From Haloplanus sp. HW8-1 (GTDB taxonomy: Archaea; Halobacteriota; Halobacteria; Halobacteriales; Haloferacaceae), in assembly GCF_023703795.1 (NCBI RefSeq), contig NZ_CP098518.1, positions 434,001-498,000 on the forward strand: DNA of 64,000 nucleotides. The letters run 5' to 3'. The notes under the pieces were generated by a model. That model did no database searches and was not told the origin of the DNA. It saw only the letters and a list, made by a program, of their open reading frames with translations. The position numbers and the translations under genes are program-made. This document shows, in pieces, positions 1-64,000 of this stretch. Position 1 is the first letter of the stretch, and the number at the start of each line of letters is the position of its first letter.

Positions 1-634
1 GATCGACGTCGATCTCGATCGGCGGGAAGGTGTCGTAATGCATCGGGAAGACGTGATCGACGTCGAGCCAGTCGGCGGCGATGGCGGCCTGTGCCGGCCC
101 CATCGTGAAGTGATCGCCGACGGGAAGCGCCGCGGCGTCCGGTTCGAGGAACGTCCCGATCACGTCGCGCATCTCGGACATCAGCCCGGTGTCGCCCGCG
201 TGATAGAACGCGAAGGCGTCCTCGTCGTCCTCTCGGGTCGGTTGCGTGTCGCCGATCACGTAGCCGGCAGGCATTCCGGCACCGTACTCGTAGTCCGTGC
301 CGATCCCGTTGGTGTGATCCGCACGGTGCATCGTCACGTACGCGTCGCCACACTCGACGGTCCCGCCGAGGTTCATCCCGATCGTGTCGTCGGCGCCGCG
401 TTTGTCGGCGACCCAGCCGGTCAGTTCCGGCGTCCCGACGACCGTCGCGTCGGTAAACGCGCTCGCGTCCGCGATGTGGTCGGCGTGGCCGTGGGTCAAC
501 AGCACGTAATCCGGCGTCGGTACGTCGGACACGTCGAGCGACGTATGGGGATTGTCGAAGAACGGATCGATCAGCAGGCTGGTGCCGTCGACCGCGACGT
601 ACCACGTGGAGTGGCCGTGCCAGGTGAGTTCCAT
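1..634 (-). CDS. Metal-dependent hydrolase, metallo-beta-lactamase fold (partial)
   Basis: The gene runs off the left edge, so only the first 211 codons are present. It starts with METLWHG-like residues [13 protein letters not shown] and carries the zinc signature THGHADH at residues 47-53, followed by a late PMHYDTF histidine. This pattern and the even spacing of histidines match the UPF0173 branch of metallo-beta-lactamase-fold hydrolases, small cytosolic proteins of unknown substrate. The only ATG that precedes the conserved N-terminus is the one chosen. It is transcribed divergently from katG. Family assignment is sound; the substrate cannot be told from sequence. Confidence 0.9.
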
Positions 635-755
635 GGCGTCAGACCGTTGTCCGGACCCGACCGTCAATCTTGCTCCACGTTCGTCCCGACGCCGAAGTGT
701 GTCAACGACTACTGTGAGATTGGGACATGGCACCTCCTCCCGTCCGCCTGGACAG

Positions 756-848
756 ATGACGCTCGAGCGCATCCGCGAGGTGATCCCCAACCGGGACGAC
801 GCCGCCGACGAAACGCCGACGGGGCCGGGAGCACCCACTCCGGAGTGA
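756..848 (+). CDS. Possible 30-residue peptide
   Basis: A short reading frame ([15 protein letters not shown]...) of 30 codons has GC-rich third positions and the acidic composition of haloarchaeal proteins. I recognise no domain. Its stop codon lies in a perfect 12-base palindrome (836-847) that could end a transcript. It sits alone between a divergent hydrolase and katG. It could equally be chance coding in GC-rich DNA. Confidence 0.3.
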
Positions 849-3295
<2,447 letters not shown>

Positions 3296-3430
3296 TCGCG
3301 ACCGCGGGCCTCCCGATCCGCGACCGTCGACGCCATCGCGGCGCGTAACGACGGCAGCAGCGCGTTCGGGCCGGGCCGCCATCCGAGAAACGAGCGGCGG
3401 TCAGGGCCAATTCGGCCGTCCTCCGGAGAT

Positions 3431-4855
3431 TCACCGTCGTTCGACGGCGAATTCGGTGTCCGGCTCCATCCGTGCCGTCATCTCGCCGAGCAGCGGTGGA
3501 TCGGCGTCCGGGTTGCCGGGCCAGACGAGGTCGTACTCGCGGCCGATCGTCGCGAGCGCCAGTTTCGCCTCGACGAGCGCGAACCGGCGGCCGATACAGC
3601 GCCGAGGACCGCCGCCGAAGGGAGCGTAGGCGAAATCGGGGAGGCGTTCGCGGAGGTCGGTCGCCCAGCGGGCCGGCCGGAAGGTCGCGGGGTCGTCGTA
3701 GAACCGGGGGTCGTGGTGGACCTGATCGACGGTGAGCCACGTGGCCGCCCCCTCGGGGATGCGGTAGCCGTCGATGGTCACGTCCGTCGCGGCCTCGCGA
3801 GGGATGGTGTAGACCGGCGGGTAGCGACGGAGCGTCTCGGTCACGACGCGATCGGTCACGGGCAGGGCGTCGAGGTCGTCGGCCGTCGGCGGGCCGTCGA
3901 GCGCGTCGACCTCCGCGTGGAAGCGCTCGCGGACCGCGGGGTTCGTCGCCAGCGCGTAGAACGCGAAGGCGATGGCCGTCGAGGTCGTGTCGTGGCCCGC
4001 GAAGATCATCGTCACCACCTGATCGCGGAGTCGGTCGTCGCTCAGCGCCCCGTCGGCTGCGGCGCCCGACTCGCGGAGCGCAACGAGCAGGGTGAGCAGG
4101 TCCTCGGCGGCCGACGGGTCGGCCGGTGGATCCTCGGCGGCCGCGTCGAGGAGGTCGTCCGCGACCGAGCGGAGGCGTCGCTTCCCGCGCCGGAACCGCC
4201 GGCGCGCCGGCGTCGGGACCCAGTGGGGGAGCGGGTAGGACGTCGGCGCGAACCAGTGTTGCAGGTGGTCGGCAGCCGTCCGGATCTCCCTGTCCCCGTC
4301 GAAGGCGAGTTCGCGCCCGAACAGCGTGGCGAAGAGCACGTCGAGGCTCAACTGACTCGTCTCCGCGGCGAGGTCGATCCGGGTGCCAGGCTCCCAGCGC
4401 CGGCAGCGGCGGCGGATCTGCTCGACCATCCCGTCGGTGTAGTCGAGGACGCGATCCCGGGCGAACAGCGGCTGGAGAGTCTCGCGCTGTCGCCGCCAGG
4501 CCTCCCCCTCGACGGCGACGAGGCCACCCTCGAAGGCGATCCGGAAGTCGTCGGACTTGCGGAACGCGTCGCGGCCGCTCAGGAGGACGCGCTCGAAGTA
4601 GTCGGGGTGGCCGAGGTGGTAGACGTCGCCCGGCCCGAGGAGTTTGATCCGGACGAAGTCCCGCTCGGCCATGGCCCGGTTCCGGAACCCGAACACGTCC
4701 CGCATCGCGCCGACGGTGTGGGTCAGTGGGTGGCCGAGCGTCGAGGGGTACGGCGCGAGCGGCGCGTCCCCGGTGCCGTCGCCAGTCGGCTGACCCGTCA
4801 CTCCCCGCTCGCTCGACCCGTCGCCCCTCACGTCGCGGCGGTCGTCACCGGCCAT
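3431..4855 (-). CDS. Cytochrome P450
   Basis: A soluble 474-residue P450 monooxygenase. Visible landmarks are the I-helix oxygen-activation motif AGHDTTS (residues 286-292), ExxR (Glu340-Arg343), the PERF-like FRPARW and the haem loop FGGGPRRCIG with ligand Cys419. The first 35 residues are low-complexity and acidic. An upstream in-frame extension of 18 codons exists, but I chose the ATG that begins MAGDDRR because it directly precedes haloarchaeal-type composition. No membrane anchor is seen. No ferredoxin or reductase gene is adjacent, so the electron donor must come from elsewhere. The substrate is unknown. It sits tail-to-tail with katG, another haem enzyme, which may be coincidence. Confidence 0.93.
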   Translation of the reverse strand: MAGDDRRDVRGDGSSERGVTGQPTGDGTGDAPLAPYPSTLGHPLTHTVGAMRDVFGFRNRAMAERDFVRIKLLGPGDVYHLGHPDYFERVLLSGRDAFRKSDDFRIAFEGGLVAVEGEAWRRQRETLQPLFARDRVLDYTDGMVEQIRRRCRRWEPGTRIDLAAETSQLSLDVLFATLFGRELAFDGDREIRTAADHLQHWFAPTSYPLPHWVPTPARRRFRRGKRRLRSVADDLLDAAAEDPPADPSAAEDLLTLLVALRESGAAADGALSDDRLRDQVVTMIFAGHDTTSTAIAFAFYALATNPAVRERFHAEVDALDGPPTADDLDALPVTDRVVTETLRRYPPVYTIPREAATDVTIDGYRIPEGAATWLTVDQVHHDPRFYDDPATFRPARWATDLRERLPDFAYAPFGGGPRRCIGRRFALVEAKLALATIGREYDLVWPGNPDADPPLLGEMTARMEPDTEFAVERR

Positions 4856-5017
4856 GCCTCCGGCATACGGTCTTGCCCCCATAGCTTTTCGGGGCAACTC
4901 CGCCGACATCCCACTCGGGGGGTCGAGACGAGGGTTCGGTCCCGCTCCCGGTCGGGGAGCGTGGCGTCCAGTCTCGGGAACGCACGGGGTCGGCGTCGCG
5001 TCAGTCGCCCGGGTGGC

Positions 5018-6040
5018 TCAGATCCCTCGAACGGTGTCGACGACGCCGATGGTTTCGAGCGTCATCCAGACGAGAAAGAGACCGTACAGGCCCAACAGGA
5101 CGTACGCCTCGGAGTTCGTGAGTTCGAGGTGGGTGCGGGTGACCACGATGAACACGAGCGTCACGAAGGCGAGAAAGGCCATCATCGGGACGGCGACGAG
5201 GAAGTCGATGGTGGCCGTGCCCACCAGTAGGACGCCCACCGGGATGGCGACCAGCAGGTTGAAGATGTTGCTTCCGAGGACGTTCGTGAGGCTGGTCACG
5301 TCCTCGTCGTCGCGGGCGGCGCGGACGCTGACGAACGTGTCGGGAAGGCTCGTCGCCGCGGCGATGACGGTCAGCCCCCAGAGGAAAGAGGGGGTGCCGA
5401 AGTACGCGCCGAAGGCGAGGGCGGCGCTGACGATACCCTCGACGCCGACGGCGATGAGAGCGAGGGAGACGGCGAGCCGTCCCCACTCCCGGCGGACGGC
5501 GACGTCGGGTGCCTGCGCGACGGCGTGCTCCCGGGTGTCCTGATACTGGAGGAAGACGTAGACGGCGTAGGTGGCGAGAGGGAGGATGGCGAGCGGGCGG
5601 GTGAGGATTGCCGCCTCGTTCGTCCCGCCGGGGACGTACGTCGCGCCGAGGGCGAACGTGATAAAGAGGACGAGGACGCTGATGATGTAGAACTGGGCGT
5701 CCTTGTGGACGATGTCGCGGGTCGCTTCGAGTTCCTCGCTGACCAGCGCCGACGCCGCGGGGATCACGAGCAGATTGAAGATTGCGCTCCCGACGATGGC
5801 GCCGACGCCCAGCGAAAACTCGCCGTGGACGAGCGTGCTGATGACGACGGAGCTGAGTTCCGGAAAGCTCGACCCGATGGCGACGACGACGGCGCCGTGG
5901 ACGGCGACCGGCAACCCGTAGTGTCTGCTGAGACGACTGGCCGCCGATTCGAGGCGTTCGCTGCCCGTCCAGATGACGGCCGTCGCGACGAGTGCCAGAC
6001 CGACCGCGAGGAGCGGACCGATCACTGCTCGCCGCATCAT
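5018..6040 (-). CDS. Sodium/calcium exchanger family membrane protein
   Basis: A 340-residue membrane protein with about ten hydrophobic segments and the two inverted alpha repeats of the CaCA superfamily. The repeats contain the ion-binding cores GSSFPEL and AATSLPDT, each followed by a matched GSAIFNLL or GSNIFNLL helix. It likely exchanges calcium or another divalent ion for sodium or protons across the cell membrane. It is transcribed divergently from the potassium channel gene, with about 100 bases between starts. A second, distant CaCA protein lies at 35980. Ion specificity cannot be read from the sequence. Confidence 0.92.
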   Translation of the reverse strand: MMRRAVIGPLLAVGLALVATAVIWTGSERLESAASRLSRHYGLPVAVHGAVVVAIGSSFPELSSVVISTLVHGEFSLGVGAIVGSAIFNLLVIPAASALVSEELEATRDIVHKDAQFYIISVLVLFITFALGATYVPGGTNEAAILTRPLAILPLATYAVYVFLQYQDTREHAVAQAPDVAVRREWGRLAVSLALIAVGVEGIVSAALAFGAYFGTPSFLWGLTVIAAATSLPDTFVSVRAARDDEDVTSLTNVLGSNIFNLLVAIPVGVLLVGTATIDFLVAVPMMAFLAFVTLVFIVVTRTHLELTNSEAYVLLGLYGLFLVWMTLETIGVVDTVRGI

Positions 6041-6143
6041 CCGGGAGGAACATAGGGTTGTCCCCGTCGCCAGCCCGGACGGATAAGTGCCGGCCGCGGG
6101 TACGGAGCGGACGGTTTATTCGACGGACGGCACTGAATGGGGT

Positions 6144-7790
6144 ATGGACACCTGGCAGCGTCGGACGCTGTACTACGTCGTCGGCCTCGCGGCGGTGATG
6201 TTCGGTTACGCGGCGGCGTACGACGCCGGGATGAGCGCCTTCGAGGGGTCGCCGATCAGCTACCTCCACGCGCTCCAGGTCGTCGTCGAGACGTTCACGA
6301 CCACCGGCTTCGGCTCCGACGCGCCGTGGTCGAGCGCCGAGATGAACGTACTCGTCATCGTCATGGATCTGACGGGCGTGGTGCTCATCTTCCTCGCGCT
6401 CCCGGTGCTCGTCTTCCCGCTGTTCGAGGAGGCCATCTCGACCACGGTGCCGACGACCGCCGACGAGGAACTCGTCGACCACGTCGTCATCTGTACGCTC
6501 ACACCGCGGGGGGAGACGCTGGTGGACGAACTCGACTCCTGGGAGGTCGACCACCTGATCCTCGAACCCGACCGCGACCGGGCGAAGGACCTCTACGAGG
6601 AGGGATTCGACGTGATCCACGCCGACCCCCAGTCGGTCGACGGACTGGAGGCAGCCCGCCTCGGACACGCGCGGAGCATCGTCGCCGACGACTCGGACCC
6701 GGTGAACACGAGCATCGTCCTGACGGCGAAGGAGGTCGCCGAGGACGTCCGGGCGGTGAGCGTCGTCGACGACCCCGACCGGGAGCGGTACCACCACCTC
6801 TCCGGGGCCGACGACGTGCTCTCGCCCCGGGCGCTCCTCGGCCAGGGACTCGCCTCGAAGGTGACCACGGGCATCTCGACGGAGTTGGGCGAGGCCATCG
6901 AGGTCGGCGAGGACTTCGACGTGGCGGAACTCCCGATACAGCGAGGGAGCGACCTCGTGGGCAGCACCATCGCCGAGAGCGGCATCCGCGAGCGGGCCGG
7001 CGCGAACGTCATCGGAGCGTGGTTTCGCGGCGAGTTCGAGAGCCCGCCCGATCCCGACGCCACGCTCGACAACGGCACCGTGTTGCTGGTCAGCGGTCAC
7101 GAGGCGCAGCTCGAACGCCTGAAGGACCTGACGATGTCGGACGTGCGCCGGTTCGGCCGGGGGCGGACGGTCGTCGTCGGTCACGGCGAGGTCGGTACAA
7201 CCATCTCGGCGGCGCTCGCGACGGCGGGCATCCCGAGCGAGATCATGGACCGCCGGGACGGTCCCGAAGTCGACGTGGTAGGCGACGCGACCGACCCCGA
7301 GGCGCTCTCGCGTGCCGGCGTCGAAGACGCGCGCACCGTCATCCTCGCGCTCCCCGACGACACCCTCACGGAGTTCGCCATCCTCGTCGTCCGCGATCTG
7401 AACCCGTCGGTCGAGCTGATCGCCCGGGCGGAAGAGACCGAGAACGTCCAGAAGATGTACCGCGCCGGCGCCGATTACGTGCTGTCGCTCGCGACGGTCA
7501 GCGGCCGGATGCTCGCCTCCACCATTCTGGACGACGAGGAGGTGATCTCGCTCGACAAGCAAGTCGAGGTGGTGAGGACTCACGCACCCGGGCTCGTCGG
7601 TCGGACGCTCGGCGAGGCGGACGTCCGGGCCCGAACCGGCTGTACGGTCGTCGGCGTGGAGCGCGACGGCGAGGTGGTGACCGATCTCGGCCCAGAGTTC
7701 CGGATCCGGGACGGCGACGAACTCGTCATCGCCGGCACCGACGAGGGGACAAACCGGTTCACCGAGACGATGAGCTACGGCGGCGACTGA
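6144..7790 (+). CDS. Potassium channel with two RCK/TrkA domains
   Basis: A 548-residue ligand-gated potassium channel subunit. Two transmembrane helices (about residues 8-26 and 66-90) flank a pore loop with the selectivity filter TTTGFG (residues 52-57). Two cytosolic RCK (TrkA-N/TrkA-C) units follow. The first begins at VVICTLTPRG and departs from the consensus glycine motif. The second is canonical, with VVVGHGEVGTT and a nucleotide-binding fold. Two RCK units on one chain suggest a tetramer carrying a complete gating ring. A TATA-like GTTTATTC at 6114-6121 is centred 27 bases before this ATG, which decides the start over an in-frame codon 57 bases upstream. Confidence 0.93.
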   Translation: MDTWQRRTLYYVVGLAAVMFGYAAAYDAGMSAFEGSPISYLHALQVVVETFTTTGFGSDAPWSSAEMNVLVIVMDLTGVVLIFLALPVLVFPLFEEAISTTVPTTADEELVDHVVICTLTPRGETLVDELDSWEVDHLILEPDRDRAKDLYEEGFDVIHADPQSVDGLEAARLGHARSIVADDSDPVNTSIVLTAKEVAEDVRAVSVVDDPDRERYHHLSGADDVLSPRALLGQGLASKVTTGISTELGEAIEVGEDFDVAELPIQRGSDLVGSTIAESGIRERAGANVIGAWFRGEFESPPDPDATLDNGTVLLVSGHEAQLERLKDLTMSDVRRFGRGRTVVVGHGEVGTTISAALATAGIPSEIMDRRDGPEVDVVGDATDPEALSRAGVEDARTVILALPDDTLTEFAILVVRDLNPSVELIARAEETENVQKMYRAGADYVLSLATVSGRMLASTILDDEEVISLDKQVEVVRTHAPGLVGRTLGEADVRARTGCTVVGVERDGEVVTDLGPEFRIRDGDELVIAGTDEGTNRFTETMSYGGD

Positions 7791-7855
7791 GGCGGGTGGT
7801 CGTCCCCGTTCACCGGCGAATCTCCGACGCGAGGTACGCCGAGCCGTCCGGGCGA

Positions 7856-8875
7856 TCACCCGTCCATCGTCACGACGAGTTTGCCGAGCGTGTCGCGGTC
7901 CTGCATCCTCGCGAAGGCGTCGCCCGTCCGATCCAGGGGGTACGTGCGATCGATCCGGGGGGTCAGTTCGCCGGCGGCGACGAGGTCGACCAGGCGCGTT
8001 AGGTCCGCCTGCGTGCCCATGGTGCTCCCGATGACGCGCTTGTGACCGAGGAACAGATCCGGCACGTCGATCTCAGAGGTCGGGCCGGCGGTTCGCCCGC
8101 AGACGACCATCCGGCCGCCGCGGCGCATGACGTCGAGGCCGAGGCCGGTGTAGGGGCCACCGAGGTGGTTGATGACCGCGTCGGGTGCGCCGACGTCCGC
8201 GACCGCTGCCCGGAGGTCGTCGGGGTCCGTTCCCTGGACGGTGTGGTCGACGCCGAGGTCGGCCAGCCGGTCGAGTTTCGACGCCGAGGAGGACGTCCCG
8301 ATGGTGCGGAGACCGAGGAGGTCCGCGAGCTGGATCGTGGCGACGCCGACGCCGCCGGTGGCACCGGGGACGAACACGAGGTCTCCGGGTTCGGTCTCGG
8401 CCCGGCGGAGCATGTGGTAGGCGGTCAGGTAGGCGGTCGGGAGCGCCGCCGCAGTCGTCGCGTCGACGCCGTCGGGCAAGGCCACGAGTCGGTCGGCGTC
8501 CACGCGGGCCGACTCCGCGAGGCCGCCGTGATACAGCGAGAAGGACTCACAGAGGTTCTCCGGGCCCTCGCGACAGAACCGGCAGGTTCCACACGTCTCG
8601 TTCGGACAGAGGAGTACGCGGTCGCCGGGTGCGACGTCCGTGACCCCCGCGCCGACGGCGTCGACGACGCCGGCGACGTCGAGGCCAGTGACAAAGGGGA
8701 GGTCGGTCGGGTCGACCATCGCCGAGTCCCCCTCCAGGATCCAGAGGTCGTGGCGGTTGATCGAGCAGGCTCCGACGTCGACGATGGCCTCGCCCCGCCC
8801 GGGCTCGGGCGTCGGTCGTTCGACGATGCTCACGCCGTCCGGTCCGGTCAGGTCGGTGAAGGCAGCGGAACGCAT
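7856..8875 (-). CDS. Zinc-dependent alcohol dehydrogenase / quinone-reductase-like MDR protein
   Basis: A 339-residue medium-chain dehydrogenase/reductase. The GroES-like N-terminal half holds the structural-zinc cysteine cluster CGTCRFC...C (after LLCPNE). The Rossmann half has GATGGVGVA for NAD(P) binding. The catalytic-zinc residues are incomplete: the usual catalytic Cys is replaced in CSINRHDLW, and the GHE motif appears as TGLDVAG. It is therefore probably a zinc-retaining quinone-oxidoreductase-like enzyme rather than a classical alcohol dehydrogenase. The ATG at MRSAAF was chosen because longer in-frame starts lack family similarity and run into the divergent eIF1A promoter. Substrate unknown. 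Confidence 0.88.
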   Translation of the reverse strand: MRSAAFTDLTGPDGVSIVERPTPEPGRGEAIVDVGACSINRHDLWILEGDSAMVDPTDLPFVTGLDVAGVVDAVGAGVTDVAPGDRVLLCPNETCGTCRFCREGPENLCESFSLYHGGLAESARVDADRLVALPDGVDATTAAALPTAYLTAYHMLRRAETEPGDLVFVPGATGGVGVATIQLADLLGLRTIGTSSSASKLDRLADLGVDHTVQGTDPDDLRAAVADVGAPDAVINHLGGPYTGLGLDVMRRGGRMVVCGRTAGPTSEIDVPDLFLGHKRVIGSTMGTQADLTRLVDLVAAGELTPRIDRTYPLDRTGDAFARMQDRDTLGKLVVTMDG

Positions 8876-8992
8876 AGACGGCACGTTCGGTGTCGGGGAC
8901 CTAAGCGTACGGGGTCGGGCGCGACCGCCTCGCGTGGGATACGTTAGCGGGCATCGCCGATGACTTAACCGTGCGCGCCGCGAAGGAAGTGT

Positions 8993-9277
8993 ATGAGCGA
9001 AGAGACAGGCCGTCGGGACCTCCGAATGCCCGACGACGACGAGCTGTTCGCGGTCGTAACGGAACACAACGGTGGCAACCACGTCCGCGTCCGCTGTGAG
9101 GACGGCGAGAACCGCATGGGCCGCATCCCCGGCCGCATGAAATACCGCACCTGGATCAACGAGGGCGACGTGGTCCTCGTGGAACCGTGGTCCTGGCAGG
9201 ACGAGAAGGCGAACATCGAGTGGCGGTACTCCGGGCAGGACGCCGACCAGCTACGCCGCGAAGGCCACATCGACTGA
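8993..9277 (+). CDS. eif1A: Translation initiation factor eIF-1A
   Basis: A 94-residue archaeal homologue of eIF1A/IF1. It binds the small ribosomal subunit and steers initiator tRNA placement. The OB-fold (S1-like) core spans about residues 18-75 with the conserved HVRVRCEDG and [16 protein letters not shown] blocks, and an acidic N-terminus is typical of haloarchaea. A TATA-like ACTTAACC at 8963-8970 centred 27 bases upstream indicates a leaderless mRNA. It is monocistronic, divergent from the dehydrogenase gene. The initiator tRNA for the same step is also in this window at 29488. Confidence 0.97.
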
Positions 9278-9490
9278 TTCTCCCCGTCTTTCGCGTATCG
9301 CCCCCCGTCGAGTCACGACGCCGGATGCCCGACCCTCGCGGCCGGACACCGATCGGGCGACGAACTCCGTCGTCGATAGCGACACGGCGGCCCCCGTCCG
9401 GCATCGACTGTACGGTGTGATCGCACCCGAGCGTCGAGGGACACCGACGCCGTACCCAACGGTTTTGTGCCGTCCTTCGGTTCATCCGGC
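9278..9490. other. Intergenic stretch before the gamma-glutamyltransferase gene
   Basis: About 210 bases without a gene. It begins with a pyrimidine-rich TTCTCCCCGTCTTTC run that may terminate eif1A. No clear TATA box or repeat is visible apart from GC-rich simple sequence. Confidence 0.4.
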
Positions 9491-11122
9491 ATGGAGCCGA
9501 ATCCGAATCCGAATCCGGATCTCGACCGGTTCGATTCGCGACGGTCGACGGTGTACGCACGGGGTGGGATGGTGGCGACGAGCCAGCCACTCGCCGCACA
9601 GGCGGGCGTGGCGGCCCTCCGTGAGGGCGGGAACGCCTTCGACGCCGCGGTGACGACGGCGGCGGCGCTGAACGTGGTCGAGCCGATGAGCACGGGGATC
9701 GGCGGCGACGCGTTCGCACTCTACCGCACCGCCGACGGCGACGTGGGAGCGTTCCGGTCCTGTGGCGGTGCGCCCGCCGCCGCGACCGTCGATGCCGTCC
9801 GCGAGCGCGTGGCCGATCGATCGGGCGTCGATCCCGCCGAGGCGGCGATGCCCGACGACGGTCCGCTGGCGGTGACCGTGCCGGGAACCGCTCGCGGGTG
9901 GGAGACCTTACTCGCCGACCACGGGAACCGCTCACTGTCGGCCGCCCTCCAGCCGGCCATCGACTACGCGACCGAGGGCTTCCCTGTCAGCGAGGTCATC
10001 GCCGACATGTGGACGGCCGCCGAGACGTTGTTCACCGGGACGGACGCCCGCGATGAGTACCTGTGCGACGGTCGCGCGCCCGACCCCGGGGACGTGATGA
10101 CGCTCCCGGACCTCGGATCGACGCTCTCGACGCTCGCGACGGATGGCGCCGACGCCTTCTACGAGGGAGCCCTCGCCGACCGTATCGGCGAGGCGGTACA
10201 GGAGCGGGGGGGTCTGCTCGCAGCCGCCGACTTGGCCGACTTCGAACCCGAGTACGTCGACCCCGTGTCGACGACGTACCGCGGCGCCGAGGTGTACGAA
10301 CTCCCGCCGAACAACCAAGGCCTGATCGCGCTGGAGGCGCTCAATATCGCCGAGGAACTCGACGCCGGCACCCACGACTACGACTCCGCCGACCGCGTCC
10401 ACTACTTCGTCGAGGCGCTCAAGCGGGCCTTTCACGACGGCCACCACTACATCACCGACCCCGAGTTCGAGGACGTACCGGCCCTCGGCTCGACGGCCTA
10501 CGCCGCCGAGCGGGCGGCCACGGTCGGCGAACGGGCTGGGGACGTCTCGGTCGGCGGGCCGGCCGCGCCGGGCGACGGCGACACCGTCCTCCTGACCGTC
10601 GCCGACGAGGCGGGCAACGTCGTCTCCTTCATCAACTCCATTTTCGGCCACTTCGGAAGCGGCGTGGTGGTGCCGGGGACGGGCATCACGCTCCAGAACC
10701 GGGGAAGTTCGTTCTCGCTCGATCCGGACCACCCCAACCGGATCGAACCGGGCAAGCGGCCGTTCCACACGCTCATCCCCGGACTCGTCCGGTTCGACCG
10801 CGACGACTGGGCGGCCTTCGGCGTCATGGGCGGGTACATGCAGCCACAGGGCCACCTCCAGGTGCTCGCCAACGTGCTGGATTACGGCATGCCGCTCCAG
10901 TCGGCGATGGACGCCCCACGCTGGCGCTATCTGGCGGACGGTTCGCTCGCCGTCGAGGATCGGTTCCCGGAGGGGCTGCTCCCGAAACTCGTCCGCCGGG
11001 GCCACGACGTGGTAGTGAAGCCGGCCTCGGAGTTCGGCGGCGGCCAGATCACCCGACTCGCGGACGGCGTCATCGCCGGCGCGACCGAACCGCGGAAGGA
11101 CGGCACCGCGGCGGGCTTCTAA
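9491..11122 (+). CDS. ggt: Gamma-glutamyltransferase family protein
   Basis: A 543-residue Ntn-hydrolase that in this family self-cleaves before a threonine and moves or hydrolyses gamma-glutamyl groups. Thr365 in GDGDTVLLTV fits the nucleophile position, followed by the typical NVVSFINSIFGHFGSG and GTGITLQNRG blocks. The N-terminus ATSQPLAAQAGVAALREGGNAFDAA is split here as ATSQPLA and REGGNAFDAAV and is typical. No signal peptide is present, unlike many bacterial GGTs, so it may act in the cytosol. An unusual NPNPNPD repeat begins the protein; the ATG before it was preferred to an upstream in-frame codon. Its stop codon overlaps the stop of the opposite-strand transporter gene. Confidence 0.92.
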   Translation: MEPNPNPNPDLDRFDSRRSTVYARGGMVATSQPLAAQAGVAALREGGNAFDAAVTTAAALNVVEPMSTGIGGDAFALYRTADGDVGAFRSCGGAPAAATVDAVRERVADRSGVDPAEAAMPDDGPLAVTVPGTARGWETLLADHGNRSLSAALQPAIDYATEGFPVSEVIADMWTAAETLFTGTDARDEYLCDGRAPDPGDVMTLPDLGSTLSTLATDGADAFYEGALADRIGEAVQERGGLLAAADLADFEPEYVDPVSTTYRGAEVYELPPNNQGLIALEALNIAEELDAGTHDYDSADRVHYFVEALKRAFHDGHHYITDPEFEDVPALGSTAYAAERAATVGERAGDVSVGGPAAPGDGDTVLLTVADEAGNVVSFINSIFGHFGSGVVVPGTGITLQNRGSSFSLDPDHPNRIEPGKRPFHTLIPGLVRFDRDDWAAFGVMGGYMQPQGHLQVLANVLDYGMPLQSAMDAPRWRYLADGSLAVEDRFPEGLLPKLVRRGHDVVVKPASEFGGGQITRLADGVIAGATEPRKDGTAAGF

Positions 11123-12219
11123 GTGTCCGCGTCGTTGTCCCGCCAGCGGGCGAGCGCGTGGTAGCCGACCAGCCCGACGAGGAAGGCGACGCCGACGTTC
11201 GCGAGGAGGGCGACGACGCCGACGGCGCCGGCCAGCAGGGGGTCCTCGGTGTCGACGCCGGCGCGGCCGAGTTCCAGAGCGACGAGGACGAGGACGACGC
11301 CGAGGACGGCCATCGGGAACGACGCCACGACGTCGACGGCGACGACGGCGAGCAGCAGGTAGACCCCGCCGAGCACGAGGTTCGAGGTGGCGGTACGGGC
11401 GCCAAAGGCGTACTTGCCGGCGACGCCGCCGCTCCCGTGACACATCGGCATCGCGCCGAGGGGGACGGCCAGTAGGTTCATCACGCCCATGCTCGTCGAG
11501 AGGTCGTCGGGCGAGGCGTCGGCGTCGAAGTATTCTCCCACGAGCAGCGAGGTGGCGACGGCCGCGTTGCCGACGGTCATCGCCAACTGGCCGAGGGTGG
11601 CGCCGACGGCGTTCCGGGAGAGGGTGAGCGCCACCGGATCGAGCAGGGTGGGCGACGGGGGGTGAGGGGTGATCGTCCCCGCGTTCCCGACGGCGAGGGC
11701 GCCCCCGACGCCGAGGACGGCGAGGGCGGCGGCGTTCCGGTAGCCGAGCGCCACGGCACCGAGCGCGACCACCACGGAGAGCGCGGCGAGACCCGGGTCG
11801 CCGAGCCCCGTCGTCACGCCCGTCCGGAGGAGGATCAACGCGACGCCGATCTGGATGCCGCGGACGACCGGTTCGCCCACGTAGGGCGCCAACCGACCGA
11901 GCGTCCCCGTCCGGCCGACGACCAGCAGTGTCCCACCCGCCAGAAGGCCGGCCGCGACGTACTCGCCGGTGGTGAGGCCGCCGGCGATGACCAGCGCCGC
12001 GAGCGCCTTCATCGGCTCGACGGACATGGGGTGGCCGTAGTAGAGTCCCCAGACGACCTGAAAGAGGCCGAATCCGGCGAGGAGTCGGCCGAGGCCGAGA
12101 TCCGTGAGGGCCGCGACGGCGACGACGATGGGCAGGACGGTGACGGTGTCGCCGACGGCCCCGGTTACCTCCCCCCAGGCCACGTCGAACCGCGACTCCC
12201 GCCAGTCGGCCAACGACAT
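11119..12219 (-). CDS. MOT1-like molybdate/sulfate transporter
   Basis: A 366-residue protein with about ten membrane segments. Two signatures point to the MOT1 molybdate-transporter branch of the SulP-related superfamily: GHPMSVEPMKALAA near residue 65 and MPMCHGSGGVAGKYAFGAR near residue 260. It probably imports molybdate, or possibly sulfate or tungstate, for molybdenum-cofactor enzymes. It has no STAS domain. No molybdenum cofactor gene is adjacent. The gene converges on ggt, and the two stop codons overlap by two bases. Confidence 0.88.
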   Translation of the reverse strand: MSLADWRESRFDVAWGEVTGAVGDTVTVLPIVVAVAALTDLGLGRLLAGFGLFQVVWGLYYGHPMSVEPMKALAALVIAGGLTTGEYVAAGLLAGGTLLVVGRTGTLGRLAPYVGEPVVRGIQIGVALILLRTGVTTGLGDPGLAALSVVVALGAVALGYRNAAALAVLGVGGALAVGNAGTITPHPPSPTLLDPVALTLSRNAVGATLGQLAMTVGNAAVATSLLVGEYFDADASPDDLSTSMGVMNLLAVPLGAMPMCHGSGGVAGKYAFGARTATSNLVLGGVYLLLAVVAVDVVASFPMAVLGVVLVLVALELGRAGVDTEDPLLAGAVGVVALLANVGVAFLVGLVGYHALARWRDNDADT

Positions 12220-12533
12220 CTCTCACCCCGGCCTACCCGCTCGACCCCTAAACAGTTATCGAGAAACTGATATAACGAACCATCGTCGGGGAACGTAACC
12301 GGATCGAGTTACGTGCGTGCCCGACGGCGCGGTCGGTGGGGCGCCGTACCGTTCGAACCGGAGTAAGGGACTCCATCGGCTCGATAAAATCTCTCGAACC
12401 GCCTCGACCCGTCGTAAAACGACCCGAATCGGAGCGACCGACGCGTTAATCGAGCGAAACGGGGCGAAGACACCGCAACGATTTGCCCCTTATATTGGGG
12501 TGGCAGTGTATGGATGGAGTGGAGCCAGTCACC
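12220..12533. promoter_or_regulatory. Divergent promoter region between transporter and small membrane protein genes
   Basis: About 310 bases, richer in A and T than its surroundings. The transporter side holds AGTTATC and GATATAACG near 12255-12275. A perfect inverted repeat GTCGT-AAA-ACGAC lies at 12411-12423. A TATA-like CTTATATT at about 12489-12496 probably serves the small membrane protein gene. No gene is convincing here. Confidence 0.4.
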
Positions 12534-12797
12534 ATGTCCCTGCCCGAATCCACCCCGCTCGACCCTACCCCCACCGAATCGCTGCCGGCCCTCCAGAACG
12601 CCCTCCGTGCCGCCGTCGCGTACGTGGCCCTCCCCGTCCGCTTCGTCGCCTTCTGGGTGGCGGCGTTGCTCCCGCTGACGTATCTCCCGATGCTGGCGAC
12701 GGGGATGGTGACCGGTCACCGCGTCGCTTTCGCCGGGGTGCTCGCCCTGAACGCCGTCGCGTTCGTCGTCGGTCACTCCTACAACCGGCCGGAGTGA
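12534..12797 (+). CDS. Small two-helix membrane protein
   Basis: An 87-residue protein that I do not recognise. The first 25 residues are Pro/Thr/Ser-rich (MSLPESTPLDPTPTESLPA). Two hydrophobic segments follow at about 28-52 and 60-80, and it ends in NRPE. In-frame ATG codons exist 24 bases upstream, but a TATA-like box near 12490 predicts transcription from about 12516, which leaves this ATG as the first usable one. It is monocistronic, just before hisD. No function is inferred. Confidence 0.65.
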   Translation: MSLPESTPLDPTPTESLPALQNALRAAVAYVALPVRFVAFWVAALLPLTYLPMLATGMVTGHRVAFAGVLALNAVAFVVGHSYNRPE

Positions 12798-12867
12798 GTT
12801 CCCCGGACTGGTTGCTCCCCCCCATCGAATCGGAACCCCTTTTCGCTCGCCCGCGCAACGCGTCGCC

Positions 12868-14136
12868 ATGGAGGTACGCGACATCGAAGGGCTGGGACCC
12901 GCCGAGCGGACGGCGCTGTTCGAGCGTGACGCGGGGGTCGAGGGCATCCGCGAGGACGTCCGCGAGATCGTCGACCGCGTCCGCGACGAGGGCGACGTGG
13001 CGGTCCGGGAGTTCTCTCGCGAATTCGACGACGTCGAGGTGGGCAATCTCGACGTGACCGACGCGGCCGAACGCGCCCACGAGGCCGTCGACGACGACCT
13101 GCTGGCGGCGATCAGGGACGCCGCCGCCAACGTCCGTGAGTTCCACGAGCGACAGGTGCCCGAGGACTGGCGGGACGACTTCGACGGGCGCGAACTCGGC
13201 CGTCGGTTCCGCCCGCTCAACCGGGTCGGCGTCTACGTCCCCGGCGGCGCGGCCGCCTACCCGTCCAGCGCGCTGATGGGCGTCGTCCCCGCGACGGTGG
13301 CGGGCGTCGAACACGTCGTCGTGACGACGCCGCCCGCCGAGGAACTGAACACCGCGACGCTCGCGGCGATCCACGAGGCGGGCGCGGACGCCGTCTACAG
13401 TGTCGGCGGCGCACAGGCCGTCGCGGCGATGGCCTACGGCACGGAGACGGTGACGCCGGTCCAGAAGGTGGTCGGCCCCGGCAACCGCTGGGTGACCGCC
13501 GCCAAGGCCGCGGTGCGGGGCGACGTCGACATCGACTTCCTCGCCGGCCCCTCCGAAATCCTGATCCTCGCCGACGGGACGGCCGACCCGTCGTTCGTCG
13601 CCGCCGATCTGCTCGCACAGGCCGAACACGACGCCCACGCTTCGGTCGTCGCGGTGACGGCCGACCCCGACCTCGCCGCGGCGGTGGTCGACGAACTCGA
13701 CGACCGCGTTCCGGCCGTCGAACGGCGCGAGACGGTCGAGACGGCGCTGGGAAGCGACGCCAGTGGCGTCTTCCTCGCACGCTCCATGTCCGAAGCCGTC
13801 CTCTTCGCCGAGGAGTACGCCGCCGAACACCTCTCGATCCAGGCCGACGACGACGAGGCGTTGTTGGACCGTATCGACAGCGCCGGGAGCGTCTTCCTCG
13901 GGCCGTACACCCCGGTCGCGGCCGGCGACTACGCCTCCGGGACCAACCACGTCCTGCCGACGGGCGGTGGCGCGAAACGCTTCGGCGGCCTCGCGGTCGA
14001 GACGTTTCTGCGTTCGACGACGGTCCAGCGTCTCGACAGGGAGGCCCTGGACGACCTCGCGGGAACGATCACCACCCTCGCGGAGGCCGAGGGCCTGGAA
14101 AACCACGCCGAGAGCGTCCGCCGGCGCTTCGAGTAG
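12868..14136 (+). CDS. hisD: Histidinol dehydrogenase
   Basis: A 422-residue enzyme for the last two steps of histidine synthesis, oxidising L-histidinol to L-histidine with two NAD. The conserved blocks NRVGVYVPGG, GPGNRWVTAAK, FLAGPSEILI, AEHDAHASVV and EEYAAEHLSIQ are all present, and the zinc and catalytic His/Glu residues sit within the last two. Length is normal. It stands apart from other his genes, as is usual in haloarchaea. A T-rich CCCCTTTTCG about 30 bases upstream may be its promoter. Confidence 0.97.
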   Translation: MEVRDIEGLGPAERTALFERDAGVEGIREDVREIVDRVRDEGDVAVREFSREFDDVEVGNLDVTDAAERAHEAVDDDLLAAIRDAAANVREFHERQVPEDWRDDFDGRELGRRFRPLNRVGVYVPGGAAAYPSSALMGVVPATVAGVEHVVVTTPPAEELNTATLAAIHEAGADAVYSVGGAQAVAAMAYGTETVTPVQKVVGPGNRWVTAAKAAVRGDVDIDFLAGPSEILILADGTADPSFVAADLLAQAEHDAHASVVAVTADPDLAAAVVDELDDRVPAVERRETVETALGSDASGVFLARSMSEAVLFAEEYAAEHLSIQADDDEALLDRIDSAGSVFLGPYTPVAAGDYASGTNHVLPTGGGAKRFGGLAVETFLRSTTVQRLDREALDDLAGTITTLAEAEGLENHAESVRRRFE

Positions 14137-14184
14137 TCCGCAAAGCTAACAACCCACCCGGTCGAACCGCGCGTTCGACCCGCG

Positions 14185-14922
14185 ATGCGTCCCTCCACCC
14201 CCTTTCCGACTGCCCTGAATCGCACGAAATCGACGATCACGACGCTCGTCGCCGCCCTCGGGTGGCTCCTGTCCCGCCTCGTCGCCGCCGCCGGCCTCCT
14301 CGCGGCCGCGATCCGGCGCCTGCTGGGTACCGCCCGCGGCGTCGCTGCGTGGACCGAAATCACCGTCCGGCGCCTCGTCACGCGAGTCGACGCCGTCCTC
14401 CGGGGGCCGGTGGCCCGCCTCGCTCGCGGACCGCTGTGGACGCTAGTGATCGGCCGCCGCCCCGCCGTCTCCGTCGTACTGGTCTGTCTCGCACCCGTTC
14501 TGGCCGCCGTGGCCGCCTGGGTCGCGAGCGCGACGGTCGGTTACCCGCCGCTCCAGCGCTGGCTGGTCGGGACCTGGACCGGGAGCGACCCCCGCGCCGT
14601 CGTCTTCCTCGGCGTCGCCCTCCTCGTCGGCCTCGCGGCAGCGAGCGCGGCGACGAACGCCGGCCTGCTCCCGACGACCCTCCTCGCCGCGGCGCCGCTG
14701 TTCGGCATGGCCATGACCCGGTACGGCGCCGTCGTCACGACCGGCTACGGCCAGTACACCGTCTCGCTGCCCGACGCCGTCGCGTTCGCCCTCGCCGTCG
14801 CCGTCGTCGGCGGCATCTCGACGGCCCTCGTCGGCTACGGTCTCGGGGCGGGACTCCGGCGCGCCGCGGGCGTCGTCCGGGCCGATCCGGCGGCGCCGTT
14901 CGGCGCGCGTAACGACGAGTGA
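14185..14922 (+). CDS. Unknown multi-spanning membrane protein
   Basis: A 245-residue protein with no motif I recognise. About five to six hydrophobic helices are visible (for example around residues 15-48, 95-118, 138-160, 163-185 and 200-228), separated by short arginine-rich loops. The C-terminus is a short charged tail. It begins 48 bases after hisD in the same direction. The start is the only ATG near the 5' end. No function is inferred. Confidence 0.75.
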   Translation: MRPSTPFPTALNRTKSTITTLVAALGWLLSRLVAAAGLLAAAIRRLLGTARGVAAWTEITVRRLVTRVDAVLRGPVARLARGPLWTLVIGRRPAVSVVLVCLAPVLAAVAAWVASATVGYPPLQRWLVGTWTGSDPRAVVFLGVALLVGLAAASAATNAGLLPTTLLAAAPLFGMAMTRYGAVVTTGYGQYTVSLPDAVAFALAVAVVGGISTALVGYGLGAGLRRAAGVVRADPAAPFGARNDE

Positions 14923-14970
14923 TTACGTTCCCCCGTCAGGGTTAACAGGCTTCGCGATGTACGAATGACT

Positions 14971-15336
14971 ATGAGTACCGAGACCGTCGACGGGGCGAGC
15001 GACGGCGTGGTGAAGATCACCCAGGAAGCCGCCTCGGAAGCCCTCGACTTGATGGACCGCGAGGGGATGGACTGCGACATCGGTGGCCTGCGACTGTTCG
15101 TCCAGCAGGGGGGGTGTGCGGGCCTCTCCTACGGAATGCGGTTCGACGACGAACCCGAAGACGACGACATGATCGTCGAGGACCACGACTTGCGGGTGTT
15201 CGTCGACCCCGCGAGCGCCGACTACATCGGGGGATCCGTCCTCGACTACGAGTCGGGGCTCCAGGCCGAGGGGTTCCATGTCGAGAACCCGAACGTCGTC
15301 TCGGAGTGTGGCTGTGGCGAGTCGTTCCGGACCTGA
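14971..15336 (+). CDS. HesB/IscA-type iron-sulfur cluster assembly protein
   Basis: A 121-residue A-type carrier that accepts iron-sulfur clusters and hands them to apo-enzymes. The three conserved cysteines are present: GGCAGLSYGM in the middle and ECGCGESF at the C-terminus. Its acidic charge is typical of haloarchaea. Two ATG codons lie six bases apart. A TATA-like GGTTAACA at 14940-14947 is 27 bases before the second, so MSTETVD is preferred. The next gene begins one base after its stop, so the two are probably co-transcribed. Confidence 0.93.
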   Translation: MSTETVDGASDGVVKITQEAASEALDLMDREGMDCDIGGLRLFVQQGGCAGLSYGMRFDDEPEDDDMIVEDHDLRVFVDPASADYIGGSVLDYESGLQAEGFHVENPNVVSECGCGESFRT

Positions 15337-15337
15337 C

Positions 15338-15583
15338 GTGTCGCTCACGACCCACACCGCTCCCGGCGACGTGACCGTCTACGTCGACCGCGAGGCCGCC
15401 GAACGCGGCGCCGACGGCCCCTTCTTCGTCGCCTATCGCTCACCCGACCGCGACCGCCGGTGGGGCTACCTCTGTGGCAACTGCGACAGTTTCGACAACG
15501 CCATGGACGCGATGGGCCGAATCGAGTGCAACGCCTGTGGCAACTACCGGAAACCGGACCGCTGGGACGCCGCCCACGAGTGA
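15338..15583 (+). CDS. Small zinc-ribbon protein (DUF5816-like)
   Basis: An 81-residue protein with two CxxC pairs (CGNC and CNAC) that can bind one zinc ion. The C-terminal block GRIECNACGNYRKPDRWDA resembles the haloarchaeal DUF5816 family, function unknown. It starts with GTG one base after the IscA-like stop codon. No ATG is available in frame at a sensible position, so the GTG and translational coupling are likely. The pairing with an iron-sulfur carrier may be meaningful but is not proof of a shared role. A strong hairpin follows the gene. Confidence 0.82.
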   Translation: MSLTTHTAPGDVTVYVDREAAERGADGPFFVAYRSPDRDRRWGYLCGNCDSFDNAMDAMGRIECNACGNYRKPDRWDAAHE

Positions 15584-15597
15584 TACGGCTTCTGTTC

Positions 15598-15635
15598 ACC
15601 GGTGATTCGCCCGGACGATCCGGCGAATCACCGGT
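15598..15635. terminator. Perfect 14-bp inverted repeat after the zinc-ribbon gene
   Basis: ACCGGTGATTCGCC (15598-15611) is matched exactly by its reverse complement at 15622-15635, with a 10-base loop. It starts 15 bases after a stop codon and is followed by an AT-rich CTTACAATAAA tract. Position and strength suggest a terminator or RNA 3'-end stem. It also lies 75 bases upstream of the next gene's start and could be an operator. Confidence 0.55.
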
Positions 15636-15709
15636 ACTGACTTACAATAAACCGTACGAGTCCTCACCGTGGTAACACTTATCACTCGACCGGTCGTAGT
15701 GGAGCGCAC

Positions 15710-16054
15710 ATGGCCCCTGTTACCATGCCACCCGTCGAAGAGGCACGGACGATCTTCCGTCGCCTCGGGTACTCCGTCGACGGCGACGGGGTCGAACTCC
15801 GGGCTGAACGGAAGTGGCGTACCGTCCACGTAACCGCGCTCGACGCCGACGAGGCGTCTTCACCGCGACAGTTGCGCGCGGACGGGGGACGGACGGAGTA
15901 TCGTCTCCGCTGTTTCGTCACGTGGATGGCAGCCGCAGGGGACCTCCGCGATCGGCTCTCGACGCTCGATCCGAACTACGAATGGGCGGTCATCGGCGTC
16001 GACGACGAAGGCGGAGACTACGAGGTCGTCGACCGCGCCGTGACGGCCGGATAG
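15710..16054 (+). CDS. Conserved haloarchaeal protein of unknown function
   Basis: A 114-residue soluble protein with a mixed alpha/beta pattern. The block VELRAERKWRTVHVTALDAD and the C-terminal YEWAVIGVDDEGGDYEV resemble a haloarchaea-specific family without assigned function (I associate it with DUF7116, not verified). A TATA-like ACTTATC at 15677-15683 lies about 30 bases before this ATG. A second in-frame ATG follows five codons later. It is monocistronic, behind the 14-bp inverted repeat. Confidence 0.8.
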   Translation: MAPVTMPPVEEARTIFRRLGYSVDGDGVELRAERKWRTVHVTALDADEASSPRQLRADGGRTEYRLRCFVTWMAAAGDLRDRLSTLDPNYEWAVIGVDDEGGDYEVVDRAVTAG

Positions 16055-16106
16055 GGCGTCTCCCCTCCCGCCGCAGTTTTACGTCTCCGGGGATCGGTGG
16101 TAGCGT

Positions 16107-16658
16107 ATGGACGGCGCAGCACTCCAGACCGGCCTCCTCCGCCAGGCGCTCGCCGAGTTCGTCGACCGCCTCGTCGGCACGTTGCCGACGGTCATCACCG
16201 GCGTGGTCTTCCTGGTGCTGGCCGCGATCCTCGTCACCGTCGTCCTCTTCCTCCTGAAGGCCGTCCTCGCGCGGACGATGCGCAGCCAGTCGCCCGTCTA
16301 CCGTCAGTTTCTGACGACGATCGTCGCGGTCTTCCTCTGGTTCGGGGTCGGCCTCTCGGCACTCTCGGTCGTCGGCCTGGACGACATCGCGGCATCGCTC
16401 GGCACGGCCGCCGGCTTCCTCGCGCTCGGCGTCTCGTATGCCACCTCCGATATGATCGCCGACGCCGTCGCCGGGGTGTATCTTCTCCGCGATCCGGACT
16501 TCGAGACCGGCGACACCATCCGCGTCGGCGACATGGAGGGGGTCGTCCAGTCCATCGAACTCCGGAAGACGCGGTTCACCGTCGACGGGGACACCGTCGT
16601 CCGTGGAAACGCCGACATCGAGGCACGGTGGACGAAGGTCGGCGACGGGGCGACCTGA
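16107..16658 (+). CDS. Short MscS-family mechanosensitive channel protein
   Basis: A 183-residue protein with three predicted membrane helices (about 22-50, 68-90, 92-118) and the pore-lining and beta-domain start of MscS: ALGVSYATSDMIADAVAGVYLL, then FETGDTIRVGDMEGVVQSIELRKTRF. It ends soon after the beta domain, so the large C-terminal alpha/beta vestibule of MscS is absent. Short forms exist in haloarchaea, so this is more likely a natural variant than a truncation. It probably opens under hypo-osmotic shock, or it may need a partner. Confidence 0.85.
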   Translation: MDGAALQTGLLRQALAEFVDRLVGTLPTVITGVVFLVLAAILVTVVLFLLKAVLARTMRSQSPVYRQFLTTIVAVFLWFGVGLSALSVVGLDDIAASLGTAAGFLALGVSYATSDMIADAVAGVYLLRDPDFETGDTIRVGDMEGVVQSIELRKTRFTVDGDTVVRGNADIEARWTKVGDGAT

Positions 16659-16728
16659 CGACCGGAACCGTGTCACGCGCCCACACGGCTCCCGCGTACT
16701 TTATGCTCGTTCCCCGAGAACTTCGCCC

Positions 16729-17676
16729 ATGTTCGTGGGACACGCCGCCGTCGCGTTCGCCATCGTTGCGGGCGTCGCGGTCGGCCGCGGCTGGACCGCC
16801 GAGCGAGCCCTCACCGTCGGGCTGCTGGCGGGAGCCTTCGCCGCGCTCCCCGACGTCGACATCGCGTACGCCCTCGTCGGCGTCGCGGCCGCCGCCGGCG
16901 GCGACGCTCTGAGCCTCGCGACCGCGTTCTGGTCGACGGGCAACCTCGTCCACCGGGCGGTGACTCACTCGCTGGTCCTATCCCCGGCGGTCGCCCTGCT
17001 CGCGGCGTTCGCGGGGATGGAGCGCCGTACACACCTCGTCGCGGTCGGTCTGGGGGGGGTCGTCGTCGCCGTCGCCTGGGTCGCGAGCGGTCCGCTCGGC
17101 GTCGTCGTCACGATTCCCTTCGTCGCCGGGGCGGCCCTGCTCGGCGTCGTCGCCGACCGCTACGCCGACTGCTCGCCGGTCCACGTGGTCGCCGCTGGCT
17201 TGGTCGGGCTCGCCTCCCATCCCTTCGGCGACCTGTTTACGGGTGAGCCGCCGGCGATGCTCTACCCCCTCGACGCGACGCTCGTGGGCGAGCGGGTCGT
17301 CCTCGCGGCCGATCCGACGCTCCACCTGCTCGCGGCCTTCGGGATCGAACTCGCGACGGTCTGGGCGGCCGTCGCCGTCGCCGGCGTCGCGACGGGACTC
17401 CGCCCGCGAACCGCCGTGGGCCGGCGGGCGAGCCTCGGTGCCGGCTACGCGGCGAGCGTCCTCCTCATTCCGGCGCCGACGCTCGATCTCTCCTACCCGT
17501 TCGTGTTCTCGGTCCTCGGGGTCGGCCTCGTGGGCGTCCTGCCGCGGGTGCGGCTGGTTCGTCCCGGCGGACCGTCCGTCGAACTCCCGGACTGGCTCGC
17601 CGCCTGCCTGACCGGCCTGTCGGCGATCACGGTCGCGTGGCTGGCCTACGCTGCCGCCTACCTGGTCGTCGGGTAG
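16729..17676 (+). CDS. DUF457-family membrane-bound metal-dependent hydrolase
   Basis: A 315-residue membrane protein of the YdjM/DUF457 group, often labelled LexA-binding or membrane-bound metal-dependent hydrolase. Family residues are visible as GHAAVAF at the N-terminus, LPDVD near residue 43, HRAVTHS near residue 76 and SHPFGDLFTGEPP near residue 165, all in or beside hydrophobic helices. A TATA-like box at 16699-16706, 27 bases before this ATG, fixes the start and rules out a longer in-frame extension. The substrate is unknown. A shorter family member is encoded at 42740. Confidence 0.87.
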   Translation: MFVGHAAVAFAIVAGVAVGRGWTAERALTVGLLAGAFAALPDVDIAYALVGVAAAAGGDALSLATAFWSTGNLVHRAVTHSLVLSPAVALLAAFAGMERRTHLVAVGLGGVVVAVAWVASGPLGVVVTIPFVAGAALLGVVADRYADCSPVHVVAAGLVGLASHPFGDLFTGEPPAMLYPLDATLVGERVVLAADPTLHLLAAFGIELATVWAAVAVAGVATGLRPRTAVGRRASLGAGYAASVLLIPAPTLDLSYPFVFSVLGVGLVGVLPRVRLVRPGGPSVELPDWLAACLTGLSAITVAWLAYAAAYLVVG

Positions 17677-17683
17677 GACCGGG

Positions 17684-18067
17684 TCACGTGGATTCTACGG
17701 CCCGTTTCGCCCGGGCCCACAGCATCCGGAGTCCGTACGCCGGCCGGCGGCCGCCGTCCCGACGAGTCCGTAGTTGGAATCGGTACGCGTGCCGGAGCGT
17801 CGCGGCCGAGAGCGTGACGCCGCCGCTCAGCCCGCGGGCCAGCGGGTCGACGACGACCGGCCCCGCGAGCGTCGCGAGGACGGGCAGCGGTCCCCGGCGG
17901 ACGCCGACGGCGACGCCCAGCGGGAGGACGAGGAGGGTCGCCGCGGCGAGACCGACTCTGACGGGAACCGACGCCGCCGCGGGCGCGACGAGACGGACGA
18001 GTCCGACGCCGGTTACCGCCCCGACTCGGAGTCGATCGAGCCACCGCTGGTGACGAGTGGAGGGCAC
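17684..18067 (-). CDS. Hypothetical membrane protein downstream of idsA
   Basis: A 127-residue reading frame with two hydrophobic segments and an arginine-rich C-terminus (RTRRDGGRRP). I do not recognise it. It lacks an ATG; the GTG chosen (VPSTRHQRW) is one of two possible weak starts, the other being a TTG 27 bases upstream. It lies about 50 bases after idsA on the same strand, so it could be the third gene of the rnj-idsA transcript. Codon bias is haloarchaeal, but high GC makes this weak support. Confidence 0.5.
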   Translation of the reverse strand: MPSTRHQRWLDRLRVGAVTGVGLVRLVAPAAASVPVRVGLAAATLLVLPLGVAVGVRRGPLPVLATLAGPVVVDPLARGLSGGVTLSAATLRHAYRFQLRTRRDGGRRPAYGLRMLWARAKRAVEST

Positions 18068-18118
18068 GCGAGGCGATTTCCGGGGCGACGACAAGAACGT
18101 GGGGTTGCCGATCCGCTC

Positions 18119-19165
18119 TCAGTAGCCCCGCGAGATGAGGTACTCCGCGAGGTCGTCGAGGAGGGCCCGGGCGTCGTTGTCGGGGAGGACGCCGAGATCA
18201 GCTTTGCCCTGCTCGACGAGCGACCGGGCCTTCTCGCGGGCGTACTCGATACTGCCAGCCTCGTGGAGCCGTTCGACGGCCGACTCGACGGCCGCGTCGG
18301 TGAGCGACTCGGCGTCGGCGGCGTCGACCAGCGAGTCGACGTCCACGCCCTGCTGTCGGGCGTGGAGCGTGATGAGCGTCTCCTTGTTCTCGACGAGATC
18401 GGAGCCGCGCTGTTTCCCGAGCTGTTCGGAGGGAACCGTCAGGTCGAGCACGTCGTCCTGGATCTGGAACGCCGATCCGGAGTGGATGCCGTAGTCGTAG
18501 AGCGCGTCGACGACCGCGTCGTCGGCGTCGAGCAGGACCGCTGGCGTCGCCGCCGCGTCGCCGTACAGCACCGCCGTCTTCGACTCGACCATTTCGAGGT
18601 ACTCTTCGGGGAGGACTTCCTTGCGGTGTTCGAACTCGATGTCGAGGGCCTGGCCCTCACAGATGCGCGTACAGGTGTTCGCCAGCATCCGCATCGCCTC
18701 CAGCCCGTTTTCGGGTGCCGCGCCGGTTTCGGCCATAATTTCGAACGCGGTGGAGTAGAGAGTGTCGCCCGCGAGGATGGCGGTGTCGACGTCGTAGGCT
18801 TCGTGGACGGACGGGACCCCGCGACGGAGGGCGTCGTCGTCCATGATGTCGTCGTGGATGAGGGTGAACGACTGGATGATCTCCAGACTCAGAGCCCCTG
18901 CCATGACGTCGACGTCGTCGCCGTCGAGGGCGGGGAACTGCCGGTAGTCGACGGAGAGCGGCGGCACGTCCGCGATGGCCTCGGCGGCGAGCAACGACAC
19001 CGTGGGACGGAGGCGCTTGCCTCCTGCCTTCAGCAGGTATCGCGAGGCCTCCCAGAGCCGTTCTGGCTCTTCGAGCGGCAGGTCCTCGTCGAGGGCGGCG
19101 TTGACCCGCTCGCGGCGCTCGCGAACCGCCGCGAGCACCCGCTCTTCCGTCGGATCGGTCGTCAT
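18119..19165 (-). CDS. idsA: Polyprenyl (geranylgeranyl) diphosphate synthase
   Basis: A 348-residue trans-isoprenyl diphosphate synthase that elongates DMAPP/GPP/FPP with IPP, most likely to geranylgeranyl diphosphate for archaeal ether lipids and carotenoids. The first aspartate-rich motif is [10 protein letters not shown] (Asp105, Asp106, Asp109) and the second is [16 protein letters not shown] binds the IPP phosphate. The ATG overlaps the RNase J stop codon (ATGA), so the two genes are translationally coupled. Chain length is inferred from family size, not measured. Confidence 0.95.
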
Positions 19166-20514
19166 TCCACCAGTTGAATCATGTTGCCGTTTCGCGTGAC
19201 GTGCAGGTCACGGCCCAGCGCGTAGCCCTGGCTCTCACACAGGTCGACGTAGGGCGCGAACCCTTCGAGGTCCTGGTGGGCCGGGATGACGTGCTGGGGT
19301 TGGAGTGCGTCCAGCATCTCGTAGTGGCCCTCCTGGCGCAGGTGGCCGGAGACGTGGATGTCGTCGTAGATGCGGGCGCCCTGCATCTTGAGTAGGCGCT
19401 CGGACTGGTAGCGCTGGCCCTCGTTGGTCGGTTCCGGGATCACGCGGGCCGAAAACAGCACCTTGTCGCCGTCTTCGAGTTCGTACGGCGTCTCGCCGCG
19501 GCCCATCCGCGTCAGCATCGCGCGCGGTTCGCCCTGGTGGCCCGTGACGATGGGGAGGTAGTTCTCCTTGCCCTCTTTCATGATCCGCTTGAACGTGCGG
19601 TCGACGGATTTCCGGTGGCCGTACATCCCGAGGTCGTCGGGGAAGTCGACGAAGTCAAGGCGTTCGGCCGTGCCGGAGTACTTCTCCATCGACCGGCCCA
19701 GGAGCACCGGCTGACGGCCGATGTCCTTCGCGAACTCCACGAGACTGGTGACGCGAGCGATGTGGGAACTGAACGTGGTCGCGACGATACCGCCGTCGTA
19801 GTCCTCGACGGAGTACATCACGTCGCGGAGGTGTTTCCGGGCGACGGACTCGCTGGGGGTGCGACCCTTGCGGCCCGCGTTCGTACAGTCCTCGATGTAA
19901 CAGAGGACGCCCTCGCCCTCGCGACCGATCTCGCGGAAGCGGTCCATGTCGATGGGGTCGCCGATGACCGGCGTGTGGTCCATCCGCTTGTCGAGGCCGT
20001 AGACGACTGCGCCCTCCGGCGTGTGGAGGACGGGGTTGATCGCGTCGATGATCGAGTGGGTGACGTTGACGAACTCGAGGTCGACCTTGCCGGAGTCGCC
20101 GATGGACATGGTCGATCCGGGGTCCATCTTGACGAGGTCGTTGTCCACGTTGAACTTGTTCTCGCTTTGGACCTGCTGTTTCACCAGTTCGATGGTGAAA
20201 GGCGTCGCCACGACGGGCGCGTCGTAGCGGTGGGCGAGTTTCGAGATTGCGCCGATGTGGTCGAGGTGGCCGTGAGTGGGAACGATCGCTTGGACGTCCC
20301 CTTCGAGGTCGCTCATCACCCGGTCGTCGGGGATGGCGCCCATGTCGATCAGGTCGAGACTGTGCATCTGTTCGGTTTCGACGTTGTCGTGGATCAGCAC
20401 CTGCGAGAGGTTCAGACCCATGTCGAAGACGACGACGTCGTCACCGGCGCGGACGGCAGTCATCTGCCGCCCGACTTCCTCGTAGCCGCCGATTGTTGCG
20501 ATTTCGATTTCCAT
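19162..20514 (-). CDS. rnj: Archaeal ribonuclease J (beta-CASP)
   Basis: A 450-residue 5'-to-3' exoribonuclease of the metallo-beta-lactamase/beta-CASP family. Zinc-binding [11 protein letters not shown] lies near residue 80, NVTHSI near residue 149, and the beta-CASP part contains [11 protein letters not shown] and the C-terminal [11 protein letters not shown] and PAHQD histidines. It degrades or trims RNA in the cytoplasm. It is co-transcribed and overlapping with idsA, a widespread haloarchaeal arrangement. It has an unusually long upstream leader with several hairpins (see separate entry), which suggests post-transcriptional control. Confidence 0.95.
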
Positions 20515-20663
20515 GGTTTATCCGAGCATTGAAACGCCACAACTGTGGCAGGGGTGCTCACTCAAATCCCGTCTGGGGGCCACCGGCCCCGGCGTCTTAC
20601 AGCACGTCGGTCGCTGGTCCCCGCTATGCGGCCACTGCCGCAGTTACCCGCGGGTCGCTGGTG
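20515..20663 (-). ncRNA. Putative structured 5' leader of rnj
   Basis: A TATA-like box on the minus strand at 20683-20692 predicts transcription from about 20663, leaving a leader of about 150 bases before the rnj ATG. In it I see three hairpins: TGCGGC/GCCGCA arms at 20627-20642 enclosed by GCGGG/CCCGC, GGGGCC/GGCCCC at 20576-20590, and GCCACA/TGTGGC at 20536-20549. A 10-base direct repeat GGTCGCTGGT (plus-strand sense) occurs at 20609-20618 and 20653-20662. It may be an autoregulatory leader or a separate small RNA. Confidence 0.4.
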
Positions 20664-20858
20664 GCTCATCATACACACCCAGGTGATAAAAAGTACGTGG
20701 GTCGCGGGTTCCCGAGTGGTGACGTGACACGGACGGCCGTCGCAGGTGCGCCACGCCCGGTTCGGACGGATGTGGACACGGCGGCGCCCGCTCGCGGCGT
20801 TCGATCGTGTCCATCACCGATGCTCTGTTCGTCGAGTCCGGGCGACGGGAGTGCCGAC
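20664..20858. promoter_or_regulatory. rnj promoter and downstream end of the HAD gene
   Basis: This stretch holds the minus-strand TATA-like box at 20683-20692 (GTGATAAAAA on the plus strand) and the 3' flank of the HAD-hydrolase gene. No gene is convincing. Confidence 0.45.
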
Positions 20859-21398
20859 TCAGCCGTCGTCCACCCACTCGAAGGCGACACCCGCTCGCTC
20901 GGCGGTCACGGCGTCGCGCTCGGAGTCGCCGACGAACAGCGCCGCCGACGGCTCGGCGCCGAGGCGGTCGATGGTCGCAAGCAGGGGTTCGGGGTCGGGC
21001 TTGTGCGTCGCCACCGAGTCCCGACCGACGACGGCGTCGACGTGATCCAGCAGGCCGTGACGATCGAGTGCCATCCGGCAGGCCGACTCGGCGTTGAGCG
21101 AGCAGACGCCGACGGGGACGGACCACTCCGGAACCCGGTCGGCGTGTGGCAGGCGCATCGCGTCCTCGGCCCCCCGGCGTTCGTGACTCGCGAGGATCGA
21201 CTCCAGATCCTCGGCGAGGCCGTACTCCGGCGCCGTCTCGAACAGCGACCAGAGGTCGGCGCCGGTCACGTCGACGTCCGCCTCGTCGAACACGGCCGTG
21301 GCGTCGCTGGCGGCCGCGTCCCAGTCGACCGCGAGTCGAACGAGCGTCCCGTCGAGGTCGTACACGACGGCACCGTCGTCGTCGATGCGGGTGCTCAC
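20859..21398 (-). CDS. HAD-superfamily hydrolase
   Basis: A 179-residue haloacid-dehalogenase-fold phosphatase. Motif I is VVYDLDGTLV (residues 11-20, with the two catalytic aspartates), motif II is near GVCSLNAE, motif III is the lysine in THKPDPEPLL, and motif IV is FVGDSERDA. The cap domain is small and helical (phosphoglycolate-phosphatase-like). Translation starts at GTG. It is a single gene upstream of the rnj region on the same strand. The substrate is unknown; phosphoglycolate or a nucleotide are reasonable guesses only. Confidence 0.9.
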   Translation of the reverse strand: MSTRIDDDGAVVYDLDGTLVRLAVDWDAAASDATAVFDEADVDVTGADLWSLFETAPEYGLAEDLESILASHERRGAEDAMRLPHADRVPEWSVPVGVCSLNAESACRMALDRHGLLDHVDAVVGRDSVATHKPDPEPLLATIDRLGAEPSAALFVGDSERDAVTAERAGVAFEWVDDG

Positions 21399-21680
21399 GC
21401 CGCCGGATACGCGGCCCCGAATATTGGGGTCTTCGGTCGATCCGCGCGGTCGACAGAACCCTTTTGTGGCCGTATCGTGTAACGATTTTCATGCCGACGA
21501 CCGTCGGTCACTCCGGACACCGGATCGCCGCCGAGCACCCCCGTTCGCGCGAGCGGGGCTGTTCCTGTCCGGGTCGGTGTCCGTGCTCTCGACGACCGAC
21601 GGCAGCGTCCGCCCGCTCCCCGGCCCACGCGGCAACGCGTCCGCGGGTCGCTCCGGGCGACCGCGGGCGGTCGCTCGCCC
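21399..21680. other. Intergenic region upstream of cysE
   Basis: About 280 bases between divergent genes. CGAATATTGGGG near 21420 may be a TATA element for the HAD gene and TTTTGTGGCCGTATCGTG near 21462 one for the other side. In-frame extension of cysE upstream is not supported. I see no gene. Confidence 0.35.
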
Positions 21681-22325
21681 ATGCGTAACCTGCTCGCCGC
21701 TGCCCGTCGTCGGGTCGGCGAGGATCTAGACGCGATCCGCGAGCGCGACCCCGCGGCCGGGAGTCTGCTCGTCCTGTTGACCTGCTATCCCGGCCTGCAC
21801 GCGCTGTGGATCTACCGGATCGCCCACCGCTGTTGGGAGCGCGACCACACCGTGATCGCCCGCCTGCTCTCGCAGTTCGCCCGGCTGACGACCGGCGTCG
21901 AGATCCACCCCGCTGCCGAGATCGGCCGCCGGGTCGTCATCGATCACGGCATGGGCGTGGTCGTGGGTTCGACCGCCGAGGTCGGCGACGACGTACTCAT
22001 CTATCACGGCGTCACCCTCGGCAACCGCCGACCGACCGACGGCAAACGCCACCCGACCGTCGACGACGACGTGATGCTCGGCGCCAACGCCACCGTCCTC
22101 GGCCCGATCGACGTCGGGGAGGGTGCGACTGTGGGTGGTGCCGCCGTCGTCGTCGATTCGGTCGAACCGGGCACGACCGTCGTCGGGAATCCCGCCCGTC
22201 CGGTCGAGACGATCCACCCGGCCGGTGACGGGCAGGACGTCCGGGACGGGGCTGCTGACGTCGACCGGGTCGTCTGTGACGGGGTCGGGTTCCCCGACGC
22301 CCCCGAGGACGACGATGGGGACTGA
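21681..22325 (+). CDS. cysE: Serine O-acetyltransferase
   Basis: A 214-residue enzyme that acetylates L-serine with acetyl-CoA, the first step of cysteine synthesis. After an N-terminal helical domain come left-handed beta-helix hexapeptide repeats: GVEIHPAAEIG, VIDHGMGVVVG, YHGVTLG, HPTVDDDVMLGANATVLG and VGNPAR. The active-site DHG and YHGVTLG motifs are intact. The last 35 residues are acidic and low-complexity, a haloarchaeal addition. No cysK is adjacent. The PGF-CTERM gene follows with its own promoter. Confidence 0.95.
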   Translation: MRNLLAAARRRVGEDLDAIRERDPAAGSLLVLLTCYPGLHALWIYRIAHRCWERDHTVIARLLSQFARLTTGVEIHPAAEIGRRVVIDHGMGVVVGSTAEVGDDVLIYHGVTLGNRRPTDGKRHPTVDDDVMLGANATVLGPIDVGEGATVGGAAVVVDSVEPGTTVVGNPARPVETIHPAGDGQDVRDGAADVDRVVCDGVGFPDAPEDDDGD

Positions 22326-22388
22326 TCCCGGCGCCGTTCAGGACAGATGGCCGACAGGATATTATCCGGTGACTCCGTAGGGACCTCC

Positions 22389-23609
22389 ATGCCACGTCCT
22401 CCCACGGCACTGTGTATTGCGCTGATTCTCTCACTGGTGGTCCCCGCCGCCCCTGTCGTCGCCCAGTCCGACGGCGGAACCGTTACGGTGACCGTCGCCG
22501 TCCGCACCCCGGCCGGTGACGCGGTCACGAACGCGGAACTCGATGTGGAGTGGGCGGACGGGTCGACGACGGCGACGACCGCCGGCAACGGCAAGGCGTT
22601 CGTGGACGTCCCCGACGGGGCACGGGTCGAGGTCTCGGTGACCCACCCGCGATACGTCCGTGACTCGCCGTACGTCATCCAGTCGGCGTCCGAACGTGAG
22701 GTGGCGGTCACGGCGTACCGGAAGAGCACGCTCCGCCTCCAGGTCAACGACCAGAACGGCTCCGCGCTGGAGGCCTCGGTCCTCGTCGAACGCGGCGGCC
22801 TCGACGTGGCGACCGGGTCGACCGGGCCGGACGGCGTCTTCGAGACCGGCGTCCTGCAGGCCGGCGACTACGTCGTCACGGTGACCAAACCGGGGTACTA
22901 CGTCCGTCGGAAGCCGCTCCGGATCGAGGGCGACATCACGAACACGGTTGCGCTCAGACCCGGATCGGTGACGATGACGGTCCGCGTCGACGATCCACAT
23001 TTCGACCCGGCGAGCCCCGTCAACGACGCACGGATCGCCCTCGACGGCGTGGGCACCGTCCGGACCAACCAGGACGGGAACGTCACTCTGGACGTGCCGG
23101 TGAACACGCCGACGACCCTTCGGGTCACGAAGGACGGCTACCGGACCGTCTCCCGCGACCTGACGGTCGGCGAGGAGAACACCAGCATCGTCGTCGACCT
23201 CTCGCGGACGCCGGCGCTGACCGCGAACGTGACCAACGACCGCCTCGTGGCTGACACGCGGGCGGTGCTGGAAGTGACCAACGCCTACGGTGAACCAGCC
23301 TCGGGCGCGACCGTCACGCTCGACGGGGATCGCGTCGGTACCACCGACGCCGAGGGCGAACTCACGATCCGGATCGAGGACCCCGGCGAGCATACGCTCC
23401 AAGCGTCGCGGGGCGATGTCACCTCGAACGCGGTGACGGTCGAAGCGGTGGCGGTCGACGACGCCGACACGACCACCACGGCCACCGGAACGGCGCCGGC
23501 CACCGGAACGGCGACGCCGACAGAAACGGGGGCGGAGAGTCCGGGATTCACGCCTGTCGTGGCGCTTCTCGCGGTACTCGTCGTCGGCTTCCTGCTCCGG
23601 CGTCGCTGA
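22389..23609 (+). CDS. PGF-CTERM surface protein with carboxypeptidase-regulatory-like repeats
   Basis: A 406-residue exported protein. It has a Sec signal peptide (MPRPPTALCIALILSL, cleavage near AQS), then three to four tandem beta-sandwich units of carboxypeptidase-regulatory/Ig type (for example DGVFETGVLQAGDYVVTV, DGNVTLDVPVNTPTTLRV, AEGELTIRIEDPGEHTL). A Thr/Ala-rich stalk follows, likely O-glycosylated, and then SPGFTPVVALLAVLVVGFLLRRR, given here as SPGF plus a helix and RRR tail. That ending is the PGF-CTERM signal for archaeosortase processing and lipid anchoring. A TATA-like GATATTA at 22359-22365, 27 bases before this ATG, fixes the start. Confidence 0.9.
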   Translation: MPRPPTALCIALILSLVVPAAPVVAQSDGGTVTVTVAVRTPAGDAVTNAELDVEWADGSTTATTAGNGKAFVDVPDGARVEVSVTHPRYVRDSPYVIQSASEREVAVTAYRKSTLRLQVNDQNGSALEASVLVERGGLDVATGSTGPDGVFETGVLQAGDYVVTVTKPGYYVRRKPLRIEGDITNTVALRPGSVTMTVRVDDPHFDPASPVNDARIALDGVGTVRTNQDGNVTLDVPVNTPTTLRVTKDGYRTVSRDLTVGEENTSIVVDLSRTPALTANVTNDRLVADTRAVLEVTNAYGEPASGATVTLDGDRVGTTDAEGELTIRIEDPGEHTLQASRGDVTSNAVTVEAVAVDDADTTTTATGTAPATGTATPTETGAESPGFTPVVALLAVLVVGFLLRRR

Positions 23610-23610
23610 T

Positions 23611-24798
23611 CTACCCGCGCAGTGACTCGACGACTGCCTCGGGGTCGGCATCGAGGCCCCCGCCCTGTGCGAAGGTCGGGCCGCCCCCGCCACCGCCGCC
23701 GAACGCCGCGGTGACCTCCCCGACCACCTCGCCGGCGTCCACCTCGCCGGTCGTCGCGACTACGACGTACGGCGGCTCGGCGTCGCCGACCGCGGCGATC
23801 ACGTCCGTCCCGTCGCCGACGCAGTCCTTGGCAGCCTCGCCGACCTCGTTCGGATCGAAGCCGGCGACGGTCCCCACCCGCCAGACGACGCCACCGCGGT
23901 CGACCGTCGGCAGCGACGACAGGCGCGCATCGAGCACGTCGGTCTTGTACTCGCGGACCTCGTCTTCGAGGGCGTCACGGTCGGCCACCAGCGCCCGGAC
24001 CGCGTCGTCTAGCTCCGCGACGCTCGTTCCGAGTTCGCGTGCGGCGTCCATGGCGGTGCCCCGCACCCGGGCCCGGCGGTCGATGGCCGCCGGCCCAACC
24101 GCGAACTTGACGCGGGTCAGGCCCTCGCCGGGGTTCGACCGCTCCAGCACCTCGATCGCCCCGATTTCGCGGGTGTTCGTGACGTGGGTCCCGCCACAGG
24201 CCGCCACGTCCCACCCCTCGACGTCGACGAGGCGGACCGTGTCGGCGTCGGCCATCACACCCTCCTCGGTCTTCGTGTTGAACGCCACGTCGTCGCGGGC
24301 GTGTGCCTCGTTGACCGGGACCCGGTCCCAGGAGACGGGTCGTGAGTCCCAGACCGCGCGGTTGGTGAGGCGTTCGAGTTCCACCAGCACCGCGTCGTCG
24401 ACGTCCGTCGAGGTGGCGAGGTCGACGCGGACCTTCTCGGCGTCGATGTCGAAGCCGCCGTAGCCGAGGTCGTCGAGGAGGCGTCGACCCGCGCCGTAGA
24501 GCAGGTGGCTCGCGGTGTGGGCGCGGGTGCAGTACGTGCGGAACTCGTCGTCGATCACGCCGACCACCGCCTCGCCCGGATCGAGGTCGGCGTCCTCGGC
24601 CAGCGTGTGGACCACGGCGTCGCCGTCGGTCTGTACGTCGGCCACGGGAATCCCGGCAAGCGTGCCGCGGTCGGCGGGTTGGCCGCCGCTCTCGGCGTAG
24701 AAGTACGTCCGATCGAGGGTCACGTCGCGGCCGTCGACGCCGCGAACCGTCGCCTCGAACTCCCGTACGTCGGGGTCCGTAGGGGCGCGCGTCTGCAT
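23611..24798 (-). CDS. alaX: Alanyl-tRNA editing protein AlaX-L with DHHA1 domain
   Basis: A 395-residue free-standing editing protein that hydrolyses Ser-tRNA(Ala) (and possibly Gly-tRNA(Ala)) in trans. Zinc ligands are His94 and His98 in HTASH and Cys201 and His205 in CGGTH. The N-terminal beta-barrel has the AlaX FYAESGGQ signature. A coiled linker leads to a C-terminal DHHA1 domain with the glycine run FGGGGGGGPTFAQGGG. The start MQTRAP was chosen over a codon 24 bases upstream. It lies 40 bases after mbf1 on the same strand, so they may share a transcript. Its stop is two bases from the convergent surface-protein stop. Confidence 0.94.
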   Translation of the reverse strand: MQTRAPTDPDVREFEATVRGVDGRDVTLDRTYFYAESGGQPADRGTLAGIPVADVQTDGDAVVHTLAEDADLDPGEAVVGVIDDEFRTYCTRAHTASHLLYGAGRRLLDDLGYGGFDIDAEKVRVDLATSTDVDDAVLVELERLTNRAVWDSRPVSWDRVPVNEAHARDDVAFNTKTEEGVMADADTVRLVDVEGWDVAACGGTHVTNTREIGAIEVLERSNPGEGLTRVKFAVGPAAIDRRARVRGTAMDAARELGTSVAELDDAVRALVADRDALEDEVREYKTDVLDARLSSLPTVDRGGVVWRVGTVAGFDPNEVGEAAKDCVGDGTDVIAAVGDAEPPYVVVATTGEVDAGEVVGEVTAAFGGGGGGGPTFAQGGGLDADPEAVVESLRG

Positions 24799-24837
24799 GG
24801 ACGGGCATCGGACCCGACCCATAAATCCGTTCGGCTC

Positions 24838-25371
24838 CTACTCCTCGACGAGGTCGACGTTGAGGCGTTCCTCGACGGCGCGGACGAGGGAACCGCCGAC
24901 GCCGGCACGCGTCGCCCGCCCCTGTTCGACCGCGAGGAGGTCGTCCTCGTCTGCGTCGAGGTCGACCGCCAGTTCCGCGACGGTGAGGCCGGCCTCCTGC
25001 CGGGCCGTCTCGACACGCTCCCCATAGCCCGAGATGAGGTAGGGTAAGCGGTCGGACTCGTAGTCGGTACCCTCCTCCTCCCAGCGTTTGGTGTTGCCGC
25101 GGGAGGCGTCGTAGATGCGGGCGGTGTTCTGGGCGGCGCGCTTCCGGCGGTTGGGTTCGTCGGCGTCGGTGCGTGATCCGGAGTCCGACCCGGACCCCGA
25201 ACCGGAGCGGCCGCCGCCGCTCGGTTCGCCGTGTGGCGCACAGTCCGAACAGACCAGGAGGTTCGCCCCGGCGACGTTCGCGCGTTCGAGCGACGACGTC
25301 TCGTGCCCGCAGAGTTCGCAGGCGTCGCCGTCGTCGCCGCCTCCGCCGGAGCCCGTGGAGTATTTGGCCAT
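24838..25371 (-). CDS. Multiprotein bridging factor 1-type regulator
   Basis: A 177-residue transcription co-regulator. The N-terminal zinc ribbon has Cys18-x2-Cys21 and Cys41-x2-Cys44, then a Ser/Gly-rich linker and a C-terminal helix-turn-helix of the lambda-Cro/XRE type at about residues 118-165 (YGERVETARQEAGLTVAELA). Archaeal MBF1 binds ribosomes and general factors, and its target genes are not known. It is encoded upstream of alaX. The divergent promoter region to the next gene is about 118 bases. Confidence 0.92.
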   Translation of the reverse strand: MAKYSTGSGGGGDDGDACELCGHETSSLERANVAGANLLVCSDCAPHGEPSGGGRSGSGSGSDSGSRTDADEPNRRKRAAQNTARIYDASRGNTKRWEEEGTDYESDRLPYLISGYGERVETARQEAGLTVAELAVDLDADEDDLLAVEQGRATRAGVGGSLVRAVEERLNVDLVEE

Positions 25372-25489
25372 ACCCCGATGTACCCGGTCGTCCTATTTCA
25401 ACTCCCTGCCCGACTCGCGGCCGACCGGCGTCGACACACCGTCGCCAGCCATCGAAGCGATTAAATCCGGACTGGCCGAACCCCTGCCC

Positions 25490-25750
25490 ATGCAACAGCT
25501 CATCGTCAGGGGCGACCCCGGCATCCGCAAGGACGCCGTCATCGACTACGACGGCGAGGAGCAGGTCTGTTTCTCGATCCAGCGCCAGGGCGACTACCAC
25601 GGCCCCGACGAGGTGCAACTCTGGTGTACCATCGGCACACCCGACGAGCGGGAGGCCTTCGAGAAGCGCCAGTACGTCCCCCACTGGCTCGACGTGGATT
25701 CGATCGATGCCGACGCGCTCGACGTGGTGTCGTCGCTCGGCCGGCAGTAG
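25490..25750 (+). CDS. HAH_0734-family small protein
   Basis: An 86-residue haloarchaeal protein starting MQQLIVRGDPGIRKDAVIDY. The blocks GDYHGPDEVQLWC and YVPHWLDVDSID match a family named after a Haloarcula gene, of unknown function. It is soluble and acidic. A TATA-like ATTAAATC at 25460-25467, centred 27 bases upstream, selects this ATG and predicts a leaderless transcript. It converges on the DUF2298 gene. Confidence 0.88.
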   Translation: MQQLIVRGDPGIRKDAVIDYDGEEQVCFSIQRQGDYHGPDEVQLWCTIGTPDEREAFEKRQYVPHWLDVDSIDADALDVVSSLGRQ

Positions 25751-25783
25751 TAGTGCGTCGTCGTCGGTCGACCACGGAACGGC

Positions 25784-28096
25784 CTACTGAGCGACTCGCG
25801 GATCGTCGACCCGGTAGATCGTCACCGCCTCGTTCTCGAAGACGGGCGTCAGTCCGGAGACGCCCGCGAAGTCGACCGATCCGTAGCGCGCCCGTTCGGC
25901 CGGCCCGACCCACACGTAGTCCACGCCGTAGCGTTCGATCACGGCGACGGTCCGTTCGGGCGACCCGGTGTAGGCGGCGTCGACGGCACGGACCCGCCGG
26001 AGGTAGGGCTCCCGGCCGCGGTAGCCGACCTCGTGGTGCCAGCCGGCGACGGTCGGCACGCCGGTGAGGCTGGCCGCCGGACTCGCATCCCAACTGTACA
26101 TCCCCGGCGGCGCGGGGGGGTCGCGTTCCGGGCCGGGATACCGGCTCGTCGCCGGCGCGGAGAGCAGCGTCGGCTGGCCGGACAGCCCGTCGACGTAGGC
26201 GATGGCCGGGGCCTCGTCGGGATGGTCGCGCTCGACGAACCGGGTGGCGTCGAGGCTCGGATCGGTCGGCCCTTCGAAGTGTGCCGACAGCGCCAGCCCC
26301 GCGTAGGGCACCGTCGCGAGGACGACGGCGACCGCGAGGCCGGCACGCAACCAGCGGGTACGCGATCCGGGCACCGAGACGCCGCCGGGCCACCGGACGA
26401 ACGCCGGGAGGGCGACGCCGGCGGCGACGCCCCAGAGCACCCACACCTGCGCGTAGGTCTTGAACACCGTGTTCATCCGCAACGGTCCGGCGAGTTCGCG
26501 AACGTAGACGAGTTCGACGATGGCGACCAGCCCTGCGCCGGCGACGATCAACGCCGTCTCGAAGCCGACCGGGCGGTCGGTGCGGCAGGCGGCCCAGCCG
26601 AAGATCAGGAGTGGCCCGACGACGAGGGCGACGGCGAGGTTGGCCGTCAGGGCCAGAACGCCGAGGGCGCCGAGGCCGACGAGCGGTGCGAGCACCCGGT
26701 CGACCGACAGCCGATCGAGCAGGTAGGCGAGAAAGACGGCGACGAACCCGCCGTGGACCAAGAGTAGCGCCGGGAGGCTCGACCGCTCGGCGGCCGACAG
26801 GATCGCAATTTCGCGGCCGCCGGCCGCCCCGAGCAGGAACGGCGACGCGAGGAGGGCCCCGAGGAGTCCGGCGACGGCGGTGACGGCCAGCGCGCCGGCG
26901 AGGTGTTCGAGTTCGGCCGTCAGCGCCCCCGGATCGCGGCCCCCCCGCCACCGGGCCACGCGCGTCGAGAGCACGGCCCACGGCTCCGCGGGGCCGAGCG
27001 CAAGCGCGAGAAAGCACAGGCCGAAAACCGAGGGGAAACTCCAGGTGTCGACGACGGCCTGAAAGCCCGCGAGGATCGGCACGGCGAGGAACGCGAGGCG
27101 GCGACGCCGGCCCACGTCGGCCGCCGGCGTCCGGTAGAGTGCGAAGGCGAGCGCCGCGCCCAGTAGGAGGAAGGGCGTGCCCATCATGTGGGCGTGGAGG
27201 TCGCCGTTCAGCCACGCGAAGAGGGGGAACTCGTTGATCGTCCCCGGGATGACGCGGCTCGCGGTCCAGTAGGAGAAGGTGTCGACCCCGGAGAGCACGC
27301 TGTCGGCCGAATACCGCGTCCGGGATGCGACGACGCCGGCGACGGTCCGCCGAAGTGAGGCGGGAAGCGTCGAGACGACGAGTCGGGAAACGGTGACGAG
27401 GTTGCTCGCGATGCCGACGAAGAAGGCGGCCGAGAGCCCCGCGAGACGCCACGACCCGGCGCGATCACGCGCGATGGCGCCGGCGAGACCGTAGGCGGCG
27501 GTCACGAGGGTGGCGTAGAACCCCGCGAGCGAGAGGTTGTAGGCGTAGCGCGGCGCGGTGCCCGTGAGATCCGCCAGCGCCGCAGTCAGGAGGTGGCCGC
27601 CGTAGTAGTAGGCGACGGGGTCGCCCGCGAACCACATGTCCTCGGGCGGGAGGCGGGTCGCCCGGTCGAGCGACTGTAACAGGCCGAAATCGAGGAACTT
27701 CTCGCCGCCGAGCGGGTACACCGCCGGATCGACGGCGCGGACGGCGATCAGGAAGGCGAAGGCGACGACGAAGACGACGGCCGCTTCGGCGGCGGGGCGG
27801 CCGGGACGGACGCCGTCGGCGAGTTCGAGTCGGCGGTCGGCGAGCGCATCCCGATCGAATGCGGTGAGGAGGGCGAGAGCGAGGAGGGCGACGGCCCCCG
27901 CGGCGACGGCGAGGGGGCCGAAAGTGAGGTGACCGACCCAGTAGACGGCGGTGCCGAAGACGACGAGTGCCGTGGGAAGGCCGATCCCGATGCCGCGGCC
28001 GGGGAGTGTCGCGAACAGACGCGCGGCGATCGGGCGGCCCAGCGCGCCGAGGACGCCGTAGAGGACCAGCCAGCGGAGGACGAGCCCGTACTCCAT
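25784..28096 (-). CDS. DUF2298 giant membrane protein (Chlor_Arch_YYY type)
   Basis: A 770-residue integral membrane protein with roughly 16-18 hydrophobic helices. The signature VAYYYGGHLLTA near residue 176 is the triple-tyrosine motif of the DUF2298/YYY family, and INEFPLFAWLNGDLHAHMMG near residue 300 is its second conserved block, split here as INEFPLFAWL and GDLHAHMMG. The family is related in shape to GT-C glycosyltransferases such as PMT, and the last 180 residues form an extracellular soluble domain. It likely uses a lipid-linked sugar at the outer face, by inference only. It is divergent from a GT2-GtrA pair. Confidence 0.88.
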   Translation of the reverse strand: MEYGLVLRWLVLYGVLGALGRPIAARLFATLPGRGIGIGLPTALVVFGTAVYWVGHLTFGPLAVAAGAVALLALALLTAFDRDALADRRLELADGVRPGRPAAEAAVVFVVAFAFLIAVRAVDPAVYPLGGEKFLDFGLLQSLDRATRLPPEDMWFAGDPVAYYYGGHLLTAALADLTGTAPRYAYNLSLAGFYATLVTAAYGLAGAIARDRAGSWRLAGLSAAFFVGIASNLVTVSRLVVSTLPASLRRTVAGVVASRTRYSADSVLSGVDTFSYWTASRVIPGTINEFPLFAWLNGDLHAHMMGTPFLLLGAALAFALYRTPAADVGRRRRLAFLAVPILAGFQAVVDTWSFPSVFGLCFLALALGPAEPWAVLSTRVARWRGGRDPGALTAELEHLAGALAVTAVAGLLGALLASPFLLGAAGGREIAILSAAERSSLPALLLVHGGFVAVFLAYLLDRLSVDRVLAPLVGLGALGVLALTANLAVALVVGPLLIFGWAACRTDRPVGFETALIVAGAGLVAIVELVYVRELAGPLRMNTVFKTYAQVWVLWGVAAGVALPAFVRWPGGVSVPGSRTRWLRAGLAVAVVLATVPYAGLALSAHFEGPTDPSLDATRFVERDHPDEAPAIAYVDGLSGQPTLLSAPATSRYPGPERDPPAPPGMYSWDASPAASLTGVPTVAGWHHEVGYRGREPYLRRVRAVDAAYTGSPERTVAVIERYGVDYVWVGPAERARYGSVDFAGVSGLTPVFENEAVTIYRVDDPRVAQ

Positions 28097-28193
28097 CTAC
28101 CGGACGGTGGAGCGAGGGACGATAAACCGTTTGTGGTGTGTGTCGGGAACCGAAGTCGTTCGGTTTTTTACGACCGTCGTGAAAGGAACCCCC

Positions 28194-28964
28194 ATGACCC
28201 GATCCGTCGGGGTGGTGATCCCCGCTTACCACCCGGACGTCGATCGCCTCGAAGCCTACGTCGACGCCCTCCACGAGGCGGTCGGTCCCGAGACGATCCG
28301 CGTCGAACTCGACGCCGCGGAGCCGGCGGTCCGCGAGCGACTCGACGCGCTTCCCGCTACGATCAACGAGGCGACGTCCCGCCGAGGCAAGGGCGCGGCG
28401 ATCACCGCGGGGTTCGAGGCACTCTCGACGGACGTGTTGGCCTTCGCCGACGCCGACGGGAGTACTCCCGCCGCCTCCATCGCGGACGTGATCCGCCCGG
28501 TCGCGTCCGGAGAGGCCGACCTCGCGGCCGGGTCGCGCCGCCACCCCGACGCGACCGTCGAGTCCCACCAGACGGTCGCGCGCCGACATCTGGGCGATGG
28601 CTTCGCGTGGCTGGCCCGTCGGCTCCTCGATGTCCATCTCCACGACTACCAGTGTGGGGCGAAGGCGCTCACGAGCGACGCGTGGACGCGGGTCCGACCC
28701 CACCTCCACGAACCCGGCTTCGCGTGGGACATCGAACTGGTCGCCGTTGCCGACGCCGTCGGGTGTCGGATCGTCGAGGTGCCGGTCGTCTGGGAGGACC
28801 GCCCCGAGTCGACAGTCTCGCCCGTCGGGACGACGCTTCGCCTCGCTCGGGGGCTGGTCGTCGCGCGGCACCGCGCGCGCCTCCTCCGGAACGACCGCCT
28901 GCACGTACTGCTCGACCGGCCGCGGGATTCGGCGCCGGCGCTCGTCGAACGGGAACACCGATGA
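28194..28964 (+). CDS. Family 2 glycosyltransferase (dolichol-phosphate sugar synthase-like)
   Basis: A 256-residue cytosolic GT-A glycosyltransferase. It begins VGVVIPAYHPD, contains RRGKGAAITAGF, and has the metal-binding DAD at residues 86-88 in FADADGST. YQCGAKAL and WDIELV are also typical of dolichol-phosphate mannose/glucose synthases. It lacks the C-terminal membrane helices of some relatives. A TATA-like GGTTTTTTA at 28163-28171 is 27 bases before this ATG, which rules out a longer in-frame start. Its stop overlaps the GtrA start (ATGA). It probably makes a polyprenyl-phosphate sugar that GtrA flips. Confidence 0.92.
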   Translation: MTRSVGVVIPAYHPDVDRLEAYVDALHEAVGPETIRVELDAAEPAVRERLDALPATINEATSRRGKGAAITAGFEALSTDVLAFADADGSTPAASIADVIRPVASGEADLAAGSRRHPDATVESHQTVARRHLGDGFAWLARRLLDVHLHDYQCGAKALTSDAWTRVRPHLHEPGFAWDIELVAVADAVGCRIVEVPVVWEDRPESTVSPVGTTLRLARGLVVARHRARLLRNDRLHVLLDRPRDSAPALVEREHR

Positions 28965-29419
28965 CCGGCGGCCTGGGGAAGCTAGAGGAACTGTACTCGG
29001 GGATCCGATTCGGCCAGTTCGTCTCCGTCGGGGCGGTCGGCGCCACCGCCGAGACGATCGTCGTCGCGATCCTGACGGCGGGTTACGGCGTCCTCCCACA
29101 GATCGCCAAGGCCGTCGGCGCCGAGGTGTCGATCACCCTCATGTTTTTGATCAACGACCGGTGGACGTTCTCGGAGGCGGGCGCCGCCGGATGGATCCCC
29201 CGTGGCCGGCGCTACCTGAAGTCACATCTGGTCCGCGCGGGCGGCCTGCTCGTCGGATTCGCCGTCCTGACGGCGCTGACCGCCTGGACCGATCTGACCC
29301 TCGTGATCGCCGGTGCCGACCTCTGGCCGACGGTGGCAAACGCCATCGGCATCGGCTGTGGGATGCTCCTCAACTACCTCACCGAAGGGCTGTTGACCTG
29401 GCGTGTCGGCGCCGACTGA
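28961..29419 (+). CDS. GtrA-family membrane protein
   Basis: A 152-residue protein with four predicted membrane helices and the GtrA pattern: RFGQFVSVGAVGATAE at the N-terminus, FLINDRWTFSE in the first loop and NYLTEGLLTWR at the end. GtrA proteins are thought to flip or help transfer polyprenyl-phosphate sugars across the membrane. Its ATG overlaps the glycosyltransferase stop, so the two are translationally coupled. Together with the divergent DUF2298 protein this forms a candidate cell-surface glycosylation module. Confidence 0.92.
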   Translation: MTGGLGKLEELYSGIRFGQFVSVGAVGATAETIVVAILTAGYGVLPQIAKAVGAEVSITLMFLINDRWTFSEAGAAGWIPRGRRYLKSHLVRAGGLLVGFAVLTALTAWTDLTLVIAGADLWPTVANAIGIGCGMLLNYLTEGLLTWRVGAD

Positions 29420-29487
29420 GTGCGGGCGAACTGCCATCGGGCACGCGAATCACAACCCTTAATGCCGCGACTGGACTCGAATTCGGT

Positions 29488-29562
29488 AGCGGGATGGGAT
29501 AGCCAGGAGATTCCGCCGGGCTCATAACCCGGAGATCGGTAGTTCAAATCTACCTCCCGCTA
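29488..29562 (+). tRNA. Initiator tRNA-Met (CAT)
   Basis: A complete cloverleaf. The acceptor AGCGGGA (29488-29494) pairs with TCCCGCT (29555-29561), the discriminator is A29562, the anticodon CAT is at 29523-29525 in a stem with three consecutive G-C pairs (GGG/CCC), and the T arm is GGTAG-TTCAAAT-CTACC. The A1-U72 pair and the GGG/CCC anticodon stem mark the archaeal initiator rather than elongator methionine tRNA. No intron is present and CCA is not encoded. Three copies of its 3' end follow downstream in whole or degenerate form counting the original. Confidence 0.97.
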
Positions 29563-29568
29563 TTTTCG
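29542..29568 (+). repeat. tRNA 3' end, original copy of a direct repeat
   Basis: The last 20 bases of the tRNA plus flank, reading GTTCAAATC...CCGCTATTTTCG, are repeated exactly 130 bases downstream. Repeats of a tRNA 3' end are the usual mark of tyrosine-recombinase integration. Confidence 0.8.
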
Positions 29569-29621
29569 AGCCACTACGCGACCGAGGAGCGAAGCGACGA
29601 GGAAGCCGTCGGCTCGAAAAT
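29562..29621. terminator. 11-bp inverted repeat directly after the tRNA
   Basis: ATTTTCGAGCC (29562-29572) is matched exactly by GGCTCGAAAAT (29611-29621). The loop contains GAGCGAAGCGA (29587-29597), which recurs at 29649-29659. It begins at the tRNA discriminator, so it could shape 3' maturation, end transcription or be a recombination relic. Confidence 0.5.
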
Positions 29622-29671
29622 CCCCGTAGATTTGCACGAGGGAACGACGAGCGAAGCGAGTCGTTCACGTG

Positions 29672-29698
29672 GTTCAAATCTACCTCCCGCTATTTTCG
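29672..29698 (+). repeat. Exact second copy of the tRNA 3' end (att-like)
   Basis: Twenty-seven bases identical to 29542-29568, preceded by a near match (GTGG for GTAG). It is not part of any tRNA because the 5' half is absent. The 100 bases between the copies hold only hairpins and no gene. Confidence 0.8.
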
Positions 29699-29739
29699 GA
29701 CCCCTCGTAGCGTCGAACCGGGGAGTGAAACGACCGTCC

Positions 29740-29766
29740 TTCAACTCAACCGCCCGCTATTCTCGG
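29740..29766 (+). repeat. Degenerate third copy of the tRNA 3' end
   Basis: Aligns with the same 27-base segment with four mismatches (TTCAACTCAACCGCCCGCTA at its start). It lies nine bases from the stop of the DUF4382 gene and could be an older attachment-site scar. Confidence 0.6.
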
Positions 29767-29774
29767 CTGCCGAT

Positions 29775-30707
29775 CTACGCGTCTTCGTCGGTCGCGGTGG
29801 ACGTGTCGCCGGCGCGACCGCCGGCGTTTCCGTCCGCGTCGCTGCCGTTTTGGGGCGTCTCGTCCGCATCGCCCCCGTCGGTTCGATCCTCGATTTCGGT
29901 GACTTCGACGTCCTCGCCGGCGACGCCGCTCTCCGAGATGACGGGCAGGAGGTTGTATCCACCCGCGTTCCCGCGCTTGACGACGTTGATATCGAAGACG
30001 AAATCGACCGACTCCCCGGCGACGACCTCGAAGGGCTTGGTGATCTGGAGCTTCCCACTCGGGATCGTGACGTCGACGGTTTCGCCGTCAACGACACCGT
30101 CCACCTCGGCGGCGTAGAGTTCGATCTTGGTGTAACGCCCCGTGGGGAGGTCGCCGTCGAACACGGTGATGGCCTTGTCGCCGACGACGCGGGTGAGATC
30201 GACCGCCGCCCCGTCGAGGTCGACGATGGAGAAGCCACGCTGGTCGCCATCCTCGCCTCCCGCCTGGCCGTCGCCGTCCGGGGTCGGCGTCTCCGTCGGC
30301 GTGGCCGTCGATGTCGCGGTGCCGTTCCCATCCGGCGTCGGCGTGGCCGTCGCGTTCCCCGTCGGCGTGGCCGTGCCGTCGTCACCCTCGGTACGGAAGA
30401 CGCGGGCCCGGTCGAGGGTCACCACCAGCGAGTCGAACTCGTCGATGGCGACCGGTTGATCGCTGATCAGGAGTCGGAAGTTGCCGTACGCGGTCGTCGT
30501 GCCGCCGCTGGCGGTCGGGTCTCCGCCGGTCGCGTCGGTCGACGTGGCCGCGCCGTCGGACTCGCCGGGGTCGGTATCGGACGCACACCCCGCCAGCAGG
30601 GTCGCCCCGACGCTCGCCCCGGCCACTAGGAACCGTCGCCGCCAGTCGTCGATGGTCGTCTCCGACTCCGAACTACGCTCCGTCGCCGCCGATCGATCCG
30701 AGTTCAT
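29775..30707 (-). CDS. DUF4382 lipoprotein, Tat-exported
   Basis: A 310-residue exported protein. The N-terminus has a twin-arginine motif in DDWRRRFLVAG and a lipobox LLAGC, so the mature protein is predicted to be lipid-anchored outside the cell. A Thr/Pro/Asp/Gly-rich stretch (TPTPDGNG, TPTETPTPDGDG) is inserted within the DUF4382 domain, which runs from about FRLLISDQPVAIDEF to DFVFDINVVKRG. The C-terminal 40 residues are acidic and low-complexity. Start MNSDRSA chosen; an upstream in-frame ATG is possible. Function unknown. It ends beside the tRNA repeat region. Confidence 0.87.
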   Translation of the reverse strand: MNSDRSAATERSSESETTIDDWRRRFLVAGASVGATLLAGCASDTDPGESDGAATSTDATGGDPTASGGTTTAYGNFRLLISDQPVAIDEFDSLVVTLDRARVFRTEGDDGTATPTGNATATPTPDGNGTATSTATPTETPTPDGDGQAGGEDGDQRGFSIVDLDGAAVDLTRVVGDKAITVFDGDLPTGRYTKIELYAAEVDGVVDGETVDVTIPSGKLQITKPFEVVAGESVDFVFDINVVKRGNAGGYNLLPVISESGVAGEDVEVTEIEDRTDGGDADETPQNGSDADGNAGGRAGDTSTATDEDA

Positions 30708-30819
30708 CACGCGGTCCTTGGCGGTGACGTGGGGAATACCCCGGTGGAAGTACATCCGATTTCAGCCGGGTTAAGTCGGATTTCGCGCCGAGACGCGCCG
30801 TTCCGTCCGCGCGCGACGC

Positions 30820-32055
30820 CTACGCCAACTCGGACACCGACGTGCCCGAAGCGATCACCACGCGGTCCCCGACCAGCGCCGGCCCTCCCGGTCCACCCGG
30901 GTCGCCGGTCTCCTCGCTGTGGGTCCACAGTCGGTCGCCCGTGTGACGGTCGTAGGCCCGCACCGCCCATCCGACCCGCTCGCCGTCGGCCCGGACCTCG
31001 CCGGCGACGACGAGGGTGTCGCCGGCGACGGCTGGCGCGATGGCTCGCCACTCGACCGCGTCGCGCCAGACGGTCTCGCCGGTTTCGAGGTCGAGGGCGA
31101 CGACGAGGCCGGCCCCGCCGTCGTCGGTGCCGACCGCGGTGTAGCCCCGGTCGCCGACGACGGCGGGTGTCGAGACGGTCCGACCGAGCGGGCGGGGGTC
31201 CCAGAGCGAGTCGCCGGTCGACGCGTCGATGGCGGCGACCACGCCACCGCCCTCGGCGTACGTTCCCTGTACGATCCGGCCGTCCGCGACGGCGGGGGCG
31301 TTGACGAAGCCACTGATCGGGCCGGCGCTCCAGCGACGCGCCGGCCCCGGTTCGAGCCGACGGTCGAGTCCGGTTCGCTCCCCGTAGGCGACGGTGCCGT
31401 CGAGGGGGGCGCCGGCGGCGTACAACCGACCGTCGACGAGGGCGGGCATGGTGCCGTCGACCCGCCAATGTCGGCCGCCGTCGACGTCGACGCCGTAGAG
31501 GTCGCCGCTTTCGGTGCCGAGATACATCTCGCGCTCGCCGACGACCAGCCCACGGGGGTGGTCGGTGTCGATGGGGATGCGGGAGGTCTCGCGCAGGTCG
31601 TCGGCGCCGTACCCGACGACGGCCACGGGATCGGTTGCGTTGCCCGATTCGAGACTGACCGTGTGGAGACGGCCGTCCGGACCGAACCCGGCGCGCGGCG
31701 TCGCGGCCGCGACCGTCCGGACCGCCGCGCCGCCGTCGCGGGGGTAGGCCGTCAGCCCCGACCCGTAGACGACGACGTGATCGGGGCCGATGAGCGGCGG
31801 GCGCGACGGATATCTGGCCGCCGACTCGACCGAGACGAGTTCGCGGCGTGAGGGGCGTTCGCGTGGCGGCGACGCGTTGGGGTTGTGGGCGGTGTTCGCG
31901 GGGTCGTACCGGCGGAGCGGCCACGTCCCCGGCGCCGGCGTCCAGGTCGAGAGCGTCGCGTCCGCTGGACCTCGGGAGAGCCGGTAGGTGCCGTAGGCGC
32001 CGCCCCCGAGGACGACGGCGCCGCCGAGGAGGCGGCGGCGAGTGATGGAGGGCAT
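30820..32055 (-). CDS. PQQ-like beta-propeller repeat protein, secreted
   Basis: A 411-residue protein with a Tat-type N-terminus (SITRRRLLGGAVVLGGG) and no cysteine lipobox. The rest consists of about seven to eight WD/PQQ-like blades, each built around units such as YGVDVDGGRHWRVDG, VVAAIDASTGDSLWDP, VVALDLETGETVWRD and AYDRHTGDRLWTH. In this family the propeller usually serves as a binding scaffold, and I see no enzymatic dehydrogenase motif. It is in a run of minus-strand genes but separated by about 77 bases from the upstream one. Confidence 0.88.
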   Translation of the reverse strand: MPSITRRRLLGGAVVLGGGAYGTYRLSRGPADATLSTWTPAPGTWPLRRYDPANTAHNPNASPPRERPSRRELVSVESAARYPSRPPLIGPDHVVVYGSGLTAYPRDGGAAVRTVAAATPRAGFGPDGRLHTVSLESGNATDPVAVVGYGADDLRETSRIPIDTDHPRGLVVGEREMYLGTESGDLYGVDVDGGRHWRVDGTMPALVDGRLYAAGAPLDGTVAYGERTGLDRRLEPGPARRWSAGPISGFVNAPAVADGRIVQGTYAEGGGVVAAIDASTGDSLWDPRPLGRTVSTPAVVGDRGYTAVGTDDGGAGLVVALDLETGETVWRDAVEWRAIAPAVAGDTLVVAGEVRADGERVGWAVRAYDRHTGDRLWTHSEETGDPGGPGGPALVGDRVVIASGTSVSELA

Positions 32056-32132
32056 CGGGTCGAACCACCGTCGCCGCCGCCAAAAACGTTGCAGTACCGT
32101 CGCGGGGCCCGATGGGTGGGACGACTCCGGCG

Positions 32133-32579
32133 TCAGAGCGTCACGTCGGGTTGTTCGGCCGTTCCTCGGTTCGCACGAAAACCGCGGAGGCCGGCGGCGA
32201 CCGACAGGAGGACCGCGAGCGGGACGAACGAGAGGCCGCCGGCGGTGGCGGTGAGGACGGCGATCACACCGTTGGTCCCGGCGAGCGTCCAGACCAGCGG
32301 GCGCCGGCGGGTCCAGAGCGCGTACGCCGCGAGGACCGAACAGCCAAACAGGAGCGTCGCCCACGCGGTCGGCCGTGCCAGCGGGTCGAACGGCGAGAGC
32401 GACGGCCCGCCGAGGACGGCGAGTTCTCGGAGGCGGTCGAGGGCGGCCGGCAGCGGGCCGCGGTCGCCGAGGAGGACCAGCGATCCGGCCAGGCCGGCGA
32501 GGACCGCGAGGGCGTCGACCACCGGGACGATACGCGCAGCAGCGGGAACCGTGGAGGGGAGGGAGGACCGGGCGGACAT
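32133..32579 (-). CDS. Hypothetical four-helix membrane protein
   Basis: A 148-residue membrane protein with helices near residues 18-42, 68-88, 92-110 and 112-135, an acidic-poor loop RTRRRP, and a charged C-terminal tail. I recognise no family. The ATG at MSARSS was preferred over one nine codons upstream that would lie closer to the Rieske stop. It is in the same direction as the Rieske gene, 73 bases away. Confidence 0.75.
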   Translation of the reverse strand: MSARSSLPSTVPAAARIVPVVDALAVLAGLAGSLVLLGDRGPLPAALDRLRELAVLGGPSLSPFDPLARPTAWATLLFGCSVLAAYALWTRRRPLVWTLAGTNGVIAVLTATAGGLSFVPLAVLLSVAAGLRGFRANRGTAEQPDVTL

Positions 32580-32652
32580 GAACGTCACTCCACGCGGCAC
32601 AGACAAAAGTCCTCGTCACCGCGACGGGGGAGTCGTCGCGGCGACCCGCCGG

Positions 32653-33069
32653 TCAGAACTCGACGGGCGACGACGAGGCGGGGCCGCCGTCGTCGAGCGA
32701 CCCGGTGGCGACGAACTCGTAGTTGTCGTCGGTCAGGTAGACCGCCCCGTCCTCGACGGTCACGTCGACGGCTTCGAGGGTCGCGCCTTCACAGGGACCG
32801 AACGTACAGAAACCGCTGTCGGCCTCGAAGTAGGCGCCGTGGTTCGCACAGACGAGTTCGCCGTCGCGCATCGGCGCGCCGGAGCCCTTGTCCAGGCGCA
32901 CGTCGAGCAGGTGTCGGCAGTAGTTCAGCCAGCCGTGGACGTCACGCTCGGCCGTGCGGACGAGCACCGCCTCCCGCAGTTCCTCCGTCTCGGTTCGGCG
33001 GACGGTACAGAGAAAGGTCGTATCCCGGGGGACCGAAGCCAGCGACGTGATCCGTCGGTCGGCGTCCAT
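32653..33069 (-). CDS. Rieske [2Fe-2S] ferredoxin-type protein
   Basis: A 138-residue soluble Rieske protein. The cluster ligands are Cys51 and His53 (NYCRH) and Cys74 and His77 (CANHG), and GPCEG supplies the usual proline-glycine loop. There is no transmembrane anchor, so it is more likely an electron-transfer ferredoxin for an oxygenase or a nitrite-reductase-like partner than a bc1 subunit. ATG (MDADRR) was preferred to a GTG two codons upstream. It is 26 bases after the class IV aminotransferase homologue. Confidence 0.92.
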   Translation of the reverse strand: MDADRRITSLASVPRDTTFLCTVRRTETEELREAVLVRTAERDVHGWLNYCRHLLDVRLDKGSGAPMRDGELVCANHGAYFEADSGFCTFGPCEGATLEAVDVTVEDGAVYLTDDNYEFVATGSLDDGGPASSSPVEF

Positions 33070-33095
33070 CGGCACCGGCTACTGGCCGGTCGAAG

Positions 33096-33998
33096 TTATA
33101 GCTCACGTCCTCGGCCACAGGTCGACGCGACCCGATCCGCGAAGCGGCGGGAGAGTAGGTCGGTGACTGGGCCGCCACCCACCGGGACGCCGTCGAGGCG
33201 GGCCAGCGGTCGGATCCCCACGGACGGTCCCACGACGAACGCCTCCTCGGCCCCGCGCACGTCGGCGGGCGTGTAGGCGCCGTCGGCGACCGGCAGTCCC
33301 TCGTCGCGCGCGAGTTCGCGGACGACCGAACGCGTGGCGGTCCGGGCCATCCGGTCGCCGAGCGCCGGCAGTCGAACGGCCTCGCCGTCGACGAACCCGA
33401 GGTCACAGACCGTCCCGCTCACGAGATGACCGTCGGCGTCGAGGAGCAACGCCTCGTCGGCCGGATCGCCGTCCGGTGGTGCCGCGCGCCGGAGCGCCGC
33501 CTGTGCACACACTGCGTCGAGGCGGCAGTGCGTGAGCGGTGCCGCCGGCACCGCGTCGGGCGGAATCGCGCGGACGTGGACCGTCTGTAGCGTCGGCGGC
33601 GCGTCCGACTCCGGGGCGGGGTCGGCGACGACGACGACCGACGGGTCGGGATCGTTCGGGGGGCGGAGCCGTGCGGCGTCGGGGAGCGCCGCGGCGGGGT
33701 CCACGTCGTCGCCACGCCCACGGGTGATCGAGACGCGGACCAGCGCGTCCGCGAGGTCGTTCGCCGCGAGGGTCGTCTCGATCCGCTCCCGGAGGGCGGC
33801 GGCGCCGACGCCCGGGTCGAATCCGAGGGCCGTACAGGCGTCGAACAGACGGCCGACGTGGGTCTCCCACGCGAAGGGCGTCCCCTCGTAGACGCGAACG
33901 GTGTCGGTCACGGCGTCGCCGAGGGTGACCGCGCGGTCGTCGAGGGGAAGCGCGGCGTCGTCGGCGTCGACGAGGTGACCGTCGACGTGGTACTGCAT
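33096..33998 (-). CDS. Class IV aminotransferase / aminodeoxychorismate-lyase homologue lacking the catalytic lysine
   Basis: A 300-residue fold-type IV PLP-protein homologue. N-terminal DDRAVTLGDAVTDTVRVYEGT and C-terminal GIRPLARLDGVPVGGGPVTDLL, quoted in parts, match PabC-like haloarchaeal proteins. The segment PLTHCRLDAVCAQAAL aligns with the family KTHNYL-type block that carries the Schiff-base lysine, but here the position is Leu155 (codon 33534-33536). In fact no lysine occurs anywhere in the protein. The usual EGxxxNLF phosphate-binding motif also reads SGTVCDLGF. It therefore cannot form the normal internal aldimine. The frame is open and codon use normal, so it may be a repurposed pseudoenzyme or a gene in decay. 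It starts six bases after the HhH gene. Confidence 0.85.
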   Translation of the reverse strand: MQYHVDGHLVDADDAALPLDDRAVTLGDAVTDTVRVYEGTPFAWETHVGRLFDACTALGFDPGVGAAALRERIETTLAANDLADALVRVSITRGRGDDVDPAAALPDAARLRPPNDPDPSVVVVADPAPESDAPPTLQTVHVRAIPPDAVPAAPLTHCRLDAVCAQAALRRAAPPDGDPADEALLLDADGHLVSGTVCDLGFVDGEAVRLPALGDRMARTATRSVVRELARDEGLPVADGAYTPADVRGAEEAFVVGPSVGIRPLARLDGVPVGGGPVTDLLSRRFADRVASTCGRGREL

Positions 33999-34004
33999 CC
34001 CCGG

Positions 34005-34517
34005 TCAGCGGTCGGTGGCGCGGTCGATCCAGCGGCCGACGCGCTTCTCCGAGAGATCGACCTCCGCGGCGAGTTCCTCGGCGTCCGCGGCCGCGAGGTC
34101 GGCCACCGACTCGACGCCGACCTTCGCGAGTCGCTCGGCGTACGCGGGACCGATTCCCTTGATCACTTCGACCGATTCGGCGGTCTCGACCGCCTCGTGC
34201 TCGCCGGTCGTCTCGCCGACCGACTCGGCCTCGACCGTCTCGAGTTCCGTCTCGCCGTCGTCGGCATCCGGCCCGGTCGCCTCGGCGGGTTCGGCCGCGG
34301 CGGCGGCGCCGTCCCCGTCGACGAGCGAGTCGGTCGAGGCGGCGGCATCCGTTCCGGCAGCCGCCGCCTCGTCGTCGGGGGCGGCCCCTTTGACGGCCGC
34401 CTCCGACTCGGTCTCGACGCGATCGCGCTCGACGCTGACGGTCGTCTCGCGTCGTCCGTCCTCGGACGACGAGCCGTCCAGTCCGATCAACGACAGCAGC
34501 GTATCCAGGATACCCAT
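34005..34517 (-). CDS. Helix-hairpin-helix domain protein
   Basis: A 170-residue protein. Residues 1-14 form a short hydrophobic helix (GILDTLLSLIGL), residues 15-115 are a long acidic Ala/Glu/Asp-rich linker of low complexity, and the C-terminal 55 residues form a helix-hairpin-helix repeat (VIKGIGPAYAERLAKVGVESVADLAA). Such domains contact DNA backbone or serve as protein docks. It sits between aroE and the class IV homologue with gaps of 42 and 6 bases, so these are probably one operon. Role unknown. Confidence 0.85.
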   Translation of the reverse strand: MGILDTLLSLIGLDGSSSEDGRRETTVSVERDRVETESEAAVKGAAPDDEAAAAGTDAAASTDSLVDGDGAAAAAEPAEATGPDADDGETELETVEAESVGETTGEHEAVETAESVEVIKGIGPAYAERLAKVGVESVADLAAADAEELAAEVDLSEKRVGRWIDRATDR

Positions 34518-34559
34518 TGGGTGCCGTTACGACCGCCCGATACTTAAAAACCTTCGAGG

Positions 34560-35381
34560 CTACCGGAGCCCTGACCGGAGCGCGGCGTTCATCGCGTCGA
34601 CCGGGGCGTCCCGGCCGGTCCAGTGTTCGAAGGCCACGACCCCCTGGAACAGGAGCATCCACGCGCCGTCGAGGGTGGTCGCGCCCGCGGCCGCGGCCTC
34701 CCTGAGCAGTCGCGTCTCGATCGGGGAGTAGACGGCGTCGAGGACGGCCAGATCCGCGTGGAGTAGCTCCGCGGCCACCGGCGTCTCGTCCTTGTCCATC
34801 CCGACGCTCGTGGCGTTGACCAGCAGGTCCGCCGCGGGAACCCGGTCGGCGAGCGTATCGAGGCCGCCGGCCGTCACCGTCGCCGACGGGAGTTCGCTCC
34901 GCACGTCGGCCGCGAGCGACCGCGCCCGCTCCTCGGTCCGATTGGCGACGTGGACCGTCCCGCACGTCTCCGCGAGCGTGAAGGCGACGGCGCGGCCGGC
35001 ACCGCCGGCGCCGACGACGACCGCATCGGCGCCCGAGATCCGGACGTCGTGGTGGGCGAACGCGCGACGGACGCCGGCGGCGTCGGTGTTGTAGCCGCGA
35101 GGGGGCGAGGTGGAGAAGTCGATGGTGTTGACCGCGCCGATCCGCGCCGCGAGGTCGTCGGGTTCGACCAGGTCGAGGACGTCCCGCTTGAACGGGATGG
35201 TGACGTTGAGGCCGTCGAGGCCGAGGGCCGCCGCCCCGTCGACGGCGCGGGCGACGGCGTCCGTGTCGGGTTCGAAGGTGACGTATCTGGCGTCCATGTC
35301 GAGTTCGCGGTACGCCGCCTCGTGCATCGGCGGCGAGAGCGAGTGGCCGACCGGGTTGCCGATCAGTCCGTAGACGTGCAT
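34560..35381 (-). CDS. aroE: Shikimate dehydrogenase
   Basis: A 273-residue NADPH-dependent enzyme that reduces 3-dehydroshikimate to shikimate in aromatic amino-acid synthesis. The N-terminal substrate domain has [17 protein letters not shown] and the catalytic Lys65 in [10 protein letters not shown], with NTD in RGYNTDAAG. The Rossmann half has [18 protein letters not shown] and the C-terminal [14 protein letters not shown] complete the pattern. The ATG at MHVYGLIG was chosen because longer in-frame codons have no family similarity. It heads the minus-strand run that continues with the HhH and class IV genes. Confidence 0.96.
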
Positions 35382-35478
35382 CGTCGGCGGCAGTTGGTGG
35401 TGGGGGGAGAAAAGCCCCCGCGTCCGGCACCTCCCGGCCGCCGGGGCTTTCAGTCGCCCGTGCGTACGTCCGGCCGAC

Positions 35479-35673
35479 ATGCCGAGAGAAGCCAGATTCG
35501 AACTGTATCGGGACCGGGCCGACGAGTGGCGCTGGCGGCTCGTGGTGGCCAACGGCAACATCATCGCCGACAGCGGCGAGGGCTACGCGTCGAAACAGGG
35601 CGCGAAACGGGGCATCGAGAGCGTGAAGGCGAGCGCACCCGACGCGGACGTGGTCGCGAAAGACGGGTCGTGA
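35479..35673 (+). CDS. HVO_2922-type DUF1508 protein
   Basis: A 64-residue protein of one DUF1508 (YegP-like) unit: [17 protein letters not shown], then [15 protein letters not shown] and [13 protein letters not shown]. Bacterial YegP has two such units; haloarchaea often have one and probably dimerise. Function unknown, possibly linked to stress. It is divergent from aroE with about 100 bases between starts. Confidence 0.9.
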
Positions 35674-35979
35674 GCGGGCCGCGGCGACCGCTCTGCGGTC
35701 ACCGTCGCCGTTCGAACGACCCCCGGTTTCAGCTCTCTGCCTCCGATTCGGCCGAAAACAGTGACGAGAAGCCACCTATCGGGCGATACTTCGACCCGGC
35801 GCTTCTCGTCGGGTTCGTGACGCAGACGCTCTCAGACGGTCCGTATCGGGCCGGACGCCGACAACTTGTGTTTTATTAGCCGGGCGCGTGGTACCGGTAG
35901 ACACGACTGGTTCCATGATTCGGACACAGGCGATCGCCGTGGGATGCGGTGTGGCCGCTCCGGGTATCGAGGGCAGACC
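35674..35979 (+). promoter_or_regulatory. Leader and promoter of the exchanger-stress protein operon
   Basis: About 300 bases. A TATA-like TTTTATTAG at 35871-35879 predicts transcription from about 35901, leaving an 80-base leader. The leader contains a 22-codon open frame (next entry). Upstream of 35860 I see nothing specific. Confidence 0.5.
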
Positions 35980-35983
35980 ATGA
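35915..35983 (+). CDS. Possible 22-residue upstream ORF
   Basis: MIRTQAIAVGCGVAAPGIEG plus two residues, ending with a TGA that overlaps the exchanger ATG as ATGA. It would be the first ATG on the predicted transcript. It could couple translation of the exchanger or may be chance. Confidence 0.35.
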   Translation: MIRTQAIAVGCGVAAPGIEGRP

Positions 35984-37308
35984 GGCGACAGTCCCTCGGC
36001 GCGCTCGGCGGCGCGGGCGCGCTGACACTGCCGTGGGTCCTCGTCTACCTGTCGGGTGCGGCACACGGGCTCTCGACGCTCACGACGGTTGCCGTGAGCG
36101 GCCTGTCGGTGCTCGGCGCGTCGTTCCTGCTGGCGTGGGGTGCCGAGACGGCCGAGAAAGACGTCCCGCGGGCTTTCGCCATCGCCGTGCTCGCGGTACT
36201 CGCGGTCGCCCCGGAGTACGCGGTCGACGCCCTGTACGCGTGGAACGCTGGCGTGTACGCGGGGACGGAACGCGGGATCGAAGCGGGCAACCTCGCCGTC
36301 GCCAACATGACCGGCGCGAACCGCATCCTCATCGGCATCGGCTGGGCCGGGGTCGCCCTCTTTACCGTCTTCCGGCGCGGATCCGCGGAGGATCCGTCGG
36401 TGAACGATCGGAGCGGTCTCCTCGCCGACTCCGTCTCGCTCGACCGCGACATCGGGCTCGAAATCGTCTTCCTCTTTCTCGCCACGCTCTGGGCTTTCCT
36501 CGTCCCCTTCAACGGGGGAATCGACGTTCTCGATATGGCCATCCTCGTCGGGCTCTACGTGGCGTACATCGCCATCGTCCTGAAAGGTGACGTCGAGTCC
36601 GAGGAGGCCCACGTCGGCGTGCCTGCCTATCTCCAGACGTTCCCGAAGCCCTACCGCGCGGCGACGGTCCTCAGTCTGTTCGCGTACTCCGGGATCATGA
36701 TCTTCACCGCCGTCGAGCCCTTCGCCCACGGGCTCGAACAGTTGGGCCAGAACGTCGGCGTTCCCTCCTTTTTCATGATCCAGTGGATCGCGCCGCTGGC
36801 CTCCGAGTCGCCGGAACTCATCGTCGTGATCTACCTCGTGAACAAGGCACGATCGACGGCGGGATTCAACGCGCTCATCTCCTCGAAGCTCAATCAGTGG
36901 ACGCTCCTGATCGGGACGCTCGTCCTCGTCTACTCCCTCGCGCTGGGGCAGTACGGGGCGCTCCCCTTCGACCAGAAGCAGTCGGGAGAAATCTGGCTGA
37001 CCGCCGCTCAGTCCTTTTTCGCCATCTCGCTGCTGATCAACTTCGAGATATCGGCCCGTGAGGCCGTGGTGCTGTTGGTCCTCTTTCTCACGCAGGTGCT
37101 CTCCGAGTTCATGCTCATCCGCGGTATCCTCGAGCTCCCGATCTCGGATTACCAGCTTCTGTTGGTGTTCACCGGCATCTACCTGGTCCTCGGCTTCGGC
37201 CTGTTCGTGGTCCGCCGGAAGGCGCTGGCCGGTATCCTCCGGGACTCCGCCGGAACGGTGAAGGAAGCGTTTCGAACCAGCGACGAGCAACCACGGGGGG
37301 CCGACTGA
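35980..37308 (+). CDS. CaCA-superfamily sodium/calcium exchanger-like protein
   Basis: A 442-residue membrane protein with about 11-12 helices. The two alpha-repeat regions are visible but diverged: GNLAVANMTGANRILIG near residue 100 and APLASESPELIVVIYLVNKA near residue 270, the second keeping the SxSPE ion-binding core. A hydrophilic insert (about 135-160) and a charged C-terminus (LRDSAGTVKEAFRTSDEQ) are present. An in-frame extension upstream exists, but the ATG at MRRQSLG follows a short upstream ORF and precedes the first helix. The universal stress protein gene starts one base after its stop, so the two are co-translated. Confidence 0.9.
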   Translation: MRRQSLGALGGAGALTLPWVLVYLSGAAHGLSTLTTVAVSGLSVLGASFLLAWGAETAEKDVPRAFAIAVLAVLAVAPEYAVDALYAWNAGVYAGTERGIEAGNLAVANMTGANRILIGIGWAGVALFTVFRRGSAEDPSVNDRSGLLADSVSLDRDIGLEIVFLFLATLWAFLVPFNGGIDVLDMAILVGLYVAYIAIVLKGDVESEEAHVGVPAYLQTFPKPYRAATVLSLFAYSGIMIFTAVEPFAHGLEQLGQNVGVPSFFMIQWIAPLASESPELIVVIYLVNKARSTAGFNALISSKLNQWTLLIGTLVLVYSLALGQYGALPFDQKQSGEIWLTAAQSFFAISLLINFEISAREAVVLLVLFLTQVLSEFMLIRGILELPISDYQLLLVFTGIYLVLGFGLFVVRRKALAGILRDSAGTVKEAFRTSDEQPRGAD

Positions 37309-37309
37309 G

Positions 37310-38140
37310 ATGTTCGACGAACTCCTGATCGCGACCGACGGCAGCGACTGTGCGCGCACGGCGACGAAGTACGGGCTGGAACTTGCGGCGACCTACGACG
37401 CCGACGTCGAGGTCGTCACGGTTGCTGGCGACGCCGACGCGGCGCGGGCAGTGCTCGACGACGCCGCCGGAATGGCCGCCGAGGCCGGTATCGCCGTCGA
37501 GACGGAACGGCTGTCCGGAAAGCCGGCCGAAGCCATCGCGGAGCGGGCCGGCGAACACGACGCGGACTTGGTCGTCGTAGGACGCCACGGGCGGTCCGGG
37601 GTCCGGGCACGACTCCTCGGCACCGTGACCGAGCGGGTCCTGCGTCGGAGTCCGGCACCCGTGCTGACGGTCCCCGAAGGCCCCGTCGAGCGCGACACCG
37701 GGCGGGCCTACGAGAACGTCCTCGTGACCACCGACGGGAGCGACCTCGCCGTACGGGCGGGTCCCTACGGCGCCGACCTGGCCCGCCGCTTCGACGCGAC
37801 GCTCCACGTTCTCAACGTCGTCGACATCCAGGCCGAAGCGGGCGTCTTCGACGCGGGCGGCGTGGGTAGCGAGTACATCGAACGCCTGACGACCCGGGGG
37901 CACCAGGCGGTCGACGAACTAGTGGCGGCCGTCGACACCGCGGACCTCGACGTGCGCCGTGCCGTGGTCCGGGGGACCGCCCACGACACCGTCGGCGGGT
38001 ACGCCGATGAGCACGGCGTCGACGTGGTCGTCATGTCCTCCGAGGGGCAGTCCAACCTCGCCGGCCAGCAACTGGGGACGGTGGCGGGGCGTGTCCTCCG
38101 GACCGTCGACGAACCGGTGCTGGTCGTGACCGAGGACTGA
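37310..38140 (+). CDS. Universal stress protein with two UspA domains
   Basis: A 276-residue tandem UspA protein. Domain 1 (about 1-135) ends with the ATP-binding GRHGRSGVRARLLGTVTERV, abbreviated as GRHGRSG and the following helix. Domain 2 (about 140-276) has the weaker SSEGQSNLAGQQLG in the same place. Domain 1 probably binds ATP, and domain 2 may not. Fused or adjacent UspA domains often sense nucleotides for transporters. Its one-base spacing from the exchanger suggests it regulates that transporter. Confidence 0.94.
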   Translation: MFDELLIATDGSDCARTATKYGLELAATYDADVEVVTVAGDADAARAVLDDAAGMAAEAGIAVETERLSGKPAEAIAERAGEHDADLVVVGRHGRSGVRARLLGTVTERVLRRSPAPVLTVPEGPVERDTGRAYENVLVTTDGSDLAVRAGPYGADLARRFDATLHVLNVVDIQAEAGVFDAGGVGSEYIERLTTRGHQAVDELVAAVDTADLDVRRAVVRGTAHDTVGGYADEHGVDVVVMSSEGQSNLAGQQLGTVAGRVLRTVDEPVLVVTED

Positions 38141-38219
38141 GAGGGGCCGTCGCGAGTCGTTCTCGGCCGCCGTAGTCCCCCGAGTCGGCGCCGGCCGGGA
38201 GACGGTTGCGATGGTCCGA

Positions 38220-38239
38220 CCGAGCGACCGGTCGCTCGG
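38220..38239. promoter_or_regulatory. Perfect 20-bp palindrome before the deacylase gene
   Basis: CCGAGCGACC followed directly by its reverse complement GGTCGCTCGG. It lies 80 bases after the stress-protein stop and 40 bases before the GTG start of the deacylase gene, so it could be an operator or a terminator stem with no loop. GATCGATC follows immediately. Confidence 0.45.
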
Positions 38240-38278
38240 GATCGATCGGATTTTGAGGATCGACGCCGAGTGTTCGGC

Positions 38279-39643
38279 GTGATCGCCATCGTCGTCAGTC
38301 GCGCCGACAGCGCCTCCGAACACGTCGGCGAAGCGTTGCTCGACCTCGCCGACTGGACCGACCACCGCGACGAGCGTCGTCCGGACGGCGAGGGCGGCGG
38401 CACCTACTACCGGACCGACGGCTTCGAACTCCGCACCGTCGACGACCTGCATATCCATCTGGATCGCCCGGACGCCGCCTTTGAGGATCCCGACTTGCTG
38501 GTCGTCGTCTCCCGCCACTCCGGGGAGACGGGACCGCTCCTCACGGCCCACTTCACGGGGAACTTCGGCGACGCGGAGTACGGGGGCGAGGCGGGGCAGT
38601 TCGCCCGCGCCTGTCCGAACGCCGCGGCGGAAGCGGTCGCGGCGCTCGATCGACACGCCCCCGAGGGCTACGAGGTCGGCACCGAGTGTACCCACCACGG
38701 CCCGACGAACGTGGGCGTCCCCTCGATGTTCGTGGAACTCGGGAGCGACGAGGCCCAGTGGACCGATCCTGCGGGCGCCCGGGCCGTCGCCCGGGCGGTC
38801 CTCGACCTGCGTGGCGTCGACGCGGATCGGGAGAAACAGATCGCCGGCTTCGGCGGCGGCCACTACGCACCGCGGTTCGGCCGGATCGTCCGCGAGACGG
38901 CGTGGGCGGTAGGGCACGTCGCCGCGGACTGGGGACTGGACGCGATGGGCAACCCCGCCGCGAACCGCGACGTCCTCCGACGAGCGGTCGAGGCGAGCGG
39001 CACCGACACCGTCCTCGTCGAGGGTGGGCGGTCGGGGCTGGCAGACGTCCTCGCGGACCTCGGCTACCGGGTCGTGACGGAGACGTGGCTCCGGGAGACG
39101 AGCGCCCATCCACTACCGCTCGTCGAGGCGGTCGAGGACCGACTGGACGCCGTGAGCGAGGGACTTCGGTTCGGCGCGGTGGTGCCACCCGCCGAGGACG
39201 ACCCCGCGCAGGCCGTCGTCGTCGTCGACCTGCCGACCGCCCTCGTCGGCGCGGCCCACGGCGTCGACGCCGACGCGGCGCGGGCCGCCGTCGCCGACGC
39301 CGCCGTCGCCTTCGAGACGACGGAGGGCGGTACGCGACCGCAGGGTCGAGTTGCGCTGTCCGCCGCCGACCCGCCAGGTGCCGCCGACGCCATGACCGAC
39401 GCCCTGTCGAGCGTCCTCGAGGACGCCTACGACGAGGTGGTCCGGGCGGACGGCGAGGTGGTCGCCCGGACGGCGGCGTTCGATCCGGCGGCCGCCAGGG
39501 ACCTCGGGGTGCCGGAAGGCCCGGCGTTCGGCCGCCTCGCCGACGGACAGGCCGTCGAGATCGACGGCGAGCGGATCGATCCCGCGGCGGTCCGGACCGA
39601 ACGGGTCGAACGGTTCCCTGTCGTCACGCCGACAAAAAAGTAA
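38279..39643 (+). CDS. dtdA: Archaeal D-aminoacyl-tRNA deacylase (DTD2 type)
   Basis: A 454-residue enzyme that removes D-amino acids wrongly attached to tRNA. The N-terminus IAIVVSRADSASEHVGE, LVVVSRHSGETGPLLTAHFTGN and CTHHGPTNVGVPSMFVELGS (quoted in part) followed by GFGGGHYAPRF are diagnostic of the archaeal/plant GEK1-DTD2 family. A C-terminal extension of about 170 residues is typical of haloarchaea. No ATG is available; GTG at MIAIVV is preferred to another GTG three codons upstream because family members begin there. Confidence 0.92.
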   Translation: MIAIVVSRADSASEHVGEALLDLADWTDHRDERRPDGEGGGTYYRTDGFELRTVDDLHIHLDRPDAAFEDPDLLVVVSRHSGETGPLLTAHFTGNFGDAEYGGEAGQFARACPNAAAEAVAALDRHAPEGYEVGTECTHHGPTNVGVPSMFVELGSDEAQWTDPAGARAVARAVLDLRGVDADREKQIAGFGGGHYAPRFGRIVRETAWAVGHVAADWGLDAMGNPAANRDVLRRAVEASGTDTVLVEGGRSGLADVLADLGYRVVTETWLRETSAHPLPLVEAVEDRLDAVSEGLRFGAVVPPAEDDPAQAVVVVDLPTALVGAAHGVDADAARAAVADAAVAFETTEGGTRPQGRVALSAADPPGAADAMTDALSSVLEDAYDEVVRADGEVVARTAAFDPAAARDLGVPEGPAFGRLADGQAVEIDGERIDPAAVRTERVERFPVVTPTKK

Positions 39644-39768
39644 AACAGTTGATGAGTGTCTGACGCACGCAAGACGCCCGAGACACTGCGGTTTCGCGGA
39701 ACGTCAGACGCGCGCGTGACAACGGGCGGAAAGATAATGTGGCTGCCTTCGAAACGCGTGGGCGTACC

Positions 39769-40935
39769 ATGGACTCCATCGTGGAGGATGCAATCGAGGA
39801 AGCCGAGGAGCCGGGGGATGGGGCCGCGGCCGACGTCAGTGCCGACCGGGAGCCCGCGACCGACACGTCCGCCGACACCGACGCGGAGAACCGCACCGGG
39901 AAGATGACCGACGAGGAACTCGAGGACGTCCTGAAGGACCTCCAGACGGACATCACCGTCGTCGGCTGTGGGGGCGCCGGCGGCAACACGGTCAACCGGA
40001 TGGCCAAGGAGGGAATCAAGGGTGCCAACCTCGTCGCCGCCAACACCGACGTCCAACATCTGGTCGACGTGGAAGCCGACACCAAGATCCTGATGGGCGA
40101 GGAGAAAACCGGCGGCCGCGGCGCCGGTTCCCTCCCGCAGGTCGGCGAGGAAGCCGCCATCGAGAGCCAGGAGGACATCTACGGCGCCATCGAGGGCTCC
40201 GACATGGTGTTCGTCACTGCGGGGCTGGGCGGCGGCACGGGCACCGGATCGGCGCCGGTCGTCGCCGAGGCGGCCCGCGAGTCCGGGGCGCTCACTATCG
40301 CCATCGTCACGACCCCCTTCACCGCGGAGGGGGAGGTCCGGCGCACGAACGCCGAAGCGGGGCTCGAACGCCTCCGTGACGTGGCCGACACCGTCATCGT
40401 CGTCCCCAACGACCGGCTGCTGGACTCGGTGGGGAAACTCCCCGTCCGGCAGGCGTTCAAGGTCTCCGACGAGGTGCTGATGCGGTCGGTGAAAGGCATC
40501 ACCGAACTCATCACCAAACCCGGGCTCGTCAACTTGGACTTCGCCGACGTGAAGACTGTCATGGAGAAAGGCGGCGTCGCCATGATCGGCCTCGGCGAGA
40601 GCGACTCCGAGCAGAAAGCGCAGGACTCGGTGCGGTCGGCCCTGCGGTCGCCCCTGCTCGACGTGGACATCTCCGGCGCCAACTCGGCGCTCGTCAACGT
40701 CACCGGTGGCACCGACATGGCCATCGAGGAGGCCGAGGGCGTCGTCGAGGAGATCTACGACCGGATCGACCCCGACGCCCGCATCATCTGGGGTACCTCC
40801 ATCGACGAGGAACTCGACGGCACGATGCGGACGATGATCGTCGTCACGGGCGTCGAGTCGCCGCAGATCTACGGCCGCGAGGGCGAGACGCCGGCGCCCG
40901 AACCCGCCGCCAGCGACATCGACTACGTCGAGTAG
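39769..40935 (+). CDS. ftsZ1: Cell division GTPase FtsZ1
   Basis: A 388-residue tubulin-superfamily GTPase that builds the division ring. After an acidic 55-residue N-terminal tail come [17 protein letters not shown], the tubulin signature [10 protein letters not shown] (residues 154-163), and the T7 synergy loop NLDFADV. The C-terminal tail is short and acidic. Haloarchaea carry two copies; the acidic N-terminus and the downstream secE-spt5 pair identify this as FtsZ1. A TATA-like GATAATG lies about 33 bases before this ATG, so the longer in-frame start was not used. Confidence 0.97.
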
Positions 40936-41128
40936 CCCGTTCGCGACCGGGTCCGACCCCGACGCCGGACGCCTCCGGCATCCCGCCGTTCGTGTGGACG
41001 TTGCGTCCACACCACTCCACGTTCGTATCGTCCGACCGGAACACCGCCACCAGCCCCGCGTCCGTGTCGAACGCGTGGCACGGGATACGGTCGTCGTCGG
41101 GGTGGGACTCCGGTCGTAGGTCGTCCAT
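40844..41128 (-). CDS. Possible small protein antisense to the ftsZ1 end
   Basis: A 94-codon frame beginning [20 protein letters not shown]. Its first 60 codons lie outside ftsZ1, are acidic and use haloarchaeal codons; the last 31 overlap the 3' end of ftsZ1 on the other strand and are arginine-rich, as expected of a shadow. It may be a real small gene with a read-through tail. Otherwise the 330 bases between ftsZ1 and secE contain only the secE promoter (TATA-like ATAGAAAA near 41235-41242). Confidence 0.35.
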
Positions 41129-41264
41129 ACGTCCACCACCGCCATGTGGCCGATAAACACCCTCGTCGATCCGCGCGGAGCGGTCGCCCGGATTCGCGCC
41201 GACGGGGCGGTGCCGCTCGCCGTGTTATCAATAGATAGAAAAAGCCGGCCGGTCTAGGGCGGCT

Positions 41265-41438
41265 ATGGACGTCAAGTACGACCTCGCAAGCTACGTCCGC
41301 GTGCTCAAGATGGCGAGCACGCCGTCGTGGAACGAGTTCTCGCAGATCGCCAAGGTCGCGGGGGCGGGCATCTTTCTCATCGGCCTCCTGGGCTTCGTCA
41401 TCTTCGCCATCATGACCTTCATCCCCGGAGGGGTATAG
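41265..41438 (+). CDS. secE: Preprotein translocase subunit SecE
   Basis: A 57-residue single-span membrane protein (MDVKYDLASYVRVLKMASTP, then a helix at about 30-54). It is the small essential subunit of the SecYE translocon, and the amphipathic helix RVLKMASTPSWNEF precedes the membrane segment, as in archaeal and eukaryotic Sec61gamma. An A-rich TATA-like element lies about 27 bases upstream. Its TAG stop is directly followed by the ATG of spt5, an arrangement conserved across archaea. Confidence 0.95.
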   Translation: MDVKYDLASYVRVLKMASTPSWNEFSQIAKVAGAGIFLIGLLGFVIFAIMTFIPGGV

Positions 41439-41876
41439 ATGGGTATCTTCGCCGTCAAGACCACCGCGAGTCAAGAGCGAACCGTCGCCGACATGATCGC
41501 CAGCCGCGAGGAGGACGAAGTCCACGCCGTCCTCGCACCCGACTCCCTGACGAGTTACGTCATGGTCGAGGCGGACAACAGCGCCGTCCTCGAACGCGTG
41601 ATGGACGAGATTCCCCACGCCCGCTCCATCGTCCCCGGGAAGTCCTCGCTCACCGAGGTGGAGCATTTCCTCTCGCCCACGCCGGACGTGGAGGGCATCG
41701 CCGAGAGCGACATCGTCGAACTCATCGCCGGGCCGTTCAAGGGCGAGAAGGCCCGGGTCCAGCGGATCGACGAGGGCAAGGATCAGGTGACGGTCGAACT
41801 GTACGAGGCGACGGTCCCGATTCCCGTGACGGTCCGTGGCGACCAGATCCGCGTCCTCGATTCGGACGAACGGTAG
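41439..41876 (+). CDS. spt5: Transcription elongation factor Spt5 (NusG)
   Basis: A 145-residue elongation factor that binds the RNA polymerase clamp together with Spt4. The NGN domain occupies about residues 1-85 ([26 protein letters not shown]) and one KOW domain follows ([20 protein letters not shown]). Length and domain order are normal for archaea. It starts at the base after the secE stop, so the two are a tight operon. A PHP-domain gene follows with an 81-base gap. Confidence 0.97.
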
Positions 41877-41957
41877 GTCCCCGCCGACGTCTCGGTTCGT
41901 CGACACGCGGCCACCCGAATAGCAACCACTAACTGCGCCGTCCGTTCAGTTGCTCCC

Positions 41958-42722
41958 GTGACCTCGGCAGGGTCGACCCGGATCGACATGCACGTGAAGG
42001 TCCTCGACGAGCGCGTCGTCCGACGGGCGAAGGCGTGCGGCCTGGACGCCCTCGTCTACGCCCCCCACTTCACGCGGCTCCCGGCCATCCGCGAGCGGGC
42101 CGCCCGCTTTTCCGACGACGAGTTGCTCGTCGTGCCCGCACGCGAGGTGTTCACCGGGCCGTGGCACGACCGGCGACACCTCCTCGCGATCGGTCTCGAC
42201 TCGCCCGTCCCCGACTTCGTCACCTTCGAGGGCGCCCTGGCCGCGTTCGACCGGCAGAACGCCGCCGTCCTCGTCCCCCACCCCGAGATGCTGAACGTCA
42301 GTTGCACCCGTGACGACGTTGCCGCCCATCCCGAGGCGTTCGACGCCGTCGAGACGTACAACGCGAAGTGTCTCCCCCACCAGAACCGCCGCTGTCGAGC
42401 GGTCGCCCGCGAGACCGGACGGCCCGGATTCGGGTCGTCGTACGCTCACCTCCCGGGGACGGTCGGCGAGGCGTGGACGACGTTCGAACGGTCGGTCGAC
42501 TCGACGGCCGACCTCGTCGACGCCCTGCGGACGGGAACGCCACGGCGCGTCGCTCACCGGGACGGCGTCGGCCACCGTCTGCGGGGGCTCGCGGAGTTCG
42601 CCCACCTCGGCTACGAGAACACGTGGGGGAAGGTCGATCGCATCTTCCTTTCGGGCACCGAACCCACCCATCCGAGCCACATCGCCTACGACGGACGGTT
42701 CGACGACGTGACGGTCTACTAG
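41958..42722 (+). CDS. PHP-domain metal-dependent phosphoesterase
   Basis: A 254-residue protein of the PHP fold, a trinuclear metal centre that hydrolyses phosphoesters. Visible motifs are RIDMHVK (first DxH), YAPHF, PAREV, VPHPEM and SSYAHLP; the canonical leading HxH is reduced to DMH. Homologues next to spt5 in haloarchaea have no assigned substrate. The GTG start is preferred because the only nearby ATG lies inside the DMH motif. Confidence 0.85.
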   Translation: MTSAGSTRIDMHVKVLDERVVRRAKACGLDALVYAPHFTRLPAIRERAARFSDDELLVVPAREVFTGPWHDRRHLLAIGLDSPVPDFVTFEGALAAFDRQNAAVLVPHPEMLNVSCTRDDVAAHPEAFDAVETYNAKCLPHQNRRCRAVARETGRPGFGSSYAHLPGTVGEAWTTFERSVDSTADLVDALRTGTPRRVAHRDGVGHRLRGLAEFAHLGYENTWGKVDRIFLSGTEPTHPSHIAYDGRFDDVTVY

Positions 42723-42739
42723 GCGGTCGCCGCGGCCCC

Positions 42740-43246
42740 TCACCCGAGGAAGACGTTCAGGACGCTGGCCGTGTTCCCCAGCGGAATCACGTAGAAGTGA
42801 ACCCCAGCGAGAACGGCGAGTTCGAGGCCCGTGACGATCACCGTCACCAAGTCCGCGTACTTGCTGCTGGTGGTCACACCGGCGGGCAGTCCCCACTCCT
42901 GGCGCGTCAGCGGGTAGAAGAGGGCGATCCCCCGGCGACTGCCCACCACGTCGAGGAGGTAATGAGTCGCGATGCCGATCCAGACGAACTGGAGGTTGTC
43001 GAAGACGACGGGGAAGCCGACGAAGATCGCGAGCACGAACAGGTTGTGCAGCGTCTTGCGGTGTTTGCCGAAGGCGGTGTCGACGTCGGGAAAGAGTGCC
43101 CCGAGGACGACGGGAACGGAGAGTTTGGCGATCGATTCGGCGGTGGCGAGTGCGGTGTCGGCCGTGAGTTCGGTCGGTGCCGAGAGCACGACGCCCAGGC
43201 CGACGCTCAACAGTGCGGCGTTGAGCACGTGTCCTTTCTTGTTCAC
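42740..43246 (-). CDS. DUF457-family membrane protein
   Basis: A 168-residue membrane protein starting NKKGHVLNAALLSVGLG, with LFPDVDTAFGKHRKTLHN near residue 60 and THYLLDVVGSRRGIALFYPL near residue 100, the metal-binding residues of the YdjM/DUF457 hydrolase family. Four helices are predicted. Start: GTG at the NKKGH codon; another GTG lies nine codons upstream. It is divergent from the aminotransferase. It is about half the size of the relative at 16729. Confidence 0.87.
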   Translation of the reverse strand: MNKKGHVLNAALLSVGLGVVLSAPTELTADTALATAESIAKLSVPVVLGALFPDVDTAFGKHRKTLHNLFVLAIFVGFPVVFDNLQFVWIGIATHYLLDVVGSRRGIALFYPLTRQEWGLPAGVTTSSKYADLVTVIVTGLELAVLAGVHFYVIPLGNTASVLNVFLG

Positions 43247-43332
43247 GTCGCGGCGTTCGCCCCCTCCCGACACAAGCGTGTCGGCACGGGACGGAGCGAA
43301 AGAGGGATTTGATGTCCGTCCGGAGAGCGACC

Positions 43333-44430
43333 ATGGACTACGAGACGCCGCTTTTCTTTCACGTCATGCAGTACGCGTCCGCAGCCGACCGGGACGTGAT
43401 CGATCTGGTGAGCGGGGGCCCCGACTGGGAGCCGCCGACGGCGCTTCGCGAGGGACTGCGGGCGTACGCCGACGTCGACCCCGCGGAGTTTCAGTATCCG
43501 CCGAGCGACGGCCTGCGCGCCCTCCGCGGGGAGATCGCCGCGCGCCGGGGTGTCGACGTCGACCGTGTGATCGTCACGAACGGCGCTGGCGAGGCGAACT
43601 ACCTCGCGATGGCGGGCGCACTCGACCGCGACGCGGGATCGGAGATCCTGCTGACCGACCCTGTCTACCCGTACTACCCCGGCAAGGCGAAGATGCTCGG
43701 TGCCGACGTGACGCTCGTTCCCGTCGCCGACGACGGCGGCCTCGACGTGGCCGCCATGCGCGAGGCGGCGAGCGACCAGACGGCGGCCATCCTGATCAAC
43801 TCGCCGAACAACCCGACCGGCGCGGTGTACGGGGCCGACACCGTCGCGGCGATGGCCGACCTCGCGGCCGACCACGACGCCGTCCTCATCTCCGACGAGG
43901 TGTACGACCACTACGACTTCTCCGGGCGCTTCGAGAGCGCACTGGGTGTCGACGGCGACCACGTGGTCGTCACCAACTCCTACTCGAAGTCGATGGCCGT
44001 GACCGGTCTCCGCGTGGGGTACGGGGTCTTTCCCCCCCACCTCGCCGATACCGCCCGCACGCGACACATGCTGGTGAACGTGACGGGCGCCCGCCCGTCA
44101 CAGGCGGCGGTCCTCCGGGCCCTCCGGGAGACCGGCCCCGAGTATTACGAGGCGTCGCGCAACCTCCTGTCCGAGCGCATCGACGCCTTCACCGACGCCC
44201 TCGACGAGGCGGGCGCGGAGTATCTCGCCCCGGAGGGCGCCTTCTACGTCTTCGCCCGCTTCGAGGGGTTCCCCGGGACCCTGGAGAACGTCGAGCGTCT
44301 GGTCGACGAGGCCGGCGTCGCCTGCATGCCCGGGGACACGTTCGGCACGTACGACGATTGGGTCCGGTTCGCGCTCGTCACGCCGCGGGCCGAGGAGGCC
44401 GCCCGACGACTGGCTGACTACGACTTCTAA
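43333..44430 (+). CDS. Class I/II PLP-dependent aminotransferase
   Basis: A 365-residue fold-type I aminotransferase. Substrate-loop SGGPDWEPP, the NSPNNPTG loop, SDEVYDHY and the Schiff-base Lys219 in NSYSKSMAVTGLRVGY (quoted from NSYSKSMA) are intact. It belongs to the aspartate/aromatic aminotransferase group; the exact amino acid is not clear. ATG at MDYETPLFF was chosen because a TATA-like GGATTTGA lies 27 bases upstream, although an in-frame ATG seven codons earlier is possible. Confidence 0.94.
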   Translation: MDYETPLFFHVMQYASAADRDVIDLVSGGPDWEPPTALREGLRAYADVDPAEFQYPPSDGLRALRGEIAARRGVDVDRVIVTNGAGEANYLAMAGALDRDAGSEILLTDPVYPYYPGKAKMLGADVTLVPVADDGGLDVAAMREAASDQTAAILINSPNNPTGAVYGADTVAAMADLAADHDAVLISDEVYDHYDFSGRFESALGVDGDHVVVTNSYSKSMAVTGLRVGYGVFPPHLADTARTRHMLVNVTGARPSQAAVLRALRETGPEYYEASRNLLSERIDAFTDALDEAGAEYLAPEGAFYVFARFEGFPGTLENVERLVDEAGVACMPGDTFGTYDDWVRFALVTPRAEEAARRLADYDF

Positions 44431-44767
44431 CAGACCACGACGCTCGCGCGGTGGTACGTCCCCTCGGACGCCACGACGTCGATGTCGTACCACGCCCGCG
44501 TGAAGTCCTCGACGCTCCCGTTTCGGGCCCGGTCGAACGTCGCGCGCTGCTCGGCGGTGAGGGTGTCGTAGGCGACGGCCGATTCGCGATCCGCGGGTTC
44601 CTCGCCGAGTTCGTAGACGGTCAGGGTCGGCGGACAGTCCGTGCCCACGAACGCCGTGGGACCCGGCGTGGGCGTCGCCGTTGTGCCCCCGCCGAGACAG
44701 CCCGTGACGGCGACACAGGCCACACGGCGACGCCGAGCAGCGCCCGTCCGGTGGGGCGCCCGTGCAT
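44427..44767 (-). pseudogene. Lipoprotein gene with an apparent one-base frameshift in the signal peptide
   Basis: The only ATG (44765-44767) reads MHGRPTGRALLGVAV, a convincing signal-peptide start. About 15 codons in, the lipobox and mature protein (VAVTGCLGGGTTATPTPG) continue in a different frame. Dropping one base from GTGTGG (44720-44725) would join the parts into a regular lipoprotein signal. The mature part is about 88 residues with YDTLTAEQRATFDRARNGS, acidic and soluble. A GTG at 44723 could start the second frame but would leave no n-region. It is either a real frameshift, a sequencing error or programmed slippage. Its tail overlaps the aminotransferase stop by four bases. Confidence 0.65.
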
Positions 44768-44846
44768 ACCCGACCCATCCAGTCGCGTTCGGTACGTGTC
44801 TTCCCGGTATCGACGGGTACAGGTGTCCGGATCGTCTGCCTCCGGT

Positions 44847-45989
44847 ATGAGCGAACTCGACGTGGAGCCGGTCGACGCGGTGGACGAGCCGGACGAGGGG
44901 AACGACGCCGACCCGACGCTGGTCGACGTCGAGGCGACGGAACTGCCCGAGACCGTCGACGCGCCGGAGTACGTCCTCTACGGCGGGAAGGGCGGCGTCG
45001 GCAAGACGACGATGGCGGCGGCGACGGCGCTCTCCTCGGCCGCCGCGGGCACGGCGACGCTCGTCGTCTCGACCGATCCCGCCCACTCCCTCTCGGACAC
45101 CCTCGACGTCGAGATTCCGTCGACGCCGACGCGCATCCGGGAGGCGGATCCGCTGTGGGCCGCGGAGATCGACCCCGAGGCGGCGATGGAGGAGGGGCTG
45201 TTCGGCGAGGGCGGCGTCGGGGTGGAAGGCGAGGGGACTCCCGGTGGAGACGGCGACGCCGTCGGTGGCGGCGCACCTCTCGGCGGACTGGGCGACCTCG
45301 GCGAGGCGCTCGGGGACGACGCCATCGACCCGCTGATGGGGGGATCGATGCCGGGGGCCGACGAGGCCGCCGCGATGCGCCAACTGCTCGAATATCTCGA
45401 CGACCCCCGGTTCGACCGCGTGGTGATCGACACGGCGCCGACGGGTCACACCCTGCGTCTGCTGGAACTGCCCGAGGTGCTCGACTCGATGGTCGGCCGC
45501 CTGCTCTCCATGCGCGAGAAGTTCTCGGGGATGATGGAGGGGTTCAAGGGGATGTTCGGCGTCGGCGGCGACGCCGCAGAGGGACCCGATCTGGACGACC
45601 TCCGGGATCGGATCGAGCGCCTCCGGGCGGTCCTGCAGGATCCCTCCCGCACCGACTTTCGGGTGGTGATGGTGCCCGAGGAGATGAGCGTCGTCGAATC
45701 CGAGCGGCTGATCCGCCGACTCGACGAGTTCTCCATCCCCGTGAACACGGTCGTCGTCAACCGCGTGATGGAGGATCTGGCGGACGTGGCCGACGTGGAC
45801 ACCGAGTGGGTGGTGTCGCCCAACCTGGCGGACTGCGAGTTCTGCCAGCGGCGCTGGGACGTTCAGCAGAACGCCCTCCGTCGGGCGAGCGACCTGTTCC
45901 GGGGCCACGAGGTGAAGCGCGTACCGCTGCTGGCCGACGAGGTGCGCGGGGAACGGGCCCTGCGGGTCGTCGCCGCCTGTCTCGCGTAG
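44847..45989 (+). CDS. ArsA/Get3-family ATPase
   Basis: A 380-residue deviant-Walker ATPase. The P-loop is GGKGGVGKTT (residues 47-56), with STDPAHSL (switch I) and DTAPTGHTLRLLELP (switch II). CEFC in PNLADCEFCQRR is the zinc-binding pair that lets Get3/TRC40 dimers form. A glycine-rich insert (about 115-160) and methionine-rich helices (MREKFSGMMEGFKGMFG, shown as MMEGFKGMFG) fit the hydrophobic substrate groove. It is probably a tail-anchored-protein targeting factor; an arsenite role is less likely without arsB or arsD nearby. The start is just after the divergent lipoprotein promoter. Confidence 0.9.
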   Translation: MSELDVEPVDAVDEPDEGNDADPTLVDVEATELPETVDAPEYVLYGGKGGVGKTTMAAATALSSAAAGTATLVVSTDPAHSLSDTLDVEIPSTPTRIREADPLWAAEIDPEAAMEEGLFGEGGVGVEGEGTPGGDGDAVGGGAPLGGLGDLGEALGDDAIDPLMGGSMPGADEAAAMRQLLEYLDDPRFDRVVIDTAPTGHTLRLLELPEVLDSMVGRLLSMREKFSGMMEGFKGMFGVGGDAAEGPDLDDLRDRIERLRAVLQDPSRTDFRVVMVPEEMSVVESERLIRRLDEFSIPVNTVVVNRVMEDLADVADVDTEWVVSPNLADCEFCQRRWDVQQNALRRASDLFRGHEVKRVPLLADEVRGERALRVVAACLA

Positions 45990-46045
45990 TCGGTGCGATC
46001 CCCGCGGCCGGAACGCATACCATCGTCACGGCCATACGCGCCACC

Positions 46046-46210
46046 ATGACGGATCGCGAGCCGAAGCCGAAGCCGAAGACCCCGCTCTCGCCGTACTACC
46101 CGTCGGACGTCCCCGACGTTCCGGGGAACGGCCGGACGTGGGTGGCGATCCTGCTGGCGGCGACGCTGCTCCTCGGTGCCGTCTACGCCTTCCTCTCGGC
46201 GTTCGTCTGA
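46046..46210 (+). CDS. 54-residue single-span membrane protein
   Basis: MTDREPKPKPKTPLSPYYPS then one hydrophobic helix near residues 33-52. The KPKPKTP stretch is basic and proline-rich, unusual among acidic proteins here. It follows the ATPase gene by 56 bases. I do not recognise it. A small membrane protein beside a Get3-like factor is suggestive, but its helix is C-terminal and so could itself be a tail-anchor client. Confidence 0.65.
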   Translation: MTDREPKPKPKTPLSPYYPSDVPDVPGNGRTWVAILLAATLLLGAVYAFLSAFV

Positions 46211-46218
46211 GGCCGACG

Positions 46219-47043
46219 TCAGCGCAGCCGGTCCAGCAGCCCGAACGCCCGGTCGCGCAGTCGGTCGGGAACGAACCGGCCGAGGACGCTCACCCTGGCG
46301 AGGGTGCCGACCGGGATCCGGCTCGCGGGTTTGGTCGAACTCGCGGCGTTCAGGACGTCCTCGGCGACTCGATCGGGCGACACCGCGCCCGGGCCGCCGC
46401 CGCCGATGGCCTGCGTGTCCTCGAAGACGTCGTAGAAAGACTCGTAGGCGCCCGAGCGTTCGACGCCGTCGATCTCTTCCTCGGCGCGCTGGGTGAACGC
46501 GGTATCGACGGGGCCGGGTTCGATCAGGACGGCGTCGATGCCGTACTCGTCCACTTCGGCCCGGAGGGCGTCGGTCATGGCTTCGACGGCGAACTTCGAG
46601 CCGCTGTAGACGCCGCCCCCGGGAAAGGAGAGGCGGCCGGCGACGCTGGATACGTTGACGATCGTTCCCTCGCGGCGGCGGCGCATGTGCGGCAGGACCG
46701 CGCGCGTCAGCCGATGGACGCCGTAGACGTTCACGTCGAACTGCCGGTGGACCGCCTCGACGGGCACGTCCTCGATCGGGCCGAACTGGGCGTAGCCGGC
46801 GTTGTTGACCAGACAGTCGATCCGTCCCTGCTCGTCGAGCACCCGGTTGACGACCCGATCAACGTCGTCGTCCTCGGTCACGTCGAGTTTGGCGACCGTA
46901 CACCCACGGTCGCCCAGCGTCTCCACGTCCGCAGGGTTGCGGGCGGTGGCGTACACCCCCCACTCCGCGTCGAGGAAGGCCTCGGCAGTCGCACGACCGA
47001 TACCGGACGAACAGCCCGTGATGAGGACGGTCTTCGGTTGCAC
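46219..47043 (-). CDS. Short-chain dehydrogenase/reductase
   Basis: A 274-residue SDR oxidoreductase. The cofactor motif is TGCSSGIGRA (residues 9-18), NNAG at 80-83, the catalytic serine in VNVSSVAG, and Tyr146-Lys150 in VYSGSKFAVEA. Arg35 after the second strand (TARN) suggests NADPH preference. The C-terminal 40 residues resemble classical SDRs acting on lipids or steroids, but the substrate is unknown. Start GTG at MQPKTVLITG. Confidence 0.92.
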   Translation of the reverse strand: MQPKTVLITGCSSGIGRATAEAFLDAEWGVYATARNPADVETLGDRGCTVAKLDVTEDDDVDRVVNRVLDEQGRIDCLVNNAGYAQFGPIEDVPVEAVHRQFDVNVYGVHRLTRAVLPHMRRRREGTIVNVSSVAGRLSFPGGGVYSGSKFAVEAMTDALRAEVDEYGIDAVLIEPGPVDTAFTQRAEEEIDGVERSGAYESFYDVFEDTQAIGGGGPGAVSPDRVAEDVLNAASSTKPASRIPVGTLARVSVLGRFVPDRLRDRAFGLLDRLR

Positions 47044-47138
47044 ACGCCACTCGTCGATCCGGCGGCAGTTAACTCATGTACATCGCAGCGGCGGCGACGC
47101 GGCGGTCCTGGCCAAGATGTGGGACGGCACCCGGTCGC

Positions 47139-47621
47139 TCACTCCCGATCCACCGCGAAGGGGCTCTTTCGCTCGGTCCACTCCCACCCGGGTAGCCGGG
47201 TCTGGAACCCCGCGGCCAGCGCGGCGTCGAGGTCGTCGGCTCCCGCGCCGCCCTCGGTGTGGGTAAACACGTCTGCGAAGTGGAAGGTGGCCTGGGCGAG
47301 CAGGGAGAAAGGCCGACCGCCGGCGATGGTGGCGGCGAGTTCCCGCCCGAGTACCTCGTCGACGACGAACCCCGGATAGTCGTCGATCACGTCGAGATCA
47401 CGGAGGAGAGCGACGTATGCGGCGACGTTGACCGCGCGAGCACCGTCCGCGAAAACGACCGTCACCTCCTCGCGGTAGGCGGCAGGCGTGACGTGACCGA
47501 CCTCGACGCCGAAGCAGTCGGCGAGGCGATCGCGTGTCTCGTTGATCAGCGGGACGACCGTCTCGGTCCGGTCGTGGATCCACTCGCGTTCGCGTGCCAC
47601 GGCCGGCGGGGTGAGTTCCAT
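47139..47621 (-). CDS. Haloarchaeal protein of unknown function
   Basis: A 160-residue soluble acidic protein (MELTPPAVAREREWIHDRTE). It has no motif I can name. Alternating helical N-terminal half and a mixed C-terminal half with LLAQATFHFADVFTHTEGGA. It has its own promoter in the divergent region shared with the aCPSF1 gene. Codon use and length support it as real. Confidence 0.75.
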   Translation of the reverse strand: MELTPPAVAREREWIHDRTETVVPLINETRDRLADCFGVEVGHVTPAAYREEVTVVFADGARAVNVAAYVALLRDLDVIDDYPGFVVDEVLGRELAATIAGGRPFSLLAQATFHFADVFTHTEGGAGADDLDAALAAGFQTRLPGWEWTERKSPFAVDRE

Positions 47622-47877
47622 ACCCCTCGTCGACCGCCGATCGCCTTCGACTTTGCGAAGGCTTTTATAATACCCGACTGATAGGGTGAGCTAAGCGGGT
47701 TTTCGCTGCCTCTTCCCGCAGTCGAGCACCTCCCGTACAGCACGTACCTATGCGACCTCACGGCCCGACCGTGGTTCGGAACAGCCATCGTTCGGCACCG
47801 ACCGTCCACACGGACGCGTCACCGACGACCGAGGATCGGACGGGGACGGCCGTACGGAGGGCTCTCAACCGGCACAT
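47622..47877 (+). promoter_or_regulatory. aCPSF1 promoter and long leader
   Basis: A TATA-like TTTTATAA at 47663-47670 predicts transcription from about 47693 and a leader of about 185 bases before the aCPSF1 ATG. The leader holds a 43-codon open frame (next entry). Confidence 0.5.
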
Positions 47878-47881
47878 ATGA
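47750..47881 (+). CDS. Possible 43-residue upstream ORF overlapping aCPSF1
   Basis: It begins MRPHGPTVVRNSHRSAPTVH and ends with a TGA that overlaps the aCPSF1 start as ATGA. It is basic rather than acidic, unlike typical haloarchaeal proteins, so a regulatory role is more likely than a stable product. It may couple translation of the ribonuclease. Confidence 0.35.
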   Translation: MRPHGPTVVRNSHRSAPTVHTDASPTTEDRTGTAVRRALNRHI

Positions 47882-49797
47882 GCTCCGTAGACAAGCAACT
47901 CGAGGAACTGAAAGCAGAGATCGAAGACGAACTACCCCCTGGTATCTCCGTATCCGACGTCAAATACGAGGGCCCGGAACTGGTCGTGTACACGCGTGAC
48001 CCGAAGGAGTTCGCCAGCAATGGTGATCTGATTCGGAAGCTAGCGAGCAAGCTTCGCAAGCGCATCACGGTGCGCCCCGATCCCGACGTGTTGATCGACG
48101 CCCGCGAGGCACGCGAGCGGATCCGGAGCGTGATTCCCGAGGACGCGGGCGTGACCGATCTGGATTTCCACGTCGACACCGGCGAAGTCGTCATCGAGGC
48201 GGAAAAACCGGGAATGGTCATCGGCCGCCACGGCTCGACGCTCCGGGAGATCACCAAGGAAATCGGCTGGACGCCCGAGGTGGTCCGCACACCACCCATC
48301 GAATCCTCGACCGTCTCGAACGTCCGAAACTTCCTCAAACAGGAGCGCGAGGAGCGCCGCGACATCCTCGAACGCGTCGGTCGACAGATCCACCGCGAGG
48401 AGATGGCCGACGACCAGTGGGTGCGCATCACCACCCTCGGCTGCTGCCGGGAGGTCGGCCGTGCGAGTTTCATCCTCTCGACCGCCGAGACGCGCGTACT
48501 CGTCGACTGTGGCGACAAGCCCGGCGCCGAGGGCGAGGTGCCATATCTGCAGGTGCCCGAAGCGGCGCCACTCAACTCCATCGACGCCGTCATCCTCACC
48601 CACGCCCACCTCGACCACTCCGCGCTCATCCCGCTGCTGTTCAAATACGGGTACGACGGCCCGATCTACTGCACCGAACCTACCCGGGACCTGATGGGCC
48701 TACTCACGCTCGACTACCTCGACGTGGCGGTCAAGGAGGGGCGCACGCCGCCCTACGAGAGTGAGATGGTTCGCGAGGCGATCAAACACACAGTTCCCCT
48801 CGAATATGGCGACGTGACCGACATCGCGCCGGACGTAAAACTCACGTTCCACAACGCGGGGCACATTCTCGGCTCCGCAATCTCCCATTTCCACATCGGC
48901 GACGGCCTCTACAACGTCGCGTTCTCGGGTGACATCCACTACGAGGATACTCGGCTCTTCAACGGCGCCGTCAACGACTTCCCGCGGGTGGAGACGCTCG
49001 TCCTCGAATCCACCTACGGCGGTCGGAACGACTATCAGACCGATCAGGAGGACTCCGAGCGCAACCTACTGGAAATCATCAACGAGACCCACGAGAAGGG
49101 TGGCAAGGTCGTCATCCCGGCCTTCGCCGTCGGGCGCTCCCAGGAGATCATGCTCGTTCTTGAGGAGGCGATGCGAAGCGGGAAGATTCCGGAGATGCCC
49201 GTCCACCTCGACGGCATGATCTGGGAAGCCACGGCCATCCACACGACGTATCCCGAGTATCTCCGTGACGACCTCCGGGACCGAATCTTCCACGAGGACG
49301 AGAATCCCTTCCTCGCCGAGGAGTTCAACCACATCGACGCCGGCGAGGACGAACGCCAGGAAGTGACCGACGGCGACCCGGCGATCATCCTCTCGACCTC
49401 GGGGATGGTCACCGGCGGACCGATCATGTCGTGGCTCCGCCACCTCGGCCCCGACCCGGACTCGACGCTCGTGTTCGTCGGCTACCAGGCCCAGGGGACC
49501 CTCGGGCGCCGCATCCAGAACGGCTGGGACGAGATTCCGATGAACGACCGCGAACGCGGTGGCCGCGGCAACACCCTCTCCCTGAACATGAACGTGGAGA
49601 CGGTCGACGGCTTCTCCGGCCACGCCGACCGGCAGGGACTGGAGAACTTCGTCAAGACGATGAACCCACGTCCGGAGAAGGTACTCTGTGTCCACGGCGA
49701 CGAACGCTCCGTGCAAGACCTCTCCTCGGCGCTCTATCACGACTACAACATGCGGACGTTCGCGCCGAAGAACCTCGAAACGTTCCGGTTCAAGTGA
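47878..49797 (+). CDS. KH-domain beta-CASP ribonuclease aCPSF1 (FttA)
   Basis: A 639-residue RNase related to eukaryotic CPSF73. Archaeal members cut nascent RNA near its 3' end and terminate transcription (FttA). The N-terminal tandem KH domains (about 1-145, GMVIGRHGSTLREI) bind RNA. The metallo-beta-lactamase core has ILTHAHLDHSALIP, and the beta-CASP part has AFAVGRSQEIM, STSGMVTGGP and the C-terminal SGHADRQGL and CVHGD histidines. Length is standard. It is the second beta-CASP RNase of the window besides RNase J. Confidence 0.96.
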   Translation: MSSVDKQLEELKAEIEDELPPGISVSDVKYEGPELVVYTRDPKEFASNGDLIRKLASKLRKRITVRPDPDVLIDAREARERIRSVIPEDAGVTDLDFHVDTGEVVIEAEKPGMVIGRHGSTLREITKEIGWTPEVVRTPPIESSTVSNVRNFLKQEREERRDILERVGRQIHREEMADDQWVRITTLGCCREVGRASFILSTAETRVLVDCGDKPGAEGEVPYLQVPEAAPLNSIDAVILTHAHLDHSALIPLLFKYGYDGPIYCTEPTRDLMGLLTLDYLDVAVKEGRTPPYESEMVREAIKHTVPLEYGDVTDIAPDVKLTFHNAGHILGSAISHFHIGDGLYNVAFSGDIHYEDTRLFNGAVNDFPRVETLVLESTYGGRNDYQTDQEDSERNLLEIINETHEKGGKVVIPAFAVGRSQEIMLVLEEAMRSGKIPEMPVHLDGMIWEATAIHTTYPEYLRDDLRDRIFHEDENPFLAEEFNHIDAGEDERQEVTDGDPAIILSTSGMVTGGPIMSWLRHLGPDPDSTLVFVGYQAQGTLGRRIQNGWDEIPMNDRERGGRGNTLSLNMNVETVDGFSGHADRQGLENFVKTMNPRPEKVLCVHGDERSVQDLSSALYHDYNMRTFAPKNLETFRFK

Positions 49798-49810
49798 TCG
49801 CGGAGCGGCC

Positions 49811-50224
49811 ATGAGACGCCAACTGACCGATCGTCTCTACGTCGGGGATCGGACCGCAGCGCGGAACATCGAGGACCTGACCGAGGCGGGGATCACCGCC
49901 GTGCTCAGGCTAACACACGGTACGCCCCCTCCGTACCCCGACTCGCTGACCGTCATCGAACGGCCGCTGGTCGACGGGCCACAGAACGACCTCTCGAACT
50001 TTCGGGTCGCGACCGATCGACTGACTGCGTTGCTCGACGCCGACGAGACGGTTCTCGTCCACTGTTCGGCGGGCAGTTCCCGGAGCGTCGCCGTGGCCGG
50101 TGCCGTACTCGCACGGCGGGAGGGTGTCGACGTCGAGACGGCGCTCACCCGCCTACAGTCGGTACACCCCGAGGCCGATCCACACCCCGCGCTGGTGGAT
50201 CACGCCCGTCGCGTCGTCGAGTGA
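49811..50224 (+). CDS. Dual-specificity protein phosphatase
   Basis: A 137-residue cysteine phosphatase. The active-site loop HCSAGSSRS holds Cys85 and Arg91, and the general-acid aspartate is probably in VDGPQND near residue 55. It dephosphorylates Ser/Thr/Tyr, substrate unknown. It starts 13 bases after aCPSF1. A Hanks-type kinase lies in the same window, but no direct link is shown. Confidence 0.92.
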   Translation: MRRQLTDRLYVGDRTAARNIEDLTEAGITAVLRLTHGTPPPYPDSLTVIERPLVDGPQNDLSNFRVATDRLTALLDADETVLVHCSAGSSRSVAVAGAVLARREGVDVETALTRLQSVHPEADPHPALVDHARRVVE

Positions 50225-50227
50225 GTC

Positions 50228-51031
50228 TCAGTCGTCGACCTCGACTGGATCGACTACCTTTCCTGCCCCGGTATCGATGCCCACTCGATCGCACAGATCG
50301 ACGAGCGGGCACGCCGCCGGCCCGTCGAGACACGCCGGGCTCCGCGCCGAACAGTACTCGCGGCCGAACTGGATCATGGCGGTGTGACCGAAGCCGCACT
50401 TCTCCGTCGGCACTGCCGCCTCCAGAGCCTCCCGAACCTCCTCGTGGTCGGCGTCGGCCGGCGCCACCCCCATCCGGCGGGCGATGCGGTGGACGTGGGT
50501 GTCGACGGGGAAGACGCCGCCCCGACCGCCGGAAAACAGGAGGACACAGTCGGCAGTCTTCGGGCCGACCCCACGCATATCGAGCAGCCGATCGCGCACT
50601 GCGTCGGGGTCGCCCTCGCGGACGAACCGGTCGAACGCGTCGGCGTCCCCGAAGTCGGTGACGACCTCCTCGGCGCTCTCGACGATCACCCGCGACTTCT
50701 GGTTGTGGAGGCCGGCGGGCTGGATGACGCCGGCGAGTTCCTCGCGGTCTGCGGTCGCGAGCGCCGCTGCGAGGTCGCCGTCACCGCCGTATCGGTCCAT
50801 CAGGGCGTCGAAGGCCGGCTGACTCGCGGTGTCGCTGGTGTTCTGACTCAGGATCGTCCGGACGAGACAGGGAAAGGCGTCGCGTCCGCGGTAGGCCTTC
50901 CGCCAGTAGACATCGCCAAGCGCGTCGACGACGGCTTCGGCACGGGTCTCGGGGTCGCCGGTGGCGAAGCGGGCCTCGGCGCCGCCGCCGTCGGCGCCGC
51001 CGCTGATGTTCCTCGCGGGTTCGTCGGGCAT
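50228..51031 (-). CDS. nth: Endonuclease III-type DNA glycosylase
   Basis: A 267-residue base-excision repair glycosylase/AP lyase. The helix-hairpin-helix LDMRGVGPKTADCVL holds Lys158, and Asp177 in PVDTHVHR is the catalytic aspartate. The [4Fe-4S] cluster ligands are Cys227, Cys234, Cys241 and Cys247. The loop between the second and third Cys is longer than the x2 spacing of E. coli Nth, so it belongs to a variant of the family. The first 28 residues are an acidic tail. Converges on the phosphatase gene with three bases between the ends. Confidence 0.93.
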   Translation of the reverse strand: MPDEPARNISGGADGGGAEARFATGDPETRAEAVVDALGDVYWRKAYRGRDAFPCLVRTILSQNTSDTASQPAFDALMDRYGGDGDLAAALATADREELAGVIQPAGLHNQKSRVIVESAEEVVTDFGDADAFDRFVREGDPDAVRDRLLDMRGVGPKTADCVLLFSGGRGGVFPVDTHVHRIARRMGVAPADADHEEVREALEAAVPTEKCGFGHTAMIQFGREYCSARSPACLDGPAACPLVDLCDRVGIDTGAGKVVDPVEVDD

Positions 51032-51067
51032 AGCGGTCGAACGGGGCGGAGCGAAAAAAGCGCGGCG

Positions 51068-51481
51068 TCACTCGACGGCGAGCGTGAGGGTGCAGTCGGC
51101 GCCGCCGGCCAGCGCCGCGACCAACGACCGGTCGAGGTCGGCCGCAGCGGCGTCGGCACCGACGGCGACGGTGCGGTCGTCGACGTAGGTGCTCGTCCGG
51201 ACGACGGCGCTTCGGTCGCTCTCGAAGGTGAGGTCGGGATGACCACGCGCGGCGACCTCGTGAGTGGCGTCGGCGGCGGCGAGGCGCAAGGTGATCGTCG
51301 CCGCGGGATCGCGACAGGCGTCGGCGAAGGCGTCGGCGAAGTCGGCGGGCGCCCGGTCGGCCTCGACGCCGACGATGCAGTCGCCAGCCGGCGTCAACCA
51401 GTCGTCGGTCGTCACCTCGAACGTACTCCCGTGGGTCGCGGCGACGTGTTCGTGGCCGCGTGCGCGAACGACCTCTCGCAT
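51068..51481 (-). CDS. DUF371 protein
   Basis: A 137-residue archaeal protein of the DUF371 family: RARGHEHVAATHGSTFEVT at the N-terminus, LTPAGDCIVGVEAD in the middle and a repeated beta-rich C-terminal half. GHEHV and HGST are the family's invariant residues. Function unknown. It is 36 bases upstream of nth in the same direction, so they may be co-transcribed. Confidence 0.88.
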   Translation of the reverse strand: MREVVRARGHEHVAATHGSTFEVTTDDWLTPAGDCIVGVEADRAPADFADAFADACRDPAATITLRLAAADATHEVAARGHPDLTFESDRSAVVRTSTYVDDRTVAVGADAAAADLDRSLVAALAGGADCTLTLAVE

Positions 51482-51526
51482 GGTCGGTCGTCGCCGCCGG
51501 GCGGGTTTAGCGGTACCGAATCGCAG

Positions 51527-51682
51527 TCACTCCCTGACGACGGTGACCGTCACCGCACCACAGACACACTCGTAGGCGCGCCGCTCGCCCGCGTCGGTCC
51601 GCATCGCCACCATCAGGGCGTCGTCGTCGAGGGGTCGATCACAGCCGGCCGCCTCGCAGGTACTCGTGAGGTTCTCGAGCAT
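51527..51682 (-). CDS. Small zinc-finger protein
   Basis: A 51-residue protein with four cysteines in two pairs, CEAAGC and CVC, arranged as a zinc ribbon: MLENLTSTCEAAGCDRPLDD and AYECVCGAVTV. ATG at MLENLTS chosen; an in-frame GTG extension nine codons longer is possible. It is a haloarchaea-type small zinc finger, target unknown. Confidence 0.75.
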   Translation of the reverse strand: MLENLTSTCEAAGCDRPLDDDALMVAMRTDAGERRAYECVCGAVTVTVVRE

Positions 51683-51709
51683 ACCCAATGGTCGTCGGGC
51701 AACCGACAT

Positions 51710-52009
51710 GAACCCGTGCCATCCGCGCGGTGAAACTGAAACTGAAGCGGCGCCCCCGACGGTCGTTTATATAGTACCCCGCAGCCGTTGTGAACAGTTC
51801 ACACGGCCGGTACAGCGGTCCTTGATACCGTTTCGCAGCCCTTCGCCCACCGAAGTATTTATGTACATGTCGGCTGTACATGTTGTTACCAACGCGCCTC
51901 CGGCGCGTGGCGGCATCGCACGCAGAATGATCGGGAATTCTTATTCACGGTTGGTTGCGCGACGAGGAGCCGCCAGTCCGCCCGGAGCGGTGGTATCGAG
52001 GTTTCAACA
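51710..52009. promoter_or_regulatory. Repeat-rich promoter region of the coiled-coil protein gene
   Basis: A 300-base AT-rich stretch with no gene I would defend. It holds a perfect 15-base palindrome TGTGAACAGTTCACA (51789-51803), a direct repeat TGTACATGT at 51862-51870 and 51875-51883 (itself palindromic), a hairpin ACGCGCC/GGCGCGT (51892-51908), and TATA-like GTATTTATG near 51855-51863 and CTTATTC near 51940-51946. This suggests two promoters or complex control. Confidence 0.55.
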
Positions 52010-52933
52010 ATGGTAACAACAGAAGAAGTACTCAGCGAATTCGACGTCGCGGCACTCGAAGACGAGAACAACGTCGAACTCACCGACGATCAGATCGAAA
52101 ACGACTCGAAGGGACAGCTCATCAAACTCGCCGGCCAGCTTCGTGACCGACGCAACGAACTCAACCAGATGGCGTCGGAGCGGGCCTCCAAGCGCGACGA
52201 CCTGAACGCCGAGACGCGCGAGAAGGTCGACGAGGCCCAGGAACACCGCGAGCAGCGCGACGAGCTGAACGAGAAGGTCCAAGAGCACAAGGAGAGCCGG
52301 AACGAGCTCAACGCGAAGGCCAACGAGCTCTTCGACGAGGTCGAGGAGATGAAACAGGACCTCGAACTCGGCGACGGCAAGGACCTCGAAGAGCTCGAAG
52401 AGGAGATCGAGCAACTCGAGTTCCGTCAGCAGACCGAGGTGCTGAGCGCCGAGGACGAGCGCGAACTCATCGAGAAGATCGAGGACAAACGCGAGGAGTA
52501 CCAGCAGCGCAAGGAGAAACTCGACGACGCGAGCGAGCTCGAAGAGCTCGTCGACGAGGCCGAGGAGGTCCGCTCGGAGGCGTCCCAGCACCACCAGAAG
52601 GTGACCGAACTGGCCGACAAGGCCCAGGAACACCACAACCAGATGATCGAGGCCTATCGCGAGGCCGACGAGATCCGCGACAAGGCCGACGAGATGCACG
52701 AACTCTTCGTCGAGGCCCAGGAAGCGGCCGACCGCCACCACGAGGACTTCGTCCGCGTCCAGAAGCGCCTGCGTGAACTCGACAAGGAAGAGGAGCAGGA
52801 ACAGCAGGACGAGCGCCAGGCCGAGCGCGAGGCCGCCAAGGAGGAGGCCGAGGAGATCTACCAGAAGTTCAAGGAAGGGGAGACCCTCGACACCGAGGAC
52901 CTGATGAAGCTCCAGAAGACCGGCCTGCTGTAG
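52010..52933 (+). CDS. Long coiled-coil protein
   Basis: A 307-residue protein that is almost entirely charged coiled coil (for example residues 40-270), with short breaks near 125-135 and 170-180. No globular domain or catalytic motif is visible. The conserved C-terminus IYQKFKEGETLDTEDLM occurs in a haloarchaeal family sometimes mislabelled phosphoserine phosphatase. It may be a structural or chromosome-associated protein. It has a complex upstream region with palindromes. Confidence 0.88.
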   Translation: MVTTEEVLSEFDVAALEDENNVELTDDQIENDSKGQLIKLAGQLRDRRNELNQMASERASKRDDLNAETREKVDEAQEHREQRDELNEKVQEHKESRNELNAKANELFDEVEEMKQDLELGDGKDLEELEEEIEQLEFRQQTEVLSAEDERELIEKIEDKREEYQQRKEKLDDASELEELVDEAEEVRSEASQHHQKVTELADKAQEHHNQMIEAYREADEIRDKADEMHELFVEAQEAADRHHEDFVRVQKRLRELDKEEEQEQQDERQAEREAAKEEAEEIYQKFKEGETLDTEDLMKLQKTGLL

Positions 52934-53000
52934 TTCGGTTCTATCGACGTGCGTGTTTTTATGCCGATCCGTCCCCCAGCACCGCGCATGGTGAACGAGT

Positions 53001-53999
53001 GTGAGTGAAGACGACCTCGGTCGACTCGCGGTCGTGATCGCCGGCGGCTTCGCCGCGGCGATCCTCGGGTTCCTCCTCTTTGTGGTCCTCCCCGGATCGC
53101 TCGCGGATTTCCTCGGGATGGTGGTGACCGTCGGCGCCGTGATCCTCGGTGTACGGGCGGCGGGCAACCTGGCCGACTCGCTCTTTCCGGACTACAACGC
53201 CGCGGAGGTGGCCGTCGAGGGGCCGATCACCCGCGACGTCTCGGCGCCCGGACCGGTCCCTGGCGGTGCCCTCGGTACCACCGCCGACGACGTGGTCGAG
53301 GCAATCGAGCGCGCGGACGAGGACGAGGCCGCCGACGCCCTGCTGATGAAACTCGACACGCCGGGAGGAGAGGTGGTCCCGAGCGACGACATCCGGCAGG
53401 CAGCCGTCGAGTTCGACGGGCCGACCGTGGCCTACGCCACCGACGTCTGTGCCAGCGGCGGCTACTGGATCGCGAGCGGGTGTGACGAACTCTGGGCCCG
53501 TCGGGCGAGCATCGTCGGGAGCATCGGCGTCATCGGTTCCCGGGTGAACGTCTCGGACCTCGCCGACGAGTTGGGCGTCTCCTACGAGCGCTTCGCGGCG
53601 GGGGAGTACAAGGACGCCGGCATGCCCCTGAAGGAACTCTCGGCGGACGAACGCGAGTACCTTCAGGGATTGATCGACGGCTTCTACGACGACTTCGTCG
53701 AGCGCGTGGCCGAGGGACGGGACATGGATCCCGACGCGGTGCGTGACACCGAGGCGCGGGTGTATCTCGGAACTGACGCCCACGACCTCGGGTTGGTCGA
53801 CGACATCGGCGACCGGGACGCCGTCGAGGATCACGTGGCCGACCTGCTCGACGAGGAGGTGTCGGTCCGCGAGTTCACGCCGGAACGGGGACTGGCTGCC
53901 CGTCTGCGTGGCGGCGCGACGGCGGTCGCGTACGCCTTCGGCGCCGGGATGGCCGGCGTCGTGGCCGACGACGAGCGCGGGTTCCGGCTCCGGTTCTAG
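53001..53999 (+). CDS. sppA: Signal peptide peptidase SppA-type serine protease (S49)
   Basis: A 332-residue membrane protease that degrades cleaved signal peptides. Two N-terminal helices (about 8-30, 36-55) anchor it, and the soluble domain has KLDTPGGEV, the nucleophile Ser152 in CASGGYWIA and the general base Lys204 in GEYKDAG. One subunit equals half of E. coli SppA, as in other archaea. GTG is forced as the start, because a stop lies three codons upstream in frame. A six-codon ATG frame overlaps it (52988-53008). A T-rich TATA-like box at 52954-52962 precedes it. Confidence 0.93.
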   Translation: MSEDDLGRLAVVIAGGFAAAILGFLLFVVLPGSLADFLGMVVTVGAVILGVRAAGNLADSLFPDYNAAEVAVEGPITRDVSAPGPVPGGALGTTADDVVEAIERADEDEAADALLMKLDTPGGEVVPSDDIRQAAVEFDGPTVAYATDVCASGGYWIASGCDELWARRASIVGSIGVIGSRVNVSDLADELGVSYERFAAGEYKDAGMPLKELSADEREYLQGLIDGFYDDFVERVAEGRDMDPDAVRDTEARVYLGTDAHDLGLVDDIGDRDAVEDHVADLLDEEVSVREFTPERGLAARLRGGATAVAYAFGAGMAGVVADDERGFRLRF

Positions 54000-54045
54000 C
54001 CTCCCCGGCGGGGGATATTTATTCCCGTGGAGAGTTCTCACGACC

Positions 54046-55161
54046 GTGACAACGTTGGTCCTGTGTGTCGACCGCGCCGACGACATCGGGCGGACGGTCG
54101 GCGTCTCGATGCCCGTCGACGGCTGGGACGCGGTGCGGTCGCTGGTGACGGAGGTCGGCCTGGCGGATCCGGAGGACTCGACCGTGAACTGCCTGCTGGA
54201 GGCGTTGCGGGTCACGCGGGACCTTCAGGGGGACGGCGAGGACGCCATCGTCGCCGTCGTCTCGGGGACGGGCGACTCCGCCGTCGGCGCCGATCGGTCG
54301 GTCGCCGCCCAGATCGACGACCTCCTCGACCGGTACGACCCCGACTCGGCGATCATCGTCACCGACAGCGCGGACGACGAGCGGCTGATCCCCATCGTCG
54401 AGAGTCGTCTTCCCGTCGACTCCGTCGACCGGGTGGTCGTCCGTCAGGCCCGCGACATCGAGTCGACGTACTACCTCCTCAAGCAGTTCCTCGCCGACGA
54501 GGAACTCCGGTCGACCGTGCTGGTGCCACTCGGGGTAGGGCTGCTCCTCCTGCCGGTGTTGCTGATCCGGTTCTCGCTCCCCGTTGCGCTCGCCGGTCTG
54601 GCCTCGCTGCTCGGGGCCGCCGTCCTGTATAAGGGACTCGCCATCGACACCTACCTCGCCAGGCTCCCGGACCGGATTCAGGACGCCCTCTACTCCGGAC
54701 AGGTGTCGGTCGTCACCTACGCCGTGGCGGGTGGACTCGCCCTCGTCGGCGCCTTCCTCGGAGCGCTCGCCGTCGAGACGAGCGCGGAGGGCGTCGTCGT
54801 TCCGGTCATGCAGTTCGCGTACAGCGCCATTCCCTGGCTGGCGCTGGCGGCGCTCACGGCCAGCGCCGGCCGACTCCTCGACGAACTCATCGACTCGGAT
54901 CGAATCCCCCGCCCGTACCTGAATCTACCCTTCGGCGTCGTCGCCCTCGGCCTCGTCGTCCGTGGGTTCGCGGGATACTTCCTCGAACGGGAGAACGTCC
55001 TCGCGAACCTGCGGCTCGCGGGGATCACGGTCCCACCCACCGAACGACTCGCGCTTTTTGTCGTCTCGGCCATCGTCGTCTCGCTGGTCGGGGTTCGGGT
55101 AGCCGCGAGCGTCGCCGACCATCCGGCGGAGGACGCCGACACGGACGCCGAACGGTCCTGA
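54046..55161 (+). CDS. DUF373 membrane protein
   Basis: A 371-residue protein of the archaeal DUF373 family. An N-terminal soluble domain of about 150 residues (TLVLCVDRADDIGRTVGVSMP; DSAIIVTDSADDE; VVRQARDIESTYYLLKQ) is followed by six to seven membrane helices and an acidic tail. The soluble part resembles a receiver-like alpha/beta fold, but function is unknown. GTG start; a TATA-like GATATTTAT at 54014-54022 is 27 bases upstream, giving a leaderless transcript. Confidence 0.9.
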   Translation: MTTLVLCVDRADDIGRTVGVSMPVDGWDAVRSLVTEVGLADPEDSTVNCLLEALRVTRDLQGDGEDAIVAVVSGTGDSAVGADRSVAAQIDDLLDRYDPDSAIIVTDSADDERLIPIVESRLPVDSVDRVVVRQARDIESTYYLLKQFLADEELRSTVLVPLGVGLLLLPVLLIRFSLPVALAGLASLLGAAVLYKGLAIDTYLARLPDRIQDALYSGQVSVVTYAVAGGLALVGAFLGALAVETSAEGVVVPVMQFAYSAIPWLALAALTASAGRLLDELIDSDRIPRPYLNLPFGVVALGLVVRGFAGYFLERENVLANLRLAGITVPPTERLALFVVSAIVVSLVGVRVAASVADHPAEDADTDAERS

Positions 55162-55180
55162 GGGACGGACCGTCGTCGGG

Positions 55181-56002
55181 CTACCAGGGCGCGAAGCCGG
55201 GGTCGATCATCCGCTCCTCGCGGTCGATGCCGTCGATCGTCGCCACGTCCACGTCGTCGAGGTCGAGCGTCCGCGACGACCAGTTGTCGCGGATATGTGC
55301 CTCGCCCGTCGCCTTCGGGATGGCCGTCACGCCCTTCTCGCGGAGCCACGCGAGCGACACCTGTGCCTCGCTGACGCCGTGTTTCTCGGCGACCGACTGG
55401 ATCTCGGGCACCTCGAACACCTCGCCGCGGGCGAGCGGCGAGTACGCCACCACCTCGATCCCGTGGTCGGCACAGTGGGCACGGAGTTCCGCCTGGGGGT
55501 GGAGGGGGTGACACTCGATCTGGTTGGCGAAGATCGGCGCGTCGGTCGTCTCGACGGCCTCGGTCACCAGATCCGGTTCGAAGTTGCTGATGCCGACGCG
55601 GTCGATCAGGCCGTCGTCGTACAGGGCGTCGAAGGCGCCGAGCGTCTCGGCGGGGTCGTACGCTCCGGCCGGCCAGTGGACGTAGAGTAGGTCGACCGCG
55701 TCGACGCCGAGGCGCTCCAGACTCTCCTCGGTCGAGGCGCGGACGTCGTCGGGGGCGAGGTTGTCGATCCACACCTTCGTCGCTAGGAACACGTCCTCGC
55801 GGGGGACCGACGAACGCGCGATGCCCTCGCCGACGTGTTCCTCGTTGTCGTAGGCCTGTGCGGTGTCGACGTGGCGATAGCCCATGTCCAGAGCCGTCGC
55901 CACCGCGTCCGCACAGGCGTCGGGCGCCGCGTTCTGCCAGGTTCCGAGCCCGAGGACCGGCATGTCGTTCGAGCGTTGCACGTCGCTGGAGGAGTGAGAC
56001 AT
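55181..56002 (-). CDS. Aldo/keto reductase
   Basis: A 273-residue TIM-barrel oxidoreductase. The catalytic tetrad is complete: Asp46 and Tyr51 in HVDTAQAYDNE, Lys76 in LATKVW and His109 in YVHWP. The C-terminal IPKATGEAHIRDN binds NADPH. Closest to 2,5-diketo-gluconate reductase-type AKRs; the real substrate is not evident. Converges on the DUF373 gene. It starts 59 bases from the downstream end of the reductase gene. Confidence 0.93.
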   Translation of the reverse strand: MSHSSSDVQRSNDMPVLGLGTWQNAAPDACADAVATALDMGYRHVDTAQAYDNEEHVGEGIARSSVPREDVFLATKVWIDNLAPDDVRASTEESLERLGVDAVDLLYVHWPAGAYDPAETLGAFDALYDDGLIDRVGISNFEPDLVTEAVETTDAPIFANQIECHPLHPQAELRAHCADHGIEVVAYSPLARGEVFEVPEIQSVAEKHGVSEAQVSLAWLREKGVTAIPKATGEAHIRDNWSSRTLDLDDVDVATIDGIDREERMIDPGFAPW

Positions 56003-56061
56003 GACCGGATCGAGGGTGGAGACACCGAAACCAGTTGTGGAAGCACCGATTCGTGCCGGTA

Positions 56062-57297
56062 CTATCCGGCCAGGCGCTCCCTCGCGAACTTCCCGAGCAG
56101 GGGCACGTCACGGAGGTGGAGAAGCTTCAGCATCGCGCGGACGTTGCCCGCGTTGGCCTTCGCCAGCATGTCGCTGTCGGCGCTCCGGAGGTCCGCCATC
56201 AACGTGTCGTACCGGTCGTTGGGCGCGAGATAGAGGAGTTCGGTCATCAACAGGCGCTCGCGCATTCGGGGTGCGACCTCGCTGTGCCAGAGCTTGCTGT
56301 ACACCGACATCGCCTCGGCGGACGTATCGGGGTCCGCCTCGGTGAAACACCGATCGGCGGTGATGGCGGCCATGCGTCCCGACTTCATCCCCTTGTGGAT
56401 ACCCTCGCCCCAGAGCGGATCGATGGTCGGCACCGCGTCGCCGATGGCCATGAAGCCGTCCGTACAGAGCTGTCCGGGCATCTGAATGTGGGCCGAGCCG
56501 CGGTGTTGCTGTTTCTCGGAGATACGTTCGGTGTCGGCGAAACGCGGGTCGGTGTCGAGCCAGTGGTGGAGGTAATCGTCGATGCTTGCCCCGTCGCGGC
56601 CGTACCGCTCGTGACTCTCGTTTTGAATGTAACAGAGGCCGACTTTCGCGGTGTCGCCGCCGGTGTGGAAGACCCAGGAGTACCCTCCGGGGGCGTACTC
56701 GTGGTCGAGGCGGAGCATCATCGCGTCGGTGAGGTCGGCGTACTCCGGGTGGTCGACGTCGACGCCGGCTAGCTCCCACTCGATCCCGATGGCTTGCTGT
56801 TCTCGGCGTAGGTCGCTCACGCCGAGTTCCTTGGCCAGCGGCGCGGCCGGTCCCGTCGCGTCGACGACGATGTCGGCGTATGCCTCCTCGTCGCCCGCGT
56901 ACCGGACGCCCTCGATCACGCCGTCGGCCATGATCGGTCCGTTCACACGGGCGTCGAAGCGGTAGGTCGCACCCTCCTCGCACCCCTCGCTTACCAGCCA
57001 CTGCTTGAACTCGGCGAACTCCAAGACTGCACCGGGCTGGTGCTGGACGTAGTGGTCGTTGGGCGACTCCAACACCACGTCGTCCGTGTAGTTCATCACC
57101 ACCTCGTCAGGTACGCCGAAGGATGCCATCATCGAGGGGAAGGTGCCGGCAGTCGACTTGTTGCTCTGGCGGGGGAACCCGTCCTCGGCCTCCGCCTCGA
57201 GGACGAGCACGTCGTAATCCCGCTGAGCGAGGTCGCGGGCACACTGGGCTCCCGCGGGCCCGGCGCCGGCGACGATCACGTCGAAACGGTCGGACAT
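56062..57297 (-). CDS. Geranylgeranyl-reductase family FAD enzyme
   Basis: A 411-residue flavoprotein. The FAD Rossmann motif is VIVAGAGPAGAQCA near residue 8, then EAEAEDGFPRQ with an R typical of geranylgeranyl reductases, YSWVFHTGGDTAKVG in the substrate domain and the second FAD motif DGFMAIGDAVPTIDPLWGEG (quoted from GDAVPTIDPLWGEG). It could saturate prenyl chains of ether lipids or modify menaquinone. Haloarchaea have several such paralogues, so the exact substrate is uncertain. It lies 69 bases downstream of the chaperone-kinase gene. Confidence 0.9.
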   Translation of the reverse strand: MSDRFDVIVAGAGPAGAQCARDLAQRDYDVLVLEAEAEDGFPRQSNKSTAGTFPSMMASFGVPDEVVMNYTDDVVLESPNDHYVQHQPGAVLEFAEFKQWLVSEGCEEGATYRFDARVNGPIMADGVIEGVRYAGDEEAYADIVVDATGPAAPLAKELGVSDLRREQQAIGIEWELAGVDVDHPEYADLTDAMMLRLDHEYAPGGYSWVFHTGGDTAKVGLCYIQNESHERYGRDGASIDDYLHHWLDTDPRFADTERISEKQQHRGSAHIQMPGQLCTDGFMAIGDAVPTIDPLWGEGIHKGMKSGRMAAITADRCFTEADPDTSAEAMSVYSKLWHSEVAPRMRERLLMTELLYLAPNDRYDTLMADLRSADSDMLAKANAGNVRAMLKLLHLRDVPLLGKFARERLAG

Positions 57298-57366
57298 ACC
57301 CTTCCCTACCGGGAGAGCGTAATCAGTCTTGCTGAACCGAGACGGGAGCGATACGTCCGGGCGATT

Positions 57367-60300
57367 TCACCGACGATCCCCGCTTTCGGTGCCGGTCGAT
57401 CGGACGTCGCCGTCGTATACTTTTTCCAACACGTCCCGAAGCGCGTCACGGAGGTAGAGCGTCGACTCGTAGCGATTCCCCCGCTCGGTCGCCAGCGCGG
57501 TCAGGAGGACGTCGTCAAGGGCTTCGGGGACGTCCGCGAAGTCGCTCGGCGGCGGTGGCGTTTCGGTCCGGCGCCGTTCGGCGATCCGTCCGGCGTCACC
57601 GCGGAACGGCGGTCGTCCGGTGAACAGTTCGTAACAGACCGCGCCCAGTTGGTACACGTCGGTGACGGTGTCGACCGACGTGTCGTCGTCGAACTGCTCG
57701 GGTGCGGCGTACGTCGGGGTGTACTCCGCCGTCGTCCGCGGTCGTTCGAGCAGTCGCCGGGAGAGCCCCCAGTCGGCCACCTTCGGCACGTCCCATCCGC
57801 CCTCGACCGACCGGAAGAGGACGTTCGCGGGTTTCAGATCGAGATGGGCGACGCCGTGCCGGTGGGCGTGGTGGACGCCCCGCGTCGTCGCGACGGCGGT
57901 CCAGAGCGCCTGTGTCGTCGGCAGTTCCCCCGCCCGATCGCTCAGGTCCCCGCAGTCCATGAACTCCATCGCGATCCACGGAACCGGGCGCTCGCCCCAG
58001 TCGACGACGCCGACGACGTGGTCGTGATCGTCGAGGCCCGCCCACGTCCGTGCCTCGTCGACGAACCGTTCGCCGATCTCCGCGTGGAGAGTCCCCGAGA
58101 ACCGCGGTTCCTTGAGCGCGACCGTCAGGCCGTCCCCCTCGACCGTCGCTTCGTAGACGTCGGCGCGGCCACCTCGGCCGATCCGGTCGCCCCGCACGAG
58201 CGCCCCGTAATCGAGGCCCCGGTCGGGTGCCCGAGGGACCTCCTCGGGTGGCCCGCGCTCCGCCGCCGCCGACCCGTCGCTCACGACGACCGTCGCCGGC
58301 CGTTCGACCCGCCCGTCCCGCGTGTAGCCGACCCGACGGACCTCCAGGATCGTCCCGCGCGGACGCGTCGACTCCACCGTCGTGCCCGCACTGTGCCGGT
58401 CGGGGTCAAGCCGCGTCCCCGGGGCGGGGTCGACGAGCGTGACCTCGCTCCGTTCGAGCGCGCCGTCGATCCGTCGTCGTGTGGAGCGAACCCACCCGTG
58501 GAGCCGGTCGACGGTCCGCGGATCGCCGTCGACCGCCCGGTCGATGTCGTCGGCGACCGCGACCACAGCCTCGTCGATCATCCCGGTCACTTCCCCGGCA
58601 GTCAGACGGTCGAGCTTCCGACGCGTCGCGCGCAACCCCTCCTGAATCGGTCCGGGGTCGTCGGCGTCGGCGTCGAGCGCCCGCGTCAGGTCGTCGCGGA
58701 CATCGAGAAGGCGTTCGATCTCGTCGGCCGTCGGCGATCGGTCGGCGCGGCGGAACTTCGTCTCCTCGCAGTCTCGTCTTTCGGCATCATCGTCCGTCCC
58801 CGTGTCGTCGGTATCGGCATCGCCGTCCGTCTCGTCCGCCGCCGCGAACGTCCGGAACTGGGCCGTCTCGGCGGTGCCGTCCGTCTCGGCCGTCGACGAG
58901 ACAGTCAGGACGCCGTCCGCGTCGACCGCGAACTCGATTCCGACCTCGGGAATACCCGCCGGTGCCCGCGGAACGTCCGGCACGGTGAACTCGCCGATCG
59001 GCTCCGGGTCGTCATCGCCGCACAGGGCCCGAACCCGGACGGACGTCTGGTTGTCCTCGCCCGTAGTGAACGTCTTCGACTCCCGGCAGGGGAGCGGCGT
59101 CCCCGCCTCGACGAGCGTTTCGAACCCACCCGTCGCCGTCTCGACCCCGAGGGCGGCCGGCAGGAGCGGTGGCCGAGTTATCCCGGGCACGTCGCCGGTG
59201 TGGACTTGATTCGTCGGGAGCGGTTCGTGGGTGTACGCCGGCCTGTAGGCGGCGATCCCCGCCGGATCTTCCGGCGGGACGTCGGGGAGATCCGAGTCGC
59301 CCGGTGCCTGCCCGAACAGGACCCACCGACTCCAGGCGACCGCCGAGTCGGTGAGCCGCGGCTCATCCCCGACCAAGAGGTCGCCCAGCGTCTTCCCGTC
59401 CGCGCTCTCGGCGCCGATGTTGACGAACTCGTTCTCGTCGACGTCGACGCGAACGTCGATCCGGGGCTCTCCGGCCGGCGCGTCCGGAATCCCCCCCGCC
59501 ACGAAATCACCGAGATCGACGCCGTCGTCCCCGTGGATCCCGCCCTCCCGTATCCGAATCCGGGCCTCGCGTTGTCCGTCGACCGTCGTCGTGAACGTTT
59601 TCGATCCGTCGGTGGGGATCGACGTGTCCCGCTCGACGATCGGTTCGAAGTCCTCGTCGTCGACCACGACGCCGATCGGACGTGGACACTGATCGATCAG
59701 GACGACGTCGTCGATCGTTCCGGTGAGGATACCACCCTGGATCGCCGCTCCGAACGCGCCGGCGACGGCCGGATCGACGCCGGTCGAGGGAACCCGATCG
59801 ACGGCCGCTTCTATCGCCTCCCGAACCGCGGGCATTCGCGTCGTACCCCCGGCGAGGACGACGTCGTCGACGTCGGCGGGTACGACGCCGGCCGCGTCGA
59901 GGACGGCCTCGATCCGCTCGACGAGACGGTCGCGGAGGTCGACGGTCATTCCGTTGAGTTGCTCCCGTGTCAGGGCCTCCTCCAAGTCGAGCGGGCCGTC
60001 GTCGGTGACGGTGACGAACGGCAGGTTGACCTCGGACCGCTCGCGGGCGGAGAGCTGGGTGCGGGCGTCGGCCGCCGCCTCGATCAGCCGTCGCCGGGAC
60101 CCTGCGTCGTCCCGGAGGTCGACGCCGTGGTCGGCGTCGAACCGTTCCGCGAGGTGGTCCACGACCGCCCGGTCCCAGTCGTCGCCCCCGACGTCGCCCC
60201 CGCCGGTCGTCTCGGTGATGTACGCACCGCGGTCCACCTCGAAAAGGCCCACGTCGAACGTTCCCCCGCCGAGGTCACAGACGAGTACGTTCCGTTCGTC

Positions 60301-60795
60301 CCCGTGACCCGGTGTCGTGGCCATCGCGGCCGCCGACGTCGCGAGGACGATCCGCTCGGTCCGGAGGCCGGAGAGCGAAACCGCGTCCCGGAGCCGCCGT
60401 CGGTACGTCCTCGTCGCGCGGTTCGGGACCGTGAGGACCACGCCGCGCGGTGTCGACTCGTCGCCGTCCGTCGCTGCGGGGACGCCCCTCGCGACGACCG
60501 CCGCCGCGAGCGTCTCCGGCGGGTAGGAGACGTCGTCGACGACGAACGGGTCGCCCGTCCGGAGGCGATCGACGAGGTCTGTCGCCGTCCGTTCGGGGTG
60601 GGTTACCGCCCGACTGGCGGCGCGTTTTCCGGCCAGTAGCGTCCCGTCGTCGGCGACCGAGACGACCGTCGGGGTCGTCTCGCGACCCTCGGCGTTCATG
60701 ATCGGTCGGGGGCGGTCGCCGTCGTAGACGGCACAGCGTGTCGTCGTGGTTCCGAAATCGAGTCCAACGATACTATCCTGCAGGGACGGTGACAC
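57367..60795 (-). CDS. Hsp70 - tandem substrate-binding - GrpE - Ser/Thr kinase fusion protein
   Basis: A 1142-residue multidomain protein. Residues 9-365 are an Hsp70 ATPase domain (GLDFGTTTTR, DLGGGTFDVGLF at 174-185, LAGGTTRMPAV). Residues about 366-470 and 543-640 are two successive DnaK-type substrate-binding beta domains, the second with GVETATGGFETLVEAGTPLP and DNQTSVRVRA. Helices at about 690-785 lead into a GrpE-like head (DPDRHSAGTTVES at 798-810, GYTRDGRVERPATVVV). Residues 862-1125 are a Hanks kinase: GRGGRADVY, Lys895, Glu914, HLDLKPAN (non-RD, Asp986), DWG at 1008-1010 in place of DFG, and APE at 1031-1033. No J domain or membrane segment is seen. GTG start with a TATA-like box at 60819-60826, 27 bases upstream. 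It probably couples client binding to phosphorylation. Confidence 0.93.
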   Translation of the reverse strand: MSPSLQDSIVGLDFGTTTTRCAVYDGDRPRPIMNAEGRETTPTVVSVADDGTLLAGKRAASRAVTHPERTATDLVDRLRTGDPFVVDDVSYPPETLAAAVVARGVPAATDGDESTPRGVVLTVPNRATRTYRRRLRDAVSLSGLRTERIVLATSAAAMATTPGHGDERNVLVCDLGGGTFDVGLFEVDRGAYITETTGGGDVGGDDWDRAVVDHLAERFDADHGVDLRDDAGSRRRLIEAAADARTQLSARERSEVNLPFVTVTDDGPLDLEEALTREQLNGMTVDLRDRLVERIEAVLDAAGVVPADVDDVVLAGGTTRMPAVREAIEAAVDRVPSTGVDPAVAGAFGAAIQGGILTGTIDDVVLIDQCPRPIGVVVDDEDFEPIVERDTSIPTDGSKTFTTTVDGQREARIRIREGGIHGDDGVDLGDFVAGGIPDAPAGEPRIDVRVDVDENEFVNIGAESADGKTLGDLLVGDEPRLTDSAVAWSRWVLFGQAPGDSDLPDVPPEDPAGIAAYRPAYTHEPLPTNQVHTGDVPGITRPPLLPAALGVETATGGFETLVEAGTPLPCRESKTFTTGEDNQTSVRVRALCGDDDPEPIGEFTVPDVPRAPAGIPEVGIEFAVDADGVLTVSSTAETDGTAETAQFRTFAAADETDGDADTDDTGTDDDAERRDCEETKFRRADRSPTADEIERLLDVRDDLTRALDADADDPGPIQEGLRATRRKLDRLTAGEVTGMIDEAVVAVADDIDRAVDGDPRTVDRLHGWVRSTRRRIDGALERSEVTLVDPAPGTRLDPDRHSAGTTVESTRPRGTILEVRRVGYTRDGRVERPATVVVSDGSAAAERGPPEEVPRAPDRGLDYGALVRGDRIGRGGRADVYEATVEGDGLTVALKEPRFSGTLHAEIGERFVDEARTWAGLDDHDHVVGVVDWGERPVPWIAMEFMDCGDLSDRAGELPTTQALWTAVATTRGVHHAHRHGVAHLDLKPANVLFRSVEGGWDVPKVADWGLSRRLLERPRTTAEYTPTYAAPEQFDDDTSVDTVTDVYQLGAVCYELFTGRPPFRGDAGRIAERRRTETPPPPSDFADVPEALDDVLLTALATERGNRYESTLYLRDALRDVLEKVYDGDVRSTGTESGDRR

Positions 60796-60847
60796 GGTGA
60801 GATGGGGGTCGGTCGGCCGTGTTAACTCTTGGGCGGGGCCGGCGGTC

Positions 60848-61711
60848 TCAGTAGAACTCGCGAACCAGATCCATCGCGTCCTCGGGCGCGCCGTCGGGGA
60901 TGTCCGACATGTCCGCGTCGACACCGTGGCTCCGTTCGTAGGGCACGGAGTCCTCGTCCCGATAGAGGACGCCCTGGTACTCCTTGCCGGGGTCGAGGAT
61001 GCGCGAGCGGGCGTCCTCGTAGCTCGTCGGGTCGTGGTCCGTCTCGTCCAGGTCGACGATGTGGTCCCGGAAGTAGTCGTAGGTGTCCACGTCGTTGAAC
61101 GTCACGCAGGGGGAGAACACGTTGACGAAGCCGAAGCCGTCGTGTTCGACGGCCTGCTTGACGATTTCGGCGTGACGTTGGGCGTCCGTCGAGAACGACT
61201 GTGCGATGAACGTGCCGCTTGCGGCGAGCGCGAGCGCGAGCGGATTCACGGGTGGCTGCTGTGGCCCCTCGGGTGTCGTCGAGGTTTCGAAGTCCTCGCG
61301 ACTGGTCGGCGAGGCCTGGCCCTTGGTCAGCCCGTAGATACGGTTGTCCATGACGACGTAGGTCATGTCGACGTTGCGGCGGACGGCGTGGATGAAGTGG
61401 CCAGCGCCGATGGAGTAGCCGTCGCCGTCGCCGCCCGCGACCATCACTTCGACGTCGGGGTTGGCGAGTTTGACGCCGGTGCCGACCGGGAGTGCGCGCC
61501 CGTGGACGCCGTGGATGGCGTAGGAGCGCATGTACGTCCCAATCTTGCCGGAACAGCCGATGCCGGCGACGACGAACGTCTCGTCGGGGCTGTTGCCCGT
61601 CTCGGCCAGGGCTTTCATCATTCCGTTCATCGTCCCGAAGTCGCCGCATCCGGGACACCAGGTCGGCTGTGCGTCGGATTTGAAGTCGGTGAATCGAACG
61701 TCTGAGCTCAT
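60848..61711 (-). CDS. korB: 2-oxoacid:ferredoxin oxidoreductase beta subunit
   Basis: A 287-residue thiamine-diphosphate subunit. WCPGCGDFG and GCSGKIGTY hold the cysteines near the cofactor and the cluster, and GDGDGYSIGAGH is the magnesium-thiamine diphosphate motif (GDG...N). Together with korA it decarboxylates a 2-oxoacid (2-oxoglutarate or pyruvate) to an acyl-CoA, passing electrons to ferredoxin. Its ATG overlaps the korA stop (ATGA). The next gene starts 52 bases on, with its own promoter. Confidence 0.96.
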   Translation of the reverse strand: MSSDVRFTDFKSDAQPTWCPGCGDFGTMNGMMKALAETGNSPDETFVVAGIGCSGKIGTYMRSYAIHGVHGRALPVGTGVKLANPDVEVMVAGGDGDGYSIGAGHFIHAVRRNVDMTYVVMDNRIYGLTKGQASPTSREDFETSTTPEGPQQPPVNPLALALAASGTFIAQSFSTDAQRHAEIVKQAVEHDGFGFVNVFSPCVTFNDVDTYDYFRDHIVDLDETDHDPTSYEDARSRILDPGKEYQGVLYRDEDSVPYERSHGVDADMSDIPDGAPEDAMDLVREFY

Positions 61712-63480
61712 GCGGTGGCTTCCTCCGTGTCTTCGTCGGTCGCGAGAACCGCTGCGATCCGCTCGGCGAGTTCGTCCGCTTTGAAACGGACGCCGTCGTA
61801 CTTGTTGACGCGGGTCACCCGCGTCAGCGTGTCGTGCTCGATCAGGTCCGCGAACTGTCCCGTCGCGTTACACTCGACGACGATCACTTCCTCCGCGCGC
61901 TCGACGGCCTCGGTCAGGTCGGGACGGGGGAAGATGTACGGCACCGAGAGGAAGCGAGCGTCGATCCCTTCCTCGTCGAGGAAGGCCTTGGCTTCGATCA
62001 GTGCTCCCTCGTTCGACCCCCACGAGACGACGAGCGTCTCGGCGTCGGCGTCGCCGAACTCGCGCGGTTCGAACGGTTCGCGTTCGCGTGCCGTCTCGAC
62101 TTTCCGGCTTCGCTTGTCGACCTGCTGGACGCGCATCTCCGTGTCCTCGGTCCGACGCCCGAGTTCGTCGTGTTCGAGGCCCGTCGACATGTGGACCCCA
62201 CCTTCGGTTCCCGGGAACGTCCGGGGACTGATGCCGTCGTCGGTGAGGGCGTGTGGCTGGAAGCGACCCTGCTCGTCCTGCCACTCGCCGACGGTCTCCT
62301 CGTCGACGACCTTCCCGCGGTCGATTTCGACATCGTCCATATCGAACTCTTCGGGGGGGTAGGTCTGCTCGGTGACCGCAAGCGAGAGGTCGGCGGTCAG
62401 GTAGACGGGGATCTGATACTTCTCGGCGAGGTTGAACGCCTCGATCGTCTTGTGGAAACACTCGGCGATGGTCGTCGGCGCGACGACGAACCGCGGCACT
62501 TCGCCGTGCCCGCCGTAGAGCATCGCGTTCAGGTCGCCCTGCTCTTGTTTGGTGGGCATCCCCGTCGACGGTCCCGAGCGCATCACGTTACAGATGACCA
62601 GCGGCGTCTCGCTGGTGGCGACCAGGCCGAACGTCTCGGTCATGAGATCGATCCCGGGGCCGGAGGTGGCCGTCATCGAGCGCGCGCCCGAACGCGCCGC
62701 GCCGAGTGCCATATTGATCGCCGAGAGTTCGTCTTCGGCCTGGACGACGTGGCCGCCGTACTGCTCGATCCGGCCGGTCAGATACTCCATCACGTCGGTC
62801 GCAGGGGTGATAGGGTAGCCGGCGTAGAACCGACAGCCTGCGGCGATGGCACCCATACCGATGGCCTCGTCACCGTTCAGGAGGACGTAGTTCTCGTCGG
62901 TACACTCCAGATCGAAGCCGAACTCCTCGTCGTACTCCTCGAGGACGTACTCGCGGCCCTTCCGGGCTGCAGTCATGTTGTTCTCGACGATGGCGGATCC
63001 CTTGTCGCCGAACCGCTTCTCGAGGGCACTGTCGAGGTTCTCGATCGGGAACTTGCTCACCGCACAGGCGGCACCGAGGGCGACCACGTTGCGCATGATG
63101 GCCCCACCGGCGTCCTCGGCGAGGCTCTTCAGGGGCACGTCGAGGCCGATCATTCCGTCGGGAATCTCGACGTCCTGCATCGTCGTTCGCTCCCCGTCGT
63201 AGATGATGACGCTTCCCTCATGGAGTTCGTCGAGGTTCTCGTCGATGGTCCGCTGGGTGAGCGCGATGAGTACGTCCAGGCGGTCGACGACGCTCTGAAC
63301 CTGGTCTACCGACGTGCGGACTTTGTACGCCGTGTACCCACCACGAATACGCGACGCGAAGTCCTTGGAGGTGAACACGTGCCGACCGGCCCTCGAGAGC
63401 GCCTGGGCGAAGATTTTCCCGGTGGAGTCGATACCGTCCCCTGCTTCGCCACCGATTGCCCAGTTGAAGTCCGCAGGCAT
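61708..63480 (-). CDS. korA: 2-oxoacid:ferredoxin oxidoreductase alpha subunit
   Basis: A 590-residue fusion of the gamma and alpha parts. The N-terminal gamma domain (about 1-190) contains GGEAGDGIDSTGKIFA and RIRGGYTAYKVR, and the rest is the pyrimidine-binding and C-terminal domain with YPITPATDVMEYL, QAEDELSAINMALGAA (QAEDE is the catalytic-glutamate region), TSGPGIDLM and GPSTGMPTKQEQGDL. This two-subunit archaeal type has no separate ferredoxin subunit. Halobacterial enzymes act on pyruvate or 2-oxoglutarate; which one is not decided here. Confidence 0.96.
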   Translation of the reverse strand: MPADFNWAIGGEAGDGIDSTGKIFAQALSRAGRHVFTSKDFASRIRGGYTAYKVRTSVDQVQSVVDRLDVLIALTQRTIDENLDELHEGSVIIYDGERTTMQDVEIPDGMIGLDVPLKSLAEDAGGAIMRNVVALGAACAVSKFPIENLDSALEKRFGDKGSAIVENNMTAARKGREYVLEEYDEEFGFDLECTDENYVLLNGDEAIGMGAIAAGCRFYAGYPITPATDVMEYLTGRIEQYGGHVVQAEDELSAINMALGAARSGARSMTATSGPGIDLMTETFGLVATSETPLVICNVMRSGPSTGMPTKQEQGDLNAMLYGGHGEVPRFVVAPTTIAECFHKTIEAFNLAEKYQIPVYLTADLSLAVTEQTYPPEEFDMDDVEIDRGKVVDEETVGEWQDEQGRFQPHALTDDGISPRTFPGTEGGVHMSTGLEHDELGRRTEDTEMRVQQVDKRSRKVETAREREPFEPREFGDADAETLVVSWGSNEGALIEAKAFLDEEGIDARFLSVPYIFPRPDLTEAVERAEEVIVVECNATGQFADLIEHDTLTRVTRVNKYDGVRFKADELAERIAAVLATDEDTEEATA

Positions 63481-63681
63481 GCTGTGTGGTGAGTATCGCC
63501 GGACTGCTCAAAAGCCTTCTGAATGGATCGGGGTCCAACGAACCCGGATACGGCGGCCGAGAGAGTGCCACGCCCACCGACTCGGCGGTCGAGCGTGGTC
63601 GGCGGCTACGAGGGGAATCGACGGTCGCGGAACGGGATGGCGTAAGTTTATCACGAATGATTGGAAAGTCCATCGTGACAC
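63481..63681. promoter_or_regulatory. Divergent promoter region between korA and the acetyl-CoA synthetase-like gene
   Basis: About 200 bases. A TATA-like AGTTTATC at 63645-63652 serves the right-hand gene and predicts a start of transcription a few bases before its ATG. The korA side is GC-rich apart from CTCAAAAGCC near 63511. No gene is seen. Confidence 0.5.
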
Positions 63682-64000
63682 ATGTCCGACGACGACATAG
63701 AACTGGAGGCACGCCTCGAGGAGCAGGCATCGTTCGATCCCTCGGCTGCGTTTGTCGAACAGGCGAACGTGTCGGACGCCGGCATCTACGAGGAGTTCGA
63801 GGAGAACTGGCCGGAGTGTTGGGAAGGGGCCGCTGCCCTCCTCGACTGGGAGGAGCCATACGAGCAGGTACTCGACGACTCCAACCCGCCGTTCTACGAG
63901 TGGTTCACCGACGGCAAGCTAAACGCGTCGGCGAACTGTCTCGACCGCCACCTCGACGAGCGGGGCGACGAACCGGCCATCGAGTGGGTGGGCGAACCCG
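63682..64000 (+). CDS. Acetyl-CoA synthetase-like AMP-forming enzyme (partial)
   Basis: The first 106 codons, cut by the right edge. MSDDDIELEARLEEQASFDP leads into the N-terminal ACAS_N-type region: WEGAAALLDWEEPYEQVLD, FYEWFTDGKLNASANCLDRH (shown in part) and the ERGDEPAIEWVGEP start of the adenylation domain. These match AMP-forming acetyl-CoA synthetases, which activate acetate to acetyl-CoA in the cytoplasm. The ATP and CoA motifs lie outside the window, so substrate range is unproven. Confidence 0.88.
   Translation, partial: MSDDDIELEARLEEQASFDPSAAFVEQANVSDAGIYEEFEENWPECWEGAAALLDWEEPYEQVLDDSNPPFYEWFTDGKLNASANCLDRHLDERGDEPAIEWVGEP

Follow-up and report, generated by a model that had tools for sequence, protein, structure and literature searches.

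Hsp70, a GrpE head and a Ser/Thr kinase are joined on one chain in a haloarchaeal protein. We show that this Hsp70-GrpE-kinase fusion is a real, rare architecture, found complete in eight genomes. One of these belongs to Haloplanus sp. HW8-1, from which we analysed a stretch of 64,000 nucleotides (the window). On balance, the sequences lean towards the fusion being a cytosolic sensor-kinase, in which a fast-evolving Hsp70-derived module is the predicted input to the kinase.

The fusion is encoded by a continuous frame of 1142 codons, for which a first-pass annotation had the right coordinates (Table 1). The same annotation put all three parts, chaperone, GrpE head and kinase, on one chain. Profile searches of the translation support this, with matches to PF00012, PF01025 and PF00069. 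HSP70 is matched in three stretches (E 1.6e-115), and the second SBD-beta, one of the two such units that had been proposed, matches this profile separately (positions 376-536, E 1.9e-18). The kinase had been called complete, and it both matches PF00069 (E 1.7e-32, residues 869-1071) and keeps its catalytic residues. PF01025 is matched by residues 743-839 (E 5e-18; 65.8 bits against a cut-off of 25.8), covering profile positions 66-164 of 165. The GrpE part is thus a beta-head with short helices. To this extent the GrpE-like segment stands as first described, while the long N-terminal paired helix of GrpE is absent, the PF01025 match beginning only at position 66. The SBD-alpha lid is also absent; the best HSP70 match stops in the SBD-beta and is followed by the second SBD-beta (Pfam and AF2). 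On reading, the fusion sequence showed neither a signal peptide nor a membrane segment.

Table 1. Positions in the window of the fusion, its parts and its two neighbouring genes.
Feature	Position	Strand	Description and basis
Whole fusion ORF	57367..60795	minus	1142 aa, 1142 codons + stop, GTG start
Hsp70 NBD, residues 8-365	59701..60774	minus	PF00012, residue table, AF2 model against DnaK structures
Interdomain linker and first SBD-beta, ~residues 366-468, without SBD-alpha lid after	59392..59700	minus	Profile, BLAST, residue table, AF2
Second SBD-beta, ~residues 530-645	58861..59208	minus	Separate HSP70 match, BLAST to canonical DnaK SBD, modelled beta structure
Four-helix segment, ~residues 689-790, running into the first part of the GrpE match	58426..58731	minus	Pfam, AF2
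GrpE beta-head, ~residues 791-842, motifs DPDRH and GYTRDGRVERPATVVVS	58270..58425	minus	PF01025; alignment with E. coli GrpE and the genome's own GrpE; low-confidence model
Hanks-type Ser/Thr kinase, ~residues 866-1122: K895, HLD D986, DWG D1008, YAAPEQ from 1029	57430..58200	minus	PF00069, motifs
korB (2-oxoacid:ferredoxin oxidoreductase beta subunit)	60848..61711	minus	52 bp upstream of the fusion; kept neighbour in the genus; named by sequence resemblance
FAD-dependent oxidoreductase, geranylgeranyl-reductase-like ("GGR")	56062..57297	minus	Next gene downstream of the fusion; named by sequence resemblance

Structure prediction agrees with most of this layout. The AF2 model (pLDDT 70.7, pTM 0.49; 28-row alignment) recovers the Hsp70 part, both SBDβ units, the four helices and the kinase, and its best Foldseek matches are DnaK structures. 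The GrpE head is poorly modelled, without a confident fold, probably because the 28-row alignment lacks GrpE rows. At this pTM we do not trust the relative placement of the domains.

The fusion is not the housekeeping chaperone machine, since canonical dnaK and grpE genes are encoded separately in the same genome; this also rules it out as their replacement. Nor does it reach the NCBIfam cut-offs for DnaK equivalogs (421 against 648 bits for NF001413; 413 against 822 for TIGR02350). It shares a homologous NBD, SBD-beta and GrpE head with the DnaK-GrpE system, from which it differs in being one chain with no lid, no long GrpE helix, an altered active site and an attached kinase.

Mapping co-occurrence across haloarchaeal genomes identified the eight full fusions, which are spread over two families. 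Four are from the window's own family, in which 170 genomes were searched (this genome, G370, G423 and G463), one is from G051, and three are from Halomicrobium: H. katesii (G172), H. mukohataei on plasmid pHmuk01 (G103) and Halomicrobium sp. LC1Hm on a plasmid (G059). The search probe was a profile of the GrpE-kinase half; two fusions matched weakly with the window sequence alone as query, and an alignment search recovered both. Fusions occur in 6 of the 392 genomes of the order sample (Halobacteriales), and a 393-genome phylum sample gave no full match outside the order. A profile of the helices and GrpE head picks out seven genomes at E ≤1.9e-56, namely the six order-sample fusions and a kinase-free form in G186, all other matches lying at ≥1.7e-27. 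Pfam also recovers this architecture in five other fusions, and in G186 the form without a kinase; in G463 the GrpE match is slightly below the PF01025 cut-off. Matches from Chloroflexi and Halorientalis that apparently spanned GrpE and kinase were rejected, as no GrpE head was found on reading them. No relative of the GrpE-kinase part was detected in viral contigs.

Architecture varies around a constant core of NBD, SBDβ, helices, GrpE head and kinase. The tandem SBDβ of the window protein recurs in G463 and is not universal among the fusions: G051 has a single SBDβ, and the Halomicrobium fusions have one ahead of the NBD and one behind. In the latter (L039, L046), a short piece resembling the end of an NBD precedes the extra N-terminal SBD-beta, which suggests partial duplication of an Hsp70 gene. 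The GrpE head is retained in all members. In G186 (L041 3447-5651), the Hsp70-GrpE protein ends directly after this head, with no kinase remnant seen beyond it and a TnpB gene 0.7 kb downstream. This protein may be either a remnant left by truncation or a version that has no kinase.

The fusion occupies a variable slot in an otherwise conserved locus. All 12 genomes of the genus share the gene order korA-korB-...-GGR-aldo/keto reductase, and in three of them the korB–GGR interval holds the fusion: this genome, G423 (83% identity) and G370 (59%). The interval is only ~74 bp in G199, and other congeners carry unrelated genes there, such as transporters or an FAD-dependent oxidase. This distribution indicates presence or absence of the fusion at a variable slot. 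The syntenic copies in two congeners, together with copies in five more genomes, rule out an assembly or frameshift artefact, and thereby the concern that two genes had been joined by error. No target or regulator gene adjoins the fusion in the window, and no MoxR-vWA or GTPase conflict genes were seen beside it. An ORF with an HCSAGSSR motif, dual-specificity phosphatase-like, lies ~7 kb away (49688-50224, plus strand). G373 (L123) has a second korA-korB pair ~6 kb from the first. On pHmuk01 (L046 7750-20843), HEAT-repeat, vWA and AAA ATPase genes adjoin two kinases ~10 kb from the fusion, in a MoxR-vWA-like arrangement.

The fused kinases have conserved catalytic residues. The VAIK Lys, HxD Asp, Asn, DxG Asp and APE are kept in 8/8 fusions (K895, D986, N991 and D1008 in the window protein, three of which, the VALK lysine and the HxD and DxG aspartates, had been numbered correctly in the first-pass annotation). 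In the window kinase HxD reads HLD and DFG reads DWG, and the Halomicrobium fusion kinases are without an aligned alpha-C glutamate. At least nine genes of this genome encode kinases of the same family, most with other N-terminal modules; several are preceded by PQQ propellers, by membrane segments or by a further kinase, and relatives in other haloarchaea by HEAT repeats or by a UvrD-like helicase. The haloarchaeal PQQ, HEAT and membrane-segment Ser/Thr kinases share the HLDLKP, ADWG and YAAPEQ motifs with the fusion and often have the kinase C-terminal, behind a sensor-like module. In the fusion, by contrast, that module is Hsp70-GrpE. Related Ser/Thr kinases are expanded in number on C1 of this genome (near 72.7k, 374k, 1756k, 2306-2310k, 2328-2331k and 2411k; L127-L132), where they carry PQQ propellers, membrane segments or a twin kinase domain. 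On a Halarchaeum plasmid (L047), at least six kinases of the family lie within 30 kb, and a PP2C phosphatase gene stands in their midst.

Fused kinases are phylogenetically scattered. In a tree of 65 domains, the fusion kinase clusters with PQQ and HEAT kinases of haloarchaea. The kinases of the fusions form several groups, and those of Halomicrobium stand apart. The data reject a single clade of all eight (p-AU 7.5e-7, with a log-likelihood 101 lower), while one clade of the five non-Halomicrobium kinases is not rejected (p 0.28). The NBDs of nine Hsp70 parts group together with moderate support (77/89), long branches being present. This suggests that the pairing formed or re-formed at least twice. 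The simplest reading would be that one Hsp70-GrpE lineage was joined to kinases at least twice, or that its kinase was swapped.

The fusion gene is constrained yet fast-evolving. Between congeners, the whole gene has a dN/dS of ~0.44 and its kinase part one of 0.26-0.29; in two flanking genes the ratio is 0.04-0.11. Within the fusion it is below 1 in every domain, and the kinase is the most constrained. With occurrence in eight genomes and at least two kinase lineages, the Hsp70-GrpE-kinase pairing looks selected. That the fusions are decaying genes or chance joinings without function is very improbable: fast evolution and the lost Hsp70 active-site residues would fit, but dN/dS stays below 1 in every domain, all eight are open frames of more than 1000 codons, and the pairing recurs with at least two kinase lineages.

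The Hsp70 active site is altered in two different ways. Residues were numbered on E. coli DnaK, whose sequence was checked against PDB chains. The first-pass annotation had called the ATPase intact, which it is not: the window protein has Val75 for K70, Asp76 for R71, Leu151 for N170 and Ala152 for E171. Across the window clade the changes are K70V, R71D, E171A/A/S and N170L/L/H, and the window protein retains T199 and D201. The other Hsp70-GrpE members keep K70 and have D201S, with T199S or C in the fusions among them. Canonical haloarchaeal DnaKs keep K70, R71, N170, E171, T199 and D201 in 18/18 cases. K70 touches the γ-phosphate of ATP, and replacing it reportedly incapacitates Hsp70 allostery; T199A greatly lowers ATPase activity and spares allostery; N170 contacts the linker residue D393 (PMC12406271). 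Catalytic roles are ascribed to both K70 and E171 (PMC5240922). Because of the replaced K70, E171, N170, D201 and T199 residues, all members probably hydrolyse ATP only weakly, and the window clade has probably lost the coupling that ATP drives. The earlier suggestion that Hsp70 ATP turnover drives phosphorylation is therefore not supported: the window protein is without K70, E171 and N170 equivalents, and the other clade is without D201 and has T199 replaced in its fusions.

Known proteins resemble the fusion in part. We found no description of an Hsp70-GrpE-kinase chain in the open-access literature, a coverage outside which most subscription papers fall. A chain with a Ser/Thr kinase and an HSP70-like domain was listed for the bacterium Pirellula sp. 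in 2005 (gi|32474490; BMC Genomics, PMC1262709). It is set apart by its description, with HSP70 C-terminal to the kinase and neither GrpE nor a second SBD mentioned (PMC1262709). It was thus fair to regard the arrangement as not known to be characterised. WP_012807418.1 (HMUK_RS15695; H. mukohataei, pHmuk01), annotated only as "nucleotide exchange factor GrpE" in public records, is a direct relative with the same core. Its order is SBD-beta, NBD, SBD-beta, helices, GrpE head and kinase; its kinase is of another lineage and, unlike the window protein, it keeps K70 and has lost D201.

For the sensor-kinase that we favour, the receiving end would be the Hsp70-derived module (NBD and one or two SBD-beta units, no lid) with its in-cis GrpE head. 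The SBD-beta units may recognise either hydrophobic peptides that lie exposed or one specific partner, which ATP would release little or not at all; the GrpE head may hold an NBD, either the fusion's own or that of the cell's DnaK. Binding would alter kinase contacts or dimerisation, and the kinase would then phosphorylate itself and a target. The fusion may still sense clients. A narrower version, in which the fusion would be a single-chain archaeal unfolded-protein sensor whose non-cycling Hsp70 receptor, with an in-cis exchange factor, directly switches a damage-reporting Ser/Thr kinase, we put forward only tentatively and regard as rather doubtful.

The GrpE head might instead act on the cell's DnaK. 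With PERK and IRE1, an Hsp70, BiP, is coupled to a kinase that could report misfolding; these are separate proteins, with a membrane involved, and their resemblance to the fusion is functional only. BiP has been proposed to act on PERK and IRE1 much as DnaK might here: the GrpE head, perhaps with the SBD-beta, would bind DnaK in trans, free DnaK would keep the kinase off, and misfolded proteins occupying DnaK would release it. The genome has canonical DnaK and GrpE genes as well, and the head is kept in all members; given the degenerate state of the NBD on its own chain, the head may have been retained for a different one. We nevertheless consider this unlikely, since a whole Hsp70 NBD and SBD-beta would be unneeded for such a role.

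Slightly less likely still is a conflict or defence role, in which a variable, partly plasmid-borne kinase would sense phage or plasmid disturbance via an Hsp70-like receptor. This would fit the patchy distribution, the variable position within the genus, the rapid evolution and the plasmid location in two Halomicrobium genomes, as well as the kinase, vWA, AAA ATPase and HEAT genes in the same pHmuk01 region. HSP70 and GrpE genes, and a kinase in another theme, are reported outside housekeeping in GAP1-N2 GTPase conflict systems; in the parts of that account consulted these are bacterial systems of separate genes beside a GTPase, with no Hsp70-GrpE-kinase fusion (PMC7159879). However, the window copy is flanked by housekeeping genes and has no effector beside it, PADLOC matches are confined to the kinase domain, and viral contigs hold no relative.

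A shade less probable again is the direction taken in the first-pass annotation, a working chaperone, an ATP-cycled Hsp70 that would hand bound clients to the kinase for phosphorylation. The Hsp70 parts of the fusions keep D8, T11 (or Ser), D194, P143, the linker hydrophobics and D393, and two members keep E171. Against this stand the loss of K70, R71, E171 and N170 in the window clade and of D201 in the other, and the missing lid after the SBD-beta.

The sensor-kinase reading has a wider bearing. The fusions are a natural case in which the ATP-handling residues of Hsp70 have been lost in two different ways, with SBDβ and the GrpE head kept. How Archaea sense misfolded protein and relay this to signalling is poorly known. 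With Hsp70, a GrpE head and a kinase on one chain, in more than one kinase lineage, such sensing could be tested directly with one purified protein.
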